Shown here: positions 1-64,000 of the stretch, piece by piece
Layout: each line of letters starts with the position of its first letter
Numbering within the stretch: position 1 is the stretch's first letter
Assembly: GCA_030998225.1 (NCBI GenBank)
Contig: JAPYXD010000403.1
Location: 6,138,001 to 6,202,000 of the forward strand
Source: Diplolepis rosae
Lineage: Eukaryota > Arthropoda > Insecta > Hymenoptera > Diplolepididae
Length of the DNA stretch: 64,000 nucleotides
Direction of reading: 5' to 3'
Program-made: the position numbers and the translations under genes
The notes under the pieces: generated by a model
What the model saw: only the letters and a program-made list of their open reading frames with translations
Databases searched by the model: none
Told to the model about the DNA's origin: nothing

Positions 1-37
1 AAAATTTAAATTTAATTTTGCTTTTAAGCGTGTATAC

Positions 38-2465
38 CTTCGTGTTGCTCAACTGGCAAAAGTTTTTTTCTATTTTTCGTTGGCGTTTTCATAAAAAGAG
101 GGAAGATGGTCCTTAATCCCAGAATATCGACAAATTTGTTGCAATTTTCTTTCCCATCTGGACCATTCATTGCGTAACTGAGGACCTACCATCATTTTTT
201 ATTTTATAAAAAGATAATTCAAAAAATGTTTGAAAAATTTACCTTTAATGATCCGTTTCTTGACATTTTTTTTTCTCTGAGCATTAGATTCATAAGCTGA
301 AGACCTTCACCACGAAGGAATCTATCTTTATTTACAGTGAGGAGTAAACTTGAGCACAAAACGTTGAAGAGATTTTCCATCATTTCTTGCTCGTCCGCAC
401 TTTGAGGATCATGTCGTTTATAGTACTGAAACATATGATTAGATTAAGAAATAAATAAAAAGCTATTGATTCGAACTCCTTGACCTTGAAAAATATCAAA
501 TTAAAACTTTTGGAAAATCTTTTTACTTTGAAATTACAGATAAAAATTATTATTAGAGGAAATTTTCACCGCGAGTTGTTGGAGTAAAACATCGACTCCA
601 TCCAAATCTCCCAAAAGTGTTGCATTTTCTGTCGAATCTTGGAGCAGAATTGAAAGCAATTCGCTTGCATAAAGCTTATTTCCGTCGTATGGCATCTTCA
701 CCTTAATTCTCTTCAATAACCACTGCATTAATCCTTGCTTCCCTGCATCTGTTCTCAGTTCTGGTTTAAATTCTAAAATGTTTTCAAAAATTGCTGAAAA
801 AAAAATCAAACAAAGTTTTTCATCATCATAGAAAATAAAAATGAACTAAAATAAAAATATGTATGACTTTCTGTTTACCTAAAGTATTGTGGACTCCGTC
901 ACTTTCTTCCTTTACGGATTCATCAAGCCTCTCAAGATTCTGAACGAGAAGAGCAAAAACTTGTTGATCAAACAAAGCATTTATTAATAATTCCACACTT
1001 TCTGCAGTTTCTTCAAAATTCTCCATATCTGTAAGATCTTGTAAAAGAGTAACAATACCAACTGCGACATCTGTATTTTCATGAGACAAAAGTTCAAGCA
1101 ATGAAGGCACCACATTCAATTCCACGATTGTTGGATACAAATCCGGAGTGGTGGAAACTTGTCGAAGTTCCTGGATAGTTTCATGCAATTCTATTTCAGA
1201 TTCCATAAATCTATGAAAAATTTAGTTCCAAAAATAAGTAAATAGCCTTATAAAATGTGTTAGCATCTAATATTGGATTTTTGTCACACTTTTACACTTG
1301 AATTTCTTTAAAAATCACACTTGTGCTTCGCGCTCAAATTGTTTAAAAAATAATAAGACCTCACGCTTTAATAAAATATATGGAAAAACGGGAATTTTTT
1401 ATTTCTCCATAGCTGACGTAATACACGGTAAAAAGGCAAGACATCAAAGATTTATACCTCAAAAAGTTCTGAAAAAGCCACCCACAAGTAATACCCGCTA
1501 TCTCTTGTGTTTTTAGAATAACATCTCATTTTTAATTTAAAAATTGAAGTTTTAGGCAGGGGAAAAAAAATTTAATAAATTATTATAGGATGTTAAATTT
1601 TACACAAATCTAATACATTCTAATATGATGGGAATGCAAAGAACACTTATTTGGTAAGTCTGAAAAATGAATTAAATTACTTTTCTGGTTGGTCAGGGAA
1701 TTTGACCCTCATTTCTTGATTCCTGAGTGCTCTTTTTTCGAATAAGAGAATTAATCGTTTGAGAGAAGTTTCATCCAACACTTCAGTCTCGGCAGCTTCG
1801 GTTTCCACGTATTTGAGAATATCTTCTTTTTCTTTTTCTGTCAGTTCAGTCTCATCGACATCATGAACAGAAGAAGGAAGATCTGATCTAATTGGAGTGG
1901 GAGGTTCAATATTTCTGACCGGGGTGCTTTCAATTTCTCGATGTCTCTGTCGTGGGTGATATGGAGTTTTAATCACCTTCTTTCGCTTTTTAGAACTTTC
2001 CCACTCGTCCTCGTCGTCATCGTCTAAATTTTCGCCTGGTAATCCTCGTTTTGGTGTATTAGGAGGCTATAAATTGAAGTTTCAAAAATGGATATTATAT
2101 GAACAAAAGTTGAATAGTATAATAAGGCTTCATGAATAGTTCTAAATATTTCAAAAAAGCTAATTTTAAACGTAAAAACAGGAATGCTTATTCGCGAAAT
2201 TAATTATGTTTATCATTAAAAGCGACCAATGGACACGTTTCAAATGAAAAATAAGTAGAATATACAAATAATAAATTTACGACATAGCTTTAGAATAAAA
2301 CGTTTCTCTATAAAGAATCAATTTTTGTTAATTTTAAAAAATGTAACTATTTTGAAGTTTAGGTTACGTTATAGAATAATAATCGTTATCCTATTTCAAT
2401 CTACGTAAAACAATTAATAATGTTTTGAAACATACCTTGTAGGATAACAGTTCTCCGATATCCAT
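38..2465 (-). CDS. CTNNBL1: CTNNBL1 (beta-catenin-like protein 1), 5' six coding exons, gene runs off left edge
   Basis: Nuclear armadillo-repeat protein associated with the Prp19/CDC5L spliceosome complex. Coding exons in transcript order are 2465-2436, 2066-1681, 1210-879, 793-570, 425-243 and 185-38. Every junction is GT-AG and every phase joins. The protein opens MDIGELLSYK, matching the vertebrate start. It then has an acidic and basic low-complexity nuclear segment, the FMESE motif across the exon 2/3 junction, armadillo repeats with LLQNLERLDESVKEE-type and LLQQLA motifs, then FVDILGLRTIFPLF in exon 6. The last donor (GTATAC) lies at 37-36, so the C-terminal half is outside the window. 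No frame breaks are seen. Family identity is very secure; splice sites were chosen by homology and reading frame. Confidence 0.96.
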
Positions 2466-3166
2466 TATTTCTTATGGAAAATTTAAATTTAATTATAATA
2501 TAATATAATCTACTTATTATGAAAACTTAGAACCTAACTTGTGTTCATTAAAGTTCACTTGTGTTGTCACCATGGGGAATAGACATAAAGAGACGAAACT
2601 GAGTAACAGAAATTGAACAGTTTCTCAACAGTAATGATAGTACACGGATTTCCCGAAAGGGTACGCGTATAGGGCTGAGTCTAGGAATGTGTTACGACTC
2701 AGCGCTGCAGTTGGTTCCTCCTTTACGTTAATTGCACTGTAAGAACAAATATCAAAATTCCTTGTAAATAAAGAAAAATTGGCTATTTCTAACATATTTC
2801 AATAATTTTAAGTTCCTGGTCTCAAAATTCATAAGACTTAACATGCATAAAAAAGTTTATATTAGTTAAACAATGAGTTTATTTTCAAGATACAAACAGA
2901 GCTTGAGTATTCGATACTCAATAAATTTAGATACTCTTATTATATATTACAAATGCACTATAACTGATACGTTACTGAATACTGATAGCGAGTTTATATT
3001 CTTTTAATGGTTGAAAAATGTGTTCTGTCATAAAGATACAAATAGAGCTTGATTATTCCATAGAAAAAACTCTTATTATATTATATGTAGGTGCACTATA
3101 AAAGTGATACGTTACTAAAAGCTTTACTTGAGACATTAACCCTCCGATACCCACTTTAATAGTATA
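2466..3166. other. CTNNBL1 upstream region, no gene seen
   Basis: This stretch runs upstream of the CTNNBL1 start codon and should hold its promoter. I see no TATA box I would defend. It contains short AT-rich stretches and a degenerate repeated phrase (dirt-like variants of 'acaaatagagcttga' near 2894 and 3046). No open frame with recognisable similarity. Confidence 0.4.
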
Positions 3167-3676
3167 TTACGTCCCTAGGCGCACAATGAGTGTTATTGCG
3201 CGACGAGCGACAATGCTCGCAGGAGACCGAAGCCAAGGCGTAGTCGAGGCGCGATCAGTCCTGCGAGCATTGTCGTGAGTCTCGTAATTTCCCGAATTGT
3301 GTGCATTAGCACGTATTCTATTTTATGTGACTTCGGTGCGTATACGAATTTTCATGCGTACATTCGAATCTAATCTATTATCATTTTCTTCCATTACATT
3401 TGATATTTCGCGACTAGTCCCGGCCATTTTGATTTTATCGTTCTTGTGTAGTAGTAGCGTGTTGTAATAGAGCATGCGCAGTTCAAATGTACAAGGCTTT
3501 GTCAGTAGGGTGCTAACGCTGTACGAAGAATAAGAAGAAGATTGTGCTCCGCTGTATGGCTATAGGCGCATGCGCAGTTCAATTTTTACATTTCATTCCT
3601 CTGTAGCGCAATACACAACATTGTGCTACTCTCAACTGTAGCGAAAAAACGAGTTTACGCATTGGAGGCAGATAAA
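3167..3676. repeat. MITE, copy 1 (GC-richer, internal hairpin)
   Basis: A second copy in the same orientation lies at 38075-38525. Both start near the phrase CCTAGGCGCA, carry the same core, and end near AGTTTACGC. The ends of the second copy form clear terminal inverted repeats (ATGTGCC...GGCACAT). This copy has a 16-bp internal palindrome, GACAATGCTCGCAGGA at 3209 with its complement at 3259. It also has two GCGCATGCGCAG-type blocks. No coding capacity is seen, so it is a non-autonomous DNA element. Superfamily is not clear; a TA duplication is suggested at copy 2. Confidence 0.75.
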
Positions 3677-4348
3677 AATTATTACAGGGATACAAAGCCC
3701 TAGAGGATTTCCCCTGTGTGTTAGAACATCTACAGTGCTGCCAAATGTATGCATACTTGGCTGAACGTGTAATATGAAAATGTGTCAACATTGCACTTAA
3801 AAAATCAAGCTATTTCCATTGCACAAAAACCAACCTATGGAGGGTTTCCCTCAGAATTTCACGTCACCTTTGGTTTTGAAAATTGATTATTGAATGAGTA
3901 TTCTACTTTAAAATTTTTTATTACTACAAACAACTTCAGGAATAATTCGTGGAAAGGTATTCAAACGGACCAGACTGTGTGAAGCGTAAATAAGAAGTTA
4001 TTTTGAAAAAAATAACCCCATTGAGGGAATTTCTCATGTTTGGTATCGGAGGGTTAAAAATTTCTTTGATTTAATTTCTAGCATATTTATTCAGCTTTCT
4101 CATTATTTTCAAAAAATACTAAATTTAGGTAATCTTTCCATTCGGAAATATATATCGTTAACTGGAGCTATTCTGGTACAAAAAGAGTTAATGATATATA
4201 TATATTCTTTTACAAAAATCTTCATGATGAATAATAATATGTCTACAAAAAAAGCTTCTAATTTTCAATTGGAGAACAATTTTGAATGTATTTAATTGTG
4301 AATTATTTTAACTTCTCGAATACATGACGAATGTTACGGACCCAACCC

Positions 4349-4431
4349 TGGTTACCATGGTAACATATTAGTGGGATTGAAGCAAGAAAATTGTTTGTCT
4401 CTTTCTGTCTTTCATGTTACCATGGTAACCT
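4349..4431. promoter_or_regulatory. Two perfect RFX X-box palindromes in an 18-bp inverted repeat
   Basis: The 14-bp palindrome GTTACCATGGTAAC occurs at 4351-4364 and again at 4416-4429. This is the canonical symmetric X-box bound by RFX/DAF-19 transcription factors. Flanking bases extend the match into an inverted repeat of about 18 bp with a 50-bp loop. The site could be an active cis-element or the ends of a tiny MITE. No ciliary gene is recognisable next to it; the nearest genes are CTNNBL1 and RNASEH1. Confidence 0.55.
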
Positions 4432-5636
4432 GCATGCAAAGGTGTAATTCCTCCTTTACTGGCTTAGCTAACTTTCCACTCAGCGTTGCCATTTGCAGTA
4501 CAATTGTGCTCATAAAATACAATCTGGGAAATTTGAGTACATGAGTACCACAATCACAATTCCAGTACAATTTATTTTGTACTTTGTTTTTTACATTCTC
4601 ATCCTGGATGAGAAGGTATTGGTTTTATGTGAAAAATGACTTTCGAAATTTTCATCAAATCTTTACGTTTTGAGACCCCCTGAGTCAGAAAAAATGGTTT
4701 TTACAAAAGTGTCTGTCTGTCTGTCTGTAGGTCGTGTGCGGCATAACTCTCGATAGAATTATCAGATTGAATTCAGCTTCGGTACACTTTATCGGAGCCG
4801 AAAAAGTAAGGACAAGTTCGTTAACCAGCCACATCCAATCAAAATTGAGGGATTGAGAACTACTTTTGTGTTTTTGAAAATAATTTTTTGAAAAAATCAA
4901 AAATTTCAATACTGGATTTTGATAGTCACATAAATGTCTACAAATTATCCTAATAACATTTTTTGATTAAATCAAAATTAGAAATGTTACAGCATATTCA
5001 AATTCGACAAAAGTCAATATCAAAATTCCATTTTCCAGTTAAATTATACGAGATACGAAAAAACGTTATGATACAATATTATTTTCTACATAAAGACCTA
5101 CAAATTTGAATTGTAACATTTTTTCATAAGATGCATATTTTTCTTTTTAATTAAAAAAAAAAACTATTGGAAATCCAAAATTCAATTTTTCACAAATAAT
5201 ATGTAAAATACGAAAAAAACTTAAGAATACAAAGTTGTTCGTTCCAAAAAGATCTAAAAATTTTGTCTAAAGCAGTTTCTGATGAAACATATATTTTTCG
5301 TTTCAATTCCAAAAAATACGTTTAAAATTCAAAAATTCCATTTTTTAGACAAAATATGTTAGATTAAAAAAAAACGTTTATATGCAAAATTGTTTGCCTA
5401 AATGAGGTTTACAAATTCTCATTAAGACATTTCGGGACAGGATGTATATTTTATGTTTTGATTTTTAATATTAAAAAAATTCTATTTTTTTCACCAAAAT
5501 ATGTGAGATACGAAATAAGCGTTGTTCTGTAAAATCGTTTCCTTAAATAAAGTCTACGATTGTTTGATTTATTAAATATATTAAATAATTAAATAATTAA
5601 ATTTTTTAATAAATTTACGATTTTGAAGAAAATAAA

Positions 5637-7464
5637 TGTTACATCCCGTAAAAATTAATAAAAATTTTTAATCGCGCCTACAAACAAGGCAACCCGGCAT
5701 ACAACCAGGCGATTGACGAACGTAAATTACATCACTGCGATAATAACTACTTGTCGATAGGATAATTACCTGAGATCGACAAGGCAGTTGAGTTGCATAA
5801 AATAGGAAAACTACCTTACCGTCGGTAATGTAGAGAACCAAGCCAATAAAACATTAATAATTATTTAATAAAAATAACAATAATATTCACTATTGTTAAG
5901 AACAGCCATTAAATGATTGGTAATAATAATCAAACAACAGCACATAATAATCAGCGATAACCAATAATGGATAATCAATCAATAATATCAATCATATTAT
6001 TGGGGATCCGCAAATTAGCTTGAATAATATTTTAGAATATAAACACCAAAAATTCATGTACTTCATAAATACTATAAGAATACAAACCAAGTTGTAAAAT
6101 AATAGATGAGTCAGTGCAATTATGACCTAGTACAATTGCACCGACCTGTCAACATATATATATTAAGTAACATAGCTGAAAAGACGAGAGAAAGAGATAC
6201 CGCACCGAGCATCAATGGACTTTGGTCCCGATAGTATGACCTGCGTGAGAACTAGCCGCGAGTTCACGAGTTTCCGCGACTTTCAGCAAGCATGGTCATC
6301 GACATTGCCGCCAGACGCGTGCCGATCAACAAATTATCATTGTACGTACCGATCTACAAATTAGCAACGTACGTGCCGATCTACAAATTAGCAGGCACTC
6401 TCCCACTATGGGAATAATCAATAATATATAAACCCCAGATTTACCTCTGGAGGTTGTCTTTTCGCTAGTAGCTGTTCAGTCTCCAAGATCTTAACGTAGG
6501 TAATCACTCCGTCCGCAAGTCATACTGTCGTTGTAACGAATTGGCCCTTCGATATTCGTAAATCGGTATCTTACACAAGGAATACCTCGGTACTTGGTAA
6601 ATAAAATCCCTGGTCCTTAAGTGGTGCAAGTCCGGTGGTCGTGAATTGATAAGTGCCGTTAAATACGTGTATCGTCGTATTAAGTCGAGTTCTGAGAGTT
6701 AAATCTACAGAAAACGAACTTAACCAGTGTTTAGCAAGCAAGTTGGATTGTCTGATACGCTTCCTGTACTACTTGACTAGCACTACTTAACTCCAGCCAG
6801 GATTGTGCCGTTATCCAGCTATCAACAAGGAGAAATATACGACAAAACTCTTTCTCTTGCCTTCTCAAGCAAGGAAAAAGCGTAAGTTATATATATAAGC
6901 ATCTCAAAACTTATTATATTAACTATAACGCCAATTGTAGTGCGTGAGTTGTATACCTAGGCATCTCAAAACCTAGTATATTAGCATAAAACGTACAAGT
7001 TACATATATAGGCATCTCAAAACCTGTATTAATAACTTGTAGACGCACACACTTAAACGCGGAAGTCACATATATAGGCATCTCAAAACCTGTATTATTG
7101 ACTTATATAGACGCACACTTTTAATGCGTGAGTTACATATAGGCATCTCAAAACCTATATTATTAACTCATAAACGCATAAAACCCTTAATATTGCCTTC
7201 TCATCCTGAGAAGTAGTATAAGTCATACACATAAGCATCTCAAAACTTATTGTATATCTATCTTTTAATTAATAAAGCTTGTACACCGCAATATAATCAA
7301 ATTTGTTATTATTGTGAACAACTCGAGCCGCATAGGTTTGACTAGTGACCACGATCCCACAAAAATATAAATAATCAGAATTTACCACTCTGATTTAATC
7401 AGCAAACTTTCCTCCCTTTTCCTAATTTTCCCAACCTACCCTCGCCTTAGCTCGGGACGTAACA
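5637..7464. mobile_element. Solo LTR, 1.8 kb, 4-bp target duplication TAAA
   Basis: The insertion begins TGTTACATCCCG and ends CGGGACGTAACA, so it has TG...CA termini and a short terminal inverted repeat. It is flanked by TAAA on both sides. It cleanly interrupts a repeat whose unbroken copy is present at 49 kb, which defines the insertion borders. No internal gag or pol is present, so it is a solo LTR left by LTR-LTR recombination. The 4-bp duplication fits Ty3/Gypsy but does not prove it. The 3' third carries the hairpin array described separately. It is unrelated by eye to the other LTRs in this window. Confidence 0.82.
6880..7258 (+). repeat. Array of six hairpins with invariant 10-nt loop and covarying stems
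   Basis: The decamer CATCTCAAAA occurs at 6900, 6962, 7013, 7079, 7144 and 7236. Each copy is enclosed by complementary arms: ATAAG/CTTAT, CTAGG/CCTAG, TATAGG/CCTGTA (twice), TATAGG/CCTATA and ATAAG/CTTAT. A second stem lies further out: AGTTA/TAACT (unit 1), ACAAGTTA/TAACTTGT (3), AAGTCA/TGACTT (4), GAGTTA/TAACTC (5). Arm sequences differ between units but stay complementary, while the loop does not change. Unit spacing is 51-92 bp. The array lies near the 3' end of the LTR, so it could be transcribed. Function is unknown. Confidence 0.85.
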
Positions 7465-7798
7465 TAAACTATTTTAATCATGTAATTTATTAAAAAGTTA
7501 CTGAAATGTATACAGAAAATCGAGCGCGAAGCGCGAGCGTCATGATGAGAATGTGTTCCTTAAGGCTGATAGAGCCTTAAGTAAATTGAATCTCCTGTTT
7601 CACTTAAATTCAAAAAGAAATAGAGTGACTTTGAGAAAATGTGTAATTCACATCATCTGTAATATTATTATAAAATTGGTTTGAGCTTCAGTATCAAATT
7701 ATAAGAAATAAACTTTAATGTATGCGAAGAGCACAATTCCGGAGCGCGCAGTGCGACGATCAAGTATTACGGAGCGCGACGATCGAATCGCGCGATTG

Positions 7799-9224
7799 GC
7801 ACGTTATGTTTAAATGATTGTGATTAGAAAGAAATACACTTGCGAAGAGAGGGGGGTGGGGGGGGGACTCACATCTTATCTTTTTCTATCAAAAGTGACG
7901 CAATAGGTAGAATAAAAAGGATAAAGACTAAAGAGAAAGAGATGCAACGACGTGAAAGTTCGAATGTAAAGGGGAGTTCAAGTCTAATATTGATATATTG
8001 GAGTAAATTTCCTTATGATGATTGTATTTCGTGTAAAATAGTAGCTGCAAAATGATGTCTGGTTTCAAACATGCATAAAATAAATTAGTATTATTATTTT
8101 TTATTATAAAACTAAGAGAAAATTCTTAAATCCATAATTTCAAATTAGAATAATATAATAATCATTATTACTATTATATGCTTTCGGATTTCTACTCAAA
8201 CCGCAGACGTTCAAATAAGGACTCCAAGTCAACTGAGACCAGAAAGTTCGTCTTGTAAAGAGAAAAACGATAATAATTTTCGAATGCCATTAGATAAAAA
8301 TATGCAAATATATGCAATTTGTCAAAAAAATTGAATTCCTAAACGAAAATACCACGCCACATTACCAGGTGAGATTCCAGGTAAAAATTCCAGGCAGATT
8401 TTTTAGCTGAGGAAAAAAAACAAGAAAGTGGTGACAGCTGACCGGGTTTCTATACCTCAACTCGAGCGTTTTTCATCACCCAAGTTTCCCATTTTCGTAA
8501 ATTACAACTTTTCAAGAGATTAAGAATTATGAAAAAATAATAGAATTAAACGTATTAATTGATAACTCATTGAAAAGATTAGAATGATGATAAGTAAATC
8601 TGAAACAATATTTCATATGCGTAAAAAATATTGCAATACATTATGATTTTTCCAACAAATTTTGACGTATTTAAAATAATAATGTATCTTATAAATTTTT
8701 GAAACATAAAATGTACATCGTATATAATGTACGTTTTTATGCATTTCAATATTTTACATATGCCCAATCTGAAAAAAACTCTAGTTGCGATATTAACTAT
8801 AACCCCAATTGCTATAAATCCAAATGATTTATTTTATAATTTATTTTTGAATTCTTAATTTCTTAAATTAATTTTTATCTTTCATCTTATGCGGTCGAGA
8901 AAAAAAATCTTAAATCTTCATCTTTTAATTTTGAGACAAAACTATGAAATGTTTTTTTAATCAATTTGTTCGTTTTTACAAGCTTTTATTTCAATTTTAT
9001 TATTCACTTTCAAATTATTTATATTGCAATGAACAATATGGAATTTGGTAATATTCTAACTTTTCAAAAATCGCGCCGTATTAACTGAGAGTAATACGTA
9101 TAGAGGCGCTGTATAAAAGTCATCAGTGTTTGACATGGGAGTGCTCTCACCCTGTCCAGAATCCTTAAGGGAATGTAAACAAAATCTATTCTTTATATTT
9201 ATTTCGACAAAAATTGAATGATTG
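7799..9224. other. Intergenic, upstream of RNASEH1
   Basis: AT-rich DNA with no supported gene. A G-run of about 17 bases with one interruption lies near 7850-7866. A TATAAAAG box at 9112-9119 followed by TCAGT at 9123 lies about 110 bp upstream of the RNASEH1 start codon. It may be the core promoter, although the TCAGT is too close to the TATA box for a standard pairing. Confidence 0.35.
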
Positions 9225-12200
9225 ATGGCTTATTTTTATGCTGTAGCGAAGGGAAGAAAACCTGGAATTTATATGACATGGTGAATATTGAAAATTGATG
9301 TTTTAATTTCTTAAATAACGCAAGAAAAAATTAGGTTAATATTTAAGAAAACCTTTTATAAATAAAACGATTTTTATATTATTTTTTTAAACGAACAACC
9401 TATTGCTTTATAATAAATTTAATATGTATAATAAATATGTGATATATAAATTTTATGAAATATGCAAAACTAAAATGCATTTTAAGTAAATTCTGTCAAT
9501 TGAGATTTATCAAATATTTTTGAGCATTTAAAATTTGTATATATATTTACGAACATTTCAATTGGGATAATTTATAAATTGAATAGCGAATTCACATCAA
9601 ACTTTATTCAATTTCTGAAAGGGATGAATGCAAGGCACAAGTTCATCAATTTTCCGGACCAAAATACAAGAAGTTTTCCAGTAGAGCTGAAGCCGAAGCT
9701 TTTGTACAAGCTAATGGAGATTCTTCTCTAATTTCAAAGCAGCTTAATACAAAAACACTTTTGTGAGTAATAGTATTTTCTATTTTCATCGACGAAAAAT
9801 TATAAATACAATTTTTGTTTGAACTATTCATTTATTTCCACGATATTTAACAAAAAGTTACACATTTACATAGAATAATATTTTTTAGAATATTAAAATT
9901 TTCTCAAAATATTTATGTGTTTTGAATTCAGTATTTTTATTTAAATTTTTAAGATTGATCTCCATAAAATTTCAAAGTGGAATTTCAGTTATAAGTTATG
10001 AACAATCTATAGATAGTATTTATAATGTACGAAAATTTATCTAGCGAGTCCAAGTTTACGAGAACGACAAGTGTAAAGAGATCTTCACCTACTGAATCAA
10101 CACCAAGTTCGTATAAAGACCAAAAACGGAGAAAAACGCAATTAATCGATCTTAGTTCTTGCACCACTTCGAAGGTACCAGAAGTTTATTCATTTTTTAT
10201 CATTGTTATACATATAAAGAATTTATTGCTTTCTCATGGGATAAAAATTTTCAAAAAATACCTGAGTAACTTATACATTTAAAACTTCCTTATTTCTCAA
10301 GTGTCATAGATTTCAGTTTTCGTTATAAGTATTCTAATCTCCTACTATCTCAAAATGCTGCAATTTACCGTTTTTCTAACTTGAGCGATGAAGGCGCTGT
10401 AATTTATATATTCTAAACTTCTATAAAACTAAGGGTGTATTCCCGTGTAGGCATTTTAACGCGGCATAAATCATAAAATGATGAGAGTGAATGAGAAACA
10501 TAGTTGAAATGTTCTACTTTTAATGGTTTTCTGCTCAACGCACGTAAAAACGCCTTCAACGCACCCTAAAACTATGTTGATTTTCCGCTTTAAAAAAATT
10601 CGAATTCTCCTTACTTGCTTTTAACCTATACTATTATTAAGTTTATAAACATTTTTTATTCAACACCTTTTAACTCATTTTTCATCCTAAACAGACTGAA
10701 AAAGAGGGACTCATAATTGACGAAAATGGTTTCGTAAACGTATTCACCGATGGAGCTTGTACTCAAAATGGAAAAAAACAGGCCAAAGCAGGCGTAGGAG
10801 TTTGGTTTGCTGACAATCATCCCATGTAAGAACTTTTCACTCTAATAATATATTGTGTTGCTAGGAGCTGAGACTCGCGTTTTGGGTTGATGACTGAATA
10901 CATCGGTCTAGGGTACTATATTAACCAAAAGTGCGCATACGCCATTTTGACTCCTAATCAATGTAGAGTTTATTCAGTGTGTGAGTGGGTGAATTCATAT
11001 AATTGTATATTTGAGCAATGGTGAGTTTTAAATGCGCGCCAACTATTGGGACCCAAAATTTCGGGATGACAACTCCCATATAATATAGTAACATACCTTA
11101 ATATTAATCGGTGGGAAATTTGAAATTGCGTACATGAATACTGGCCATGTCAAAAACGTAGGCTACGTACCAACGAAGTACACTCGAGATCCCCTATAAC
11201 GAGAAGCTCGAGCATCGGAGACCTCTCTGCATCGAGCGCGAGAGGGATCACCCCCCCCCCCCCCCATAGCACAATACCTTCCCTGAACGTTCCCATGGAA
11301 TGTTCGGAAGGTTCCATCGGAACGTTCAAGGAACGTTCCTAGAACTAAGAAAATGTCCGGGTTTTTTGAACGTTCCAAAGCAATGTTCTCTGAATGTTCC
11401 TGTGGAACGTTCAAAAGGAATATTGAGAGAACGTTCCGCAGCAATATTCAGAAAATATTCAAAGAGAACGTTCCTGGAACCTTCCATAGGAACGTTCAGA
11501 GAGCATTTGTATCGAACGTTCGTAGAACTTTTCGTGGAAACATTCAGGGAACATTCGCAGAGAACGTTTTAGAACATTCCGCGGGAACATTTAGGGAACA
11601 TTTTTTAGAATGTTCCTGGAATTATTTCCTACAGCATTCAGGAAACTTTCTTTATAGATAATCCTGCAGCTTCAAACATACTAATGCAGGGAATGTTTTT
11701 TATAAATAATTTTGGGCATTAATTTAAAGGTAAAATGAAAAGAATTAATTACAGATATTAATATTTGGTTTATATATTTTAAAATACTTTAAGTGCAAAG
11801 AGGAAGATGCTATAACGTTTACTGAAACATGTTTTTAATAAAATATTTAAATAAATTACATTTTTTCATAAAGGTAACATTTGATTATCTATAAAAAACG
11901 TTTCCTGAATGCCGTAGAAAATAATTCCAGGAACATTCTCAAAAAATGTTGCCGCGGAATGTTCCAAAACGTTCTCTGCGAATGTTCCCTGAATGTTCCC
12001 ACGAAAAGTTCTACGAACGTTCGATACAAATGCTCTCTGAACGTTCCTATGGAGAACGTTCGCTTTGAATATTCTCTGAATATTGCTGCGGAACGTTCTC
12101 TCAATATTCCTTTTGAACGTTCCTGGAACGTTCCACAGGAACATTCAGAGAACATTGCTTTGGAACGTTAAAAAAATCCAGACACTTTCTTAGTTCTAGG

Positions 12201-15200
12201 AACGTTCCTTAAACGTTCCAATGGAACCTTGCGAACATTACATGGGAACGTTCATAGAAGTTCAGGGAAGGTATTGTGCTATGGGGGCTTCTATATCCTA
12301 CTTGTATTTACATAGTAAAAAGCGTATAAAAAAGATTTTTGCGAGTATTGAACATGGAATTGACTTATTTGACGGTATGTACTCAAAATACTAAAAATAT
12401 AATAATATAATAATAAAAATATCTATGCTTATCAGGTGTATTTTTGAATATTTCCAGAAAAAAAGAAAAGTCTTGACGATTAATAAAAAAATGGAAATTT
12501 TGACAAATTTGGAAAACGGGATGAAAAATTGGGAAATTTGCAAAAAATACAACGTTTCAAATTCGAGCGCACTTCATTCCGTAGTAGTGGGGTAAGAGGG
12601 GTCGATCGTCTGCTCGTTATGGGGAGGCGTGACGCGCTCGTAAAAGGGAGGCCTTGTTACAGGGAATCTCGTTATAGGGAATCTCGAGTGTACATTGAAA
12701 AAATGTAACCCATATTGTCACAGCTGTTCAGCGGATGTAAGGAACAAAAGTAGGACCTATGGAATGAAAACAGATACAATATGAAAACGCTGGTCGTAAA
12801 TGGACGTCCTTACTACCGCTCTGCAGTGACTCAAAGTACTTTTTTAGTGCGTGTTTTACAAAAAAGAAATTTTACAATGTTCTTTTATCTGTGACATAAG
12901 AGTTGACCGTCGCCGAGGGTGGCCTTGGCAGTACTTTGGGCCGACAACAGCTACAAATGCATGGGAAATTATACAAAATTGCAATAAAAATTTGCAAAAA
13001 TGTTATTAAATTGATTTATTTTTTTCATTTCATAAACTATAAATAACTTTCTTATCAAAGAAAAATAGAACACTTGAAACGGTGGAATAATGAAATCAAT
13101 ATAAATATAATAAAATAATTTGAACTGAGGAAATTTTTTTAGATTCAAACGTTATTGTTTCTAAAAGTGTAATAGAACTATGATAAGAAATTTTTTTTTG
13201 TTAATAATTTATTCAATTATTAATGATAATGATTAATTATTATAAATAAAATAAATTATTAATTATATTATTATGTATTTTATATTTTTATTTTCAGTAA
13301 ATTTTTTATATATGTATATTATTTTCGACAATCCGAATCAATCCGACCTCGGATTGAAAACTTGGTTTCGGATTGGTTGGGATTGTTGCCTCGGATTAAA
13401 TCGGATTAGGTCGGATCGATTTTTTACCATTTTTCATCAAACGAGTTACAAAACGTTTTTCGAATTGGTTCGGAATGATTCGCATTGGCTCGGATACCGA
13501 ATGCGTCAGTTTGTAAAACTACAATGACAGATCTTAAGTAAGCAAATCAGGAGAAAAAGAAAATGGCAAATCTAGTTGTCAAATAACGTTTGCAACAATA
13601 TGGACATATATTTATCTCTAGTTGCATGAATTTATTATTTATTTAATTTAATAATATATATGTGATATTCGCGATATGTTTAATATTCTTGTGATAATGA
13701 ATTGGATTTTTAAATATATTCCATAAAAATTACAAATAATTAAAATAAAGAATTTATTTGTAATTGCAGTACTCAATTACATTTGAGTACATTTAAAACG
13801 TAAAATTATTTTTATTCCAGCCCCATTGATATTCTTTTAAAAATATTTAAAACAAAAAAACTATTAGAAAATAATATACATATTTAACAAAGTTTAATGA
13901 AAGTATAAATATAAAATACTTAATAATATAATTAATAATCTATTTTATTTATAATAATTAATCATTATAATTAAGAATTGAGTAAATTATACACAAAATA
14001 ACATTTTTTTTCGTAGTACCTAATATTCCTTGTTAGAAAGATTAGAAAATGTTAATTGTTTCACTGAAATCGTCGCAGGATTCAACTAGATTAAAATGAG
14101 ACTTAATATTAGCCGCCAAATGCAACTAAAACGTTTGTAACACATATTTGCAACACTTTTAATCTAAAACAATCCCGTTTTTGATAATTTTAGAAATCGT
14201 TTTAATTAATTTTTATTTACTCCTTTTCACCGGGGCTTCTTGTCTCGTCGAGGCAAATGGCCAGAATAACTGCGTGGCGCTTAGGAAAGCCCAAAATACC
14301 AATATTACTACTTCGTAAGGAAATCTCAATCATGTGAAAAAGTTAGATGGAAGATGTATGTAGAGTGTCAGTTTGAAGCAGCCTCTGGAGAGTTACTACA
14401 AAATCACAACCCACGCGATTCGTATCTTTGAAATGCTTACACCAATGTAAATTAAGGGGCAAAGCTCATGTGAATTGATGAAAAAAGTGGCTTTTAAGAC
14501 TTTTTTATAAACTAAAAGTTCGATAAAATTTTCTGAAACTTTCAGTACATATTTATTGTATTAAGATTTTGAAGTAATAGATGTTTGCATATGGAACCAC
14601 TGTTGGTTTTTACATTCTCATTATCATTGAGGAGGTATTTCCCATAGCATATAAACGTACCTTAATCTTGCTTTTATGTTTATATGCTATGGAGAATCTA
14701 TTCGAATTCTTAATTTAAGAATGGAAAGCACGAAAAGTTTTCGATAAAGTCACGTCAATGACATGCCCTTAAGGGGGATCATGCCGTTCCTAGGAAGCCT
14801 TTAGAAATCTTAATTAATTACCACTTTAAAAAATATTAATGCTGTTATTCAATACATATTATAAGAAAAAAATCTTTGCTTCATTGAGAAATAAATTTGA
14901 AAATATCAAAAATGTCTTTTTTAGTAATAATTACTGTAGGTTAACGTTAAATGAACTTTTTTCAAATTTACTCTTTAAAAATGATCGGATTTTTAGGAAT
15001 GATGGCTCACTTTCTTCTCAAAACAATTTAAAAAAATTCCCCCGTCTTAGATTTTTTAATTAATCTCTTATTTTCTAACTGCTAATCAGAAATGTTGAAA
15101 AATTAAATAAGTTTTATAAAAAAATAGCTGTAGTAAGAAAATGAGAAATTAATTTAAAATTAATTAGTTGAGTTTGAAATTTCTGCCTCTGCCTACATTA

Positions 15201-16118
15201 TTGGAGAATCACTAGTCGCGTATCAGATAGGATACGTTGCCGACAGGTGTCCTCGTAGACAATTTCAAACTCTTATATCGCAAATAAATGTAAATTAAAT
15301 TCAAATTTAAAGAATTTGAAATCTTTCTGTGGAAAAAAGACGCTTTTGACTGCGCTGGGATTCGAGCCCCGGTCTCGACCGGCAATCGAAAGACCTGGGC
15401 TTGAATCCCAGCGCAGTCAAAAGCGTCTTTTTTTCTACAGAAAGATTTCAAATCTTTTAGAATTGTTTAGAAAAGAAAATGAGCCATCATTCTTTAAAAT
15501 CCGATCTTTTTTAAAGAGTAATTGTTACTAAAAAAGACATTTGAAGATTTGAAGATTAAAGATCTTGAAACATAAAGATTTAATTAAAACCCGAGTTAGG
15601 AGACTGGTTGTTGAATACCCAAAAATAATACATTCTCATATTTTTTCTTGATTTTTGTAGGAATGTTTCTCGGCCAGTTATTGGTAGGCAAACAAACAAC
15701 ATGGCTGAAATCCAGGCAGTGACGATAGCTGCGAGGCAGGCTCAAAAAGCAGGAATCAATAAATTAAAAATTAACACTGATTCACAATTTCTCATCTCTT
15801 GCATAACAAAATGGATGAAAAAGTGGAAAGCTAACGGTTGGAAAACCTCGGATTCAAAACCAGTGTTAAATAAAACAGAACTGATGGAAATGGAAGCTGC
15901 ACTCGCTCCACTTAAAGTCACTTGGGTAAATTGTAATTTAATTATACCTAATTATAATAATTGAGTCGGTTGAAGACAAAACTCTAACTCTGTTCTAATA
16001 TTATTATTACTGCAATTTTCAGAATCATGTACGCGGGCACGTTGGCATTCATGGAAATGAAATGGCAGATAAATTAGCGAGGGATGGTGTCAATAATTGT
16101 AATTATGATGAAAATTAA
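9225..16118 (+). CDS. RNASEH1: Ribonuclease H1, complete six-exon gene
   Basis: Cleaves the RNA strand of RNA-DNA hybrids. Exons: 9225-9280, 9622-9762, 10045-10174, 10695-10825, 15661-15925, 16023-16118; these join in frame to 272 codons plus TAA. Residues 1-50 form the hybrid-binding domain (FYAVAKGRKPGIYMTW, then ECKAQV and a KKFSSRAEAEAF motif). A basic linker with KDQKRRK follows. The RNase H fold has the four catalytic acidic residues in FTDGAC, NNMAEIQA, NTDSQF and GNEMADKLA, and the catalytic-loop His in VRGHVG. A TGA two codons upstream of the ATG means this exon encodes no mitochondrial leader. The acceptor of exon 3 (CTAG at 10041-10044) was chosen by phase and is the weakest call. 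Intron 4 (4.8 kb) is swollen by transposons. Confidence 0.95.
11181..12690 (+). mobile_element. Tigger/pogo-type element with TA duplication, split by a foldback element
   Basis: The ends are inverted copies beginning CACTCGAGAT, flanked by TA at 11179-11180 and 12691-12692. The same family occurs at 47084-47619 in the opposite orientation. Near the right side (12466-12590) is a readable transposase remnant containing KRKVLTINKKMEILTNLENG and EICKKYNVSNSSALHS. This resembles the CENP-B-type helix-turn-helix that starts pogo/Tigger transposases. The remainder of the transposase is absent, so the element is dead or non-autonomous. It sits in intron 4 of RNASEH1 and is interrupted by the foldback element at 11261-12287. 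Confidence 0.78.
11261..12287. mobile_element. Foldback element with ~400-bp arms built of GAACGTTC palindromes
   Basis: The left arm starts CCCCCATAGCACAATACC and the right arm ends with its complement at 12287. The arms (about 11261-11660 and 11885-12287) are imperfect inverted copies. Each is a dense array of degenerate GAACGTTC/GGAACATTC palindromes spaced roughly every 15-35 bp. A unique AT-rich centre of about 220 bp separates them. Open frames on both strands here are by-products of the repeat. It lies inside the Tigger element: the flanking host halves (GAGAGGGATC and TATCCTACTTG) rejoin when compared with the uninterrupted copy at 47.5 kb. Superfamily not assigned. Confidence 0.82.
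12691..14904. repeat. RNASEH1 intron 4, repeat-derived, with a TCGGATT sub-repeat cluster
   Basis: At 13330-13500 the heptamer TCGGATT and its variants (CAATCCGA, TTCGGA) recur about ten times on both strands, a third sub-repeat array of the palindromic kind in this window. At 14647-14690 a hairpin pairs CCATAGCATATAAAC with GTTTATATGCTATGG. A terminal fragment of the GC-palindrome repeat family (ACATTCTCATTATCATTGAGGAGG) lies at 14612. No coding similarity is seen. Confidence 0.5.
14905..15545. mobile_element. Foldback element in RNASEH1 intron 4 carrying tRNA B-box-like arms
   Basis: An outer inverted repeat pairs the region around 14908-15060 with 15440-15545 (AAAAATGTCTTTTTTAGTAA and its complement). 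An inner, nearly perfect inverted repeat pairs 15311-15371 with 15397-15457 around a 25-bp loop. Each inner arm contains CTGCGCTGGGATTCGAGCCC or a variant. GGGATTCGAGCCC resembles the tRNA T-loop/B-box read in reverse. No coding sequence. The tRNA resemblance may be chance or may reveal SINE ancestry. Confidence 0.65.
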
Positions 16119-16534
16119 CGACAAAATTGACTTTGACGATTTTTCATCAGCAATTTATTTATTTTTCTAAGAAGTTTAATTAAAATGTTTTTTATAGTTT
16201 GTAATTATGCAAATAATGTGATTTTATTGTAGCAAAAAGCTAATTAACTATACTCTATCATTTTTTAAGAAAGCTGTCTTTTATTTTATTCCTCCCATAA
16301 CCTCACTTTTTTTTGACATATGCCAATTCTGCTTTGCTTATAAATTGTTAATTATTATTTTGTAGAAGTGTCCGTCCTCGGCGAATATTCCAATGATTCT
16401 GTCATTAACTGACACAATATACAGTAATGTTTAGCGCGTTGTCGTTCCAGTGCTGGACATGACTGACTACTGTCTAGACAGGGCTGAGTCCTGTGCGCGT
16501 TATTAATGCTACTGAGTCATGTTTTTTTTCCTCA
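16119..16534. other. Downstream of RNASEH1, no gene seen
   Basis: AT-rich 3' flank of RNASEH1. I did not find a canonical AATAAA within 150 bp of the stop codon. No open frame with similarity. Confidence 0.3.
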
Positions 16535-16870
16535 GTGTATACAGATAGAAGATTTTTCAAGGATCCTGAGTTAATTTCAGAAAACACAGGGTTTAATAAA
16601 GAGTTGATCAGAAGATTCAGTATAATTGTTCAGATGGCATCTAACAAGAGAATAAATGCCCTGAAATTAGAGAGGTATTGACAGGTTAGTGCAGAGCTTC
16701 ACGTATGCATGTACGCCTGGTACTACTTGACGGTGACAGTTCATAAAATTCTTTTTCATGGCGCTAGAGTGATTGAATCCGTTTTAATTCCTATCGTTCA
16801 ACTAATAGAAGAAGCTCAAGAGAGAGGGAATAAGGACTTCAAGTTTATTAACTTCAAGTTTCAGTTTATT
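16535..16870 (+). pseudogene. Transposon-associated protein remnant with in-frame TGA
   Basis: An open stretch follows a strong acceptor-like TTTTTTTCCTCAG. It contains RRFFKDPELISENTGFNKEL, then a TGA at 16679-16681. It continues in the same frame with MYAWYYLTVTVHKILFHGA, ESVLIPIVQLIEEAQERGN and KDFK. From memory of insect predictions, the 'VHKILxHG ... LPIxQLSEEAQExRNKD' block recurs in many transposon-encoded proteins of unassigned function. The frame decays after about 16860. I regard this as a mobile-element fragment rather than a host gene. The TGA falls at a position where a Cys codon would fit. Confidence 0.45.
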
Positions 16871-18273
16871 GTTTCACATTGTACTTTTAACACTCTCAGT
16901 TAGCACCTGATGCAGTACAAGAAGCCCAGTACTCATCGCAGTATGAAAGAGTATACTTTGCTTGTTTTGAACTGTATACGTTACAAGTTTTAGTTGACAT
17001 TGAAACAGCGCAACGTATGCCACACAAATAACAATCGTGCATGCACACTACCCGCAAGGCGAGCGAGGCACGAAGTGCGTGCACAGTGTGAGGCATATGC
17101 GGGGCATCTTGTGAGAGGGTATGTACGTGCGAGGCATATGCGTCGCACATTGTAAGAGGCATGTGATACTTACATTGTGCGGGACATATGTGTCGCATAT
17201 GCACATACATATGATAGTTGCGTTTTTGACAGTAATACGTGAATATTATTAATGCTATAAAATAACTGACATTTAATAACTTCCCATGTATGCAAAATAT
17301 TGATGATATAGAAGTTTGAGACGTCTCAAACCCAAACTTGTGACGTTTTGTGAGACGAAATATTAGGAAGGAAATTCTTGTACGTGACGGAAATTTATCC
17401 CTAGATCAGGTAACGGAAGAAGACAATAGAAGCAATAAACAATACCTCTATAAACCGAAGGACTTTTATACCTCAGTTCGGGATGAAATTTACATGCATA
17501 GAACCCTTGGGACAGACGAAAATTTTATGACTTCGAGGTTAATGAAAAATGTTCGTAAAAAACTCGTCTCATATTTTAAACCTACATGTGCGAAGTCTAC
17601 AAAGATTGCGTATATGCTATAAACCGAATCGTCCCAAATTTTTGCACGCCAGCTCGAACTCGAACCCAAAAGCAGGTAGTGGGTCATGACAATAGAGGCA
17701 ATAAACCGTACGTGCGGGGTACTCTCAATTCTAAATTGATCTTATCCTTAATTAACCCATGCGATTGAAGATCATGAGTTTTTTTCGCAAAGCACATCAT
17801 ATGAGTGTGCTGTCACGTATGAGAACGCGAATTGTGGAATGCCCATAAAGTGGCTGTAATTTTAATAAAAAAGTAATCTGAAATATTGAATTCGAATCAA
17901 ACATACTGTTTTGGGAAAGTAATAGAGTAAAAAATTATGAATACTGAGTATGTTCTAATTAATCTTTTATAGTGACTGTGACTATATTACATAGTCGCTG
18001 TGACTACATTACATAGTCACGGCGACCACTTTTAGTACCTACACTGACGAGTCAACCATTACTTGAATTAAACCACAAAAAGTAGTTAAGGACATTTTCT
18101 ACTACATATATCACGTCACTATGCCTAGGATTTTTTCTCAGTGTAATCCTACATTCTGTATGGGAAGGCCTTCTGACTGTCCATGGGGCTCAGAAAGTAG
18201 TAGATTGAGAGGGAGTAGCAGAATGTTCAATCAGTCCGTGACTTCTCGAAAGATGGTGCTGTTATCGTAAATA
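16871..18273. other. Intergenic, short tandem motifs, no recognisable gene
   Basis: Around 17040-17215, variants of GGCATATGCGTCGCACATTGTGAGAGG recur several times in both orientations. Around 17960-18030 the phrase TAGTCRCKGTGACTA repeats three times as short palindromes. An open frame at 17350-17622 (90 codons, containing KDFYTSVRDEIYMHRTLGTD) has no similarity I recognise and no clear splice context. I do not call it a gene. Confidence 0.35.
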
Positions 18274-19444
18274 TGTAACGCGCAGGTCGAATTGAGCGCG
18301 AAAAAGTTAAATTTTCCAACACGTAAACTGGGATTCGTTCCACAATGAAGGACTAGGAAGCCCAACTCTCACGAATGAACCGATTTGTTTATTGAATTCT
18401 ATTAATAAAGGAAAAGACAAAGAATATTTGAAAGTTAGCGTAAAATAAAACACAATGATTACGATGGAAATAAAAACAGAACCTAAAAGGTAATTTATTA
18501 ACACACACGTATTAATTTTTAATAATCAATTACAATAAAGAATAATTTTGTAAATAACAGTTATAAACTCGCTCGAGCGAGGACGAAAAATGTCAAGACA
18601 CGAGCTTCTCGTCCTCTGTCAAAATTAAATCTGACTCCTGGAAAGTATTTCGTCGTTGATGTCTTGATGAATCGGCGCGCGCAAGACCCAGGATCCTTGC
18701 CTGTTTGGTCCATCCTTCCATTCCCGCGAGAACATCTGTTTTTCGTCACATTCATCCCCGCTAGTCGAAACTCAGTGCATCCACAAAAGAATAGTATGAC
18801 CCTGTACTCGAACCGGCCCATCTTGACATTCTATACAATTCGAAGCCCTTCGCAGGCGAGCGAAGAGGTTAGCCCTGAACACGTGTTACGGTTTGTGTAA
18901 ACAAATCTTTGCTGCAGTCTCTTGCACATCATAAACGCGACCCATCCCACGGTTAAAGCGCTTACAAAATGCATAGTATGGCAATACATTTCCTCTCCAC
19001 TTAAGGACCTTTCTATGAAAAGTCTGTAAGTGGAGAAAGCTTTTAAACAATTTTCATGATTCTGGACTCAAGATGTTCTTATAAAAAAAACTAAGAAATT
19101 CTTATTTGCCTTTTGTAGATTCAGCAAGTTTCGACCCATACCTAAATTTAAAACACATTGTTAAAGTAAACATGTAAAAAAGTTAAAGAAAATCAATATT
19201 CATGCATATGAACTAAATTTATAAAATACATTTAAACAAGTAAGTTATGTTTAGAAAGAGATCATCATTCTTATTGATTTTTACTTTATCGACTTGCCAA
19301 TGTCGCCAGCCAATTCTCTCTCTACGTTATTCTGATCTCTATGAATCAATTAATCTGCGTTTGAGTTAAACCGCGCGTTTTCGAGGTGAGCATGCGTGCT
19401 CTAGTGTGTAAAACGAACAGCAGAAGGATTCTGCGCTCGTTACA
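18274..19444 (-). mobile_element. 3' LTR of the minus-strand Ty3/Gypsy element (complete, 1171 bp)
   Basis: Runs from TGTAACGCGCAGG to GCTCGTTACA on the plus strand, with TG...CA ends and a TGTAACG/CGTTACA terminal inverted repeat. Its first 638 bp recur at 26917-27555 with, by eye, only one A-run length difference. The inner edge abuts the polypurine tract. The open frames inside are identical in both LTR copies but look like chance. Confidence 0.9.
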
Positions 19445-19455
19445 CTTCCCCCCTT
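19445..19455 (-). promoter_or_regulatory. Polypurine tract of the Gypsy element
   Basis: On the minus strand, AAGGGGGGAAG lies immediately before the 3' LTR. This is the expected position and composition for the plus-strand DNA primer of an LTR retrotransposon. Confidence 0.85.
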
Positions 19456-20350
19456 AAAAGAAAAGTCGCTTTCATAAAGCGGCTTTTTCAAATCTTGAAG
19501 TGTAATAAAAGTTTAGTCTGTTTTATTTACTATTTTTTTTTACGATGGTTAGGGTCAGTTTATAATGTAACGCCAGGTAGCCTAGTCGTATCTAAGTTAC
19601 TGGGCCACGAGGGTCGGTGGTGACTGGTCTAGACTACGAAGTGCATGCCTGAATGAACCTGTCAAACATCTGTTGGACCAGGCGATACACCTGCTGCACA
19701 TCGATACCTAACGCAGGTAAGTCCCTTTAAACTTTGTCAAATCCCCTAAAACCGGTTTTCATTGAATTTATTAATATTCTAGTCAGTAATTGATTGGTTA
19801 ATTAAATTTATTTCGGTCTCCTAACCTTTCTGAACTATAACTTCCTAAGTATTTAATTATTTTATTTTTATATATATATTTTTGAAAATATTTATTTAAA
19901 TAAATTCATTTCCTAATGAATATTTTCAGCACCTGCACTTAATCAGGTCGATTTAAAATAGTTTGGTTATTTCAGGCAATCTCTAAAGTCGATAAAATAT
20001 ACAGGTACATTTATTTACTTTAGGTTTTCATTATTTTCTCTTTTACTCATCGATGTTAATGTTGGTAAATTTGTCTATATGTTCTAACTTAACTATTATC
20101 AATTCATTTATAATATTTAATATTATTATTTATTATTATTATTATTGTTATGGACACTAATTTTATTCGTTTTTGTTGATTATTATTATGACTACCATTA
20201 TTAATCCTTGTGAGATCCTTTATGTATTACTTAGTTTTAGTTTTTGAATATCTAATTTTGTTTTAGCAATTCTAAATTTTAAAACTAGTTAAATGAGATG
20301 TCTCGAGTCTCTAAAAATGAATGTTTCGTATTTAATTGAGCCGGTGAATT
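19456..20350 (-). other. Long 3' untranslated region of the Gypsy element, no env
   Basis: About 900 bp between the end of pol and the polypurine tract. No open frame of useful length is present on the coding strand, so there is no envelope gene. A GC-richer block near 19560-19730 begins TGTAACGCCAGG and could be an unrelated small insertion. Confidence 0.5.
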
Positions 20351-23300
20351 TTAAATATATCGTAAGAAAGCATGTTTAACTCTGTTGACGTGAACAATTT
20401 TTCTTACCGTTGGATTAATTTGTATTTCAATATTTAATTCATCGATCACTCTAATAATTTTACAGGGTCCTGAGTAGTGATCTTCGAGTTTATTACCCCT
20501 AACATCAACTAAAAGGTAGACGTATTGATTTGGTTCAAAATTTCGTTCGTTAATTTTCCTATCGTAATATTTTTTGCAACGTCTTTTAGCAGCCTCTAGA
20601 CGAGCGAAAGCAAGCGATTCTGTTTCTACGATTCTATTTAAAATTTCATCTACAAAGTCTACATATGTTCTAGGTACATTCTCGTCTGCGAATTCTGTGG
20701 GGAATCGAACCTTCCTTCCAAAAACTATTTCATGAGGAGTCATGCCAGTTGATTCGTGCACCGAGGTATTAAAGGAAAAGAGAGCATAAGGAAGCCACTG
20801 GTCCCAGTTATTTTTCTCACAATAATTACGTAAGTATTCTACGAAAGTGTGATGACTTCGTTCTAAAGCTCCTAGAGATTGTGGGTGATAAGCACTAGAT
20901 CGATACTGGCGAATTTTAAATAACGCGGCAAAACTGTTCATAATTTGGCTCATAAATTGTGAACCTTGATCTGTTTGTATAGCTTCAGGACATCCAAAGA
21001 TACAAATAAGATTTTCTGCTAGGGCTACCGCAATATGAGGTGCATCGATTTTTGAAAGAGGAATGGCACCTGAGTACTTACTCAGACAATCTTGCCAGGT
21101 AAGCATATAAAGGTTTCCCGATTCCGTAAGAGGTAGAGGGCCCACTAAATCAATCTGTATTTTTTCAAAGGATCTACTGGGGGTATCTGTGATACGCATT
21201 GGCATTTTTGTTTTGATTCTTGTTAGTTTTCGTTTCTGACACGTTTCGCATGTTTTTACATATTCCCTGATTTCATTTCGCATGCCTTTCCAATAGAATC
21301 TTTCTCGAACTCTAGCTAATGTTTTGTTTTCACCTTTATGCCCTCCTACCGTCGAGTCATGAGATTCCCGAATAATTTCTGAACGTTGCTCCTCTGCCGG
21401 AATCTGTACTTCGCCCGAGCAAACTGTAATTTTAAAATTTCCTTTTCCAAAATGTGTTCTGAAAATTCGCTCTATTATCGACCATGACATTTTATCGAAT
21501 CCGTTTCCCTCTCGCGATATGCTAATTGATTCAATGCTAGCTGCTTCCATAGCCTCCCTTAATGTACTAATAGCCTTTTCAATATTTTTTGCAAATACTT
21601 TCGCGTCAAACGTTTCTTTAATGAATAAGTTGTAAACAAAATGTTTTCCATGCATTGTAGATGAAACATAACCTAATTCAGCATTAATTTCTTTCAGGTC
21701 GGAAATTTTGATAATGGAATTCTCGCTGAGCTCTCTTCCTACGGGGGTAGTTAGAACTCCATCGCACGAGACAAAATTAACAATGTTATCATCACGCATC
21801 CACACTTTGTCTCTACTTAATTGAAATAATGGTGTAAGTATACGATTGCCCTGCTTTCCTTCTGCGATCAAAATTGATGTTGCTTCTGCAAATGCGTTTG
21901 TATTCGATCCAATTTGTTCACAATCTTTGTCAACATCACATTCATTCAATAAAACATCTCCCCACACACCAACAAATTCTTTCAACTCATTTTCACTGAA
22001 GTCAACCTCACTCATTTTCTCGTGATCATCAGTTACATCATAATCGTCAACTCTATTCTTTTCTCGACCTTCAACTTCATCACAACTGTTCAGCCTTTCT
22101 AAGTGACATGCAGGACCACTATTAACCCCATTTGCAGGAGGATTGGTACCTTCTTTTGGTAAACGATCCTCAGAGGAAACGACCCCTATCGTAGGGCATC
22201 TTTCCTCCTTCTTATAGGGGATGACCCCGAGTGTCGACAACCCCTCATCAATTGAAGGCATCTCGCACCGGCAGTCCTTCCCCCGAGAGTACAACCCCGC
22301 GTGTCGACAACCCTTCACCCTGTGAAGGCATCTCGCACCGGCCGTTCCCTCTCCTGGAGTAACCCCGCATGATGACAGCCCCTCACCCAGTGAGGGCACC
22401 TCGATCACCGGCTGTTCTCCACTTCCAGAGGAGGGCCAATTCTTTCCTCCTCCTCTGGTAGCCCATGAGTTGCTAGCTTTCCTCTTCCTATCAATCCTTA
22501 CATCTCTGATTATACATTTCTTTTCCTCATGGCCAGACCGCAGCTGGTACGTGCCATTCGTCCTGCTCTCGCAACCCATGCTCGACTCCACCACTCGATC
22601 GTTGAGTTGGGCGACTCTGGGCATGACACAAGAGCTCGACCGGACTTTCGCACTACCTTGCTTATCTAAACTAGTTTGCCAGGGTGTCACTTGATCAGGA
22701 ATGGGCTGGGGTGTTCGGCTTACTGTTTGAGTTTGATGATCACTAAAAAAAATCACTTCTCTTTCGTCATCATCACCATCCGTCTCAGAATCATCGCGAT
22801 TTTTACCATTTGACCCTTCATTCACATTCTCAAAAATATTCACAAGATCATTGCTTTCATCATGATTTCTAACAACAGTACTGAAAACTCTTTCTATAGG
22901 ATACTCATGATAGAGGACATTGCTCCCACAGAAGCGACCACCGTCGGAATTGCCAACCTTTGCAACATCCTCAGGGTTGTCCCCCTCACTCGCTTTCCTT
23001 AGTCTAGTTTTATCATTTAAATTATTACACTCTACAGGATTTCGAGACAACGCATCTGCATTAGCATTCACCCTACCTGGTTTAAACGCGATCTTATAAT
23101 CGTACTCCTGCAATTTAATTTTCCAACGAGCTAGACGAGAACCCATCGTGGGATCTTTTAATTGATCTAACCAAGTTAAAGAACGATGATCGGTAATCAA
23201 AGTAAACTTCTGCCCATACACATATGGTCGAAAATGCTTTACGGCAAATATAATCGCTAAAAGTTCCTTTTCTGTTGTGTTGTAGTTTACTTCTGCTTGA

Positions 23301-24754
23301 CTTAATGTACGCGACGCGAACGCAATTGGCAAGTCTTTCCCGACAGGGCCCTGACTGAGAATGGCTCCTAAAGCATAATTAGAGGCATCAGTAGTAATTA
23401 TAAAAGGTTTCGTGAAGTCAGGATATTGTAAGATAGGCTTTGAACAAAGAACGTTCTTTAACTTATCAAAAGCCCTCTGTGAAACTTCGGACCAAACGAA
23501 TGGTACATTTTTCTTTAAGAGTAAAGTCATGGGTTTTGCGATGGACGCAAATTCGGGTATAAAACGGCGGTAGTATCCAGCTAATCCCAGAAATTGTTTC
23601 ACGTTTTTGCGACCTTTTGGACAAGAAAATTTACTCACGGCTTCTATTTTTCCCGGATCAGGTTTTACGCCTTCCTCAGAAATTACGTGTCCCAAATACC
23701 CTATTTCTTTACAGAGAAACCTACATTTATCCGGCTGAAGCACAAGTGCTGCCGTTTTCAAGCGTCCCAAGAGATTTTCCAGTTTTTCATTATGCTCTTT
23801 TAATGATTTAGCATAGATGACTATGTCATCCATATATACAAACATTTCTATGCCTTGTAAACCCGTAAGTACGCGATCCATAAGTCTCTGAAACGTTGCA
23901 GGCGCATTCTTTAAACCGAAGGGCATTCGATTGAACTCGTAGTGACCGAAGGGTGTAGAAAAGGCCGTTTTATGCCTATCCGCAGGCTCGACTTCAATCT
24001 GATGAAAACCAGAGGCGAGATCGAGCACCGTGAAGTATTTGGCACCTCCCAGCTGATCCAAAATATCCGTGATATTTGGCAGAGGGTAAGCATCTCCAAC
24101 GGTCTTTTCGTTAAGAGCACGGTAATCTATGACCATTCTCCATCTTTTATTTCCCTTCGAGTCAGGCTTTTTCGGGACAACCCAGACCGGAGAATTGTAT
24201 GGTGAATTAGAAGTCGATATTGCATTGTAACCTTCTAAATTTGACGTTTCCTTGCTAATTACTTCCTTATGTATAATGGGATAGCGATAATTTCCCTTGT
24301 TAACAGGATCTTTATCAATGGTATTTATATTGTGTTTTAGAACGTTTGTACAAGTTAATTTATCACCCGGCAGAAAAAATTGATAGGTAAATTTTTCTAT
24401 ATTTTTTAAAAGACTACTTTTTTCTTCTGAATTTAGATTTGTTAAGTCAAGGGTACCTAGTAAGTCTTTAAGCCTTTTACTTTTTATGATTTCAGATTCT
24501 TTATCGACTACTATTCTTTTTACAGATCTAGGAGCTTGATTGAGGAATTTTACTTCTTCCAAAGTTACAGGAGAAACTGAGATTTCTATATCCTTAGTGC
24601 AAACATTGATGCAATAAACGCGAATCTTTCCTTCAGTGACGGTAACTAAGGTTTCGCCTAAATATACGCCTGGTCCCGCTGGTATCAGTGGTAAATAACC
24701 TTCGCTAATTTCGGCGTTTGTAACAGGCAAGGTAACTAATTGTTTAGTTCTTGA
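20351..24754 (-). CDS. pol: Ty3/Gypsy Pol: RT, RNase H, linker, macro domain, integrase
   Basis: Residues are counted from the TTG at 24730-24728. RT carries VIDYRALNEKT, LDLASGFHQIEVEP, MPFGLKNAPATFQRLMD and the YMDD box near 298. RNase H follows (TTDASNYALGAIL near 445, TEKELLA, TDHRSLTWL). Residues about 600-960 are a low-complexity linker holding a ~70-bp DNA repeat. A macro domain spans about 979-1107. Integrase has an HHCC zinc finger (HDSTVGGHKG, CETCQ) and DDE acids in QIDLVGPLP, TDQGSQF and GALERSHH. The frame is continuous with protease except for one TAA (24757-24755) at a position where element 2 has a Pro codon. No other break was seen, so the element is nearly intact. Confidence 0.93.
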   Translation of the reverse strand, partial: SRTKQLVTLPVTNAEISEGYLPLIPAGPGVYLGETLVTVTEGKIRVYCINVCTKDIEISVSPVTLEEVKFLNQAPRSVKRIVVDKESEIIKSKRLKDLLGTLDLTNLNSEEKSSLLKNIEKFTYQFFLPGDKLTCTNVLKHNINTIDKDPVNKGNYRYPIIHKEVISKETSNLEGYNAISTSNSPYNSPVWVVPKKPDSKGNKRWRMVIDYRALNEKTVGDAYPLPNITDILDQLGGAKYFTVLDLASGFHQIEVEPADRHKTAFSTPFGHYEFNRMPFGLKNAPATFQRLMDRVLTGLQGIEMFVYMDDIVIYAKSLKEHNEKLENLLGRLKTAALVLQPDKCRFLCKEIGYLGHVISEEGVKPDPGKIEAVSKFSCPKGRKNVKQFLGLAGYYRRFIPEFASIAKPMTLLLKKNVPFVWSEVSQRAFDKLKNVLCSKPILQYPDFTKPFIITTDASNYALGAILSQGPVGKDLPIAFASRTLSQAEVNYNTTEKELLAIIFAVKHFRPYVYGQKFTLITDHRSLTWLDQLKDPTMGSRLARWKIKLQEYDYKIAFKPGRVNANADALSRNPVECNNLNDKTRLRKASEGDNPEDVAKVGNSDGGRFCGSNVLYHEYPIERVFSTVVRNHDESNDLVNIFENVNEGSNGKNRDDSETDGDDDEREVIFFSDHQTQTVSRTPQPIPDQVTPWQTSLDKQGSAKVRSSSCVMPRVAQLNDRVVESSMGCESRTNGTYQLRSGHEEKKCIIRDVRIDRKRKASNSWATRGGGKNWPSSGSGEQPVIEVPSLGEGLSSCGVTPGEGTAGARCLHRVKGCRHAGLYSRGKDCRCEMPSIDEGLSTLGVIPYKKEERCPTIGVVSSEDRLPKEGTNPPANGVNSGPACHLERLNSCDEVEGREKNRVDDYDVTDDHEKMSEVDFSENELKEFVGVWGDVLLNECDVDKDCEQIGSNTNAFAEATSILIAEGKQGNRILTPLFQLSRDKVWMRDDNIVNFVSCDGVLTTPVGRELSENSIIKISDLKEINAELGYVSSTMHGKHFVYNLFIKETFDAKVFAKNIEKAISTLREAMEAASIESISISREGNGFDKMSWSIIERIFRTHFGKGNFKITVCSGEVQIPAEEQRSEIIRESHDSTVGGHKGENKTLARVRERFYWKGMRNEIREYVKTCETCQKRKLTRIKTKMPMRITDTPSRSFEKIQIDLVGPLPLTESGNLYMLTWQDCLSKYSGAIPLSKIDAPHIAVALAENLICIFGCPEAIQTDQGSQFMSQIMNSFAALFKIRQYRSSAYHPQSLGALERSHHTFVEYLRNYCEKNNWDQWLPYALFSFNTSVHESTGMTPHEIVFGRKVRFPTEFADENVPRTYVDFVDEILNRIVETESLAFARLEAAKRRCKKYYDRKINERNFEPNQYVYLLVDVRGNKLEDHYSGPCKIIRVIDELNIEIQINPTVRKIVHVNRVKHAFLRYI
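21407..21790 (-). other. TARG1-like macro domain inside Gypsy Pol
   Basis: Located between RNase H and integrase, Pol residues about 979-1108. From NIVNFVSCDGVLTTPVGREL through GKHFVYNLFIKE to ISREGNGFDKMSW and FKITVCSG, the segment aligns, with very few gaps, to the compact macro domain of human TARG1 (OARD1, C6orf130), recalled from knowledge. TARG1 Lys84 and Asp125 are the known catalytic pair for removing ADP-ribose from glutamate. They match Lys1038 (FIKE) and Asp1079 (GNGFDK), with the same 41-residue spacing. The glycine loop is degenerate (TTPVG). Binding and hydrolase activity are inferred, not shown. Confidence 0.8.
22185..22440 (-). repeat. ~70-bp tandem repeat inside the Pol linker
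   Basis: On the plus strand the phrase GTGTCGACAACCC and its flanks recur at 22231, 22301 and, diverged, 22369, with traces upstream near 22185. The periods (70 and 68 bp) are not multiples of three, so copies 1 and 3 share a frame (PSIDEGLS and PSLGEGLS) while copy 2 is read in another frame. All copies remain open. The encoded linker is unlikely to be under tight sequence constraint. Confidence 0.7.
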
Positions 24755-25228
24755 TTATAAATGTAAGATTGTACGTTTAGGTGGAGTGGTAAAAGGAAAA
24801 TTGCCTAATGCATGTTTTATTGTTTTTGTCTGCAGATCAATTATTGAGTTGGCCAGGAAAGGCATTCCTAACATCCCATCGCAATTTATTGGAAAATTAT
24901 TCGGAACTATTTGAAACAAACAGGACACTCCGTTGATATCAAGATTTACTTCTCCTGCAGTTTTCACCCCTTCCTGTACAATACCAAATAAATGAAATTT
25001 AACTTGAAAATTTATGTCTGTATCGGGTTTGATCTTCTTGCGTTTAATCAAATTTAATTCCGCGCCTGTGTCTACTACAAATATTCCGCTATTATTTTTT
25101 ATGTGTTTACTTTTTAATTCGACGTTAGGTGACTGAGCCTTTCCTTCAGTACTGATGCTTAAAACGACCCGTCGGACGAGTGTTTCATCTGGAAAAAGTC
25201 CGCCGTCGCACCACTCCGACGAACTCAC
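24755..25228 (-). CDS. Gypsy protease (Pol N-terminus, -1 frame relative to gag)
   Basis: Retropepsin-type aspartic protease. The active-site motif FVVDTGAELNLIK is followed by the second-half motif CDGMLGMPFLA. The frame opens upstream of the gag stop codon and is entered by -1 frameshifting. The GTG at 25228 is just a codon in the -1 frame, not a start. The segment ends with a TAA in frame with RT (HL-stop-SRTKQLV). In the second Gypsy element of this window the matching position reads YLPARTRKLV, so the stop is probably a private mutation of this copy. Confidence 0.88.
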   Translation of the reverse strand: MSSSEWCDGGLFPDETLVRRVVLSISTEGKAQSPNVELKSKHIKNNSGIFVVDTGAELNLIKRKKIKPDTDINFQVKFHLFGIVQEGVKTAGEVNLDINGVSCLFQIVPNNFPINCDGMLGMPFLANSIIDLQTKTIKHALGNFPFTTPPKRTILHL

Positions 25229-25243
25229 TTCTCGTTTAAATTT
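25165..25243 (-). promoter_or_regulatory. -1 ribosomal frameshift signal at the gag/protease junction
   Basis: On the coding strand AAATTTAAAC occupies 25243-25234 and holds two overlapping heptamers, A AAT TTA and T TTA AAC, both in the gag frame. The gag TGA follows at 25227. Shifting back one base at TTTAAAC enters the protease frame exactly. Nine nucleotides downstream a stem of ten pairs can form: GTTCGTCGGA with TCCGACGGGT (three G-U pairs), with arms at 25224-25215 and 25176-25167. TTTAAAC is a classic efficient slippery sequence. Confidence 0.8.
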
Positions 25244-26463
25244 TTCTGTTTGTCCTGACGATTATTTGAAATTTTATTGCGACGTTTATAACAGTCATCG
25301 TAGTTATGTCCCGAAATTTTGCAGTAGCTACAGGTTAACTTTACCCTTTCCCTTTCACCACTTCCTCCCGCACAATCTCGAGCATAATGACCCGGCTTTT
25401 TACAATTATAACATTCTCCAGGCCTGGCTCTTGATTTATTGCATTCACGTGCAAAGTGTCCGGGTTGATTACAAATGTGACAGTTTTTCACTGCACCGTT
25501 CAATACTCGCGCGCATCCCATTGCAAAGTGCCCTACTTCACCGCATTTATGACACGTAATTTCAGTTTGAGGACCTATATTCGTTCTCTCGCTATACCTG
25601 TCACTACTATTTCCCTTCCCCCTTCCTCTGAGACTAGACCCTCTACTAACTCCTGTTTCGAACTTCCTAACTCGTGCGTTGCTATGATATGGTCGGAATC
25701 TATTCTGGGTATTTCCATAAACTTTGTTCTGTCCTAATTTTTCCGCATATCCCTTCCCTTCATTTTCCGATGAAATTTCTCTTCGACTTAACCCACTTTC
25801 GAATCCTACTTCCCATTCTGCTGCTTTTGCTAAATTTATTGATTCCTGAAGAGATTTTGGCCTGTCTACTCTAACTCGCCAGATTAAATCTCTTTTTAGA
25901 CCAATTATAAAATTATCATTGGCAGTGTCACGCGCAGATTTAACTAAATGCTGGGCCGCTCCTTTTGAATTCTTGTCTTCGATTAATTCAATCAAATTCG
26001 CAAGAATTTGACTGACTCTCGACCCATACTGCTGTACCGTTTCATCCACTCGTTGCGCGACGGTCGCAAGTGCGCTGTTCAGTTGACTGAGGCTCCGGTG
26101 TTCGGTAAAAGTTTCCTTTAGATGCTTTAATAAATCTTCCAGATTATTTAAATCACGATCTTGCAAAGAATTAAAAGCATTTCCTATTACTCTAGATCGT
26201 ATCATTAAAAAGAGATATCGGCGATCTTTTGCTGCAATTGAATCGCGCGCGAATATGCAGTCATTTATGAATCGACCGACAGGCATGTTTTCACCATCGA
26301 AATGTTTTGGAATAAATTCCAAGGCAGCCCTAAAAGGTATTGGGTTTTCTGGCTCTCTATCAGGAAGAGAAAATATTCCTGAGCTACTTGCGCCTACTAA
26401 ACTGTAGTCGGCACAACTCGAAGCGCGAGCGGGAACAAGTTCTACAGGGGCTTCGTAAGAATG
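25225..26463 (-). CDS. gag: Gypsy Gag (capsid and four zinc knuckles)
   Basis: The open frame begins after a TAA at 26466-26464 and runs to the TGA at 25227-25225. It contains no ATG before the internal MPVGRF (about 26286), so the true start is unclear; it may lie in a mutated or spliced leader. A capsid-like helical region includes LKETFTEHRSLSQLNSALAT and YGSRVSQILANLIELI. Four CCHC knuckles follow: CHKCGEVGHFAMGC, CHICNQPGHFAREC, CYNCKKPGHYARDC and CSYCKISGHNYDDC. The C-terminus overlaps the protease frame at the slippery site. Gag of the second Gypsy element is related but more decayed. Confidence 0.9.
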   Translation of the reverse strand, partial: HSYEAPVELVPARASSCADYSLVGASSSGIFSLPDREPENPIPFRAALEFIPKHFDGENMPVGRFINDCIFARDSIAAKDRRYLFLMIRSRVIGNAFNSLQDRDLNNLEDLLKHLKETFTEHRSLSQLNSALATVAQRVDETVQQYGSRVSQILANLIELIEDKNSKGAAQHLVKSARDTANDNFIIGLKRDLIWRVRVDRPKSLQESINLAKAAEWEVGFESGLSRREISSENEGKGYAEKLGQNKVYGNTQNRFRPYHSNARVRKFETGVSRGSSLRGRGKGNSSDRYSERTNIGPQTEITCHKCGEVGHFAMGCARVLNGAVKNCHICNQPGHFARECNKSRARPGECYNCKKPGHYARDCAGGSGERERVKLTCSYCKISGHNYDDCYKRRNKISNNRQDKQKNLNEK

Positions 26464-26884
26464 TTACGTGGACCCTTCAAATCACTGACTGCGATTCTCG
26501 GTACCTCTAGACTGTACCCTTAGCCTCTTGGTTTAAAAAAACCACGCCAAAAAAACCTTTGAGGAAGAAATCGCGGCCATCTAAAATATCCTCTTCTTTT
26601 GCCTTCCTATCTTCTTTCTACTTGAGAACCTTCGTTTCTAACGCTACTTAATTCACGCTATACTAAAAAGGCGGTACTCGAAAGATAGTACTTCGGCAGC
26701 TGCTTCCTGGTCCTTCTACTTCCTGATCCTCCTCGTTCACGATGAGCAAAGTATCCTTATTGTAGAAACAAAAAAACACTCACACACTGATATAATCCAA
26801 ACTGATGTAATTAACACGAACTGGTGTAGTTTTACTTATCACTAAATCACACAAATTCAAATTCACCCGCGACGAGTTTGTGGC

Positions 26885-26903
26885 AATCCCACTTCTGACA
26901 CCA
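26885..26903 (-). promoter_or_regulatory. Primer-binding site, tRNA-Leu
   Basis: The coding strand reads TGGTGTCAGAAGTGGGATT, 13 nt inside the 5' LTR. This is complementary to the 3' end of an insect tRNA-Leu, which as I recall ends ATCCCACTTCTGACACCA. Several insect Gypsy lineages use tRNA-Leu primers. Confidence 0.82.
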
Positions 26904-26916
26904 AAAAAGTTTTGTC

Positions 26917-27555
26917 TGTAACGCGCAGGTCGAATTGAGCGCGAAAAAAGTTAAATTTTCCAACACGTAAACTGGGATTCGTTCCACAATGAAGGACTAG
27001 GAAGCCCAACTCTCACGAATGAACCGATTTGTTTATTGAATTCTATTAATAAAGGAAAAGACAAAGAATATTTGAAAGTTAGCGTAAAATAAAACACAAT
27101 GATTACGATGGAAATAAAAACAGAACCTAAAAGGTAATTTATTAACACACACGTATTAATTTTTAATAATCAATTACAATAAAGAATAATTTTGTAAATA
27201 ACAGTTATAAACTCGCTCGAGCGAGGACGAAAAATGTCAAGACACGAGCTTCTCGTCCTCTGTCAAAATTAAATCTGACTCCTGGAAAGTATTTCGTCGT
27301 TGATGTCTTGATGAATCGGCGCGCGCAAGACCCAGGATCCTTGCCTGTTTGGTCCATCCTTCCATTCCCGCGAGAACATCTGTTTTTCGTCACATTCATC
27401 CCCGCTAGTCGAAACTCAGTGCATCCACAAAAGAATAGTATGACCCTGTACTCGAACCGGCCCATCTTGACATTCTATACAATTCGAAGCCCTTCGCAGG
27501 CGAGCGAAGAGGTTAGCCCTGAACACGTGTTACGGTTTGTGTAAACAAATCTTTG
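26917..27555 (-). mobile_element. 5' LTR of the Gypsy element, truncated
   Basis: Identical by eye to the first 638 bp of the 3' LTR apart from one extra A. The outer ~530 bp, which would hold the U3 promoter end, are missing. The break is at 27555, where the sequence passes directly into an inverted mariner copy, sharing TTG with it. No target duplication can be checked. Near-identity of the LTRs suggests a recent insertion. Confidence 0.88.
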
Positions 27556-28434
27556 AAATCATAGAAAAACTTCTTTTTCCAGAGACTGAGTTTTGGCGCG
27601 ACAACTACCTTAATACGGCCGCAACGAAATTCAGTGAAACACTTATGAACCATGCCATGTGATGGAGCAGACTCCTTATAATATTTTGCGAGCTTTTCTT
27701 TAGTTTCTTTGATTGATTTTCCTCGAAGAAAATAATGTTTATTAAGCACGCGAAACTCGCTTTTTTCCATGGTTTTGTTTTAACAATGAAAAACTAAATT
27801 CAACTGGATGTAAAACAAATTCTAACCAACTGACTTGAAACTTTGTATATGGCGTGTTCCATGGCGTTCCATGCATTATTTAAAAATTTATGGGATAAAC
27901 GAAGCAAAAAAATATTTTTATTCTTTTTCAATTATTTAAAAACTGAAACTAGGAAAAATTCTGAAAAAATTACACAAACGTATCATTAGATGGCCGATGT
28001 AGCAGTATTTTTGGGGAAAATTTTTACTCCAAATTTAATGATAAAAAAAATGTTTTCTTCAAACAAATTGATTTTTTGAAAAAACGCCATCTTTGAAAAA
28101 TCTGAAAAAATTCATAGTGATAGCCGCAAGTATTACGCAAATTTTAGGTATATAATTAAGGTGCGCACTCAAAAATTGTGCGAAATATGAATTTTTTTGT
28201 AAAGTGATGCGCGTGGAATCACGATCTTCGATCGACGGTGTCGGGCGCAAGTTCCACTAATGTTCTATTACTATCTGCTTTTTCGAGAACGTTACTATCA
28301 AAAAGTGATGGGAAGTGATTATTAATTGTTTAATTATCGCTTTATACTCATAACATATGAATAATGTAATGAGTTTTATAATTATACATAAATTATCAAA
28401 AACATAATTTTTTTTATTATCACGAAAATAAATT
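27556..28434 (-). mobile_element. Inverted copy of a mariner 5' half (left arm of an 880-bp palindrome)
   Basis: On the minus strand at 27770 a mariner transposase N-terminus begins MEKSEFRVLNKHYFLRGKSI and continues KETKEKL, GMVHKCFTEFRCGR. This helix-turn-helix is typical of irritans-like mariners. The arm also carries 60 bp of the TTAA MITE that interrupts the forward copy. The duplication therefore postdates that MITE insertion. The arm pairs with 29064-29943. Confidence 0.85.
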
Positions 28435-29063
28435 AGCTGGTAAAAAATCCACGAGAGTTTATTTTCAAAGAGCAGTTGACATGATTCGACAAAAAAGGAA
28501 ACATTGTTGTAATCCATACAAAAACAAAAACCGTAAGTGAATATTACGTGATTTTTCACCCTCGATACAAATAGAAATATAGTGAAATCATCACGTGCTG
28601 ATCTATAAATAATTTATCAAGCCTCAACTTAAAAATCATTTTCCTCTTAATAGATTATACTCGCAGATCCAAATGAAAGCAGTTTAAGGGCATTCCCAGA
28701 GCATTTTCTCAATAAATTCAAAGATGTCAAAAAAAATGCTCTCCTTTGCAACACATACAGGATAAGAGTTATAAATGATGAAGTTTTAGAAGAAGGATAG
28801 AAAATAATAAGATTTGTTCCTCCTAGCATTTATAATTTCTTTCTTAATTGCTAAAATTACTAGAAATCGGCGAATGACTCGCAAAATCTTTCTTCTTCAC
28901 GGCCTCCAGGTACCATCCGGTTCCAAAAATCTCTCGAAGACAATAATATTGACGAAAAATCAGAGTCCTTTCGATTTATAAAATTCTCATCAACGTACAA
29001 TTCAAAAAATCACTCTTCATACTTTCTGGCGTAAAAAATTTGTTCGTAGATTTTTTACGAACA
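28435..29063. other. Spacer of the mariner palindrome, with an exon-like open stretch
   Basis: Unique sequence between the two arms. After an acceptor-like TTTTCCTCTTAATAG near 28654 an open stretch on the plus strand encodes ADPNESSLRAFPEHFLNKFK and then KNALLCNTYRIRVINDE, ending at a TAG near 28800. I do not recognise the protein. A hairpin, TTTGTTCGTA/TACGAACAAA, sits at 29039-29064, exactly at the edge of the right arm. Confidence 0.4.
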
Positions 29064-29883
29064 AATTTATTTTCATGATTATAAAAAAAATTATTTTTTT
29101 GATAATTTATGTATAATCATAAAACTCATTACATTATTCATATTTTATGAGTATAAAGCGATAATTAAACAATTAATAATCACTTCCCATCACTTTTTGA
29201 TAGTAACGTTCTCGAAAAAGCAGATAGTAATAGAACATTAGTGGAACTTGCGCCCGACACCGTCGATCGAAGATCGTGATTCCACGCGCATCACTTTACA
29301 AAAAAATTCATATTTCGCACAATTTTTGAGTGCGCACCTTAATTATATACCTAAAATTTGCGTAATACTTGCGGCTATCACTATGAATTTTTTCAGATTT
29401 TTCAAAGATGGCGTTTTTTCAAAAATCAATTTGTTTGAAGAAAACATTTTTTTTATCATTAAATTTGGAGTAAAAATTTTCCCCAAAAATACTGCTACAT
29501 CGGCCATCTAATGATACGTTTGTGTAATTTTTTCAGAATTTTTCCTAGTTTCAGTTTTTAAATAATTGAAAAAGAATAAAAATATTTTTTTGCTTCGTTT
29601 ATCCCATAAATTTTTAAATAATGCATGGAACGCCATGGAACACGCCATATACAAAGTTTCAAGTCAGTTGGTTAGAATTTGTTTTACATCCAGTTGAATT
29701 TAGTTTTTCATTGTTAAAACAAAACCATGGAAAAAAGCGAGTTTCGCGTGCTTAATAAACATTATTTTCTTCGAGGAAAATCAATCAAAGAAACTAAAGA
29801 AAAGCTCGCAAAATATTATAAGGAGTCTGCTCCATCACATGGCATGGTTCATAAGTGTTTCACTGAATTTCGTTGCGGCCGTA
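29064..29883 (+). mobile_element. Forward mariner copy, 5' part (right arm of the palindrome)
   Basis: Carries the mariner 5' flank and the transposase N-terminus from ATG 29727 to the residues FRCGR at 29880. There the TTAA MITE enters. The transposase resumes after the MITE at 30558 with SDAERPER. Confidence 0.85.
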
Positions 29884-29887
29884 TTAA

Positions 29888-30553
29888 GGTAGTTGTCGCG
29901 CCAAAACTCAGTCTCTGGAAAAAGAAGTTTTTCTATGATTTCAAGACTGGTAATTATATCATCAGCCGTGTAATATGTAAGGGAAGACACTCTTTTTAAT
30001 AAAAAAAATTTAAAAATTACGAAAAATAATATTTTAATAATGTTTTTTGTAATAGGATATTTCCTTATTATCGCTCCATACCAAATTTTCAAAAATGGTG
30101 CGATTCTGATAAATCTTGAATCATTTTTTTAGGAAAAGGATTCTCTACAACTTTACCGTTTCCGATTTTTGAAAATGAATCAATTATTTTCAAATTCAGC
30201 AATTTGTTTATAAAAATTTTGTTTTGGAAAATTGTTTTTTAATGATTTCAACCATTAAAGAATGTATTTTCAAAAATCGGAAACGTTAAAGTTGTAGAGA
30301 ATCCTTTTCCTAAAAGAATGATTCATGATTTATCAGAATATCACCATTTTTGAAAATTTGGTATGGAGCGATAATAAGGAAATATCCTATTACAAAAAAC
30401 ATTATTAAAATATTATTTTTCATAATTTTAAAATTTTTTTATCAAAATGAGTGTCTAACCTTACATATGACACGGCTGATGATATAATTACCAGTCTTGA
30501 AATCATAGAAAGACTTCTTTTTCCAGAGACTGATTTTTGGCGCAACAACTACC
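29888..30553. mobile_element. Palindromic TTAA-flanked MITE (piggyBac-like) inside mariner
   Basis: TTAA at 29884-29887 and 30554-30557 flank a 666-bp near-palindrome. The ends start GGTAGTTGT(C/T)GCGCCAAAA, and most of each half is complementary to the other. If the element and one TTAA are removed, the mariner reading CGT ATT AAC ACA AGC GAT GCA is continuous (RINTSDAE), which confirms the target site. TTAA specificity points to the piggyBac superfamily. Confidence 0.82.
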
Positions 30554-30557
30554 TTAA

Positions 30558-30729
30558 CACAAGCGATGCAGAGCGTCCTGAGCGTATGGCACATTTTACA
30601 TGCATGTTTCAATGTAATTCACAGGAATTTTTGCGACGTGATGTAACTGTTGATGAAATGTGGATTCATTATTATACCCCAGAAACAAAAAATCAGTCGA
30701 AATGTGGACTGGGCCTGCCGAATCTGCAC
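30558..30729 (+). pseudogene. Mariner transposase, central fragment
   Basis: Resumes after the TTAA MITE with SDAERPER, then a deletion. It then gives SQEFLRRDVTVDEMWIHYYT and PETKNQS, which includes the first catalytic Asp (VDEMWIH). The frame breaks after this and is interrupted by the P-like element at 30730. Confidence 0.82.
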
Positions 30730-33700
30730 CAGCCCTGTCCGACTAAAAACAAAATGGCGGTTCCTTACTGATTATAGTTTCTATGTGCGAAATTTTCTCA
30801 CCAGAGCGGCGCTGCATGCGGCACGCTCTACAAAAGCATTGTACTAATAGACAAATATTTAAAAAAATTTAAATAATTAAGTTTCTGAACAATATGAAAT
30901 GAAAAAATGTTCCTAAAATGATTCTAGGACATAAAATACACATTTTGCATAAATCAATTAATACAAAATAAAAAAAAGAACACATTAAACTTCGTAAAAT
31001 ATATACTGTGGATACGCATGAAGAATTCTTGAGACCCTGAACAAAATTTTTTTTATGTTATTCCCATATAATTGAAAATATATTTAAAAATAAATAAAAA
31101 GCTTAAGCTTATAAATAGAAGTATTTTCCATTTTTATTTTCCAGCTTCAAACGAATGAAATGAAAAATAAATATTTTGTTAAGCCCTGTGTTCAACATAA
31201 AAAACCATGCGAAGGGAAATATTTACTCAATTAAAAATTTGTAAATGTAACAAAAAATATTCATTACTATAAAATTTGCTATTACATATTTTTAACATAT
31301 TTTAAATTTTTAACATGTACAGATCGATGATGACTAGTTAAGTGTCGCAAAGCTTGGCATTCTTTTTTTTTCAAAACGCTAAATTTTTAAATTTCAGCCA
31401 TTTCCTGTCTTACGAATTGTCTCATTCTTATTTAAAATAAAATTAAATCACATATGCTAACATCTCTACAGCTTCATTGGCATGTTCTTTGCATTGAAAA
31501 ATAAATTTTGTTTCACATGTGTTACCAGGCCAGATGATGACCTCCTTCCCCCAGGTTTAGTTACCCATATATGTAGAGGTTGATGACCTCCCCCTCCTAG
31601 GTTTAGCTGTCTATATATGTAGAGGTTCAGGCAGGCTTCGTCAGTTGTTCTCTAACATCTCTCATGAATAAAAACATACAAAGTGACATCAGTTTGATGT
31701 CACTACCTTTAAAAATTAGAAAGTTTAGTTTTCACTATAACACATGACAAAAAATTGTAAATGTAACAAAAAATATTCATTACTATAAAATTTCAGCCAT
31801 TTCCTGTCTTACGAATTGCCTCATTCTTATTTAAAATAAAATGAAATCACATATGCTAACATCTCTACAGCTTCATTGGCATGTTCTTTGCATTGAAAAA
31901 TAAATTTTGTTTCACATGACAACAAATATTGATTACTATAAAATTTGCTAGTACATATTTTTAACATATTTTTAATTTTTAACATGTACAGATCGATGAT
32001 GACTAGTTAAGTGTGGCAAAGCTTAGCATGATTTTTTTTCAAGACGCTAAATTTTTAAATTTCAGCCATTTCCTGTCTTACGAATTGTCTTATTCTTATT
32101 TAAAATAAAATATTTCAATCTCTAACAGCTGGTAAAGCATAATCGTGCGCTACTGCATCTACAAAATCACTAAAATCAGTGTCTTCACAATCGATTATTG
32201 GTTTTAACTTTTCTCGAATTTCTTGAATTGCGCTTTTACTATTCGACTGATGTAATTCTTTCAATTTTGAAATTGTTATTAAGGGTTGTGGAGGGTTGCC
32301 ATCGAAAGTACTACAATTTCCACGCTTTGGAGGTTTCAAAATGCTACAGGCAGCTAATATCTTGTATATTTGCAAGAAGGTTGGTGTACAAGGATGATCA
32401 TTTGTTCCTCCAGCTAATCTGATAGTGCCAAAAAATCTCTAAACAAAAGGAAAGGAACAAAAAATTAGTGAAACTTTTATACAGTATTGATAATATTCCA
32501 TTCGAAATCTCATACTGAATAAAATATTTTTATCTTGTTCAGTTAAATTTTCTGAAATTAAGGAAGCTAAAGAAATACTAAATGGATTTTGAATGCAACA
32601 TCAACAAATCCATACAAATACAAATACAAATCCATTTTGTAAAAAAATATAAAAGTGCTTTCTTCGATATTTATATTTCACTGGAAGAATTCGGATGAAA
32701 TGGAATGGATTGAAAGGATATAAAGATAAATTTTGGAGTTAAATAAGTACCGTGATGATTAATATGAACGTATCTGGAAATAAAATATTAGACCAGATTT
32801 TATATAAAGATATTTTACTATACGCGTAAAAAATACTAAGTATAAAGTAATTAAAATAAATATTTTAATATTATTATTATAAACGGTAGTTTATCTTTCC
32901 TGCAAAACACGTCATATTAAAATGAATACATATGTTCATATTTTTCCGCGAAGTTCAATACTTACAAAAATTGATTGAATATAATGAAAAAAGACGAAAA
33001 AAATCAGCTATATCTGATAAATTATCTAATATATCTATATTCCCTGTACGAAATGTGTCGAACATAACCGAAGACATATATACATATGTTAAAAATATGT
33101 ACTAGCAAATTTTATAGTAATAAATATTTTTTGTCATGTGAAACAAAATTTATTTTTCAATGCAAAGAACATGCCAATGAAGCTGTAGAGATGTTAGCAT
33201 ATGTGATTTAATTTTATTTTAAATAAGAATGAGACAATTCGTAAGACAGGAAATGGCTGAAATTTAAAAATTTAGCGTTTTGAAAAAAAAGCATGCCAAG
33301 CTTTGCGACACTTAACTAGTCATCATCGATCTGTACATGTTAAAAATTTTAAATATGATAAAAATATGTACTAGCAAATTTTATAGTAATGAATATTTTT
33401 TGTTACATATACAAATTTTTAATTGAGTAAATATTTCCCTTCGCATGGTTTTTTATGTTGAACACAGGGCTTAACAAAATATTTATTTTTCATTTCATTC
33501 GTTTGAAGCTGGAAAATAAAAATGGAAAATACTTCTATTTATAAGCTTAAGCTTTTTATTTATTTTTAAATATATTTTCAATTATATGGGAATAACATAA
33601 AAAAAATTTTGTTCAGGGTCTCGAGAATTCTTCATGCGTATCCACAGTATATATTTTACGAAGTTTAATGTGTTCTTTTTTTTTATTTTGTATTAAATGA

Positions 33701-33935
33701 TTTATGCAAAATGTGTATTTTATGTCCTAGAAACATGTTAGGAATATTTTTTCATTTCATATTGTTCAGAAACTTAATTATTTAAAATTTTTAAAATATT
33801 TGTCTATTAGTACAATGCTTTTGTAGAGCGTGCCGCGTGCAGTGCCGCTCTGGTGAAAAAACTTCGCACATAGAAACTATAATCACTAAGGGAATCAAGT
33901 TCTCGCCGGTGCAGGCAGGGAGTCGGATAGGGCTG
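30730..33935. mobile_element. P-like element, 3.2 kb, long terminal inverted repeats, 8-bp target duplication
   Basis: Begins CAGCCCTGTCCGACT and ends with AGTCGGATAGGGCTG. ATCTGCAC on the left and ACCTGCAC on the right form an 8-bp target duplication with one difference, the length used by the P superfamily. Excising it restores mariner sequence (GAATCTGCAC then CGAAAAA). The inverted repeats extend over several hundred bp (30770-31300 with 33350-33890). Inside are direct and inverted copies of a ~200-bp block (31315, 31780, 31975, and inverted at 33130). A separate insertion near 31530-31660 has a duplicated 'gatgacctcc...ggtttag' unit. Only one transposase exon is recognisable. Confidence 0.8.
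32115..32440 (-). pseudogene. P-element/THAP9-type transposase, C-terminal exon
   Basis: Starts after an acceptor-like TTTTGTTTAG and reads RFFGTIRLAGGTNDHPCTPT, FLQIYKILAACSILKPPK and RGNCS, ending in TALPAVRD-type sequence and a stop at 32115. The GG(T/S)N(D/)HPxP...GNC pattern is that of the C-terminal region of P-element and THAP9 transposases. The THAP domain and most catalytic parts are missing from this copy. Confidence 0.75.
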
Positions 33936-33943
33936 ACCTGCAC

Positions 33944-34115
33944 CGAAAAAAAACGAAGACGGTTCCATCAGCCGGTAAGGTCATGTCCACAATTTTTTGG
34001 GACTCACATGGTATAATATTATTCGATTATCTACAGAAGGAAAAAACTATTACAGGAAAGTATTATGCCTCATTATTAGATCGATTTGATGACTGGTGGA
34101 CTAGTCCTATGAGAG
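33944..34115 (+). pseudogene. Mariner transposase, fragment after the P-like insertion
   Basis: Continues the mariner with KTKTVPSAGKVMSTIFWDSH, GIILFDYLQKEKTITGKYYA and SLLDRFDD. The join across the insertion carries one extra A in an A-run, shifting the frame. Everything past about 34115, including the later catalytic Asp residues, is lost. Confidence 0.82.
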
Positions 34116-36475
34116 TTCGTGTATACGCTCCGTGCGAAGTCATGGTAGGGAGAGTCAGATCGACGCCAGCGTACGCAGTGGATAATTTTGGCGTTAAAGG
34201 AGGCTGTTTTATATTTCCGAGCAATCAAAATACACAAGCAAGTCTAAATTTGGTTTTAATTAAAAAAATATAGCTAAAATGAAGCACCGAAGTTCTGAAA
34301 TTTTATTATATGTATAAGCTACAGTGTGTTACAATTATCGATTAATAATAATGTAAATAATTAGAATATAATGATTTCTTATAGAACAATTTCTTATTGC
34401 GTAAATAAAAATTTATTTAAAGTTGCTTATAACTGGATTTTTAACTCTATTATTAAAATTTAATAAGCTATATTTTTATTATATTTTGAAAACCAAGATT
34501 GTCTTTATTAGCAACAGAAAAAAACAGTTTAATAAAGTTTATAGAACTGTGCAAAAGTTGGGGGGGGATTTACGGAACAGAATGCTAGAAAATTTACAAA
34601 ACCTTTCAGAATAAAATGCGAAAAATTCAGGAAAAATTATTGAAAGTTCTACATTTTATTTGCAAAAGATATATATCAAGTTAGCTAACTTAGTTAGCTT
34701 AGTTATGTTAATGACTAAAAATTTGCCGCTTTTTTGTCGTAACCGAATGGCCTGACTGGCAAGTTTCTTTTCATTTTTAAATTACGATTTTTGGGGTGAA
34801 TGTTTCGCTAACTTGATGTCAACTTAGCGAAGCACTCTATAATTTTTAAAATACAATTTTCGGCAAAATTCATTTTTGCACAACTAATTAGCGACTAAAA
34901 GACGGCAAATGATTCAACTGTACTGCGTTTGATTTTCTAAAGTGGTTTCGCTAACTTGATATACATTCTGAAAAGTTTTGTGAATTTTCCAGAACTCTGT
35001 TCCAAAAATGCCGGTATCTTCAACTCTTGAACAGTTCTATGAACTTTATTCAAATTTTCTTTTCTTTCGTGTGTGCTCAAAAGTATAGTAAATATTTAAA
35101 AAAGTTACGTTACTTTTGTAACGTATAAATTTTTCATTAAAGATTCCAGAACATTTATAACATTATTTTAATTAAAAATTTCAAGAATTCGAAAGTAATC
35201 GAATCCCCAAAATACAAAAACACAACCAAATTTGGACCAAAATCACAAGTAGAAAAAACCTTGAGAAAACAAACAAAAAAGGAGGAAAGAAAAAAGAAAG
35301 CAACCTTCCAAAACCCCTTCCTTCTTTTTCTTTTTTTCTTCCTCTTTTGTCTTTATTACCCACCACCATTCACATAAATAAAACATTATTTTAGTCTGAA
35401 TTCGCTGAAATATAAAGAAGTTAAAAGTTTGAGTAGCTTATTTAGACATTTTTTTATCTTGACATTGGATCATAATGTTTGTTTATCTAGAAAAATGTAT
35501 TTTTTAAAATGAAAATTGTAAGTTTTTTATGAGATATAAAAAATTGTAGGGTCAAATGCGTACATTAAAAACCACCTTCAACCATGAAGGACCTAATGAA
35601 ATTTATGATTGAAAAATTACCGATAAATAGGAAAACAAATTACTAAAAATTCAAAAATGATTTCTCTTTACGTAGGAGTCTGGCACCGACTGGACTACTA
35701 TGATTAGAAAACTGTTTGAAAATCTGACTAGGACATGTGGCTTTACCGGTCGATAATTTTCTACACGGAGAAAAATAGTTCGAGTAATTTAACTCGACTC
35801 TGTCGGTTAATCTTGGGACATAATAACATTTCAATATCTTTCAAATCCTAATCGGGTAAAATAAATTTGATAAGTACTTAATTTATGCAATGTGAATGAT
35901 AATGAACGTTATATAAGGAGTAATGAGAGGTTTAGTCAAACGTGCTCAAGAACAAGGCATTAATATGCGTCAGTAGGTTAACGTGAAATGTATACGTATA
36001 TTACTAACGCCCAAGAAGCTTCAAACAAAAGTTCGGTAAACTGTGAGCATACACAGAAAAAAAAGTCTTACTTTTATAGTGGTCTCCTTTTTTGTCTTGG
36101 CTTAAATGAAGCCGATGACTATAATCTATCACGAAAATTGTCTTATAAGATGTCTGTATATGTCTTCAACTAAAAACAATACTCAAGTATGGTTAGTTCT
36201 AAGTTCATTTTGCTTAAAAAAATCCCTACGTGTCTTAGAATATAAAGGTAGATGTTATTAGCTTGAAAGAAGAGTTCAGAAAACTCAGCATGCCAAGGAC
36301 GCTATGTTGTCTATAACCCATGCAGATCTTTGCGGGTGCTTTCGATCTTTGGGACGCTCATCGATTTAATGTTTGTTTTATTTGTCGTATATTCTCGTGT
36401 GTTCCATTAAAGATTTTCGTTATTGAAAAAATACGTGTATTTAATGGTATACTAAATATTAATTAATAATTATAT
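34116..36475. other. AT-rich, no gene recognised
   Basis: An open frame continuing to 34273 shows no similarity. At 35255-35350 a purine run (GGAGGAAAGAAAAAAGAAAG) is followed by a pyrimidine run (CTTTTTCTTTTTTTCTTCCTC), which could form a hairpin. At 35766 the phrase CACGGAGAAAAATAG resembles the end of a widespread insect MITE also seen at 63815. Otherwise nothing I can support. Confidence 0.3.
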
Positions 36476-37379
36476 TGTTACGTCAGGAACTTAACATTTC
36501 TCTTCTTTAAAGATCTCCTTGTTTTATGTAAGGATCGGAAGGATCCTCGCTAAGGGATGAGGAATAGTCAGTGAATAAGGAGGGTTGATCATGTAAATAT
36601 ATTTATTAATAAAAGTATTTAAAGTAAGCACCATGGAAAAGATGGACATGAATATATAAAAGTTAAAATACTTAGTAATTACCCTGCGTTGGAATTTGCT
36701 CGGTGATGAAATGAGTCCAGTAGATTGGATATGAATACTTGAGTCCTCACTTGTGGATGTTGAGATAATTTCAGTCAGATCGGAAATTTGTGGTCCAGCT
36801 GGTTAAGATGGTCGATTCTCTGATCCCAGGTTTTAAAGAGAATTTGGAAGGCGATTTCCTTTCACTTTTTACAGTCGTTGAACTTGGCGTCGAATTAGAA
36901 CTGGTCCGACTAGCGGTGAATAATTTGATGAGGCTGGACTGAACTCGCGGTAAGAAGTGACGACACTGAACTGGACTCGCGTTGGTTACATTTTAGAAAT
37001 CGGACGTTGACTAAGCGACTGAACTGAACTCTATTGGAACCTTCGCCTTTTATAGGCCCAAAGTATGTCAATCATGGTGGGGGTAAAAGACCAGGTGTCC
37101 TACCTTTTCCATATTTGGTATTGAAGCTTAAGATCGGATGAGTTGCTTTCTCCGATGACTCACGCGCCGATGAAATTTATTACCTGGCATTAATGTCACA
37201 GCCAAATATATCAATTCCATTTTAATCTGCCTTTCGATTTTAACGATCTTCCTATTTCTTATTAGATCTTGATGTATCTTGAGTCGATATAATCACGTAC
37301 GCGGTAATGTTGCCTTGATCCCTTCATTGGTTCCTTAATTTGTTTGTTACTCTAGGTGGTAGAGTCGCGGAACGTGACA
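36476..37379. mobile_element. Solo LTR, 904 bp, target duplication ATAT
   Basis: Starts TGTTACGTCAGG, ends CGGAACGTGACA, and is flanked on both sides by ATAT. The TG...CA ends and inverted TGTTACGT/ACGTGACA termini are LTR hallmarks. No internal region is present. Unrelated by eye to the other LTRs here. Confidence 0.72.
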
Positions 37380-38074
37380 ATATTATATACAATATATCAA
37401 CAATCATAATTATAATAATTAATTAATTATATTAATTTTGAAAAAGGGGAAAGGTGGTTTTAAATAAATTAATTCAAGGAGGACAAAACGGTTACAAGGA
37501 TATAATGTTAATATTTTAAACAAAATGAACCCGATATGAATATTTCCTTAAAGTTAAAAGACAGAAAAGTGGGCTAAAATGATACAGTATTCAAATTTTG
37601 TACGTTACCATATCCTAATGTCTAGTCCTAGGTTCTTAATCCTACCGAATGTTTAGTTTTGATTAAAGAAAGTAACAGTTGGCTTCGAACCAGAAAAGGG
37701 TTAAGTGCTTTTAAACGCGCCCCTTTCACTGCTTTAATTTTCCAATCAACCCTAATTTAAATATTTTACGAAAAATTATCACTACCGTTTTGAGATTCGC
37801 TAGTATTAATTTTCCTGCGATTTCTCGCTGTTTTGTCCCGCTTTTTCGTTTATGGAAAACTGCAATAAATTGGAATTGGACTTTTAAATAGTCCGCCGAA
37901 GATGAGTTTATTCTTCTTGCTTCTGTTCGGATAAAGTCTTTTATTATTTACGTCCGCCCAAACAAGATCCCCAACTTGAAGCCCTGAGTCAGATATTTTA
38001 CGAATTGAATGAATTATCCAGGTGATAGGACGCGATTGTTCCGAACCGTGGACGGGCAAAGTAGAGAATAGTAA
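37380..38074. other. No recognised feature
   Basis: A minus-strand open frame (37850-38059, containing SGLQVGDLVWADVNNKRLYP) has no similarity I can name. 'VGDLVWA' is vaguely like the C-terminal part of a retroelement integrase, but that is too little to call. Confidence 0.25.
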
Positions 38075-38525
38075 TTTATGTGCCTAGGCGCATAATGAGG
38101 GTTATTACGCGACGAGCGACAGTGCTCGCAGGAGATTGAAGCTGAGGCGCGATCAGTCCTGCGAGCATTTTAAGCGAGTCTCGTAATTACCCGAATTGTG
38201 TGCATTGGCACATATTCTATTTTATGTGACTTCGGTGCTTCATATTCCGCGACTAGTCCCGGCCATTTTGATTTTATCGATCTTGTGTAGTAGTAGATGA
38301 TTTTAATAGACGCATGCGCAGTTCAAATATACAAGGCTTTGTCAGTAGGGTGCTAACGCTGTATGAAGAAGAAGAAGAATAAGAAGAAGATTGTGCTCCA
38401 CTGTATGGCTATAGGCGCATGCGCAGTTCAATTTTTACATTTCATTCCTCTGTAGCGCAATATACTACATTGCGCTACTTTTAACTGTAGCGAAAAAAAG
38501 AGTTTACGCGCCGGTGGCACATAAA
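38075..38525. repeat. MITE, copy 2
   Basis: Same family and orientation as 3167-3676. Here the terminal inverted repeats are clear: TTTATGTGCC at the left and GGCACATAAA at the right. A TA dinucleotide sits symmetrically, so a TA target duplication is possible. A GAAGAAGAAGAATAAGAAGAAG run near 38364 marks a small expansion relative to copy 1. Confidence 0.78.
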
Positions 38526-38695
38526 AGTATATTCCCTACTGTCCGAGTAGTTCTGTAACCTCAAATTTCGTTTGGTATCGATCTTTTTCACTGGTTCATC
38601 GCGAGGTGAACATGGGAGGGGTTTTTGATGATAAAGGAATCTATGATTGGATAAAAGTAATAATGGCAGGGAGGTTGTAGGAATCTGGATGGACT

Positions 38696-38905
38696 TTGCA
38701 CCGTGCTGATTTTATTATTGCACCATTTGCAGATTTTCAGGTGTCAATTATAATTATAATATTTAGCCGTAATTCTGATGTCAATTGGCCGCCTCGGAGC
38801 CGTGATTTGATCCCGTTGGACTATTTTTCGTGGGAATCTGTTAAGGATAAGCGTTACGCTGACTATCCAGAGACGTTTGAGGCCTTGAAACATGTAGCAA
38901 TCTAA
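38696..38905 (+). pseudogene. Mariner-related transposase, C-terminal scrap
   Basis: Encodes DVNWPPRSRDLIPLDYFSWE and SVKDKRYADYPETFEALK. The 'WPPRSxDLxPLDYFLWGxxK' block is the region around the third catalytic Asp of DDE_3 (IS630/Tc1/mariner group) transposases; that Asp is present in PLDYF. The frame upstream is degenerate. Confidence 0.75.
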
Positions 38906-39299
38906 AATCAATAAAATTTGCTGATTTCCCAAGTATCACATGCTTCTAAGGTTCGCAGTTCGTCGCATAGAAAAATTTACTTTATATCTTCTGGAAGTAA
39001 AAATACAAATTAAAGATATTTTTGATTTTTACTTATTACGATAAAACCAAGATTTAATGCAAAATTGAAAAATATAATTCAACAGTGAGAACTTAATATC
39101 AACTTTTTACTCTTCAATTACGTTTTTATAATTTTGCATTAAATCTTCAATTTCCTTTTAATTATATTCTCTGCAACACATTAAAAGAACCCACGTATAC
39201 ATGTATGTGCACTGGCACGTGCACATACAAGTATAATGGTTGTCCATATGCACAGTTGTACGCGGTGGTAGTTGCTAATCGTCCACTATCTATGCATTA

Positions 39300-40330
39300 G
39301 GTTTGAACAGCCTGCCCTCAGAATGGAGCATGAGAGGAACCATATTGTCAGGCGTGAGCTCATCACTAACTGTCCGACCAGCGGTCTCCCTTGCTAGGCA
39401 CCACCTGGCGCAGAGAAAGATGCTCCGCAACGGCCATAGGGTGTCATACGCACGTTAAAATAATAAACCGCTAGTAGTAACAAGCCCAAATGCCGTGTGC
39501 CGTAGGCAGCACCAGAGACTTAACAAGAAGGCCAGCACCTACCAATGATCGGTCCGATCCTCGTCGCCTGAAGACCATTGACCCAGACACGTACTCCTTC
39601 CGGAGGTATTTTACGACCGAGTTCGATCAAGCAACGCTCACCTCACCGGAACATCCGCGCACCCCAGAAGAAGTATCCACGATTCCCAAACGGGGAAGTT
39701 TCAGAGGCTCACCACCGTCTACCGCCGCCTCCTACGCAGAAGAACACGCTGCCTGGACTCAAGCCGTTTCATCCAGCGCCGTGCACAGCGTGTCCTAATG
39801 GAGGACCCACGGAGCCCACCAACGAGGAGGAGCTCATCTTGTCGAGCTGGGAGAATAAACTGGTCCTTAAGCGCCCGCTACCTATCCCAGTCGCTCAGGC
39901 CCAGTAGTACGACCAAGAAACTCTCCGTCTCCGGCTGGACACGGCGTGGACGCCGTTGAGCAATGGTGAAGTCAGTAGAGTACGCCACAGATTGCCGTAC
40001 GCTTAGCCGAACAGAAGGAGATAATCCACGTTTACCACAACGACGTCTGCCCAGGCCCCTGGGAGTGGAAGCTTACGCGGCCCGCCCTTCTGCTGAAACG
40101 ACGCCTTAGTGGGGCTGAAAGAGGATCCCATCGCCAGCTCCCCAGCGAAGACTAGTACACAGTGAGTTAACACCTTTAGCGAGGGGGAACATCATAACTA
40201 TCGGGACAGCAGTAGTGACACGACCCATCGTATCTATTCTTAAAGCGCTTCCAGTATGCATTAAAGCAGCCGGGATTCATTCCGAGATTAGACTGTATGT
40301 CCATCTCCCGGGCTGTTTACGATGCCATCC
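39300..40330 (+). other. GC-rich block of unknown origin with overlapping open frames
   Basis: About 1 kb with much higher GC than its surroundings. Two overlapping plus-strand open frames (39490-39798 and 39578-39907) are proline- and arginine-rich, for example PTEPTNEEELILSSWENKLV. I do not recognise them. Such composition is common for the 5' UTR/ORF1 of non-LTR retrotransposons or for a recently acquired sequence, but no RT or zinc-knuckle motif is present. Confidence 0.3.
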
Positions 40331-40466
40331 GGATGATTCGTTTTCTATACACCATTTGATGTTTTTCTCAAAATAATGAAGTTGAAATAAATTATTTTTA
40401 TTATTGAAATTGAATCGATTTCAATTTTCTAGCTCCTGAGATTCATTCATCTGTGCTCATAAGCTA

Positions 40467-41224
40467 AAGGGTTTCCCAATAAGGGTGATATGTTTTGAAA
40501 TTGAAAAAAAAACACTGAATATTCATTCGGAATTGATCGAAATCTTTTTTATTATATTGGATATTCTATGCCATTTATGATTTAAACAATATATCGGCCA
40601 AATGTCCCCCGAGACTTGAGCCAAAAATGCGCCTCATCAGAAAAGATGATTTTTTGATGAAAATTGGGATCATTTTCAATTGATTCCAGAGCCCAATCCG
40701 CGAACTCCCGACGCAAACGATGGTCATTAGGCTTCAGTTCTTGGGCCAGAATCATCTTATAGGGATGCAGGCCAAGATCCAATCGCAAAATACGCCAGGT
40801 AGTCATCCTGGACAGGCCCAATTCCTGAGATCGGCGTGGCACGGACAATTCACGGTTTTCCTCGATACTGGCCTGTACGGCGGCTATATTCTGTGTAGAA
40901 CGTGCGGTACGCATACGATTTTTAGGCTTAGTATCCAATAGAGTAAATTCACTCTCCAACTTATCGATTATTCGACGAATTGAGAGCGCGGATGGAGCAG
41001 AATGACGACCATATTTTGCACGATATGCTCTTTGAACACCGACAAAACTTCTCGAATTTTGATAAAATAATTGGACAATTTCCAAACGTTGTGGAAGCGT
41101 GAAACTACTCATGATTAAATGGCAAACCTTACTGATGACAACTGACAGCAGACGTAAAAAATTTCAGTTCAAATGAGCCAGATAGGGACATTCAAAATCA
41201 TATCACCCCTATTGGGAAACCCTT
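40467..41224 (-). mobile_element. Internally deleted IS630/Tc1-type element, TA duplication
   Basis: Termini are inverted repeats starting AAGGGTTTCCCAATA(A/G)GGGT, flanked by TA at 40465 and 41225. The 758-bp element keeps only the N-terminal half of its transposase and lacks the rest, so it cannot move by itself. Confidence 0.85.
40582..41112 (-). pseudogene. Tc1/mariner-group transposase, N-terminal 165 residues
   Basis: Starts MSSFTLPQRLEIVQLFYQ, a homeodomain-like helix-turn-helix of the type often annotated DUF4817. A second HTH follows (SVPRRSQELGLSRMTTWRIL). The first catalytic Asp lies in IIFSDEAHFWL near residue 158. After SRGT the frame jumps to the 3' terminal region and stops, so the second and third catalytic residues are deleted. 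The remaining frame is intact. Confidence 0.85.
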
Positions 41225-41226
41225 TA

Positions 41227-42246
41227 CTAGAAACAAGTGCGCCGTTGCCGCTTCGAACAACATTTTTTTTCAATTTACAAATTTGATTATGCCTAAGCCA
41301 AAACTAACACGTTTGAGAAATCTCGATTCAATAAAAGACGGCTTCCACATAAATTATTAAAGGTAGCCATTTTTTGAATAAACTACCTGTGGTAGTCCTA
41401 TTTCTGTCAAGTCCAACGGAGTTTCGTGGAAAATCGGCTTCTTTTATCAAATTGGCCAAGTTTTTTCGAACGTTTTGCTCCTTACGCTTCATTTAGCGTC
41501 AGCGCATAATGATTCCGGCACTTCTTCAGTTTTCGATTGAAAAAATCCATTTTTTTATAAAATGGAGGTTTTGCGTTGAAGGTATGATTATACACTTTCT
41601 AACGAACAATTTGGTATATAAATCATTTTTAATATATCCGAATTTGCAGCAGTAATAGTGGATCGGACAAAGACGTCCATAATATACTGGAGCGCAAATG
41701 GACTCAACAGAAATAGTCGGAAGCACATAACTTCTGAAGGTATAAACATTTGTACGACAAACTTTAGAAAATAATGAATACGATCGAATATCGTATGCCA
41801 ATTAGATTTCAGAAGTTTTTATAAACAATTGCTGAAATAATACCGTTGTTTTGTCACCGTGAAAAATGCGTAAAATGGCACTTACAATCATTCATCTATT
41901 TTGTGCCAGTGAAGCCGCGCTCATTTGATAAAATTTAAACTGTTCTGCGAATATGGGGAATAAAAAGAAGCGTCTGTACATCTCTTCAGATGAAGATGAA
42001 TGAGGACCACCTTCTAAAATAAATAACACCTTGAGAAAAGACTAGGAGAAACAAAAAAGAAGCATCGCCATAAGAAACGGCGTAAGTGTCATAGGTTTTT
42101 TCTCCTCCATATTGTCTGTACTTCTAGGAGGACTATTAGCAAAGCTGTATTACGTGTTGAGCTCATTGGCTAGGTCGGTGTGGTAATTTGATCAAAATAT
42201 TATAAATGCTTGTAAAATAGTTCCACGAGTAACATGTTCGACTATC
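41227..42246. other. No recognised feature
   Basis: AT-rich. A 16-codon open frame at 41954-42001 (MGNKKKRLYISSDEDE) looks like the start of some transposon protein but is followed at once by a stop. Nothing else can be supported. Confidence 0.3.
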
Positions 42247-42940
42247 TCATGTCAGACATGGCGAAGCGTTACAAAGAGGAAAGTAGATTAGGCCTGCTTT
42301 GTCAACATTATTTTTAGCTTTTACACCCTCGGGTACCTGCATATAGATTTCCTCTTCTAATAGACCATTTAAAAAAGCTCTTTTTACATCCATTTGGTGA
42401 ATTAGCAAATTGTTCTGATTGGCAAAAGCTAAAAGAAATCGAAACGTAGTGATTCGCGCTACTGGTGCAAATGTTTCATTGTAATCCGAGATAAATTGTT
42501 GACTAAAAATTTTGGCTACTATTCTTGCTTTATATTTAGTTGGGTTGCCATTAATATCATTCTTAAGTACAAATACCCACTTACTACCTAGAACGTTTTT
42601 GTTGCAATTTCTTCTTTTATTGCTTTCTCCCACTCGAACCTATCATCTCGATCTTTTATTTCTTCGTAAGTTTTGGGAATGTAAGAAACAACCGACTGTG
42701 CACTTATTTGATAAGAATGCTCCTCATCGTAAGAAATATTAAGCATATTTTTAATTCGTGCACTACGTGGCAGCTCATGGTCTTCTTGAGATTTTGTTTC
42801 GTCTGTATACGATGTTTTATCAACTCCATCTGTTTTGATATCAGATTTGTTAATTTTACTTTCTTCCTTTTTATTGTTTTCTGCATTTTGATAGATTTCT
42901 TGTTTTTGTCTTTTAATGACACTAGAATTGTCGACATGAT
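42247..42940 (-). pseudogene. Ty1/Copia fragment: integrase-RT linker and RT N-terminus
   Basis: On the minus strand a first segment reads LPRSARIKNMLNISYDEEHS then VSYIPKTYEEIKDRDDRFEW, the conserved lead into Copia RT. A frameshift and small deletion follow near 42604. The second segment has VLGSKWVFVLKNDINGNP, YKARIVAKIFSQ, YNETFAPVARI and QMDVKRAFLNGLLEEEIYMQ, including the first RT catalytic Asp. It stops at 42247 and lacks the YVDD box. No LTRs are visible. Confidence 0.88.
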
Positions 42941-42979
42941 CGATTTGGATGTTTCATCTTTTATTATTGGGATTTTTTA

Positions 42980-44266
42980 TTAGGTGCGCAACTAAGTCCC
43001 TGCTGTTTTTTTTTAATGAAAATGCAACTTTATTGTGAAAAAATGGTTACAAATGAATTATTCAAAGTATTGCCAATCGTTAGCTACGACTTTTGCCTAT
43101 CTTTCTGGTAGAGCTCGAATACCGTTACGGTAAAAGTGTTCATCTTTTGAGCCTATTCACGAATCAAGTCATTTTTCGATGCCTTCATATGAGCGGAACT
43201 GCTGATCAGCCAGACCATGTGCCTTCGACTGACACAAGTAATTATAGGACGGCGCAACATCTGGGGAATACGGCAGGCGAGGTGGGAATTCTTATTTGAG
43301 CGTTTCCAGGTAGGTTTTAACGGGTTTGACAACGTGAGGCCGAGCGTTGTCATGCTGTAGAATCACTTTTTCGTGCCTATGCTCGTATTGTGGCCGTTTT
43401 TTGCGCAGTGCTCGGCTCAAACGCACCAATTGCGTTCGATACCGTTCCCCAGTGATGGTTTCGTTCGTTTTCAACAGATCATAATAAATAACACCGACCA
43501 TGTACCACATAATACACAGCATAATCTTCGCAGCGTGAATATTCGGCCGAGCCGATGACGTAGAAGCATGACCGGACAGTCACCATGACTTTCTTCTCTT
43601 TGGGTTGCTGTAATAAATCCATTTTTCATCACCTGTCACGATGGGGTGAAAAAAACCCTTCCTTTTTTGCCGCTGAAGCAATTGTTCACAGGCGAAAAAA
43701 GGCGCTCAACGTCCCTTAACTTCAAATCATAAGGAACCCAGTTCCTTGTTTTTGAATCATTCCCAACGCATGCAATCGCTTTGGAATGGCTTGGTAGGTA
43801 ACTCCTAATGCTGAAGCAAGCTCTTTTTAGGTTTGGGATGGATCCTCATCGAGCAATGCCTCCAATTCAGCGTCTTCGAAGGTTTTTCACCTTCCTTCAC
43901 GCGGACGGTCGTCAACATCAAAATCACCGTCTTTGAAGCGACGGAACCAATCACGGCACGTTGTTTCACTTAGAGCAGCATCTCCGTAAACTTTTTGGAG
44001 CTCTCGATGCGCTTCAGCTGACGTTTTCTTCGAATGAAAGAAGAAAATCAACACTTCCCGCAAATTACGATAATTTGGCACAAAATCAGACATTTTCATA
44101 CAACCAAAAGTATATGATGCCAATACAAAATCACTAATGTGTCAAAAGGGTTTATTTACCATATGTCTAAGATTGGTTCATGACGTTTTGGATATGTCAA
44201 AATCTACCAGCACTTACTGCTGGAGCCATCTATTGACAAACAGCGGGAACCTAGTTGCGCACCTAA
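42980..44266 (-). mobile_element. Full-length mariner (Mos1/mauritiana-like), 1287 bp, inactivated
   Basis: Inverted ends start TTAGGTGCGCAACTAAGT, flanked by TA at 42978 and 44267. Length equals that of canonical mariners. On the minus strand the transposase N-terminus is readable from MKMSDFVPNYRNLREVL through CRDWFRRFKDGDFDVDDRPR (43887-44123). The middle is broken by several stops and shifts. The block with the second catalytic Asp, ILQHDNARPHV, is open at 43292-43522. The C-terminus is recognisable but shifted. A dead full-length copy. Confidence 0.92.
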
Positions 44267-46386
44267 TATTTTAATTGTAAAACTTATTCAGAGTAGCTCA
44301 AAATATATAAAAACTATAATTGAAGGAGTATTTTTGAAATCGTATATTATTTAGAAAAATACCTAAGTAAAAATAATTTGGCCAAATGTAGGGTTGAAAT
44401 CCAGACGAAATTCATCTGGAAACAATGTGCAAAGTGTTCTTAATCAGCTATCAAATCAGGTGGTGCTCCAAAACCTGAATTTGTGCGAATTTTCCCGAAA
44501 TTCGCACAAAACTCCAGGTGGATATTCAGCTCAAATTTCTTGCAATTTATTTACCAAATAAACTTTCCGCAATATAAAAATTTATGTTTTAAAATTCGCG
44601 TTTTCATTCACTTGCTAGAATTATTACAGCTCAAACGATCTCGACTGTTTCTATTCGGAACAAGACCATAGTATCTTTAGAGAATTGAAGAACTACTGAG
44701 AATAGCATAAAAATACTTCTACCTGAAGTGAAATAATTTTATAGATTTTCGGAATTTAAAAAAAAATATGTTGTCCATTTTTTAATCCTCAACTATTCGG
44801 TTCTTGTTGGTTGACCTATTTTTTAACATGCAATAGACTTTGCAATTTTTAAATTCGTAGAAATTTGCCCATGGAGTACTTCATATGGTTTTACAATTAT
44901 TAAGATCAGTTCCTAATTTTTCATAATTAAGAAACCATTTTTATAACGCTTATAACGTTTGCCTTTTTAACTTACTATTTTCATTCAAAAAATTCAAATT
45001 TTTTAGGATAGACGGAAATTCTAACCCATTGCCGAAGTAAGAAAAAGTCTAAATTATAATTATTTAGGGTCAATAAAACACTTTACATTATTATGAAAAC
45101 ATGTCACATCATTATGATTTAAGTAGGCTCTCAAAGTACAGGTTGTGCCATCTATTTGTGATTTATATATTTATTGAATAAAATGTAAATGGGTAATTTT
45201 TTTTACTTCTCTTGTCAACGTGCATTTAATTTACTTCATAGAAATTGCTCCAAGTCAATCATAAAGAATAATATCTCGTGAATGTCCGCCTTTTTCTGTG
45301 ATGCAACGCCGAAAAAATGGCATACTTACTTTTAGTATATCATACTAATATTCAGTACATTTCGTACTAACATACGAGAGTATTATGTCTTCTCTTTTGA
45401 ATAGAAAAACCCTCTTATTATAAGCCTATTGGCCTCCTCTAAAAATAGAATGTGTAACTGGCTGGCCATGAGTGTTTTCAAAAAAATACTGTCCGATGAC
45501 CTTCTCCACACTAACACCACACCCAACCGTAACTTTTTGATCATGGAAAGTTTCTTTATGTATTATTTCAGGGTTTTCTTTGGGGTGGTATTGTGACGTG
45601 CCGAATTTTTACCCGTCACTTAAGTAATAATAAAAGAAAGTCACCGACGTGACAGGTGGGGTTATGTCCTGGGGAAAAGTCGTGAGAGGAGAGACCGCAC
45701 TTTATCGCCACCCGAGAGCACTCGCAACACTTATTACGCACTACCCGCACTTTCGCTTCCTATCCCGTATGTTTCATGCACGAGACGAGGACGAAGGCAC
45801 CAGAGAAGAGCGGCATGACCGGCTTCCAAGCAGACATAAACACTGTCAGCCATGACGCCTTACGAGCATCGATACGTTGATGCTTCGATTATCGCCGCCA
45901 TTGATCACTGGCTTTATATGTTCCAGGCATTGAAAACACTAAATTTGTGTTTAGTAAAACTGTCTGACACTACCTAACATAGTGCCAACGTACTACACGC
46001 GCTGTTCGCTGTGTTAGAGAGAACCGCGTCTTAACAAAAATTATTTGTCGAAGGCAATTACTGCACTAGGCACGGGTTGCCTAGTCGTCTATTAGAAATG
46101 TGACCTGCTTCCGGGTCATGGTTCATGGGTCAGGTCGGGAATTTTACTGGCGTGCCGGAAGTAGAAGAAGTCATCCAGGTAGCGCAAGCTTTCTTTTGTA
46201 AGTGCAATTCTAGGCAAATGGTTTGGAATTCCGAACATATTGACACTGACTTGAACGCTTTATGACGTCTATCACGTGTTCGCGAGTGCTTTCTTTATTT
46301 CTCATTTTCTCTCGCGGTAAATAAGTTGCGTGTTCTTTTTTTTATCTACAATTGAGGAGGGTGCTGCAAGAACCGCCTTAGCGCGC
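44267..46386. other. No recognised gene; GC shift after 45.6 kb
   Basis: To 45590 the DNA is AT-rich with nothing supported. From about 45595 a GC-richer block begins TGTGACGTGCC and has LTR-like flavour (GTGACAGG, GTCACTT), but no matching end was found before the next element at 46387. I cannot classify it. Confidence 0.3.
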
Positions 46387-47083
46387 GGCAGCGCACGGCC
46401 TAGTCCAACCGAAGATTGACAAAGGCTCAAATCGGGGAGAATTTTTAAAATTTCTCAAATTTTAAATTGACTGATACCAATCTATAGAAAATTTTACTGC
46501 GCTTTTTTTTATACATAATATTTCCATTGAATTTTCCCATGTTTTTGAGTTATCTATCAAAAACGTCATTTTTTTACTAACCTGAAAAACAATAAAATTT
46601 TGTCTTCAACTCGCGAAAATAAAAAAACCACTGAATATTTTCTAACAAAAATTTAGCACGTAATTTTTCAACTCTTTTCACGTCCGAATAATTGATTTAG
46701 AAGTCTTCATTTTAATTTAGGACTGCTTTGTGATTTTTTGAAAAAAAAAGTTCCTAATTTTGTAGGACTAACTTCGGATTAAAAAAGAGTCGAGGGAACT
46801 TTCGAGTTGAAAAAACTTGTTGCGACAAAGTTGTTCCTTATTTATCAAAGAAGTTTTTTGGAGAGTTCTAGATAAAAATATTCATCAGGTAAAAAATGGG
46901 AGGAGTTTTTATATTACCGTCCGTAAAAGTGGCACAGCCCGACTAGCCTCAGCGGGCGTGTAATTCAATGTAACATTTTTTTTTTATCAAAAATTGATTT
47001 TATATGAAATAAAAAGTAATTTACATAAAAAAGAAAATTATTTTGAATTTCATTTCAGATAGCTGTCAAATGAAAATGACATA

Positions 47084-47619
47084 CACTCGAGATTCCCTAT
47101 AGCGGAATTCCCTGTAACAAAACCTCTCTGTAACAAGCGCGTCACGCCTCCCTATAACGTGCAGACGATCGACCCCTCTTCCCCCACTACTACGGAATGA
47201 AGCGCGCTCGAATTTGAAAAAGTAATCAATGAGTTTGATGGCTTTTATCACAAATTAATGAGAAAATTATTTGTCAATTATTGAAAAATTACTTGATAGT
47301 GTAATTTCTTTTTTTCTGAAAATATTAAAAAATACACCTGATATAAGCATAAATATTTTTATTATTATATTTTTAGTATTTTGAGTACATACCGTCAAAT
47401 AAGTTAATTCCATCTTCAATACTCACAGAAATCTTTTTTATACCGTTTTAACTATGTAAATATATTATTCACATAGCCTCACTGACAGACAGACTGCGCG
47501 CATTATATAATGCGCATAACAGCGCTTAGCAACAAGTAGGATACGGAGGGGATCCCTCTCGCGTTTGTTACAGAGAGGTTTCCGATGGTCAAGCTTTACG
47601 TTACAGGGAATCTCGAGTG
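47084..47619 (-). mobile_element. Tigger-type MITE, TA duplication
   Basis: Ends CACTCGAGATTCCCTATAGC and its complement, flanked by TA (47082-47083 and 47620-47621). Matches the two halves of the element in RNASEH1 intron 4 (11181-12690) in reverse orientation. This 536-bp copy shows the uninterrupted target of the foldback insertion there. Confidence 0.85.
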
Positions 47620-47893
47620 TAATATCTTCACACGTGGATGCATATAGTAAAACACGTATAGCGTTTGCGAATAGCTCTTGTTATATCACGAATAAAAACA
47701 AATGAATTTGCCAATAACGGTAAGCATTGCCTTGTTAAAGATAAGCAGTATACTTCTTGCATTCCCAGTGATCTTTCGAGTGTGGTTAGGTTGTTTAAGA
47801 ACAGTATTACTATTAAATTTTATGGGACCTTCTGGATTAGTAATATAAAGTTCTATAATCTGCATCAATAAAATTGATTTATTCAGAGTCAAA

Positions 47894-49104
47894 ATGTCTG
47901 AAAGTAATGGTAAACTTGGTCGAAAGAAAATAAGAAATGAAAAGGCATGGAAAAGGAACGTTGCAAAAACTAACAGAAATAAGGTAAAACATCATTATAA
48001 ATATTGATTTGAAAGGAAAAAATTGACCGATAATATATTTTTTTTAAAGAGTAAGCATTTGTTGTAATTAAATATTTTAAAGTAAAAAACAGTAATGAAA
48101 AATAATTTGATTAATAATTTCGAATACTATATAGGGAGAAGAATATATAAAAGGCTCGGGAAAGATTGAAAAAAAAAAGTGTTTACAGAAGTAGTAAGTT
48201 GCTGTAAAAAGAAATGTTTCTCTAAAATCGGCGTGGAAAAGCAAAAGGAGTTATATACAGTATTTTGGTGTGAAGATTATCAAGCTAGTAATGTTTTATT
48301 ATACTCAATGATGGAACGAAAGAAATGTGCAGATAAAAATAAACGTACACAATGGAATTTTTTCTGTCGTAATGAGGGCGCTAGCGTTGATTTGTGCAAA
48401 ACTTTTATTTGTAATCTATTTCAAGTTGATAATTCAAGACTCAAAACAATACAAAAAAAATCATTCAATGTGAAAGTTTAGCTGACAGGCGAGGAAAACA
48501 CGGAAATCAACGTGTGAAAATGACCGAAGGTGTTAAAAAATTAATCCAACAACATTGTGAAATCATACCTCATCATAAGTCTCATTACAGCCTCAAAAAG
48601 ACTCAACTAAATTATTTTAATGACTCTTCAATAACGCTACACACATTAAATATTTCATTTCTTGAATATTATGCTGCAGTTACAGGCGATTCTAATATTC
48701 CGATAGATGAAAAAACTTCTTCTAAATATTTTAATCGCCATGTCAATTTTTCGTTCGGAACTCCTAGAACAGATGTGTGTAATCTCTGTTACACATACGA
48801 AAAAAGCCGAAATAATAAAAAAGAGTATGATGAACACAAATCACTCGTAGCAGATTATAGAGCTATAAAGACTTCAATGTTGTCAACTGAGTCAGTGCTT
48901 CACTGTGAATTCGATTTTGGCCAAAATCTGCCATTACCGAAACTGCCAGTTAATGAACAATTTTTTCGTAGACTGCTCTGGTTGTATATTTTCAACGTAC
49001 ATGCTTTTAAATCAACTAATAGTTATATGTTTTATTGTTTAGAAGGAAATATGAAAAAGGGGGCCAATGCCGTGTGCAATTTTGTTGAATTTGTAATTAA
49101 AAAA
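47894..49104 (+). pseudogene. DDD-type transposase, N-terminal and central part, frameshifted
   Basis: A first exon (47894-47983) begins MSESNGKLGRKKIRNEKAWK and ends AAG|GTAAAA. A second starts near 48134 with GEEYIKGSGKIEKKK. Two shifts follow, each in an A-run (48168-48177 and 48452-48459). The segment then carries a Cys-rich zinc motif (SCCKKKCFSKIG), ESLADRRGKHGNQ, PHHKSHYS, DVCNLCYTYE, and the first catalytic-type Asp in CEFDFGQNLPLPKLP. At 49104 it is cut by the repeat insertion after FVEFVIKK. The 'RGKHxN...ESHY' and 'DFxQNLPLP' signatures recur in a large insect transposon family. Confidence 0.72.
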
Positions 49105-50397
49105 TCTGCCCGCTTCGCGGGCACATTCTCATTGCGCGCTTTGCGCGCAGCTCGCTTTGCGCGCAAGTTTGAGCGCGCCTAGGGCGCGCGATTCGATCGT
49201 CGCACTTCGCGCTCCGTTCTTCCTGGACCTCGCGCTCGTTCTTGTGCTCTTCGCATACATTTAAGTTTATTTCTTATAATTTAATACTGAAGCTCAAACC
49301 AATTTAATGATATTAAAGATGATGTAAATTAGTCATTTTCTCAAAGTCACTCTATTTCTTTTTGAATTTAAGTGAAACAGGAAATTCAATTTACTTAAGG
49401 CTCTATCGGCCTTAAGGAACACATTCTCATCATGACACTCGCGCTTCGCGCTCGATTTTCTGTATGCATTTTTGTAACTTTTTAATAAATTACATGATTA
49501 TTGATAAATTTATTTTCTTCCAAATATCTCAAAAAGGAAAAACAATCCTAGACTTTATTTAAGGAAACGATTTTGTATCTCACATATTTTGGTGAAACAA
49601 ATCGAATTTTTTCAATATTAAAAATCAAAAAATTAAAATATACATCCTGTCGAGAAATTTCTCGATAAGAATGTGTAGACCTTATTTAGCCAAACAATTT
49701 TTCATCTCAAAGTTTTTTTTGTATCTCACATATTTTGTCTAAAAAATGGAATTTTTTAATTTTAATCATATTTTTTGGAATTGAAACGAAAAATATATCT
49801 TATATCAGAAACTGTGTGAGACAAAACTTGTAGATCTTTTTTGAAACGAACAACATTGTATTCTTACGTTTTATTCTTATTTTACATATTATTGTTAAAA
49901 AATTGAATTTTGGATTTTCAATAGTTTTTTTTTAATTAAAAAGAAAAATATGCATCTTATGAAAAAATGTTACAATTCAAATTTGTAGGTCTTTATTTAT
50001 TCAATAATATTGTATCATAACGTTTTTTTCGTATCTCGTATAATTTAACTGGAAAATGGAATTTTGATATTGACTTTTTTCGAATTTGAATATGCTGTAA
50101 CATTTCTAATTTTGATTTAATCAAAAAATGTTATCAGGATAATTTTTAGACATTTATGAGCACTATCTAAAACCAGTATTGAAATTTTTGATTTTTTCAA
50201 AAAATTATTTTCAAAAACACAAAAGTAGTGCTCAACCCCTCAATTTTGATTAGATGTGGCTGGTTAACGAACTTGTCCTTACTTTTTCGACTCAGATAAA
50301 GTGTACCAAAGCTCAATTCAATCTGATAATTCTATCGAGAGTTATGCCGCACACGACCTTCAGACAGACAGACAGACAGACAGACGGGCAGACAGGC

Positions 50398-50430
<33 letters not shown>

Positions 50431-50583
50431 GGCAGACAGACAGACAGACCGACAGACAGACAGACACTTTCGTAAAAACCATTTTTTCTGACTCAGGGGG
50501 TCTCAAAACGTAAAGATTTGATGAAAATTTCGAAAGGCATTTTTCACATAAAACCAATACCTTCTCATCCATGATGAGAATGT
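49105..50583 (+). repeat. GC-palindrome interspersed repeat, copy B (intact)
   Basis: Inserted in the transposase gene between AATTAAAAAA and AAAAAGAACTGG, giving exact borders. The left end is a cluster of GC palindromes: GCCCGCTTCGCGGGC, GCGCGCTTTGCGCGC and GCGCGCCTAGGGCGCGC. About five degenerate 110-130 bp tandem units follow (49500-50150), then the conserved TGTGGCTGGTTAACGAACTT block, a GACA microsatellite and a terminal TGATGAGAATGT. No protein. An A-run target duplication is likely but its length is ambiguous. Confidence 0.82.
50360..50466. repeat. (GACA)n microsatellite
   Basis: About 26 copies of CAGA/GACA with a few substitutions. The reverse-complement copy at 4711-4728 has only four to five GTCT units, so the tract has expanded in copy B. 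Confidence 0.95.
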
Positions 50584-51358
50584 AAAAAGAACTGGAAAAA
50601 AATTATTATAATAAAATTTTTTTGTATTCTGATGTAGCTGGTGGTCAAAATAGAAATTATTTGTCTTTACGATTTTCTTCTTTATTATCAAAAAAATACC
50701 AAATCGAAATTCAACATCTGTTTCGAGTTAGAGGACATTCATATTGTCAATGTGACAGAAATTTCGGCTTGTACGGCAAAAAAAAAAAAATTCGCAAGAA
50801 TACATTGAAACCGTACAACAATACGTAGATTTGATTAGAGAGTCACGAGATCCTCCTTTTGAAATGATAGACGTCTCAAAATTAGACATAAGAGATTATG
50901 AATCGACATTACCGATTGATTCGGAATTGAAAAAAATACAAATAAGTAAAGTAAAAAAAATTATCTATTATCCCGATGGTCAAATAGATTATTTTAACTC
51001 TTATAAAGGACTACACAAAACAAGTAAGATAAATAAGACTCAATCTGTGGACATTTTATTAACAGCTACTCCAGCAAAAACGAAAGGAATTTCTAAAGAA
51101 AAATATGATGATTTTCAAAAACTATTACCGTATTGCACTCCTGAAGGCCAAACATATTCAAGACAAATCTTAAATTCAACGTTTATCAAAGAAGAAATAA
51201 AACAAAAAAAATCTACATTGAAAAAGGAAAAAAACACTGAAGGAAAAAATTTGAAAGTAAGGAAAGAAAAATTAAAAGTAAAAAGTAAGAATAAACCTGT
51301 AAAAAAAGAGACATTGAAACTCATATCGAACAAAATAAATGCAGTAAATAGCATCTGA
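50584..51358 (+). pseudogene. DDD-type transposase, C-terminal part
   Basis: Resumes after the repeat with KELEKNYYNKIFLYSDVAGG then QNRNYLSLRFSSLL, holding the second catalytic-type Asp (YSDVAGGQNRN). RVRGHSYCQCDRNFG carries the third (CDRNFG). A one-base shift in an A-run near 50780-50790 separates this from the next open part (50831-51358), a Lys-rich tail ending at the TGA 51356-51358. The 'GHSxxxxDRxFG' motif supports the family call. Confidence 0.72.
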
Positions 51359-52187
51359 AAGAAAAGAAAAACGATTAATTATAAGCTGGTTTATAACTAT
51401 TGTCAATAATTGAAATAAATATTTAAAAATTCTGTAAATCCTGTTTTTTAATCTTTGCCTACCTAAAAAGTATAGTCATGCCTATTAAAAAAATACTTGC
51501 ATAGGTTTTTTTATTTTAAAAAACTGAATGAATTAAGTTATCCATGGTTTTAATAAAAAATACTTCACAATCATCGTTGCGTCAGAACGTAACTAAGATG
51601 GAACGCCGTACATTACACGCCCGCTGAGGCTGGTCGGTCTGTGCCACTTTTACGGACGGCAATATAAAAACTCCTCCCATTCTTTACCTAATGAATATTT
51701 TCATCTAAAACTCTCCAAAAAACTTCTTTGATAAATAAGGAACAACTTTGTCGCAACAAGTTTTTTCAACTCGAAAGTTCCCTCGACTCTTTTTTAATCC
51801 GAAGTTAGTCCTAAAAAATTAGGAACTTTTTTTTTCAAAAAATCACAAAGCAGTCCTAAATTAAAATGAAGACTTCTAAATCAATTATTCGGACGTGAAA
51901 AGAGTTGAAAAATTACGTGCTAAATTTTTGTTAGAAAATATTCAGTGGTTTTTTTATTTTCGCGAGTTGAAGACAAAATTTTATTGTTTTTCAGGTTAGT
52001 AAAAAAATGACGTTTTTGATAGATAACTCAAAAACATGCAAAAATTCAATGGAAATATTACATATAAAAAAAGCACAGTAAAATTTTCTATAGATTGGTA
52101 TCAGTCAATTTAAAATTTGAGAAATTTTAAAAAATTCTCCCCGATTTGAGCCTTCGTCAATCTTCGGTTGGACTAGGCCGTGCTGCC

Positions 52188-54863
52188 AGTAGGCCGAGTA
52201 GAGGGGGAACGCGACCTCTGATAAGAAGAAATTTCGTTCCGGAAAAATTCGGCTTATCAGAAGTCGCGTTACCCGATTACTGTTGTCACTTCAAATTGAC
52301 CCCACCTTGTGTTTGTTATTACCCGTATATCGAGTCTCGGTAAATTTTGAATTGACTTTGCCACTGAGAAAAGTGACTGGCGTCCAGCTAAGCTTTCTTT
52401 ATTTTGTATAAATGAGGTATTTTCAGGTTTAATTAAATTAATAAAATTGATTCGGCTCACCAAGAGTTGACAGGTTCCAGGTAAAAAACCTGCATCTCAG
52501 TATCGATAATTCTGTGAATTTAGCACACCGACTGAAATGTTGCAAAAAGTGATGGAGAACGCTAAAAAAAGGGGCTCACGCTTGCATCACAACAATAGCT
52601 GAACACTCACGAGATATTATTTTTCATATCTAGGTTTCGTGAAATATATAAAAATGGCTAATTTACAGATGATATTATTTGTATAAGCCGATAAAAATTT
52701 GAAATCGTGCATCTTGCATATGACAGGAAGAATGGAACCTCCGTTTATACATGCCTTTCCGGAGACTTACTGCCATAAACGCCCCAAGCCAGCACCGCTT
52801 ACAGCATTTCAAACAATTTTCGGTATACTTTACTGTTTTATTTAGCCGAGTTGAAAGAATAATTGACTTGTAGCAATTTCCATAAACTGAATAAAACGTG
52901 AATTGACAAAAGAAGTTGGAAAATTTACGGATTTTCATTTTATTTAATGAACAAATAGGTCACAAATAGATGGCATTCCCAGTAGAAAAACTAGAGTAAT
53001 ATTCTGTTTCTTATAATATAACTTATATTCGTATTTTTATTTTATCTAAATGCTCGTAAGTGGTTATACCTACCGCCCAGTTGTCAGCATTCTTGAATGA
53101 AAATGTCCATTCGAGACCAGAATCATTGATGTCTGTCATGAAAAACGTTATCCTAAGACCTGTTGAGATTTCATCTGATCTATAAAGAAATTGTATATCA
53201 ATTCAATCTATTGAAATCAAGATATTTATTCCTAAGTGAAATATTGATCAAGTTTTATCCATTAAGTTAAAGTCAAACTGCTATGGGATATTATGGCAAT
53301 CCTATTTTAACATAATATTTGATTTACATGAATTTGAATACTCCCTTTGTCCGAAACCTACAGTTGAGTAAAATAAATTCTGTTAAACTTTAATAGACAT
53401 TGAGATTTTTTTAACCAAAAAAAGTGAGGATTTAACGTACAGTCTTATGAAAAGTAATTGAACTGATGGTGAAAATTTATCTCACAATTAAGTAAAACAT
53501 AAGCTACAGTGGAGTACAGTTTAATAAAAACATTAGAAAACGTACACTGAAATAGATTTATGTATCATCAACGTTTGGCTGAAAGTTTACGCCCGAGTTG
53601 AGTAAATCGTAAGCTACTGTTGGGGAAACTGAAGCAGTGAGAGAAAAAAAATAATCTCGACCTTGAAAACTCTGCGACATATTCAAATATATATACAAAT
53701 TTGCCAGATCAGACAATTGCAAAAGTTTTCAAAGTATTTAATTAAAATAATTATACGTATTTCTCGAATATTTCAAAACAAAAATGGCCTAAAATAAAGA
53801 TTTATAAGATTTTCTAAAATTGTGGGAAAATTTGAAATGTCTTATTAAATAAGTGGTTGATCTCTAGAGCTTGAAAATCTTTCACTTAATATTTCGATTA
53901 GAGACATTGAAAATTTATAGACTGAATTAAGCATAAAAATTTGTTTTGGAGTTTTAAAATCTTTTTACAATGTAACAAGATGAACCAAATACTTTAATTT
54001 TTCTGCATATAGCCGCAGAATGAGTATGTTTGTAGTTAAATAATAGTTTGGACACTACAATAATTTTTTCAAATTCCAAACAGCAAGACATTTATTTTAA
54101 AAGGTTCGCATACAAAAAATTTGCTTCTGGTATATATACAAAGGATATAGTCTACTGAAATTATAGTTTTCAAAACTGTCGAATATACAGAATTTTTTTT
54201 GTACAAAAACAGATAGAATATATAGAATATACATTTTTCATCTGCAGAATCTACGACATAGCCCGTAAACTGACTAACTGTATTTGTAAAATTAATAGAT
54301 TGAACTAAAAGAAAATACATTTTCCATTTGTATAATTTGTATATTTAATCTGCAGAATTTACCGATTTTATCTGCGAAATTTACAGGTTTTTATTTGCAA
54401 TTAGGCTACTAAAACTTGAGATGAAAATATTTCTAACATAAAACTAAGAATGTAAATTTCAAACATAAATTTTATGTACATCTCTTCTCAATGAAAAATA
54501 ACTTGCCAACTGAAAATTGTTTAAATGTACGAATTTGTTAAGAAGTATGGAAATTCGTAATTACTAATTGAAGCTTTGATTTTTGAAAAGCTAAAAATGT
54601 TTTAAATGTATATATTGATTCAAATTTTTCACATTTAACGTGTTAAAACCCTTAAATAATTTGACAGGATTTTTCAGATATTTATTTTAGGGATATTTTC
54701 TAAAAATTTCAAAAAAAGAAATAAATATCTTAAACAACATATTTCATATATTTAAGATTGTCGTATGTTTCGCGCCTCTATTGCACGATGTCGAGAAAGT
54801 TGAGAGAAACACAATTCTCAATTTCCACTCAATAACCGACAGCATGAAATCTGAAAATATACG
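52188..54863. other. No recognised gene; degenerate repeats
   Basis: At 52205-52275 an imperfect inverted repeat (CTGATAAGAAGAAATTTCG...CGGCTTATCAG) is present. At 53360-53620 a phrase like TTGAGTAAATCGTAAGCTACTGTTG recurs four times. At 54230-54400 'ATCTGCAGAATTTAC' variants recur four times. These look like decayed repeats. No coding similarity found. Confidence 0.35.
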
Positions 54864-55985
54864 TGTTACAATCGTGCATCCTCGGCAATTCTCGACTTTC
54901 GACGAACCAACAGTACCGAACCCAAGAGCCGAAGCGAAGTGTAACGAGCAACGCTAATTCGCTCGTATTTACGCAAGATGGCAACACCTCTCGAGTTAAG
55001 TTTGCGGGAAATTATAAATTTAGTTACTCCTATCTTTAATCATTTTATTCATTTAATTAATATTTTAAAACTAATAAAGATTTATTGTTGGACTTCTGGT
55101 GCAAGATATAGAATAGTTTTCAATTCACGTTTTGTCCTGGATCAGCTATCAAAAGAAAGATTATAAAAGTAATTAAATTAGAGATAGAGTTACTAACTCT
55201 TGAAAGTTAAACTGAGTTTTCTCACGTTTTTTAAATATTTAGTTTATAGTTAAAAGGAGTCGGTGTGATGAGAGGGCTTCAGAGAACCCTGCATGCGCAC
55301 GTTAGAGTATAAGGACCTTTGTAAGTCTATTATAAATATTTTGTGCAATAGTTCTAAGTTTACATTAGAGGCAAGTCCGGATATTAGGTTCGAAATAAGC
55401 GGCATGTAATAAAAAGCGCTAAGAAATGAAATCATTATCCATAATTTATCCGAATAGTTTACAGATCTGTCACACTAGGGCTGATAGCGGCGAGACATAG
55501 ACCTAAATGTTTAGGTGACATTAAATACGAAACGCGAGTTTCGAATAAAGGGTGAGATATGAAGCATTAAGTATTTTTCCTAGAACATATTAGTATACAT
55601 GAGTACAGGGAGCGAGTCTACCCTTTTTTCGAATCTGAAACCTTCTGGCCAGCGAGCCTCAATAAGGTATGAGTGGGAGAGCATGTGAGCGCGTAGTTTT
55701 GTAAATCGTGTGTGAGTTGAATAATCTCAATCCTGATCTCAGTCTTGATTTTACTCGTCTGAGTTGATAATCTCGCCGTCTTGAACCCAGACGTAACTTT
55801 GTCAATCCGGACTTAGCCGATGTTTATTGAATATAAATAATATTGATTAAAGTCAATTTTGAACGAGCCGATAGTTTTCTTTATTTAAAAACATTCATAT
55901 CTCCCGGTTTATTTCAATAATTTGACCGACGCGAACCCACCTATCAACTCCTATCTCTTCTGTCGCATCTGCGCGGCACGTAACA
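54864..55985 (+). mobile_element. Putative 5' LTR of the second Gypsy element
   Basis: Begins TGTTACAATCG and ends CGGCACGTAACA, immediately before a primer-binding-site-like sequence. The TGTTAC/GTAACA termini support these borders. With no 3' LTR in the window, the left border is a best guess. Confidence 0.6.
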
Positions 55986-55994
55986 AAAATAATT

Positions 55995-56013
55995 TGGGGT
56001 CTCGTCCGGGATC
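55995..56013 (+). promoter_or_regulatory. Primer-binding site, tRNA-Pro-like
   Basis: TGGGGTCTCGTCCGGGATC lies 9 nt after the LTR. It matches the complement of a tRNA-Pro 3' end apart from one base, similar to sites used by several retroelements. Confidence 0.6.
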
Positions 56014-56521
56014 TTTTTGAATTAATTAAGTAAACATAAACTTTTAGTATACTAGTTTCGGTACGGAATAATTTGAATTTTTAAATAAAGAGTGTTAGAA
56101 GTGAATGCCTGAAATTTTAAGACCATCGTGGGAACATCAGCGAATTATAGTGACTTTCGATCAAGGGTTAGAATATAAGTAAATTTTAATTTAGAAAGCG
56201 TCCATATCTTTACTGAATATATATATATATATATATATGTGTATGTATACGTGTTTCTTTATAATCATTCAAATTTTTAAAAGACATTTTTTATTACTAC
56301 TAAATAATTAGTTTTATTCTTATTTCATTCAATTACAAATTTTAATAAACTAAAACATAGAGTTTACTTAATAAAAGTGAAAAGTAGAATATACAATAAA
56401 AATAAAATAAGAAACAAGGATATATATATATATATATGTATATATGTATATGTGTGTATAATAATCGAATTTGGATAAAATTTGTTATTTGTTGCGAGTG
56501 AGAAAAAGAAAAGGGGGTAAA

Positions 56522-58065
56522 ATGTCAAAGTCAGCGACATCAGGTTCATCGTTCGAACAAATAATTTTAGAAAACGATCATGATTATGCGTCACCACCTG
56601 ATGGTTTCGCATCGTGTTCTAAAATTTTAAATACAGAAATAAGTAAAAATGCGTATGAAAATTTTACAAAACAAAGTGACCAAACTAATTCCAAAGATGA
56701 TGATACATTAGTAACCGAAACAAATAAATTACTTTTGGAATTGAAAAAACAGATGGCTGATCTGCGTCATAACCAGGGTTCATCCGCAGCTGAGTGGGTG
56801 GATAATAACAAAAATATGCGAGAAATTGAACAAAATTCTGATATAAATATTTCTCCCCTCCCAGAAGTTAACAACATAACTATAATTCTATGTAGTTATT
56901 TTAAAGCTTTAAGAGCTTTTATTGATATAATTCCGATTTTTAATGGCAGAAATATTTCCATTCAAACCTTCGCACGAGAATGCAGAATAACAATTGAAAG
57001 TATCGATGAGGGATTTTATTCACTGTTTCTTAGATTATTACGTTCAAAAATTGTAGGGGAAGCAGATATATATATATTAAAAATAGGCATTTTAATTCTC
57101 TCGATGAATTATTGTCAATTTTAGATAAAGCTTTCGGCACTCCAAAAACTCTTTTTCAAGTGGAGTCTGAAATAGCTCATGTGAAACAAAATAAGGGTGA
57201 AGATATTTTATCATATGGTGCTAGAGTTACAGAATTATTTTACAAAATGACGGAAATAATTGAACAGCAATCTTCACCTGAGCTAGCGACAGAAAAAATT
57301 AAAGAGTATAACCTTGACGTAGCCACTTGTTTTCGTTTAGGTTTGCAAGGCGAATTAGAAGCCAGAGTCAGACAAAAGAATCCTACTTCATTACAAGATG
57401 CGATAAATGCTGCAATTGATGCAGAACGCGATTTAAACCGCAGGAAAAGATTATATGGAAACTTGTCGGAACCAAGTACATCCATCGCGGAAAACGTAGT
57501 ATTTTCAGGGGTAGATTCCGCAAGTAGAGAACCTCATAACAAATATCATAAGTCGAATCATAGATCAATAAATCATATCCGAGAAGAGCATTCGTCACAA
57601 TCGTCAGATAAAGATACTATTTGTTACAGTTGCGGTAAGGGAGGTCATACGTCTCGCAGTTGCGGAAATAAATCAAACGATAAAATTAATAATTTCGTTT
57701 GCTACACATGCGGGGAAGATGGACATATTTCCAGAAATCGCGCTCATAGAAATATAAATTTCATGGGTAAAATTAGAAACACATTGGAATGCTCATATTG
57801 TAATAAAAAGGGGCATAATCTTGAAAAATGTTTTAAACATAAAATTGACGAAGCAGAAAGAAGGGTTAAGAAAGCAGAGGGAACATTAGAACAAATGAAA
57901 AGGGCTGCATCTGTTTCTTCTGTCTCTTCTGTATCAGGGCATTTAAACTCCGGACTTGTTCGTCGTCAAGGCGCAACGATGAGCAACAACAATGCGACAG
58001 AGCGCCAATTAAACGAGTTGCACTTGCAGTCAGGAAAGGGGGGATCTCACAGAATCCAACAATAG
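56522..58065 (+). pseudogene. gag: Second Gypsy element, Gag (frameshifted)
   Basis: Likely starts at MSKSATSGSSFEQ. The frame is lost at 57066-57078, where an (AT)n run is one AT unit out of phase, and resumes with SILDKAFGTPKTLFQVESE. Capsid features resemble the first Gypsy Gag. Three CCHC knuckles follow: CYSCGKGGHTSRSC, CYTCGEDGHISRNR (final Cys replaced by Arg) and CSYCNKKGHNLEKC. The stop is TAG at 58063-58065. Decay indicates an older insertion than the first element. Confidence 0.85.
58035..58044 (+). promoter_or_regulatory. Putative -1 frameshift site of the second Gypsy element
   Basis: AAAGGGGGGA holds overlapping heptamers A AAG GGG and G GGG GGA in the gag frame, 18 nt before the gag TAG. 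A -1 shift enters the protease frame (GISQNPTIEV, then LLIDTGCELNLL). The position parallels the site in the first element. Confidence 0.6.
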
Positions 58066-60015
58066 AAGTACTCAATGAAAAATTTCATAAGGGTAAAGCT
58101 AAATTATTGATTGATACGGGTTGCGAATTAAACCTCCTAAAAGAATCGTGTATTCAGGAGAAAATTCGTCGTGACGAAACATGTATATATTACCTAACTG
58201 GAATTGGAAAAGGAATGCAAAAACTCACGGATTTGTAATATTAAAAATTTTTGATGCCGAAGTCGAATTTCATTTAGTTCATGATAAATTTTCTGTTTCA
58301 TCTTGTGGAATACTTGGTATGAATTTTTTGAGAACGAATTTTGCAACCATGTCATTTTCTGATGAAAGAATTACTTTAAAATTGAAGCCTATAAATTGTA
58401 ATCAACCAAAAATAATTTATTTACCTGCACGAACGCGAAAATTAGTTTCCTTGCAAATCGAAAACCAAGATTTAAAAGAAGGTTATTTGGAGAGAATCAA
58501 TACGGGCGAAGGGGTTTTTATTGGTGAAAATCTTGTGAAAAATAATGACGGAATGGTTCAAGTTTATGCTATTAACTCCACTTTACATGATATAGAACTA
58601 ATAATCCCTCCAATAAAACTTTTTGAATACGAAACTACTATTCATAATATACAGACATTAAGTATAGAAGAAAGTTTACAAGATGAAAAATTTGAAGAAC
58701 ATCCAGACAGACTAACTAGAATAATGAATTTGCTCAATTTTCAAGACCTAAATGACGAAGAAATAAATAGTTTACTTGGTCCCTTCTCTGAGTTTTCTTA
58801 TCGTTTCTTTTTAGATGGTGATAAATTAGGATCTACTAACGTTATAATGCATAAAATTCACACGACTGACGAAACTCCTACCTTTCAAAGACAGTACCGC
58901 CCAGCTGAAATTCACAACGAAGAAATATTGAAACAGACTGATAAATTGCTAGAATCTAATTTTATTGAAGACTCAGATTCACCGTTTAATTCGCCTGTAT
59001 GGATTGTTCCTAAAAAGCCTGACGAAAAGGGAAATAAACTTTGGCGTATGGTTATAGATTATCGACAACTTAACGAGAAAACAATCAGCGATGCATACCC
59101 ACTTCCGAATATAACTCATATTTTAGATCAGTTAGGGGGTGCTCAATATTTTTCAACTCTTGATCTCGCTTCTGGTTTTCATCAGGTTAAAATGCACCCG
59201 GAATCCAAAGCGAAAACTGCATTCTCTACACCCTTTGGACATTATCATTTCAATCGAATGCCATTTGGTCTTAAAAATGCGCCTGCTACTTTTCAAAGAC
59301 TCATGGATAAAGTTTTATCTGGCCTTCAGGGGGTAGAAATTTTCGTTTATATGGATGATATCGTTATTTACGCTCATTCACTAGAAGAACATACACGAAA
59401 ATTAAAGAACCTTTTACAGAGATTAGAAAGAGCAAATTTGACCCTTCAACCCGAAAAATGTAAATTTTTGAAGAAAGAAGTAGCTTATTTAGGGCACGTT
59501 ATCTCTCGTGAAGGAGTTAAACCCGATCCTAAAAAGGTTGAAGCGGTACGTAAATTTCCTCGTCCTAGAAATTCTAAAAATGTTAAACAATTCTTAGGTC
59601 TTGCAGGATACTATCGACGATTTATCCCTAAATTTTCTATTATAGCAAAACCTTTATCTCACTTATTGAAAAAGGGAGTAAGATTTGCATGGATATCTGG
59701 ACAACAGGAAGCTTTCGATAAGTTGAAGAACATTATGTGTTCATTTCCACTTTTACAATATCCAGATTTTAAAAGACCTTTTACAGTTTCTACTGACGCA
59801 TCAAATTACGGTATAGGGGGTGTACTCAGTCAAAAACCATTAAACTTGAAAGGAGATCTTCCTATTGCATACGCTTCCAGAACTTTGACTGACACTGAAA
59901 TTAATTACTCAACAATAGAAAAAGAATTACTTGCTATTTTGTTTTGTGTAGAAACTTTTCGACCTTATCTTTACGGTAGACGTTTTAAACTTGAGACTGA
60001 TCACAGACCGCTAGA
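58036..60015 (+). pseudogene. pol: Second Gypsy element, Pol: protease, RT and part of RNase H, truncated
   Basis: Protease has the active site LLIDTGCELNLL (Cys after DTG) and CGILGMNFL. A one-base shift in the A-run near 58221 separates its two halves. From there the frame is open through RT: VIDYRQLNEKT, LDLASGFHQVKM, MPFGLKNAPATFQRLMD and the YMDD box near 59350. RNase H starts with STDASNYGIGGVLSQ and IEKELLAILF. It ends abruptly at TDHRPL (60012), where unrelated tandem repeats begin. Integrase and any macro-domain region are absent, so it cannot tell whether the macro domain is ancestral. Confidence 0.9.
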
Positions 60016-61030
60016 GCTACGTAAAGTTGACAGAACCAAAACATCGAATCATGATGTCTCTTATATCATAATTAAGGGCTCATTTAGGGCTAATTTAATG
60101 CCCCATTGCCGAATTTTCGGCTCTTCATTTTTTTTAAAATATGCATGGTTCTGCCAGCTTTACTTCAAGCCAGCAGCACCACTCCAGAAATAAGTTTAAA
60201 AATGTATATATCAAATTCCCCCTGTCGCAGGAATTTTCGGCTCATTTCCGGCTCCAGGTATCCCATTGAACCATTGTCCTACCTTCACAAATAAAAAAGG
60301 GCCACAAAGGACGAAGGGACAAAATATTAAATTTTGCTTTTTCATCATTAAATCAATACAGGCCAATTTAGGGCTCACTTCCTATCCAAATATAAATTTT
60401 AGTACTTTGCCCTTTTTATAAAATATGCAGAGGTGCTGCCAACTTTACATCAAGTTGGCAGCGCCACCCACGTACACACCGAAAAATTGCTTTTTCCAAA
60501 ATCTACTCCTGCAGGAATTTTCGGCTCATTTTCGGCTCAAGATAACCCTTTGAACCATTGTCCTACCTTCAAAATTAAAAAAGGGCAGCTAAGGGCAGAT
60601 GGCCATAACATTAATTTTTTATTTTTCTTCTTCACATCACTCTAACTAGTAGCATTTCTTGTTCATATTCTGGCTAAATATAAATTTTTACCAGAGCCCT
60701 TTTTAAAAAACACGCAGGAGGTTGTCTAACTCTGAATAATATCAGCAGGACCATCCAGAAACATTTCTCGAAAATTGCTTTTTCCAAAATCTACTCCTGC
60801 AGGAATTTTCGGCTCATTTTCGGCTCAAGATAACCCTTTGAACCATTGTCCTACCTTCAAAATTAAAAAAGGGCAGCTAAGGGCAGAGGGCCATAACATT
60901 AATTTTCTATTTTTCTTCTTCACATCAATCTAAGTAGTTGCATTTCTTGTTCATATTCTGGCTAAATATAAATTTCTACCAGAGCCCTTTTTAAAAAACA
61001 CGCAGGAGGTTGTCTAACTCTAAATATAAT
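60016..61030. repeat. ~290-bp tandem repeat array with GGCTCATTTTCGGCTC core
   Basis: Three to four direct units share GAATTTTCGGCTCATTTTCG, 'cattgtcctacctt' and 'agagcccttttt' blocks; the GGCTC core recurs near 60237, 60520 and 60809. One unit (60430-60470) folds as GGTGCTGCCAACTT / AAGTTGGCAGCGCC around TACATC. The last two units are almost identical over about 250 bp, so the array has expanded recently. A related but diverged motif is in the element at 62743. Confidence 0.75.
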
Positions 61031-61704
61031 ATAATATAAATAATTATATATATATATATATATAAATATATAACTCTAACATATGTATAGAAAGATTTCC
61101 ATAAGGTTGCAATTCGAGATATTTCATTCAGTGCTATTTCATGGATATAAATCAATAAAATTTTTATATCACCAAATTTTTTAAAAATACACAGGAGAGG
61201 GCCTGTTATCACTGACAAAACTGAAAGAAATTATTGAATATTTTCTTTTACTATTCAACCAAAAGCTGTCTTATAGTGTATTTTAAATTATTTTCTTCAA
61301 TTTTTATGAATATATCAAACTAAATTTTATTTTATACTGCTATATCATACTGGTTCTTGACTTTTTTTCGGATCATAAATTGAATTATGTTTAATATATG
61401 TGAAAAATGAATATTGAAATATTAAGTACGGAATAGGCGAAGTTTTTGCATGCGAAGTCTTTTTCGTGAGATTGTTATATCCATGGAACGATGAGGATGT
61501 AAAGTATTTGTTTCTGGTCTTCTGTAAGTACAATTTTCTTTGCGAAAGAGGATTGTTTAAACAAAACCTCAGTAAAAGAATTAGTTATTTTTCCTATGTA
61601 CATTTTAAACTTACAATGAGTTGTAGGTGTAATATACATAATTCATTATTTCTTTACGACTAAAATCACCCACACAACGAAAAAGAACATATGCTTAGAA
61701 AACT
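61031..61704. other. No recognised feature, AT microsatellite
   Basis: Contains a short (TA)n run at 61043-61066. Nothing with coding similarity. Confidence 0.4.
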
Positions 61705-61997
61705 GAATTTGTTGAAATTGAGTTTAAACCAAGAAGAAATTCGAGCTTCTAATGTATCTATCTTCCAATATAGGAATTCTGGAAACCGACATAATTCAGT
61801 TGGTTTTAAAATTATATCTAACTGAAATAATAATTGAATTTCCAACATTCGATTCAATAGAAAATTTGAGAATTATTTCAATTGGATATAATTACAAAAC
61901 CAACTGAATTATTTGCGTTTCGAGAAATTCTACATTCGATGAGAGGTTAGAAGCTGTAATTTCTTCTTGATTTAAATTCAATTCAACAAAGTCAATG
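61705..61997. mobile_element. Foldback MITE, ~290 bp
   Basis: Arms of about 125 bp (61705-61830 and 61870-61997) are imperfect complements, for example TTTAAACCAAGAAGAAATT with AATTTCTTCTTGATTTAAA, and ATTCAGTTGGTTTTAAAATT with its counterpart. No coding sequence. Confidence 0.65.
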
Positions 61998-62283
61998 TTC
62001 TAAGCGTGGCCAAGAAAGTACCAATTTGCATTGAAAATTTAATCTGACAAACTGCACAACTCTAATGTACACCAAATATTGTTAGATTTTTGTTTTTTAT
62101 AAATTTGGAGAAAATAATGTTTTGGTCCCAACCGTTGAAAATAATATGGTTTTTTCAACTATCTGATTTTCTTATTTAAAACACAACTATATTCATAAAT
62201 GAAATACAGAGACGAATAATTTCGTATTTGTGATTTCAAATAATTTCTATAATTCTTCAATAAATTATATAGTTACAGAAATT

Positions 62284-62742
62284 TACACTACCGGTCAAAA
62301 TTGTGGGACCACCTACAAAAATTGTATTAAAAACATGCTCGTCTTTGAAAGCAGCTATCTCCGTGAAAAATCAAGTTAGAAATATTTTCAAAAATGCGTT
62401 TGAAAGATTATAAAATTTTGCCTCGAATAAGCTCTATTTGAAGTATTTTCATTGAATAGAAGCCGAGATAGCGTGTGAGAAAGGCCGACGTAATTTCCGA
62501 TTTTGACAAATTTTCACTTTTAAACTTCAGCTGCCTGCATACTTTAAGGAAGTGATAGGAAAAATTTGAAACTTTGCTAAAATAACGCCTAAAGCCTGAG
62601 CTATAAATTAAGCCCAAAAACATTTGAAAAATTTCATTAGTTTCGGAGATATGACTTTATTTGTTGAGCGATGCTCGAAAGATTTTTAAAGCAGCGTTTC
62701 AGCCGGTTTTTGAGAATATTTCTAACTTGATTTTTCACAGGT
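62284..62742. repeat. Tc1-like terminal sequence and foldback arm
   Basis: CACTACCGGTCAAAATTGTGGGACC at 62287 (given here as CACTACCGGTCAAAATTG plus TGGGACC) resembles Tc1-family termini. The block 62350-62400 (ATCTCCGTGAAAAATCAAG) has its inverted partner split across 62705-62742 and 63257-63280, showing that the next MITE inserted into this element. No transposase frame was found. Confidence 0.5.
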
Positions 62743-63256
62743 CCGTTAAGGTGGCACCTCCACATCGGAAATTCACTGTCTATTATGGCTTAGAATTTTG
62801 GGCTTTTTTTGGGCAGCGATAAAAATTGTTGGGCTATTTTACTTTTTACAGAAAATCAAATTTCCTGTGGAGGTGCTAGCTTACATAAAGCTAGCACCAC
62901 CACTATACAAAAATTTGAATAAATTAAAAATAAACTGCACCAGAATTTTGGGCTTTTTTTGGGCTCTTCGAAAATACCCATATCGATTTTTGGCCACCAA
63001 CCCTTAACACCGAAATGCACCCCTACATGGCCATGTAGAGACGACTTTGACTAAAATTCATCTTTTTGCAAATTTTATGGTCTACGAAGACTCTATGATT
63101 TTTGGGCCCTTCAAATATGTCCATATCGATTTTTGGGCTCCAACATGTAGGGGTGCATTTCGGTGTTAAGGGTTGGAGCCCAAAAATCGATATGGGTATT
63201 TTCGAAGAGCCCAAAAATCATAGAATTTTCGATGTGGAGGTGCCACCTTAACGGAT
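62743..63256. mobile_element. MITE with ~33-bp terminal inverted repeats, related to the GGCTC repeat family
   Basis: Starts GTCCGTTAAGGTGGCACCTC and ends with the complement, ACCTTAACGGATC. Contains two AGAATTTTGGGCTTTTTTTG blocks and long inner inverted repeats (62985-63030 with 63143-63180). A perfect hairpin GGTGCTAGCTT/AAGCTAGCACC lies at 62873-62899. It splits an older foldback arm. Confidence 0.72.
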
Positions 63257-63289
63257 CTATTTTTCACGGAGATAGTCACTTTATTTAAG

Positions 63290-63760
63290 CAAACGATTTT
63301 GCATTTTAACGCTTTTTCTGTATCTCACATATTTTGAATTGATCACATTGATTTTGATTTGATTTTTTTTTTTTTTTGGTAAACAATTTTTAATCATAAC
63401 TTTTTTTTCGAATCTCGTATAATTTAGCTGGGAAATGAAATTTTAATAGTGATTTTTTTCAAGTTTTTACACACCGTAACTTTTCTAATTTTTTTTAATC
63501 CAAAAATGTTATTAGTATAATTAGTAAAGATTTATGAGCACTATCAAAAACCATTATTTGAATTTGAGATTGTTTCGAAAAGTTTCTGTCGAAAACAAAA
63601 AATCCTCTTATTTTCATAATTTTGGTCGGATGTGGCTGATTAACGAACTTTTCCTTATTTTTTTGGCTCTGATAGAGTATAAACAAAGCTCAATTCAATC
63701 TAATAATTCTATCGTGTGTTATGCCGAACACGATATATACTTACAGTTCTGAACGTTCAT
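63290..63760 (+). repeat. GC-palindrome interspersed repeat, copy C (partial)
   Basis: Matches copy B at about 49540-50360 in the same orientation, with the diagnostic blocks GATGTGGCTGATTAACGAAC and TCTATCG(T)GTGTTATGCCG. The GC-palindrome end and the GACA tract are missing. A T-run of about 18 lies at 63362. Confidence 0.75.
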
Positions 63761-63789
63761 TGGACGATGACAACAAATTTTTTTTCAAT

Positions 63790-64000
63790 AAAAAATTAAA
63801 TATTACACGGAGAAAAATGGATGTTCAACTATGGGATAGACATCTAATATGTTTAATTGTATTATCTAGATGTTTAACTGTAATATCCAAGATATTAATC
63901 TCTGCATATTTTAACATCTTAGATATTACTCCTGAATATCTAGATATTACAACTAAACATATAAGATGGCTGTCCCATAGTTAAACATCTAGATGTTAAT
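63790..64000. repeat. Foldback end with ACATCTAGATGT palindrome array, runs off right edge
   Basis: Between an inverted pair (TTCAACTATGGGATAGACATC near 63823 and ATGGCTGTCCCATAGTTAAAC near 63964, partly mismatched) the phrases AACATCTAGAT and TAGATATTAC recur about eight times in both orientations. It begins near CACGGAGAAAAATGG, a common insect MITE end. Confidence 0.6.

Follow-up and report, generated by a model that had tools for sequence, protein, structure and literature searches.

A Ty3/Gypsy retrotransposon clade with a TARG1-related macro domain between RNase H and integrase of its Pol proteins

The window analysed here, a 64-kb stretch of Diplolepis rosae contig JAPYXD010000403.1, contains a minus-strand LTR retrotransposon with LTRs, Gag, protease and Pol. 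Its 5' LTR (26917..27555) and 3' LTR (18274..18911) form a pair on the transcribed minus strand and are 99.84% identical over 639 columns, with one 1-nt gap and zero substitutions. No clean target-site duplication was found at the ends of the element, which is flanked by AAATA and AAATC. Just inside the 5' LTR, TGGTGTCAGAAGTGGGAT at 26886-26903 (minus strand) looks like a primer-binding site and may resemble the end of a tRNA-Leu. The Gag ORF (25225..26322, minus strand) carries three CCHC zinc knuckles (PF00098, E 7.9e-14, three stretches) and is followed by a protease ORF (24755..25228, minus strand) containing VDTGAELN, and by a Pol ORF of 1459 aa (20351..24730, minus strand) with the order reverse transcriptase, RNase H, linker, macro domain and integrase. 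The LTRs, Gag, protease and the order of reverse transcriptase, RNase H and integrase identify the element as Ty3/Gypsy, with the protease being a weak match to the Pfam gag-asp_proteas model (E 0.19, below the cut-off). A single in-frame stop parts the protease ORF from Pol, both lying in a common reading frame, and in the database relative P0001 the protease is joined to reverse transcriptase in one frame of 1625 aa. Given the near-identical LTRs and the in-frame stop before Pol, the window copy is young but interrupted. A reading made earlier from the sequence alone had described the macro domain as kept open in a young copy; this is accurate for the domain and the age of the copy, but not for its coding region as a whole, and the genome holds copies with a longer open frame.

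The window contains several other repeats. A tandem repeat with a unit of ~70 nt and copies about 80% alike lies in the Pol linker (22224-22417). A long inverted repeat (27553-28454 and 29044-29944), with arms of about 902 nt that are 98.9% alike, begins at the outer boundary of that element's 5' LTR, and another palindromic stretch occupies 29881-30560. A second, related Gypsy element lies on the plus strand at 57112-60193, with Gag at 57112-58065 and an ORF at 58181-60193 encoding reverse transcriptase and RNase H, the latter ORF being 71% identical to the first element. The macro domain and integrase of the first element have no match elsewhere in the 64-kb window.

Within Pol, all on the minus strand, reverse transcriptase spans residues 186-350 (23681..24175; PF00078, E 7.5e-40) and RNase H residues 413-543 (23102..23494; PF17919, E 3.7e-37 and PF17917, E 2.8e-39). 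A fast-evolving linker follows (residues 544-957, 21860..23101), and then the TARG1-related macro domain at about residues 958-1108 (21407..21859), whose core of about residues 981-1105 (21416-21790) aligns with TARG1. The H2C2 zinc-binding domain of integrase (residues 1113-1168, 21227..21394; PF17921, E 3.3e-23) begins 5 to 8 residues past the end of the macro domain and precedes the integrase core (rve, residues 1185-1283, 20882..21178; PF00665, E 7.1e-12). The Pfam positions of RNase H, H2C2 and rve thus place the segment between RNase H and integrase, as the sequence-only reading had proposed for a TARG1-type macro domain; the three motifs that it quoted are present in the Pol ORF, and its span of 21407-21850 corresponds to residues 961-1108.

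The segment has the macro fold and is homologous to TARG1. The single window segment matched TARG1 in the PDB with E = 0.0018, and a profile built from 15 genomic copies did so with E = 1.8e-11 over about 125 residues. This 15-row profile scored TARG1 at 46.9 bits, with 8.6 as the highest shuffle score (914 of 1000 received a score), and a separate 36-row profile of clade members that lack the phosphate loop scored it at 45.2 bits, with shuffles reaching at most 5.9 (828 of 1000 scored). Structure searches agreed, within the limits of a weak predicted model: the first eight Foldseek matches were all TARG1, and macro domains, recognised by title or known identity, made up about 43 of the 50 VIA-align rows. 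The AlphaFold model, made from a 12-row alignment, had a mean pLDDT of 48, with values below 50 over residues 1-70. Pfam Macro (PF01661) matched neither the window segment nor any of the 15 members, the one point that could favour a chance or convergent resemblance of an ordinary Gypsy linker; with two profiles scoring TARG1 at 45-47 bits, all scored shuffles below 9, and the PDB and structure matches, we reject this explanation at the sequence level as extremely improbable. The NCBIfam model for DarG (NF048014) matched 7 of the 15 members (best E 0.00085), in each case below its cut-off, and the window segment reached 13.9 bits against the curated cut-off of 250. For the host itself, PF01661 gave three genome matches at two loci, which by eye are MacroD-like and GDAP2-like.

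In the alignment, TARG1 Ser35, Lys84, Gly121, Gly123, Asp125 and Trp129 correspond to S988, K1038, G1075, G1077, D1079 and W1083 of Pol. K1038 (codon 21617..21619, minus strand) and D1079, the last residue of the phosphate-loop motif GNGFD (residues 1075-1079, 21494..21508, minus strand), stand opposite the catalytic pair of TARG1 without a gap and 41 residues apart, exactly as first noticed. Among 68 genomic copies, K1038, N1076 and W1083 are present in 68, D1079 in 67 and S988 in 62, the remaining six having Thr, so that the counterparts of both catalytic residues are retained in the window's lineage. These copies, which include the window's own, were picked by hand from 150 scored matches among 2734 genome candidates, top rows first and skipping some short or stop-bearing rows; they comprise 59 distinct sequences over the aligned region and extend down to about 46% identity, and the Lys and Asp counts exclude the sizeable group of lowest-ranked matches with about 44-47% identity. 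Stops were seen by eye in the matched stretch of 29 of the 150 and occur in the aligned region of 7 of the 68. Other parts of the TARG1 active site are not conserved. The published pattern TKx(30,35)Px[IL]GxGxD (PMC6397177) is not matched by the window sequence, which departs from it at T, P and [IL] in the alignment (T83 is replaced by I and P118 by S), nor by P0001, which is identical to the window in the macro region; a regular-expression search of 124 database proteins found it solely in P0078 and P0081. The loop-1 GAG of TARG1 (residues 41-43) is replaced by T994-T995-P996, with T995 in 68 of 68 copies. C1104 in the last strand, where TARG1 has Tyr in the alignment, does not vary among the window's own 14 lineages or among the 43 representatives of the rest of the clade.

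Nei-Gojobori estimates between subfamilies of the same genome, where pairs are non-independent and some dS values are near saturation, gave median dN/dS values for the macro domain of 0.083 over 9 pairs in one comparison and 0.146 over 15 pairs in another, and of 0.064 for more distant subfamilies with 2 usable of 9 pairs. The linker, readable in 28 of the 68 copies, had values of 0.50 (9 pairs) and 0.44 (12 usable of 15 pairs) over residues 560-940. RNase H gave 0.025 (3 usable of 7 pairs) and 0.016 (9 pairs), and integrase gave 0.048 (9 pairs) and 0.030 (15 pairs). With a ratio of about 0.1, far below the value of about 0.5 for the neighbouring linker, the open domain is maintained by selection, although the core enzymes are under stricter constraint. 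Conservation is also uneven within the domain. For 14 stop-free lineages less than 90% identical to each other, the pocket loops had a mean conservation of 0.82 compared to 0.66 for its other positions (permutation p 0.0001), and GNG and D were invariant in 14 of 14. In the rest of the clade, represented by 43 sequences, the difference was 0.48 against 0.42 (p 0.07). Conservation of the pocket could have a structural cause. Between L002, the window's copy, and L016, dS was 0.10 in integrase and 0.50 in the macro domain, and between L002 and L009 it was 1.20 and 0.57, respectively, which may be signs of recombination between subfamilies.

Other Gypsy Pols with the order RNase H, macro domain and integrase were sought with an HMM of the window's lineage among 107 related Pols, which had been gathered by integrase similarity and length, so that members without the domain may be under-sampled. 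The domain was found in 55 of them (P0001-P0005 and P0023-P0072), which are all of the listed Pols whose integrase is at least 45% identical to that of the window; the match in P0046 is short and partial (E 2e-4). In the remaining 52, the HMM detected none between RNase H and integrase. On a quick integrase tree of 108 rows, the 55 Pols and the window form one clade with an SH-aLRT value of 99, and a careful tree of 100 rows, from which eight long-branch rows had been removed, recovered the same clade with UFBoot/SH-aLRT values of 99/98; of 200 bootstrap trees, 98% contained it. Clade members have 242-574 residues between the RNase H end and the zinc-binding motif, with both marks located by pattern, versus 76-169 in eight outsiders; P0081 was excluded from this comparison, its RNase H mark being spurious. 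Organism names are attached to 9 of the 55 Pols and belong to Trichogramma, Bombus, Cataglyphis and Mischocyttarus, all of them Hymenoptera. Among viral contigs, 35 stretches matched a pattern and none of them encodes a relative. The sequence-only reading had attributed the capture to this particular retrotransposon; the sampled set points instead to one event at the base of the whole clade. P0078 (2553 aa) and P0081 (2495 aa) are Gypsy polyproteins in a separate branch of the integrase trees and carry a C-terminal macro domain after integrase, at residues 2394-2490 (Pfam Macro E 6.2e-5, above the cut-off) and 2355-2432 (E 3.4e-4, just below it), respectively. The simplest account of their domain would be an independent second acquisition in a different part of the Gypsy tree.

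Across the clade, the fold has been more durable than the pocket. Of 53 usable members, 43 retain Lys, 37 Asp, 17 the GxG loop and 12 all three, with the Asp counts in decayed members being approximate because these sequences align uncertainly where the loop has been lost; these counts omit P0046 and P0064, whose macro match is partial. Lys, Asp and GxG are kept together in 6 of 6 nearest relatives versus 6 of 47 others, and the most parsimonious history on the integrase tree involves 10 changes at Lys, 12 at Asp and 4 at the GxG loop. In 21 members, Lys and Asp are present although the phosphate loop is gone, so other reasons keep the pair in place somewhere in the clade. Substitutions of Lys and Asp in relatives, which had been named beforehand as a ground for refuting the sequence-only reading, do occur at the level of the clade, but the pair is maintained in the 68 copies of the window's lineage. 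Random drift of the dyad was rejected for these copies and partly accepted for the wider clade. The macro fold thus extends across the whole clade, the ADP-ribose pocket does not, and the Lys/Asp pair by itself says little in favour of hydrolase activity. The earlier suggestion of an ADP-ribosyl hydrolase is right about the presence of the pair, but the activity itself becomes doubtful, with an active site that has often been lost outside the window's lineage.

Overall, we consider it likely that a single capture gave rise to a selected accessory module beside integrase, whose fold has outlasted the pocket in other lineages. Within the sampled set, the ancestor of this Ty3/Gypsy clade, whose named members are exclusively hymenopteran, acquired a TARG1-type macro domain in a single event, at a position between RNase H and integrase, and the domain has been inherited together with Pol since then. 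Purifying selection in the window's lineage and the presence of the domain in all 55 sampled members support the view that the elements carrying it still need it. Its role is most likely that of an accessory module on the N-terminal side of integrase, where it would bind a partner or ligand belonging to either the reverse-transcription or the pre-integration complex, and it may become a free product after Pol processing. Because the pocket face is the most conserved part of the domain, ADP-ribose or an ADP-ribosylated partner would most likely be the ligand in the window's lineage, where the domain has probably retained binding of ADP-ribose or a similar compound. Elsewhere in the clade the pocket has decayed in most lineages, with losses of the loop and of the dyad seen in the alignments, and the persisting fold would have a non-catalytic role there.

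The sequence of the window's domain is compatible with an eraser, a reader or a scaffold. The domain might be a purely structural pseudo-enzyme in all lineages, the window's included, acting as a spacer or as an N-terminal extension of integrase. The retention of the fold with a GxG loop in only 17 of 53 members argues for such a role, as does the precedent of an inactive dUTPase-related segment of BIV that occupies the same Pol position and is critical for replication (PMC4261571). With a pocket face in the window's lineage that is significantly more conserved than the rest of the domain, and GNG and D unchanged in every one of its 14 lineages, we regard this as a serious possibility that nevertheless falls somewhat short of being probable. 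Alternatively, the window's lineage could encode an active ADP-ribosyl hydrolase in which Lys1038 attacks the distal ribose with the assistance of Asp1079, and would clear ADP-ribose from host proteins or from the ends of nucleic acids around reverse transcription or integration. The near-complete retention of the dyad in copies down to about 46% identity, the conserved GxG, S988 and W1083 and the significant conservation of the pocket are consistent with this, and TARG1 uses such a dyad and, like DarG, reverses thymidine ADP-ribosylation (PMC9411070). The departures from the TARG1 pattern at T83 and P118, the change of GAG to TTP in loop 1 and the 21 relatives with Lys and Asp but without the phosphate loop make an active hydrolase rather doubtful. 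An extended version, in which a working TARG1-like eraser, joined to integrase or released beside it, would take ADP-ribose off host proteins or off the cDNA ends of the element itself and so counter PARP-based host control, with the chemistry lost and the fold retained in sister lineages, appears unlikely; if it were true, the sister lineages would form a natural series from enzyme to scaffold. The proximity to the integrase zinc finger and the conserved pocket in the window's lineage would also suit a reader of ADP-ribose, rather than an eraser, that guides the integration complex towards chromatin ADP-ribosylated at sites of DNA damage. Relatives with decayed pockets have long open Pol frames (1283 aa in P0045), which suggest recent activity and make ADP-ribose targeting as a general property of the clade unlikely, and we judge a reader function to be quite improbable.

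Captured accessory domains in LTR elements, such as the lentiviral dUTPases, reveal obstacles that these elements meet in the host. A TARG1-derived domain that defines a clade of Gypsy Pols would point to ADP-ribosylation as an obstacle or cue in insects. As members with intact and with decayed pockets exist side by side in the clade, the question of chemistry versus fold is directly testable. Among the matches listed, as judged from titles and abstract openings and with subscription journals mostly uncovered, no paper described a macro domain in Pol of Gypsy or other LTR retrotransposons, which does not prove that there is none; the sole relevant paper on macro domains in LTR retrotransposons or retroviruses among these matches was PMC4977317.

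Among the nearest known relatives of the domain is human TARG1/OARD1 (C6orf130) of the ALC1-like macro clade, with homology over about 125 residues and counterparts of Lys84, Asp125, the GxG loop, Ser35 and Trp129 in the window's lineage. Unlike TARG1, the domain is embedded in Pol and lacks Thr83, Pro118 and the loop-1 GAG. DarG, the second family matched, has a macro domain that acts as an antitoxin and DNA ADP-ribosyl glycohydrolase, with the Lys of the dyad present and the Asp absent (PMC9411070), whereas the window domain has both residues. P0078 and P0081 likewise combine a Gypsy-type Pol with a TARG1-related domain, but theirs follows integrase and conforms to the full TARG1 pattern. 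Epsilon-like endogenous retroviruses of ray-finned fish are also retroelements with macro domains, but carry them as additional ORFs (Basta et al. 2009, as cited in PMC4977317). The dUTPase of non-primate lentiviruses is likewise a captured domain of nucleotide metabolism, about 130 residues long and situated between RNase H and integrase, although it has another fold and enzymatic function and occurs in vertebrate retroviruses rather than in Gypsy elements. In BIV, a 74-residue remnant of it has no detectable dUTPase activity and is still critical for replication (PMC4261571, PMC4531489). The lentiviral dUTPase and its BIV remnant are a close parallel to the macro domain in both position and fate.
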